Assembly (NCBI GenBank): GCA_003486645.1
Contig: DNGI01000115.1
Location: forward strand, 10,338 to 22,474
Source of the DNA: Cyanobacteria bacterium UBA11370
Lineage (GTDB): Bacteria; Cyanobacteriota; Cyanobacteriia; Cyanobacteriales; Coleofasciculaceae
Direction of reading: 5' to 3'
Length of the DNA: 12,137 nucleotides
The notes below the pieces were generated by a model. The model did not search any database. It was not told the DNA's origin and saw nothing but the letters and a program-made list of their open reading frames with translations. Made by a program: the position numbers and the translations under genes. This document shows positions 1 to 12,137 of the stretch, one piece after another (within the stretch, counting starts at the first letter, position 1; the number at the start of each line of letters is the position of its first letter).

Positions 1-30
1 CCCAATCCGTTGCCACATCCGTTGCCAAGA

Positions 31-1164
31 ATGACTTCTAAAATCTTACAAATAGAAAACCTAACCGTTAGTTTTGACGGATTCAAAGCCCTCAATAACC
101 TCAACTTCACGATGGATACCGGGGAGTTGCGGGTAATTATTGGCCCAAATGGGGCAGGAAAAACCACATTTTTAGATGTCATTACTGGGAAAGTTCAACC
201 CACTCAAGGACGGGTACTCTTCAAAGGACGCAATGTACGGCGTTTGTCAGAAGATAAAATTGCACGGCTAGGAATTGGTCGCAAATTCCAAACCCCCCGT
301 GTTTACCTTAACCTCACTGTTCGAGAAAACTTAGATTTAGTTTGTAATCGCCATAAAAATGTTTTTTCGACCTTATGGGGTCATGCTTCTGTATCAGAAC
401 AACGTACTGTAACAGGGTTATTAGAAACCATTGGTTTAGTTGCCAAAGCAGATTTACAAGCAGATTTACTTTCTCATGGCGAAAAGCAACGCTTAGAGAT
501 TGGAATGTTAGTCGCCCAGTCGCCCGATTTATTACTCGTCGATGAACCTGTAGCAGGATTGACAGATGAAGAAACCGAAAATATTGGGGACTTACTGTTA
601 GCTTTGGCAAAGAGTCATTCCATAATTGTAATTGAACATGATATGGAATTTGTCCGACAAATTGCGCGAAAAGTAACTGTACTGCATGAAGGTTCGGTAT
701 TATATGAAGGTTCAATTGAAGATGTACAGAATGACCCGCGTGTGATAGAAGTTTACTTGGGGCGACCGCCATCTATCAATGCCGATCAGATGAAAATGCT
801 ACGGATTGTTGCTGCTATGGCATGGTCGGATGGAAATCTGGCGCGGGAGGAAGCTGATTTAATAATATCTCAGTTTAGTAAATTGTTTTCTAGCGAGATA
901 GAAGAACAAGAAAAATTGCAAGCTGAATTAAAAGATTATCTCGTGCAAAATGTCCCGATTGATGAATTAGTTTCTCAAATTGAAAGCCCAGAAGAACGCG
1001 AATTGATTTTGAAGTTAGGGTATGAAGTGATTAGTGTAAGTTCCCGTAATCCTAATGAACCTAATATTAATGAAGAAGAAACTATCGCTTACAAACGACT
1101 CGTTAAGCTTTTCAATTTACCAGAAGAGGTAGTCAAGCGTTTGGAGGTAGAAACTGGAGAATGA
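31..1164 (+). CDS. urtD: Urea ABC transporter ATP-binding protein UrtD with C-terminal TerB-like extension
   Basis: ATPase subunit of the high-affinity urea importer UrtABCDE, acting on the cytoplasmic face of the plasma membrane. Numbered from a TTG at base 10, the ABC domain spans about residues 8-256: Walker A GPNGAGKT (45-52), signature LSHGEKQR (from 154), Walker B ending in D178-E179, and H-loop H210. LIV-type ATPases usually read LSGGQ or LSHGE, and RKFQTPRVYLNLTVRENL is typical of UrtD. Residues about 260-384 are extra compared with the usual ~250-residue UrtD and look like a TerB-type helical domain, with an acidic SDGNLAREEADLI motif and a second acidic EPNINEEET segment. The ATG at 31 starts MTSKILQIENLTVSFDG, matching the family start. 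The frame is open to the window edge, so a longer protein cannot be excluded. The stop overlaps urtE by ATGA. urtABC should lie just upstream. The family call is firm; the role of the extension is unknown. Confidence 0.93.
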   Translation: MTSKILQIENLTVSFDGFKALNNLNFTMDTGELRVIIGPNGAGKTTFLDVITGKVQPTQGRVLFKGRNVRRLSEDKIARLGIGRKFQTPRVYLNLTVRENLDLVCNRHKNVFSTLWGHASVSEQRTVTGLLETIGLVAKADLQADLLSHGEKQRLEIGMLVAQSPDLLLVDEPVAGLTDEETENIGDLLLALAKSHSIIVIEHDMEFVRQIARKVTVLHEGSVLYEGSIEDVQNDPRVIEVYLGRPPSINADQMKMLRIVAAMAWSDGNLAREEADLIISQFSKLFSSEIEEQEKLQAELKDYLVQNVPIDELVSQIESPEERELILKLGYEVISVSSRNPNEPNINEEETIAYKRLVKLFNLPEEVVKRLEVETGE

Positions 1165-1901
1165 TTGTGGATAAAGATAATAACGCTACCTTAACCCAGT
1201 TAATGTTGGAAATTACTAATTTAAATGTTTACTATGGTGAGAGTCATATTCTCCGCAATGTTGATTTGAGCGTATCACCAGGACAAATGGTTTGTCTAAT
1301 TGGGCGCAATGGTGTAGGCAAAACGACGTTACTCAAAACGATTATGGGATTACTGAAACCTCGCACAGGCACAATTACCTTCGCAGGCGAACCTATCCTA
1401 TCTAAATCAACGGATCGTAGGGCAAAATTAGGAATTGGTTATGTTCCTCAAGGGCGAGAAATTATTCCTCGTTTAACGGTAAAAGAAAATCTTTTGTTAG
1501 GATTAGAAGCACGACGCGATCGCACCAATAATCAAGAAATTCCAGATGAAATCTTTAGTTTGTTTCCCGTCTTAAAATCCATGCTTTCTCGCATGGGTGG
1601 GGATTTAAGTGGAGGACAACAACAGCAACTAGCGATCGCCCGTGCTTTAATGGGAAAACCTCGATTACTCGTATTAGATGAACCGACTGAAGGCATTCAA
1701 CCCTCAATTATCCTAGAAATTGAAGCCGCCGTTCGCCGTATTATTGAATCTACTGGTATTTCCGTGTTATTAGTGGAACAACACCTGCATTTTGTACGGC
1801 AAGCGGATTGGTATTATGCCATGCAAAAGGGAGGGGTTGTCGCTTCAGGTTCCACGAGTGAACTGAGTAATGAAGTAATTCAGCGGTTTCTAGCAGTATG
1901 A
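1161..1901 (+). CDS. urtE: Urea ABC transporter ATP-binding protein UrtE
   Basis: Second ATPase of the urea importer, expected to pair with UrtD in the UrtBC permease complex. Complete ABC domain: Walker A GRNGVGKT (48-55), signature LSGGQ (150-154), Walker B LLVLDEP with D174-E175, and H-loop in LVEQHLHF. The segments NVYYGESHILRNVDLSV and GLLKPRTGTITF are characteristic of UrtE. The start at 1161 overlaps the urtD stop (ATGA) and has GGAGG at 1143-1147, which supports translational coupling. An internal ATG at 1203 (MLEITNLNVYYGES) matches the usual family start better, so the first 14 residues may be an extension. The length of 246 residues (232 from 1203) is normal. It is the last gene of the operon: an inverted-repeat element begins at the base after its stop. 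Confidence 0.95.
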   Translation: MIVDKDNNATLTQLMLEITNLNVYYGESHILRNVDLSVSPGQMVCLIGRNGVGKTTLLKTIMGLLKPRTGTITFAGEPILSKSTDRRAKLGIGYVPQGREIIPRLTVKENLLLGLEARRDRTNNQEIPDEIFSLFPVLKSMLSRMGGDLSGGQQQQLAIARALMGKPRLLVLDEPTEGIQPSIILEIEAAVRRIIESTGISVLLVEQHLHFVRQADWYYAMQKGGVVASGSTSELSNEVIQRFLAV

Positions 1902-2003
1902 TAAGCTGTCATGCATTTAATTTGTATATCCTCACACCCCACACCCCACACCCCACACCCTTTTCAAAAATTTCAATGTCCAATTTAAATGCGTCTTAGC
2001 TTA
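1902..2003. repeat. Clasped C-rich element E1 (inverted repeats around heptad array)
   Basis: The left arm at 1902-1924 reads TAAGCT, five bases, GCATTTAA, TTTG. The reverse complement of the right arm at 1981-2003 reads TAAGCT, five bases, GCATTTAA, ATTG, so about 18 of 23 positions match at identical spacing. The core holds the ACACCCC heptad array. It starts at the base following the urtE stop, so in RNA it would form a stem-loop at the end of the urt transcript and could act as a terminator or 3'-end stabiliser. There is no clean poly-U tail, and the terminator role is inference. Confidence 0.6.
1934..1960. repeat. Heptanucleotide tandem repeat (ACACCCC)x3.9
   Basis: Three perfect copies of ACACCCC followed by ACACCC. 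Heptameric short tandem repeats (STRR type) are well known in filamentous cyanobacteria. On the minus strand this reads as four G-runs of 3-4 separated by TGT, a canonical G-quadruplex pattern. Confidence 0.9.
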
Positions 2004-2238
2004 CCTTGTCCTAGCAACTGCTGACACATCAAATTCACATCCCTGACATATACGGGTTGTATCGTTTATAGAGATAAGCATCTACCAAATAGAACGAGGT
2101 GGGAAGCAAGGCAAATTAGGTACTCTCCCTCTTTTTCCCTTACCAAGTTGAGATACCGCAGGCGGAGGACTGGCAGGGTTAGGGAGGAATTTTAAAGATT
2201 TATCCAAGAGGTCTAATATAGAGAAGGAAAGGGAGACA

Positions 2239-2263
2239 AATTTTCATTTTTGAAATGAAAATT
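2239..2263. promoter_or_regulatory. Perfect 11-bp inverted repeat, 3-base loop
   Basis: AATTTTCATTT (2239-2249), loop TTG, AAATGAAAATT (2253-2263). The symmetry is exact. It overlaps the candidate -35 hexamer of the downstream kinase, so it could be a regulator site as well as an RNA hairpin. No T-run follows it, which argues against an intrinsic terminator. Confidence 0.5.
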
Positions 2264-2278
2264 ATATTCAATTAGATA
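2250..2278 (+). promoter_or_regulatory. Candidate promoter for the orphan histidine kinase
   Basis: TTGAAA at 2250-2255, 17 bases, then TAGATA at 2273-2278. The -35 is close to consensus and the spacing is ideal; the -10 is weak (3 of 6 positions). A start here would give a 5' leader of roughly 130 bases before the ATG at 2418. Confidence 0.3.
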
Positions 2279-2417
2279 ACATCGATATGGCAAGGTAAAG
2301 GGATATTTAGTATCAGTCTAGTGTAATTTAAATTTTCCCCACTCCCTAATTAATAACCTTTTTTCGGTGTTTTGCATATAGTTGAAAAATGACTCTATCC
2401 GATTTGCCCTTTGTCTT

Positions 2418-4199
2418 ATGCAACACTCCCAATCTGGTATCCTTAGTAACACTCAAACCTCAAATCGTTCTCAGAAAACTGATCAAGTTAGTCGAGTCAC
2501 CACTCCTAAACTCTGGATTAACCGCCTAACCCGTCGCTGGAGTATTCATCAAAAAATCGGTTACGGATATTTTTTAGCGGTTGGAATTGCCGTGATGGGT
2601 ACTACCGTCGGGTTAATCGTCGGAGAATACTATGATGAAGGGGCAAGGGAGGCTTTAGAAATTACTCATGAACGGTTGGATCGGATAGGTCATTTAGAAA
2701 AAGCTTTTACTACGGTAAAGTGGCATCAGCAACAGTTAATTTATCTAACTAAAAAAAAGACCCCTGAACTACAGCATATTATAGAATTAGATAATAGTAT
2801 TATTAAGGCTGAACAGCAACTGTCTGAGCTTAAATTAAGTTTAAAAAAACAGCCACCTCTACCCGGTTACGATGCAACAACATCAAAAGGATTGGTAGCA
2901 ACCTGCGATAAAGAATTGTTAGCGTATCATCAGTTAGTTGAATCTCTCTTAGAGAAATTTGATGCCCAGGCTCTTATAACAGAAAAGATTGAAGGAGTAC
3001 AGCCCATCTTATTAACAACTATCGAAGAAGAGTTATCACCTCAATTTGCCCAACTTTCTACCAGTTTAGCACAACTCATTGAATCTACAGAAGCTCAACA
3101 GAAGCAAGCAACCTATACGTTTAAAAAAGCTAAAGTTTTACGAGGCAGTATTATTGCAGCGAGTATGATGCTATCAATGGCAATTGCTGCCGCTTTAGCC
3201 TTCTATACAAGTCGAGAGATTGCTCGTCCAATTCAAGCTGTTACCCGTGTTGCCCAGCAAGCTACTCAAGACGGGAATTATGATGTGCAAGCCCCTGTTA
3301 CAACTGAAGATGAAATTGGCGTATTAGCCACCTCTCTTAATCATCTCATTGAACGAGTTTCCACTCAAATTCGAGAGCTAAAACAAGCCCAAGTTCAATT
3401 GCTCCAAAGTGAAAAAATGTCGAGTCTAGGGCGGATGGTAGCCGGAATCGCTCATGAAATTAATAACCCCGTTAACTTTATCTACGGCAACCTTACCTAT
3501 GCTAATGAATATACCCAAGATCTTTTGGAACTCTTACATCTTTATCAACAGCACTATCCCAACCCATTGCCCGAAATTCAAAACAAAATAGAAGAAATTG
3601 ACCTCGATTTTTTAAGCGCAGATTTGCCGAAAATTGTAGATTCCATGCAGGTAGGAGCAGAACGTATCCGCCAGATTATTCTATCTTTGCGAAACTTCTC
3701 TCGTCTTGATGAGTCAGATCGGAAACGGGTTAATATTCATGAAGGAATTGACAATACATTGTTAATTATGAGTCCTCGCCTAAATCAGGGTATTGAGGTG
3801 ATCAAGCAGTATGATAACTTGCCTTTAATTGAATGCTATCCAGCTCAACTCAATCAAGTCTTCATGAATATTATTAGCAACGCAATTGATGAATTGTTGG
3901 CGAATACAAAATTATCGCTAAAGCAGATTTGTATTCAAACTAAACTCATTGAATGCAACAAAATTGAGGTAACTATTTGCGATAATGGATCTGGCATTCC
4001 TCCAGAAATTCTGGATAAAATATTTGATCCCTTTTTCACAACTAAGCCTGTGGGACAAGGGACGGGTATGGGATTAGCAATTTCTTATCAAATTATTGAG
4101 AAACATAACGGCAAAATAGAGGTGATTTCTGAATTGGGGCAAGGCGCAAAATTTGTTGTTAATTTACCCATAGAACCGAGTTTATTAAAGAAGTCGTAA
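2418..4199 (+). CDS. Membrane sensor histidine kinase with HAMP domain
   Basis: Two-component sensor kinase, 593 residues from this ATG. Order: short cytoplasmic N-terminus; TM1 about 51-70 ([18 protein letters not shown]); an extracytoplasmic helical segment about 71-243; TM2 about 244-263; HAMP about 265-318; coiled coil; HisKA with phospho-acceptor H346 in [12 protein letters not shown]; HATPase with N-box [10 protein letters not shown] (N488), G1 box DNGSGI (522-527) and G2 box GTGMGLAIS (from 548). The [14 protein letters not shown] insertion after the H-box is typical of cyanobacterial kinases of this class. There is no receiver domain and no response regulator in the window, so it is an orphan here and its signal is unknown. 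A TTG at 2382 would add 12 residues and sits just after an in-frame stop. Neither start has a clear Shine-Dalgarno; ATG is preferred. Confidence 0.92.
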
Positions 4200-4200
4200 T

Positions 4201-4219
4201 TTGTTGTTTGTTGTTTGTT
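4201..4219. repeat. Short heptad repeat TTGTTGT x2.7
   Basis: TTGTTGT at 4201-4207 and 4208-4214, then TTGTT. It sits directly after the kinase stop. It resembles the heptameric short tandem repeats of cyanobacteria and is the second heptad array in the window. Confidence 0.55.
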
Positions 4220-4398
4220 AAGTTTTAAGTAAGTACGTTTGATACGCACTATTACATTCCATCCCCCCATCTATCCAAAAATTCGTAAATTTTCGGAAGG
4301 ATAGTATTGAAAACGGCTTTCTCTCGGTAAATTCACGGTTTCATCGCTATTGCCAACATTCCTATAATTCTGCCAGTTAGTCCAAAAGGAATAAAGCC

Positions 4399-4671
4399 AT
4401 GTATAAGAATGAGTTAATTTTAAACAATACTCAAAACAACGGTGTTGATGCTATTTTACAATATACTGATAAGTTATCTATCGATGAAAAAGCTGAATTG
4501 ATTGAGCGCTTGCTAGATGAAGAATCCGGTTTGATGGTAGTATCTGCAACAACGGATTTACCCGATTATATTATTGCTCAGACGAATTTATTATCGATGA
4601 AAGGGTTGGCGTATGTATGGAAAGCGATCGCCAATCGAATGCTTTATGAAGAAAATACGTCTATACGCTAA
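4399..4671 (+). CDS. Small hypothetical protein, 90 residues
   Basis: I do not recognise a family. The start is well supported: AAGGA at 4386-4390 lies 8 bases before the ATG. The protein has a polar N-terminus, then a probable helix-turn-helix-like run (DAILQYTDKLSIDEKAELI), a short hydrophobic stretch GLMVVSA and a C-terminal helix (LAYVWKAIANRML). No membrane segment, cysteines or signal peptide are present, so it is probably soluble. A HIP1 octamer at 4624-4631 lies inside the coding sequence. It lies 200 bases after the histidine kinase on the same strand and converges on the tRNA pair. Codon use looks like that of the neighbours. It could be a small regulator or adaptor, but nothing shows this. 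Confidence 0.7.
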   Translation: MYKNELILNNTQNNGVDAILQYTDKLSIDEKAELIERLLDEESGLMVVSATTDLPDYIIAQTNLLSMKGLAYVWKAIANRMLYEENTSIR

Positions 4672-4701
4672 TTCGTATATCAATCTTCCCAACTCAAACC
4701 A

Positions 4702-4773
4702 AGCCCGTGACGAGGATTGAACTCGTGACCTCACCCTTACCAAGGGTGTGCTCTACCACTGAGCTACACGGGC
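4702..4773 (-). tRNA. trnT-GGT: tRNA-Thr (GGT)
   Basis: On the minus strand the acceptor GCCCGTG pairs with CACGGGC. The D-arm is GCTCAGTGGTAGAGC, and the anticodon stem CACCC/GGGTG encloses TTGGTAA, giving anticodon GGT. The T-arm is ACGAG TTCAATC CTCGT. It is 72 bases with discriminator T. The CCA end is not encoded. It lies 54 bases downstream of tRNA-Tyr and is probably cotranscribed with it. Confidence 0.97.
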
Positions 4774-4827
4774 ACACTACTTTTAATTTAGAGCCTAAGT
4801 CTAAATTATAACTGATATTTTTTGTGG

Positions 4828-4909
4828 TGGGCCGGGCTGGATTTGAACCAGCGTAGGCGTAGCCAGCGGATTTACAGTCCGCCCCCATTAACCACTCGGG
4901 CACCGACCC
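4828..4909 (-). tRNA. trnY-GTA: tRNA-Tyr (GTA), class II
   Basis: On the minus strand the acceptor GGGTCGG pairs with CCGGCCC (one T-G wobble and one C-G). The anticodon stem GCGGA/TCCGC encloses CTGTAAA, giving anticodon GTA. There is a long variable arm (GGC TAC GCC), and the T-loop is TTCAAAT. Discriminator A is followed by an encoded CCA (4825-4827). Tandem Tyr-Thr tRNA genes are a known bacterial arrangement. Confidence 0.97.
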
Positions 4910-4928
4910 ATTTGTTCCACGGACATTA

Positions 4929-4958
4929 ATAGTAGCAGAACTGAATCTCAAATTTCAA
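4929..4958 (-). promoter_or_regulatory. Promoter of the tRNA-Tyr/tRNA-Thr unit
   Basis: On the minus strand, TTGAAA (4958-4953), an 18-base spacer, then TACTAT (4934-4929). The predicted start near 4922 is about a dozen bases before the tRNA-Tyr 5' end, a fitting distance for a tRNA leader. It is the best promoter match in the window. Confidence 0.65.
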
Positions 4959-5048
4959 CGTTTTCTGGCTAATTGACTAAATTTTTGCTCAGGACTTACG
5001 CCTTGGCGGTTCCTAGCGACCCAAAAAACCTATTGTTGCCAATTTGTA

Positions 5049-5168
5049 ATGGGTGTCAAAAGCCGACTTGCGATCGCAACCGGGAACTGGATACTCCCAC
5101 AACCCATGTTGGCAGGAACTTTGGCATATATCCTCCCAATGGGGGTAGTCGGATTAAAAATGGTATAG
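5049..5168 (+). CDS. Possible small membrane peptide, 39 residues, or fragment
   Basis: An ATG at 5049 opens a 39-codon frame ending at TAG 5166-5168. After a short basic start (MGVKSRLAIATGN) it encodes an almost uninterrupted hydrophobic stretch (WILPQPMLAG then TLAYILPMGVVGLKMV), long enough for one membrane helix. The frame stays open upstream of the ATG to at least 4983. There is no Shine-Dalgarno, and a HIP1 octamer lies within it at 5070-5077. The alternative frame 4973-5176, starting from TTG, has no protein-like features. It may be a small membrane protein, the remnant of a larger one, or chance. I do not recognise a family. Confidence 0.3.
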   Translation: MGVKSRLAIATGNWILPQPMLAGTLAYILPMGVVGLKMV

Positions 5169-5171
5169 TAA

Positions 5172-5177
5172 TATAAT
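5172..5177 (+). promoter_or_regulatory. Candidate -10 element (TATAAT) for the 5218 regulator
   Basis: A perfect TATAAT, 40 bases before the ATG at 5218. No good -35 lies 16-18 bases upstream (the sequence there is GTCGGA/TCGGAT), so it would need an activator, or the match is chance in AT-rich DNA. Confidence 0.35.
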
Positions 5178-5217
5178 AGATTTTTTATACCCCTCTTTAG
5201 CCAAGATCGCCAATTGT

Positions 5218-6039
5218 ATGAGTGTTGTTGTCAATTCGAGTCGTATCAATCCGTCTTTCAACTCTCATTTCAAGTCTCAAGTGATATCTTATGGCAGAAT
5301 TTCGGTTGATATGGATTCATGCCAAGTTACTTATGATGGCACAATAGTTCCCCTACTTCCGAAAGAATATAGTCTATTATTATTTTTTCTCAAATATCCC
5401 AATCATGTTTTAAGTTATGAAGCGCTAATAGAAGGGATTTGGGAATTTGATAAATGTCCTACCCATAGTAGTATTCGATCCCATATCAAAGGATTGAGAA
5501 AAGCGTTTAAGAAAGCTGATGCTCGTGCTGAAGCTATCATTGAAACTGTCCATGGTGTGGGATATCGATTAAAACTTTTACCGAAAGATAAACTGATTAA
5601 TTCCCTGATTTCACCTTCCCTTTCTCTAATGACAGGATTACTGCAAGCTAAAGGATTAGAATATTTGGTAATTAATGAAGAATTTATAATTAAATCTATA
5701 TCCCCAGGTTTAGAGAATTATTGTGATTATCCGGAAACGTTGAAACTTGGTATTCAAGCAACAGAAGCTTTTCCGGAGTTTGTGGGATTTGAAAAATTTT
5801 TCAAATCTATTCTTACTAAAGAATGTAATAATCTTATAGTCAAAGCGATCGCCAGAGCAGCTAATCCGCATAGACCTGCATATATCAATTTCTATGTAAT
5901 GACCGATGATTCAACCTTCTTAGATGAACAAGAAGATAAACTTTTATTTGTTTTCTTTGAGGATGCGTCTGAACAGATGCTTTACAAGCAACGACTCGTT
6001 CAACTAGAAAATGAATTTTATTTAACGCGAGAAGTCTAG
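5218..6039 (+). CDS. Winged-helix transcriptional regulator with C-terminal PAS-like domain (paralogue 1)
   Basis: Probable one-component DNA-binding regulator, 273 residues. Residues about 25-118 form an OmpR/PhoB-type C-terminal effector domain placed at the N-terminus: LLPKEYSLLLFFLKYPNHVL, the W75 region, recognition helix SSIRSHIKGLRKAF (84-97) and the wing IETVHGVGYRL. There is no receiver domain and no phospho-acceptor aspartate. Residues about 146-255 look PAS-like: EYLVINEEFIIKSISPGLENY resembles the PAS N-terminal strand pattern, and FFEDASEQMLYKQRLVQ resembles the D-I-T-E-R exit motif. About half of the aligned residues are identical to the 9871 protein. No signal peptide or membrane segment. 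The start lacks a Shine-Dalgarno but aligns with the paralogue. A tnpB remnant begins within a few bases of its stop, so the C-terminus may have been trimmed. The DNA-binding call is firm; PAS is an inference from pattern. Confidence 0.87.
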   Translation: MSVVVNSSRINPSFNSHFKSQVISYGRISVDMDSCQVTYDGTIVPLLPKEYSLLLFFLKYPNHVLSYEALIEGIWEFDKCPTHSSIRSHIKGLRKAFKKADARAEAIIETVHGVGYRLKLLPKDKLINSLISPSLSLMTGLLQAKGLEYLVINEEFIIKSISPGLENYCDYPETLKLGIQATEAFPEFVGFEKFFKSILTKECNNLIVKAIARAANPHRPAYINFYVMTDDSTFLDEQEDKLLFVFFEDASEQMLYKQRLVQLENEFYLTREV

Positions 6040-6042
6040 GAA

Positions 6043-6057
6043 TGTAGCAGTTCTCAA
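6043..6057 (+). repeat. Short dispersed repeat, copy A (inverted partner at 9119-9133)
   Basis: TGTAGCAGTTCTCAA here matches, 13 of 15 bases, the reverse complement of 9119-9133 (TATAGCGGTTCTCAA). The two copies lie just outside the two ends of the ethylene-receptor-like kinase gene. The match is short, so confidence is limited. Confidence 0.35.
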
Positions 6058-6397
6058 ACCCAACACTGGAGCAACAAGTGCTACTATCTCAGCATTTTGG
6101 TTGTGCTAGATGGTGGTGGAATTACGCTCTGAATAAGTCAATTGAGACTTACGTAGAAATTGACCGTTGGTTCCCCAGTTCTAAACTCTGTTCTAATTGC
6201 TATTACCAAATTAATGAGTTGCCACTTGATATTAGAGAGTGGATTTGTCCCAATTGTGGTACTCATCACGACCGAGACGGTAATGCCGCAACAAATATCA
6301 GAACAGAAGGTATCAGAATGCTACAGACGGATGGAACAGCCGTCTCTGCTAACGGAGGGGAAGTAAGACCAAAGTTGGGACGTAAGTCCGTTCTGAT

Positions 6398-6428
6398 AGC
6401 GAAGCGGGCGAGCGTACCCGCTCGACGG
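6398..6428. repeat. GC-rich palindrome inserted in the tnpB tail
   Basis: CGAGCG (6409-6414), loop TACC, CGCTCG (6419-6424) is a perfect stem. A second pairing, AGCGGG with CCCGCT, overlaps it. The segment is much more GC-rich than its surroundings and interrupts the usual TnpB tail, changing it to AKRASVPARRHSP. It looks like one of the small palindromic dispersed repeats common in cyanobacterial genomes. Confidence 0.5.
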
Positions 6429-6454
6429 CATTCCCCCATGATGTTAGAAGCCTA

Positions 6455-6478
6455 CACTATAGTCGCTTCGACTTAGTG
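6455..6478. repeat. IS right-end hairpin
   Basis: CACTA, bulged T, AGTCG, loop CTT, CGACT, TAGTG: a 10-bp stem with one bulge, 12 bases before the presumed cleavage tetranucleotide TCAA. Subterminal imperfect hairpins are the transposase recognition structures of IS200/IS605 elements. The tnpB remnant's stop codon lies in the 3' arm. Confidence 0.65.
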
Positions 6479-6486
6479 TGGGTAGT

Positions 6487-9027
6487 TCACTCAACTCTTT
6501 GGGTTCGTTCGGTCAAACTAGCAACCACTGTTGTTAATTCAACTAAATTAACGGGTTTAGCCACGTGCATTTGAAAACCCGCAGAAAGCGCCTGTGTTCG
6601 GTCTTCCACTCTGGCATAAGCCGTCAGTGCTACGGCGGGAATTCGTCCCCCTTGTTCTGCCTCTAGCGCCCTCACATTGCGGATCAGAGTGTACCCATCT
6701 TCATGAGGCATCCCGATATCACTGACGAGTAAATCCGGTTTTAGACGTTCCAGCCTATTTAGGGCTTCTGCTGCTGAGGCAACGGCTGTGACTTCAGCAC
6801 CACACTGAATTAGGATTGTAGAGATTAACTCGCGGGCATCTGCTTCATCATCAACCAGTAGAATATGCAAACCCTCCAATGTTGGAGGATTGTCAAATGA
6901 CGGTTCTCGGCTAGCCGTTGAGTACACTCGTTCTAGGTTACTTACCTCTCGTGCAACCGCCAGGGGAAGATTAACGATGAATTTTGACCCCTGTCCCTCT
7001 CCTGGACTTTGAGCCTGAACAGTACCACCATGGAGTTCAACTAAGTGACGAACAATCGCTAGCCCTAACCCTAACCCACCGTGAGTCCGAGTGGTGCTAC
7101 TATTCCCCTGTTGAAAGCGGTCAAAAACATAGGGCAGAAAATCAGGATTAATGCCCTGACCTGTATCACTTACTATAATTTTCACATGGGCATTAAGGCA
7201 CTCCAATCGAACCTCGACATGCCCCCCATTAGGCGTAAACTTAATCGCATTCGAGAGTAAATTCCAGGTCACTTGTTGCAATCGGTCTGGATCGCCGGAA
7301 ACAAGACCTGCTAAGGGATCAAGCGTGCTTTTAATCTGAATATTCTTCGCTTCAGCCGCTGGACGTACTGTATCAATGGCAGCAGAAATTACGGAGGTGA
7401 GTTCAACCGGGCGCACATTCAAACGCAACTTTCCTGTAATAATACGGGAGATATCTAAGAGATCGTCAATTAGGTTCGCCTGTCCCCTAGCATTACGCTC
7501 AATCGTTTCCAATGCACGAGCGGTAGTGTCTGGGTCTAAATTCCAGCGGGTGCGAAGCATTTGCGCCCAACCGAGGATCGCATTGAGGGGGGTGCGTAGT
7601 TCATGGGAAAGGATAGATAAAAACTCATCCTTCGTGCGGTTCGCAATTTCTGCCTGAGTACGAGCGGCTTTTTCCCTAGCTAGTAGTTCTTCCCGTTCTT
7701 TTTCTACTTGCTTACGTTCCGTGATATCTTCGGCAAGACCCGCGATGCGATGAACCTCTCCCAATTCATTTTTAATCGGAAATTCCCGCGCCCAAATCCA
7801 ACGAATGGAACCGTCGGATCGCACAATTCGATACTCTTCATTAAAATCGAGTTCTCCTGGGATGCGGTTTTTGAAAGCGGCAATTACACGGTCTTGATCC
7901 TCTGGATAAATCGAGTCTAGCCAGGATTGAGGTTGCTGATATAAGCTCTCACAGGAACGCCCCCAGATTCGCTCATACGTGGGACTAATGTAGAGCATTT
8001 GTTGGGCATCTGGCGGGATGAGCCAGAAAATTTCATGGATATTTTCGGCAAGTTGACGGAATTGTTCCTCACTCTCTCGTAACGACTGTTCAGTCCGCTG
8101 GCGCTCGACAATTTCCCGTTGCAATTGTTCATTCACTTGAATAATTTCAGCCGTTCGTTCTTCGACCAATTCTTCGAGGCGATCGCGGTATTGTTTTAAT
8201 TCTTCATCGGCACGTTTGCGTTCAGTAATATCCCGTTGCACCGAGATCCAGTGAGTGTACCAACCGTTATTATTCACTACAGGGATAATACTCAGCTCTA
8301 CCCAAAATTCTGCTCCATCTTTCCGGTAATTAATCAGTTCTACTACAACAGGTTGCCAGGTTTTTAAGGCGGCTGAAATTTTGTTGAGTGTGGTGCGATC
8401 GCTTTTTTCGCCCTGCAAAATTCGGGGGGTTTTTCCGAGTATTTCCTGTTGGCTATAACCTGTCATTCGGGTGAAGGCTTCATTGGCATAAAGAATGCGT
8501 GGCCCAGGTTCATGAATGGGTTCCGCTTCTGTAATCAGGACAGCATCATTCGAGTTAACAATAACGGATTCTAAAAGGCGCAGTTGTGCTTCTGCTTTCA
8601 AACGTTCTGTAATTTGGGCTTGGAGTTCTTGGTTTGCTGCTTCTAATTGGGCGGGACTTGGTAATGCTAAGGCTTGAGGAACTAAGGGGACAAGCTGTCC
8701 AGCGGTAAACACAGAAACGGCTGCTGTTCCAGCTTTGATGAATCCCGACAACCAATAAGTAGGATGCCATAGGGTCCACACTTCCATAATGTGAGTCGTC
8801 CCGCAGGCAATAATAAAGGATGCAAACAGTAGAAAAATCCAGTTAAACGGGAGATCTTTTCGCTTCTGGACAAAGTAGAATAATGTGATCGGAATGGAAT
8901 AATAAGCCAGTGCAATCAGAGAGTCGGAGGCAATGTGAAGCCAGACTAAATCGGTTTTCCACAGATAACAGTGACCATGGGGGATAAATGGACCTGAACT
9001 CAAAATAGTATTCAACAATTCCTCCAT
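6487..9027 (-). CDS. Ethylene-receptor-like hybrid histidine kinase (ETR1-type sensor, PAS-PAS-HK-receiver)
   Basis: Membrane hybrid kinase, 846 residues. The N-terminus (about 25-118) is a three-helix ETR1-type ethylene-binding domain: D35, Y42 and P46 in DSLIALAYYSIP, then I72, C75 and H79 in FIIACGTTHIMEVW, correspond to ETR1 D25, Y32, P36, I62, C65 and H69. Cys and His are the copper ligands. Then come a coiled coil and PAS 1 (about 150-270), which has GKTPRILQG where LOV domains have the GRNCRFLQG cysteine, so it is not a LOV photosensor. A second coiled coil and PAS 2 (about 325-440) follow. HisKA has H475 in SHELRTP. The HATPase has N593, DTGQGI and GLGLGLAI. A receiver (720-838) has D726-D727, phospho-acceptor D770, T802 and K824. 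The ATG at 9027 has only a weak AAGAGA upstream. The TGA (6489-6487) lies within the IS right end. The domain order resembles Synechocystis Etr1 (Slr1212) without the phytochrome/GAF domain and with an added receiver. Confidence 0.93.
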   Translation of the reverse strand: MEELLNTILSSGPFIPHGHCYLWKTDLVWLHIASDSLIALAYYSIPITLFYFVQKRKDLPFNWIFLLFASFIIACGTTHIMEVWTLWHPTYWLSGFIKAGTAAVSVFTAGQLVPLVPQALALPSPAQLEAANQELQAQITERLKAEAQLRLLESVIVNSNDAVLITEAEPIHEPGPRILYANEAFTRMTGYSQQEILGKTPRILQGEKSDRTTLNKISAALKTWQPVVVELINYRKDGAEFWVELSIIPVVNNNGWYTHWISVQRDITERKRADEELKQYRDRLEELVEERTAEIIQVNEQLQREIVERQRTEQSLRESEEQFRQLAENIHEIFWLIPPDAQQMLYISPTYERIWGRSCESLYQQPQSWLDSIYPEDQDRVIAAFKNRIPGELDFNEEYRIVRSDGSIRWIWAREFPIKNELGEVHRIAGLAEDITERKQVEKEREELLAREKAARTQAEIANRTKDEFLSILSHELRTPLNAILGWAQMLRTRWNLDPDTTARALETIERNARGQANLIDDLLDISRIITGKLRLNVRPVELTSVISAAIDTVRPAAEAKNIQIKSTLDPLAGLVSGDPDRLQQVTWNLLSNAIKFTPNGGHVEVRLECLNAHVKIIVSDTGQGINPDFLPYVFDRFQQGNSSTTRTHGGLGLGLAIVRHLVELHGGTVQAQSPGEGQGSKFIVNLPLAVAREVSNLERVYSTASREPSFDNPPTLEGLHILLVDDEADARELISTILIQCGAEVTAVASAAEALNRLERLKPDLLVSDIGMPHEDGYTLIRNVRALEAEQGGRIPAVALTAYARVEDRTQALSAGFQMHVAKPVNLVELTTVVASLTERTQRVE

Positions 9028-9118
9028 AAAATCTCTTGCTGATAGCAGCTCTTAATGACATCAAGTAGAGTTATCTTGGTCAACAGATAGGGTTAAACCA
9101 AAAGTGTAGTGCATTCAA

Positions 9119-9133
9119 TTGAGAACCGCTATA
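9119..9133 (-). repeat. Short dispersed repeat, copy B (inverted partner at 6043-6057)
   Basis: On the minus strand TATAGCGGTTCTCAA; see the copy at 6043-6057 for the comparison. It lies about 90 bases upstream of the kinase start codon. Confidence 0.35.
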
Positions 9134-9172
9134 GACACTCTAGGCAGGGTTAACAATCAGAACGTAAAAATC

Positions 9173-9280
9173 TGATACCCAATCCACTTTATATACCCCT
9201 TTGATTTATTTCTCCCCTGCCCTCTACCACCTGCCCCCTGCTTCCTCAAAGGAAAGGGAATAAAACCGAATTGGGTATGA
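9173..9280. repeat. Clasped C-rich element E2
   Basis: The outer arms are TGATACCCAAT (9173-9183) and ATTGGGTATGA (9270-9280), complementary at 10 of 11 positions. A nested perfect pair, CCTTTGA (9198-9204) and TCAAAGG (9246-9252), encloses a C-rich, almost G-free core (9210-9246, with CTCCCCTGCCC and ACCTGCCCCCTGC). Length (108 bp) and plan match E1, E3 and E4. Confidence 0.5.
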
Positions 9281-9569
9281 CCCCATCTCTCCACCTATTT
9301 CCACGATAGGCGATCGCATGGCTCCTAAGCTAAAAATCCTAGGACTGTTGCTAGGGAGTGATTTCGATCAACCCGAACCAGCCGCATGATCATTGATACT
9401 TGGTGACTAATAAGCTAATCAGCTTTCCCGTCAGCCTTACCCACACTCTGACCCAATCAGGAACCTTCTAAATTTCCAATTAGGGCATTAGATCCGATGG
9501 GGTGGTATCCGTAACGCTTCAATAAAAGCTTAATGGTTATTGCTGAAAATTTTTCATTACTATTACCGC

Positions 9570-9599
9570 TGAATTTTAATTGTTATCGATTAAAATTCA
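9570..9599. promoter_or_regulatory. Perfect 11-bp inverted repeat, candidate regulator site
   Basis: TGAATTTTAAT (9570-9580), eight bases TGTTATCG, ATTAAAATTCA (9589-9599). Exact dyad symmetry with an 8-base spacer is typical of a site for a dimeric regulator. It lies about 270 bases upstream of the 9871 regulator. No poly-T tract follows, so it is not an obvious terminator. Which protein binds it, if any, is unknown. Confidence 0.4.
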
Positions 9600-9870
9600 A
9601 AGATAAACATATAACTATAAAAAAATAATCCATGGAGAAAAATGTAGAATTAATTGCCAATATAGCGTACTCACCCCAAGCGATCGCCATTCCCCTAGGA
9701 AGGGAAACTACAGGAGGTATTCATTTCTTGTAATCATTTTTGAAAGTACAATCACCCTAATTATTATTTTTTTTATCTTTCGGGTTTAAAAGCCAATTTT
9801 GTAATAAGATATTTTTAAATTTGAAACAACTTCTTTTATGGCCCATATTGAGTGTGGGTAGGGAATTCAT

Positions 9871-10713
9871 ATGAACGTATTGGTTGAATCTACCTATATC
9901 GATGAGACTTTTGATTTTCAAAAGATATCCTATGGCAAAATTTGGGTTGATACCCATTCATACATAGTTACCTATGAAGGTACGAAGATTACTCTACTTC
10001 CTCAAGAATATAAATTATTATTATTATTCCTGAAATACCCCAATCATGTTTTAAGTTATGAGGTGATCGTACAGCAGCTTTGGCAAACGGAAAAATGTCC
10101 AACTCCTAGTACAATTAGATCTCATATCAAAGGACTCAGAAAAGCATTCAAAACAGTTAATTCTAGCGAAAATCTCATTGAAACCGTTCATGGACTGGGT
10201 TATCGATTAAAAACGTTGGAAAACCGGAACTCGGATCATCCAATCATTTCTCCTTCACTTTCTATGATGACAACGTTCCTCAAAGCTAAAGCAATTGAGT
10301 ATGCTGTGATCAATGATCAATTTATGATTAAATATATATCGCCCGGTCTAGCTGATTATTGTGATTATCCAGAATTATTGAAGCTTGATATTCCGGCTGG
10401 GTATCCTTTTCCTGAATTGATAGGATATGAAGAAATTTTAGGACAAATTATAAATGAAGAGTCTGAGAATTTTGAGATTAAAGGGGTTGCTAGAGCGGCT
10501 AACCCTAATCGACCTGAATATATAAACTTATATATTATACCGGATAAGGAAAAAAAGACAGATTTAGGAAGAGAAAAAATTCTATTTATTTTCTTTGAAG
10601 ATTCCTCTGAACACATGATTTACAGGCAACGAATTGTTCAAATGGAAAATGAATTGTGTTTAAAGCTAGAACTTGATCCACTGTTCGTCCGTTTCCCGTA
10701 CTGTTCGCTTTAG
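9871..10713 (+). CDS. Winged-helix transcriptional regulator with C-terminal PAS-like domain (paralogue 2)
   Basis: Paralogue of the 5218 protein, 280 residues, with the same order: N-terminal OmpR/PhoB-type winged helix (about 20-114; LLPQEYKLLLLFLKYPNHVL, STIRSHIKGLRKAF, IETVHGLGYRLK) and PAS-like domain (about 142-250; EYAVINDQFMIKYISPGL through IFFEDSSEHMIYRQRIVQ). Fully conserved blocks include KYPNHVLSYE, IRSHIKGLRKAFK, ISPGL, YCDYPE and ARAANP. There is no receiver domain. AGGGA at 9860-9864, six bases before the ATG, supports the start. After MENEL the C-termini diverge: this one ends in a 15-residue tail (ELDPLFVRFPYCSL) whose DNA contains a direct repeat ACTGTTCG (10680-10687 and 10700-10707), so the tail may be recent. 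It is transcribed divergently from the ethylene-receptor-like kinase across the long intergenic region. Confidence 0.87.
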   Translation: MNVLVESTYIDETFDFQKISYGKIWVDTHSYIVTYEGTKITLLPQEYKLLLLFLKYPNHVLSYEVIVQQLWQTEKCPTPSTIRSHIKGLRKAFKTVNSSENLIETVHGLGYRLKTLENRNSDHPIISPSLSMMTTFLKAKAIEYAVINDQFMIKYISPGLADYCDYPELLKLDIPAGYPFPELIGYEEILGQIINEESENFEIKGVARAANPNRPEYINLYIIPDKEKKTDLGREKILFIFFEDSSEHMIYRQRIVQMENELCLKLELDPLFVRFPYCSL

Positions 10714-10779
10714 GAATAACCCAGGGATTTTTAAACTGGATTTGGTATGGTATCATTCCTCATCAAAAGTATTTAACCG

Positions 10780-10890
10780 AACCTGATATAGCCAGTCTAA
10801 ATGATTTGTAAAACACCTTCCCCTTGTCTCCCTTGTCTCTCCTTGTCTTTCCTTGTTCACGAATCAAATAGACTAGCTATATATCAGGTT
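10780..10890. repeat. Clasped C-rich element E3
   Basis: The arms are 10780-10808 and 10861-10890. The left begins AACCTGATATA and the reverse complement of the right begins AACCTGATATATA. Both continue with GC-N-AGTCTA and a GATT block, so about 25 positions pair with one 2-base gap. The core (10816-10856) is a pyrimidine tract with repeated CCTTGTCT units. It lies between two convergent genes (the 9871 regulator and ddl), where its stem-loop could serve as a terminator in both directions. It shares 29 identical bases with E4. Confidence 0.65.
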
Positions 10891-10914
10891 TTAACCCATT
10901 TTTAAGAGTAGTAA

Positions 10915-11967
10915 TTAACCCTTATGTCTCTCCAATCCTAACTGAATCAACTGATCCACTAATTCTGGAAAAGGAACACCAGTCGCTGCCCATAATTCCG
11001 GATACATACTCGTTGCGGTAAAACCGGGTAAAGTATTAATTTCATTAATCAAAACCTCCCCCGTTTTTTCCACATAAAAAAAGTCAACTCGTCCTAAACC
11101 CGCCGCATCTACCGCTTTAAATGCCTGTAATGCCATATCTTGAATTTGCCGGATAATGGCATCAGGTAATAATGCCGGAATTAATAAATCCGCTTGACCT
11201 TGGGTATATTTCGTTTCATAGTCATAAAAATCACTATTAAACGTAATTTCTCCCACAACTGACGCTTTCGGATAATCATTCCCCAAAACCGCACATTCCA
11301 CTTCTCGTGCCACAACTCCAGCTTCCACAATAATCCGGCGATCATAACTCGCTGCACTATCCAACGCCGCTTCTAATTCAGCACGCGATCGCACCTTAGC
11401 AATTCCTACCGATGACCCTAAATTTGCAGGTTTCACAAAGCAGGGATACCCCAATGTTTCCTCAATTTGATCACAAAGTTTGGGAAAAACACAGGGACTC
11501 GACCACACCTCAGAACGGTTCACTGCCATATACTTAACTTGAGCTAATCCAGCTTGAGAAAATGCCATTTTCATCGCAATTTTATCCATCCCCATCGCTG
11601 AACCTAAAACCCCAGAACCCACAAAAGGAACTTGCATTAATTGCAATAAACCTTGAATTGTGCCATCTTCTCCATTTGGACCATGTAGAATCGGAAACCA
11701 CACATCCACCTGTGTTACTTGAGACGGAAATTGCCACAGATTTCCACTATTATTAGACACTAGAGCAGTTCCGGATTCCAAAACCTGTTGAGCAACCTCT
11801 CCCGCTTGCCACAGTCCATCTTTTTGAATATAAATGGGCAACACTTCGTATTTCTCAGTATTGTGAGGCGTACTGAGGGCGTTTGCGATCGCCTTTGCCG
11901 AACGAATCGAAACCTCATGTTCCCCTGAACGACCACCAAACAGCAATCCTACCTGTAATTTTGTCAT
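10915..11967 (-). CDS. ddl: D-alanine--D-alanine ligase
   Basis: ATP-grasp ligase that joins two D-alanines for the peptidoglycan stem peptide; cytoplasmic, essential cell-wall pathway. It has 350 residues, normal for the family. Motifs: [10 protein letters not shown] (E16, equivalent of E. coli DdlB E15), [12 protein letters not shown] (95-106), [13 protein letters not shown] (S185-S186, equivalent of S150-S151), DFYDYETKY (Y254, equivalent of Y216), GRVDFF (D295) and [11 protein letters not shown] (E309 and N311, Mg2+ ligands). The Ser/Tyr/Glu triad indicates D-Ala-D-Ala rather than D-Ala-D-Lac specificity. The ATG at 11967 is consistent with the family N-terminus; no Shine-Dalgarno is visible. 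Two HIP1 octamers lie inside. It is transcribed alone, convergent with the 9871 regulator, with element E3 at its 3' side and E4 just upstream of its start. Confidence 0.97.
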
Positions 11968-11995
11968 TGCTCAATCGATTTTACACATTAGATGT

Positions 11996-12111
11996 TAAAT
12001 TCTAGATTAATTTACCAAAGCAGAGGGCAGAGATAAGGGGGACAAGGGGGACTTTTGGGGACAAGGGGGAGGTAGTTTTACAAATCATTTAGACTGGCTA
12101 TATAGAATTTA
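11996..12111. repeat. Clasped G-rich element E4 (inverted relative to E3)
   Basis: The outer arms TAAATTCTA (11996-12004) and TAGAATTTA (12103-12111) are perfectly complementary; a T-G and a G-C pair extend them outward. The core is G-rich on the plus strand. Bases 12075-12103 are the exact reverse complement of 10786-10814 in E3 (29 of 29). It lies 29 bases upstream of the ddl start, so it overlaps the likely ddl promoter region. Confidence 0.6.
12037..12069 (+). other. Putative G-quadruplex in the core of E4
   Basis: Four G-runs of 5, 5, 4 and 5 bases are separated by ACAA, ACTTTT and ACAA. Loops of 4-6 bases and runs of at least four meet the standard G4 pattern. The G-rich strand is the template strand for ddl, so any RNA would be C-rich; the effect would be at DNA level. 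Confidence 0.6.
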
Positions 12112-12137
12112 GCAGTTAGCTATAGTATGTCCATTTA

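Follow-up and report, generated by a model that had tools for sequence, protein, structure and literature searches.

Introduction

Membrane receptors related to the plant ethylene receptor ETR1 form a large family that has already been described. AzoEtr1 from Azospirillum brasilense has the layout ethylene domain, PAS, kinase. According to the available text of PMC11819568, its residues 1-130 bind ethylene saturably when produced in yeast, the mutants C75A and D35A have been made, and D35, C75, H79 and K98 correspond to ETR1 D25, C65, H69 and K91, the last of which is proposed to be the partner of D25. GeiEtr2 from the cyanobacterium Geitlerinema PCC 7105 is a protein of 1,025 aa with GAF, PAS, kinase and C-terminal receiver domains, and it has all seven residues required in ETR1 (excerpts of PMC6682694). 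SynEtr1 (UirS, Slr1212) from Synechocystis PCC 6803 combines a membrane domain of this type with a bilin-binding GAF domain and a histidine kinase, and signals to the separate regulators Slr1213 and Slr1214 (PMC6508509, PMC3546692, as far as available). In ETR1 itself, three helices with the required residues are followed by a GAF domain, a kinase and a receiver (PMC6586836, in part).

Domain organization of the window protein

The window, i.e., the whole stretch of 12,137 nucleotides analysed here from Cyanobacteria bacterium UBA11370, contains on its minus strand an open reading frame of 846 codons with an ATG start and no internal stop. We suggest that its product is a hybrid-kinase member of the bacterial ETR1/SynEtr1/AzoEtr1 family and serves as an ethylene receptor in the membrane, a reading to which we give a probability of about 80%. 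The features are as follows.

6487-9027, minus strand: ethylene-receptor-like hybrid histidine kinase, 846 aa (open reading frame, Pfam, five relatives 76-97% identical along the full length)
8959-8982, minus strand: PHGHCYLW (residues 16-23), a motif whose H17 and C20 are conserved (alignments; putatively extracytoplasmic)
8662-8949, minus strand: three-helix ethylene-binding domain ETR1_N, residues 27-122 (Pfam, E 7.5e-44; AlphaFold2 helices)
8923-8925, minus strand: D35, equivalent to ETR1 D25 (alignment)
8791-8805, minus strand: CGTTH with the predicted Cu(I) ligands C75 and H79, equivalent to ETR1 C65 and H69 (alignment)
8734-8736, minus strand: K98, equivalent to ETR1 K91 (alignment; role from the available text of PMC11819568)
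8221-8499, minus strand: first PAS domain (PAS_9, residues 177-269), LOV-like, with GKTPRILQG lacking the photoactive cysteine (Pfam, PDB matches)
7735-7995, minus strand: second PAS domain (PAS_3, residues 345-431) (Pfam)
7438-7632, minus strand: HisKA, residues 466-530, with phospho-acceptor H475 (Pfam and alignment)
6958-7296, minus strand: HATPase_c, residues 578-690, with N589/N593, D621, G623, G651 and G653 kept (Pfam and alignment)
6523-6864, minus strand: receiver, residues 722-835, with D726/D727, D770, T802 and K824 (Pfam and alignment)

The ETR1_N match scores 148.4 bits against a curated Pfam cut-off of 27, and its E value rules out a chance match. The preliminary description had the protein carry PAS domains and its own receiver and lack a phytochrome-type GAF domain. 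All of this agrees with Pfam, which finds two PAS domains and the receiver, and no GAF match at E ≤ 0.001.

The catalytic set is intact, with H475, the N and G boxes for ATP binding, and D770 and K824 of the receiver. When the window protein is aligned with 33 relatives picked by hand from the best 120 listed proteins (34 sequences in all), the catalytic residues of kinase and receiver are invariant or nearly so, D727, D770 and K824 being nearly invariant. With its HisKA/HATPase motifs and the receiver phospho-acceptor intact, the protein is predicted to work as a hybrid kinase. Such a kinase needs an output partner, and none is seen within the window: among the window proteins scanned with Pfam there is no receiver-bearing regulator and no HPt gene.

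Compared with AzoEtr1, the ethylene domain is collinear, the HGxC motif, PAS and kinase are shared, and both proteins have PAS without GAF (PMC11819568, available text). However, AzoEtr1 is a protein of 525 aa with one PAS region whose receiver is a separate downstream gene, whereas the receiver of the window protein is attached. GeiEtr2 shares with it the cyanobacterial origin, PAS, kinase, C-terminal receiver and all seven residues, but the window protein has two PAS domains and no GAF. Judged from the published descriptions, as far as available, the window protein differs from SynEtr1 in having its own receiver and no neighbours like Slr1213/Slr1214. It also lacks the bilin-binding GAF domain that marks a dual ethylene and light receptor of the SynEtr1/UirS type. 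The contrast with Slr1212 drawn in the preliminary description is thus correct for the missing GAF and the attached receiver, but it is less noteworthy than it appeared, since receivers occur in GeiEtr2 and in 91 of the 120 best listed relatives (phmmer with the window's own receiver). PAS without GAF is also frequent among these 120 (Pfam annotation). Compared with ETR1, the window protein has PAS in the place of GAF, and HGxC where ETR1 has the C4/C6 disulfide pair (PMC2799528, in part).

The predicted ethylene-binding pocket

All seven residues required in ETR1 are found in the window protein, as D35, Y42, I45, P46, I72, C75 and H79. The ETR1 set is D25, Y32, I35, P36, I62, C65 and H69. The requirement for seven residues is given in the available parts of PMC6682694 and PMC11819568, while excerpts of PMC6586836 name I35, P36 and I62 beside the copper ligands C65 and H69. 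The preliminary description had listed D35, Y42, P46, I72, C75 and H79, each of which is indeed at that position; it omitted I45 (ETR1 I35) and K98 (ETR1 K91), which are present as well.

The AzoEtr1 sequence was taken from an A. brasilense plasmid record (L088:2974-4551). We identify this open reading frame, which encodes 525 aa and is followed by a gene for a 135-aa response regulator, as AzoEtr1 because its length, its first residues (from the primer) and its neighbour match the available text of PMC11819568. In both proteins, ETR1_N covers residues 27-122 and profile positions 2-97; residues 1-130 align without a gap between the two, and D35, C75, H79 and K98 carry identical numbers. When residues 1-128 of ETR1 are aligned, D25, Y32, P36, I62, C65 and H69 share columns with their window counterparts. 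Thus, given the gapless alignment, the same Pfam positions and the published assignment between AzoEtr1 and ETR1, the copper ligands are not out of register: C75 and H79 are in register by profile, by AzoEtr1 and by ETR1 alignment. Residues 1-130 are also 50-55% identical to seven Azospirillum records over 77-81% of the segment. With the required residues in register, ethylene binding through Cu(I) is still plausible, as was proposed from the sequence at the outset. By analogy with AzoEtr1 and ETR1, the best reading is that the window protein probably senses ethylene via Cu(I).

Conservation was assessed in 280 aligned domains: those of the window protein and AzoEtr1, a further 158 taken from loci, and those of the 120 listed proteins. 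Among 191 loci, 163 had a domain match and 28 had none; of these 163, five were set aside (three own-genome duplicates, the window-copy locus, and the AzoEtr1 locus, aligned separately). All 103 close-set matches in other genomes (29 + 74) were taken, and L191 had no usable match. C75 is kept in 256 domains, H79 in 266, D35 in 267, Y42 in 273, I45 in 272, P46 in 236, I72 in 253 and K98 in 261, rates that flatter because the 120 listed proteins are the most similar ones. Of 104 rows (102 from relatives and two own paralogues), 80 retain C75, 90 retain H79, 91 retain D35 and 68 retain P46; therefore, loss of the pocket is common. After removal of duplicate cores and four partial rows, 254 rows were scored, and 26 of them lack C75, H79 or D35. 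The window copy belongs to the side with an intact pocket. Asn, which in place of the Asp reduces affinity about 100-fold according to a review (PMC13012798, in part), stands at position 35 in 6 of the 280 domains; the window protein has Asp.

Structure models and topology

For residues 1-150, AlphaFold2 predicts helices at 25-55, 62-87 and 91-120 (monomer; mean pLDDT 83, pTM 0.63), and the three-helix N-terminus proposed for modelling in the preliminary description is thus recovered as a prediction. Residues 11-19, H17 of the HGxC motif included, are placed with low confidence (pLDDT below 50). In the model of the whole protein (mean pLDDT 74), the secondary structure fits two PAS domains, kinase and receiver; the domain arrangement is not defined, since pTM is 0.39, and pLDDT of the membrane domain is only about 58-70. 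Searched against the PDB, the modelled fold of the membrane domain gave 115 matches (50 listed), of which none reached E ≤ 0.001 and the best had 0.62; a solved counterpart was thus not found. By the positive-inside rule for membrane topology, K55-R56-K57 suggest that the loop after helix 1 is cytoplasmic. In the model, D35, C75/H79 and K98 would then be some 7-12 residues away from the ends of the helices on the extracytoplasmic side, with HGxC just beyond these ends. For ETR1, EPR data fit neither published model completely (PMC13012798, available text).

Relatives and occurrence

Residues 1-130, used as a query, match 4,853 of 5,052 candidate proteins at E ≤ 0.001; the best 120 of these matches form the protein list used here. 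The domain is found in 31 of 37 close-set genomes and 53 of 194 genomes sampled from the phylum, own genome counted in both, and in 19 of 72,556 plasmid records. Carriage by phages can be dismissed at E ≤ 1e-5, as 50,697 phage records gave no match to residues 1-130. A full-length orthologue was not found in the close set, where 11 of 36 other genomes match at E ≤ 1e-150 with residues 294-844 only (26 candidates scored per genome, not exhaustive). One of these matches, G035:C125, also has an ethylene domain and is 70% identical over 432-840; since its open frame is 607 aa, it is a shorter relative without space for both PAS domains. Three further ethylene-domain open frames are very short, at 198 aa (G048:C18:28765-29049), 199 aa (G072:C54:182228-182512) and 212 aa (G133:C11:93557-93844), and at these lengths may have no kinase in the same chain.

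The own genome (88.5% complete) has three ethylene-domain copies: that of the window, one on contig C195 (L086; 781-aa open frame) with an intact ethylene site, and one on contig C112 (L087) that is degenerate, with C75S, P46G and C20S. The degenerate copy (L087:1091-6964) belongs to a hybrid kinase of 1,958 aa (open frame 1,975 aa) with a LOV-type PAS carrying an intact GRNCRFLQG, a GAF domain, HisKA/HATPase, two receivers and an HPt domain. It is possibly a light receptor that retains a dead ethylene domain.

Proposed mechanism and alternatives

In the mechanism that we propose, the three N-terminal helices of a dimer would enclose a pocket where Cu(I) would be coordinated by C75 and H79, close to D35 and K98, and would be the site at which ethylene binds. 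The resulting change may travel through a coiled coil and the two PAS domains and either lower or raise autophosphorylation at H475. Integration by the PAS domains and transfer within one hybrid protein had been put forward in the preliminary description as a possibility, and it stays one here. H475 would hand its phosphate to D770 in the protein's own receiver; partners whose genes lie elsewhere would be phosphorylated from D770 or straight from the kinase. Copper and ethylene binding are put forward here by analogy with the described receptors, and the dimer and the signal path are what we infer for the window protein.

In principle, the same Cu(I) pocket could serve as a sensor of copper, redox state, CO, another alkene or another small molecule, ethylene binding being incidental. 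The wide distribution of the domain in the phylum (53 of 194 genomes) and the additional conserved motif with His and Cys close to the pocket would suit such a role. We consider it unlikely, however, in view of the ethylene-binding residues kept even beyond the copper ligands, and of published reports of ethylene responses mediated by SynEtr1 and AzoEtr1.

The LOV photoreceptors among the PDB sequence matches of the first PAS suggest another reading, in which this LOV-like domain would make the protein a light receptor comparable to SynEtr1/UirS and the ethylene domain would play a secondary part. The LOV motif with the photoactive cysteine is NCRFLQG. At this place the window protein has GKTPRILQG, the cysteine is likewise missing in the five closest relatives, and a GAF domain is absent; light sensing by the first PAS is rejected for lack of this cysteine, and a light receptor of this kind is very improbable. 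None of the 120 best listed proteins (of 4,853) has the motif, and among 88 ethylene-domain open reading frames longer than 400 aa, many of which end at locus borders, only the own degenerate paralogue does (L003, the same as L087). That the kinase is a relic which no longer signals is hardly credible either. Degenerate members are common (the 26 of 254 rows above, L087 of the own genome included), but the window copy is intact throughout and has its full-length relatives at 76-97% identity.

The receptor is ordinary for its kind and, as such, an expected finding. As a cyanobacterial homologue it is clean and collinear, with an ethylene pocket predicted to feed a one-piece hybrid kinase, and its genome offers a comparison of intact with degenerate ethylene domains.

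The HGxC motif before helix 1

The motif P-H-G-x-C-x-x-W before helix 1 is common to the bacterial domains; of the 280 aligned, 253 retain H17 and 264 retain C20. HGxC is present in 7 of 7 proteobacterial domains from plasmid records and absent from the Deinococcus one (nine of the 19 records examined, one cyanobacterial and eight non-cyanobacterial). In the Rhodovastum domain (L213), D35 and K98 are lost and HGxC is retained.

With copper-intact rows defined by the presence of C75, H79 and D35 (duplicate cores and four partial rows removed), 227 of 228 such rows have C20 and 221 have H17; among the remaining 26 rows the counts are 11 and 8. For C20 the Fisher p is 2e-16, although the rows are related. 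On a tree of 254 tips, built with the tested columns excluded, none of the losses of C20 falls on copper-intact branches and 8 fall on copper-lost ones, while the corresponding figures for H17 are 5 and 10. The direction is the one seen in the row counts. One copper-intact tip, L173, has no C20, and the reconstruction assigns this loss to a copper-lost branch. The losses of T85 are likewise 0 and 8, and S105, Y91 and I45 also have 0 on copper-intact branches. Because these residues behave alike, the link between C20 and the copper site is not specific to the motif, and the tree association does not mark HGxC as a copper motif.

The ETR1 dimer is joined through Cys4 and Cys6, which also aid ethylene binding (PMC2799528, available text), and the accessible part of PMC6682694 remarks on the lone N-terminal cysteine and suggests a disulfide. 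C20 is likely to have this role, a dimer disulfide as already suggested in print, which would explain C20 but leave H17 unexplained. An idea to which we give little probability is that PHGxC (H17, C20) acts on the periplasmic side as a docking site for Cu(I), loading or protecting the C75/H79 pocket. If true, bacterial receptors would take outside copper via their own N-terminus, in contrast to an N-terminus that forms only a plant-type disulfide dimer. HGxC is in any case a simple mutational handle on receptor assembly or copper loading in bacteria.

Neighbouring genes

The kinase is flanked by genes for two paralogous proteins (5218-6039 and 9871-10713, both plus strand), 56% identical, each with an N-terminal Trans_reg_C winged helix and no receiver; their C-terminal halves have no convincing Pfam match. 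At E ≤ 1e-30, one copy of this regulator is found in each of nine other relatives, and therefore the flanking pair is particular to the own genome among those searched. In seven of the nine, ethylene domains are on other contigs only; G005 has both on the same contig, the nearest about 476 kb away, and G017 has the regulator and no ethylene domain. Linkage of regulator and kinase is thus seen in 0 of 9 genomes, several of them fragmented assemblies (two have 9 and about 50 contigs), and on this basis is rejected. Scans for promoters (7 vs 6.4) and terminators (3 vs 3.5) were at chance level.

Between the kinase and one regulator is a C-terminal remnant of TnpB of the IS200/IS605 type (6078-6476, plus strand). 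At 10-1164 (plus strand), the window encodes UrtD, the ATPase of a urea ABC transporter, with about 130 extra C-terminal residues whose DUF533 and TerB matches are weak and below cut-off. A second sensor histidine kinase, with HAMP, HisKA and HATPase and without a receiver, is encoded at 2382-4199 (plus strand).
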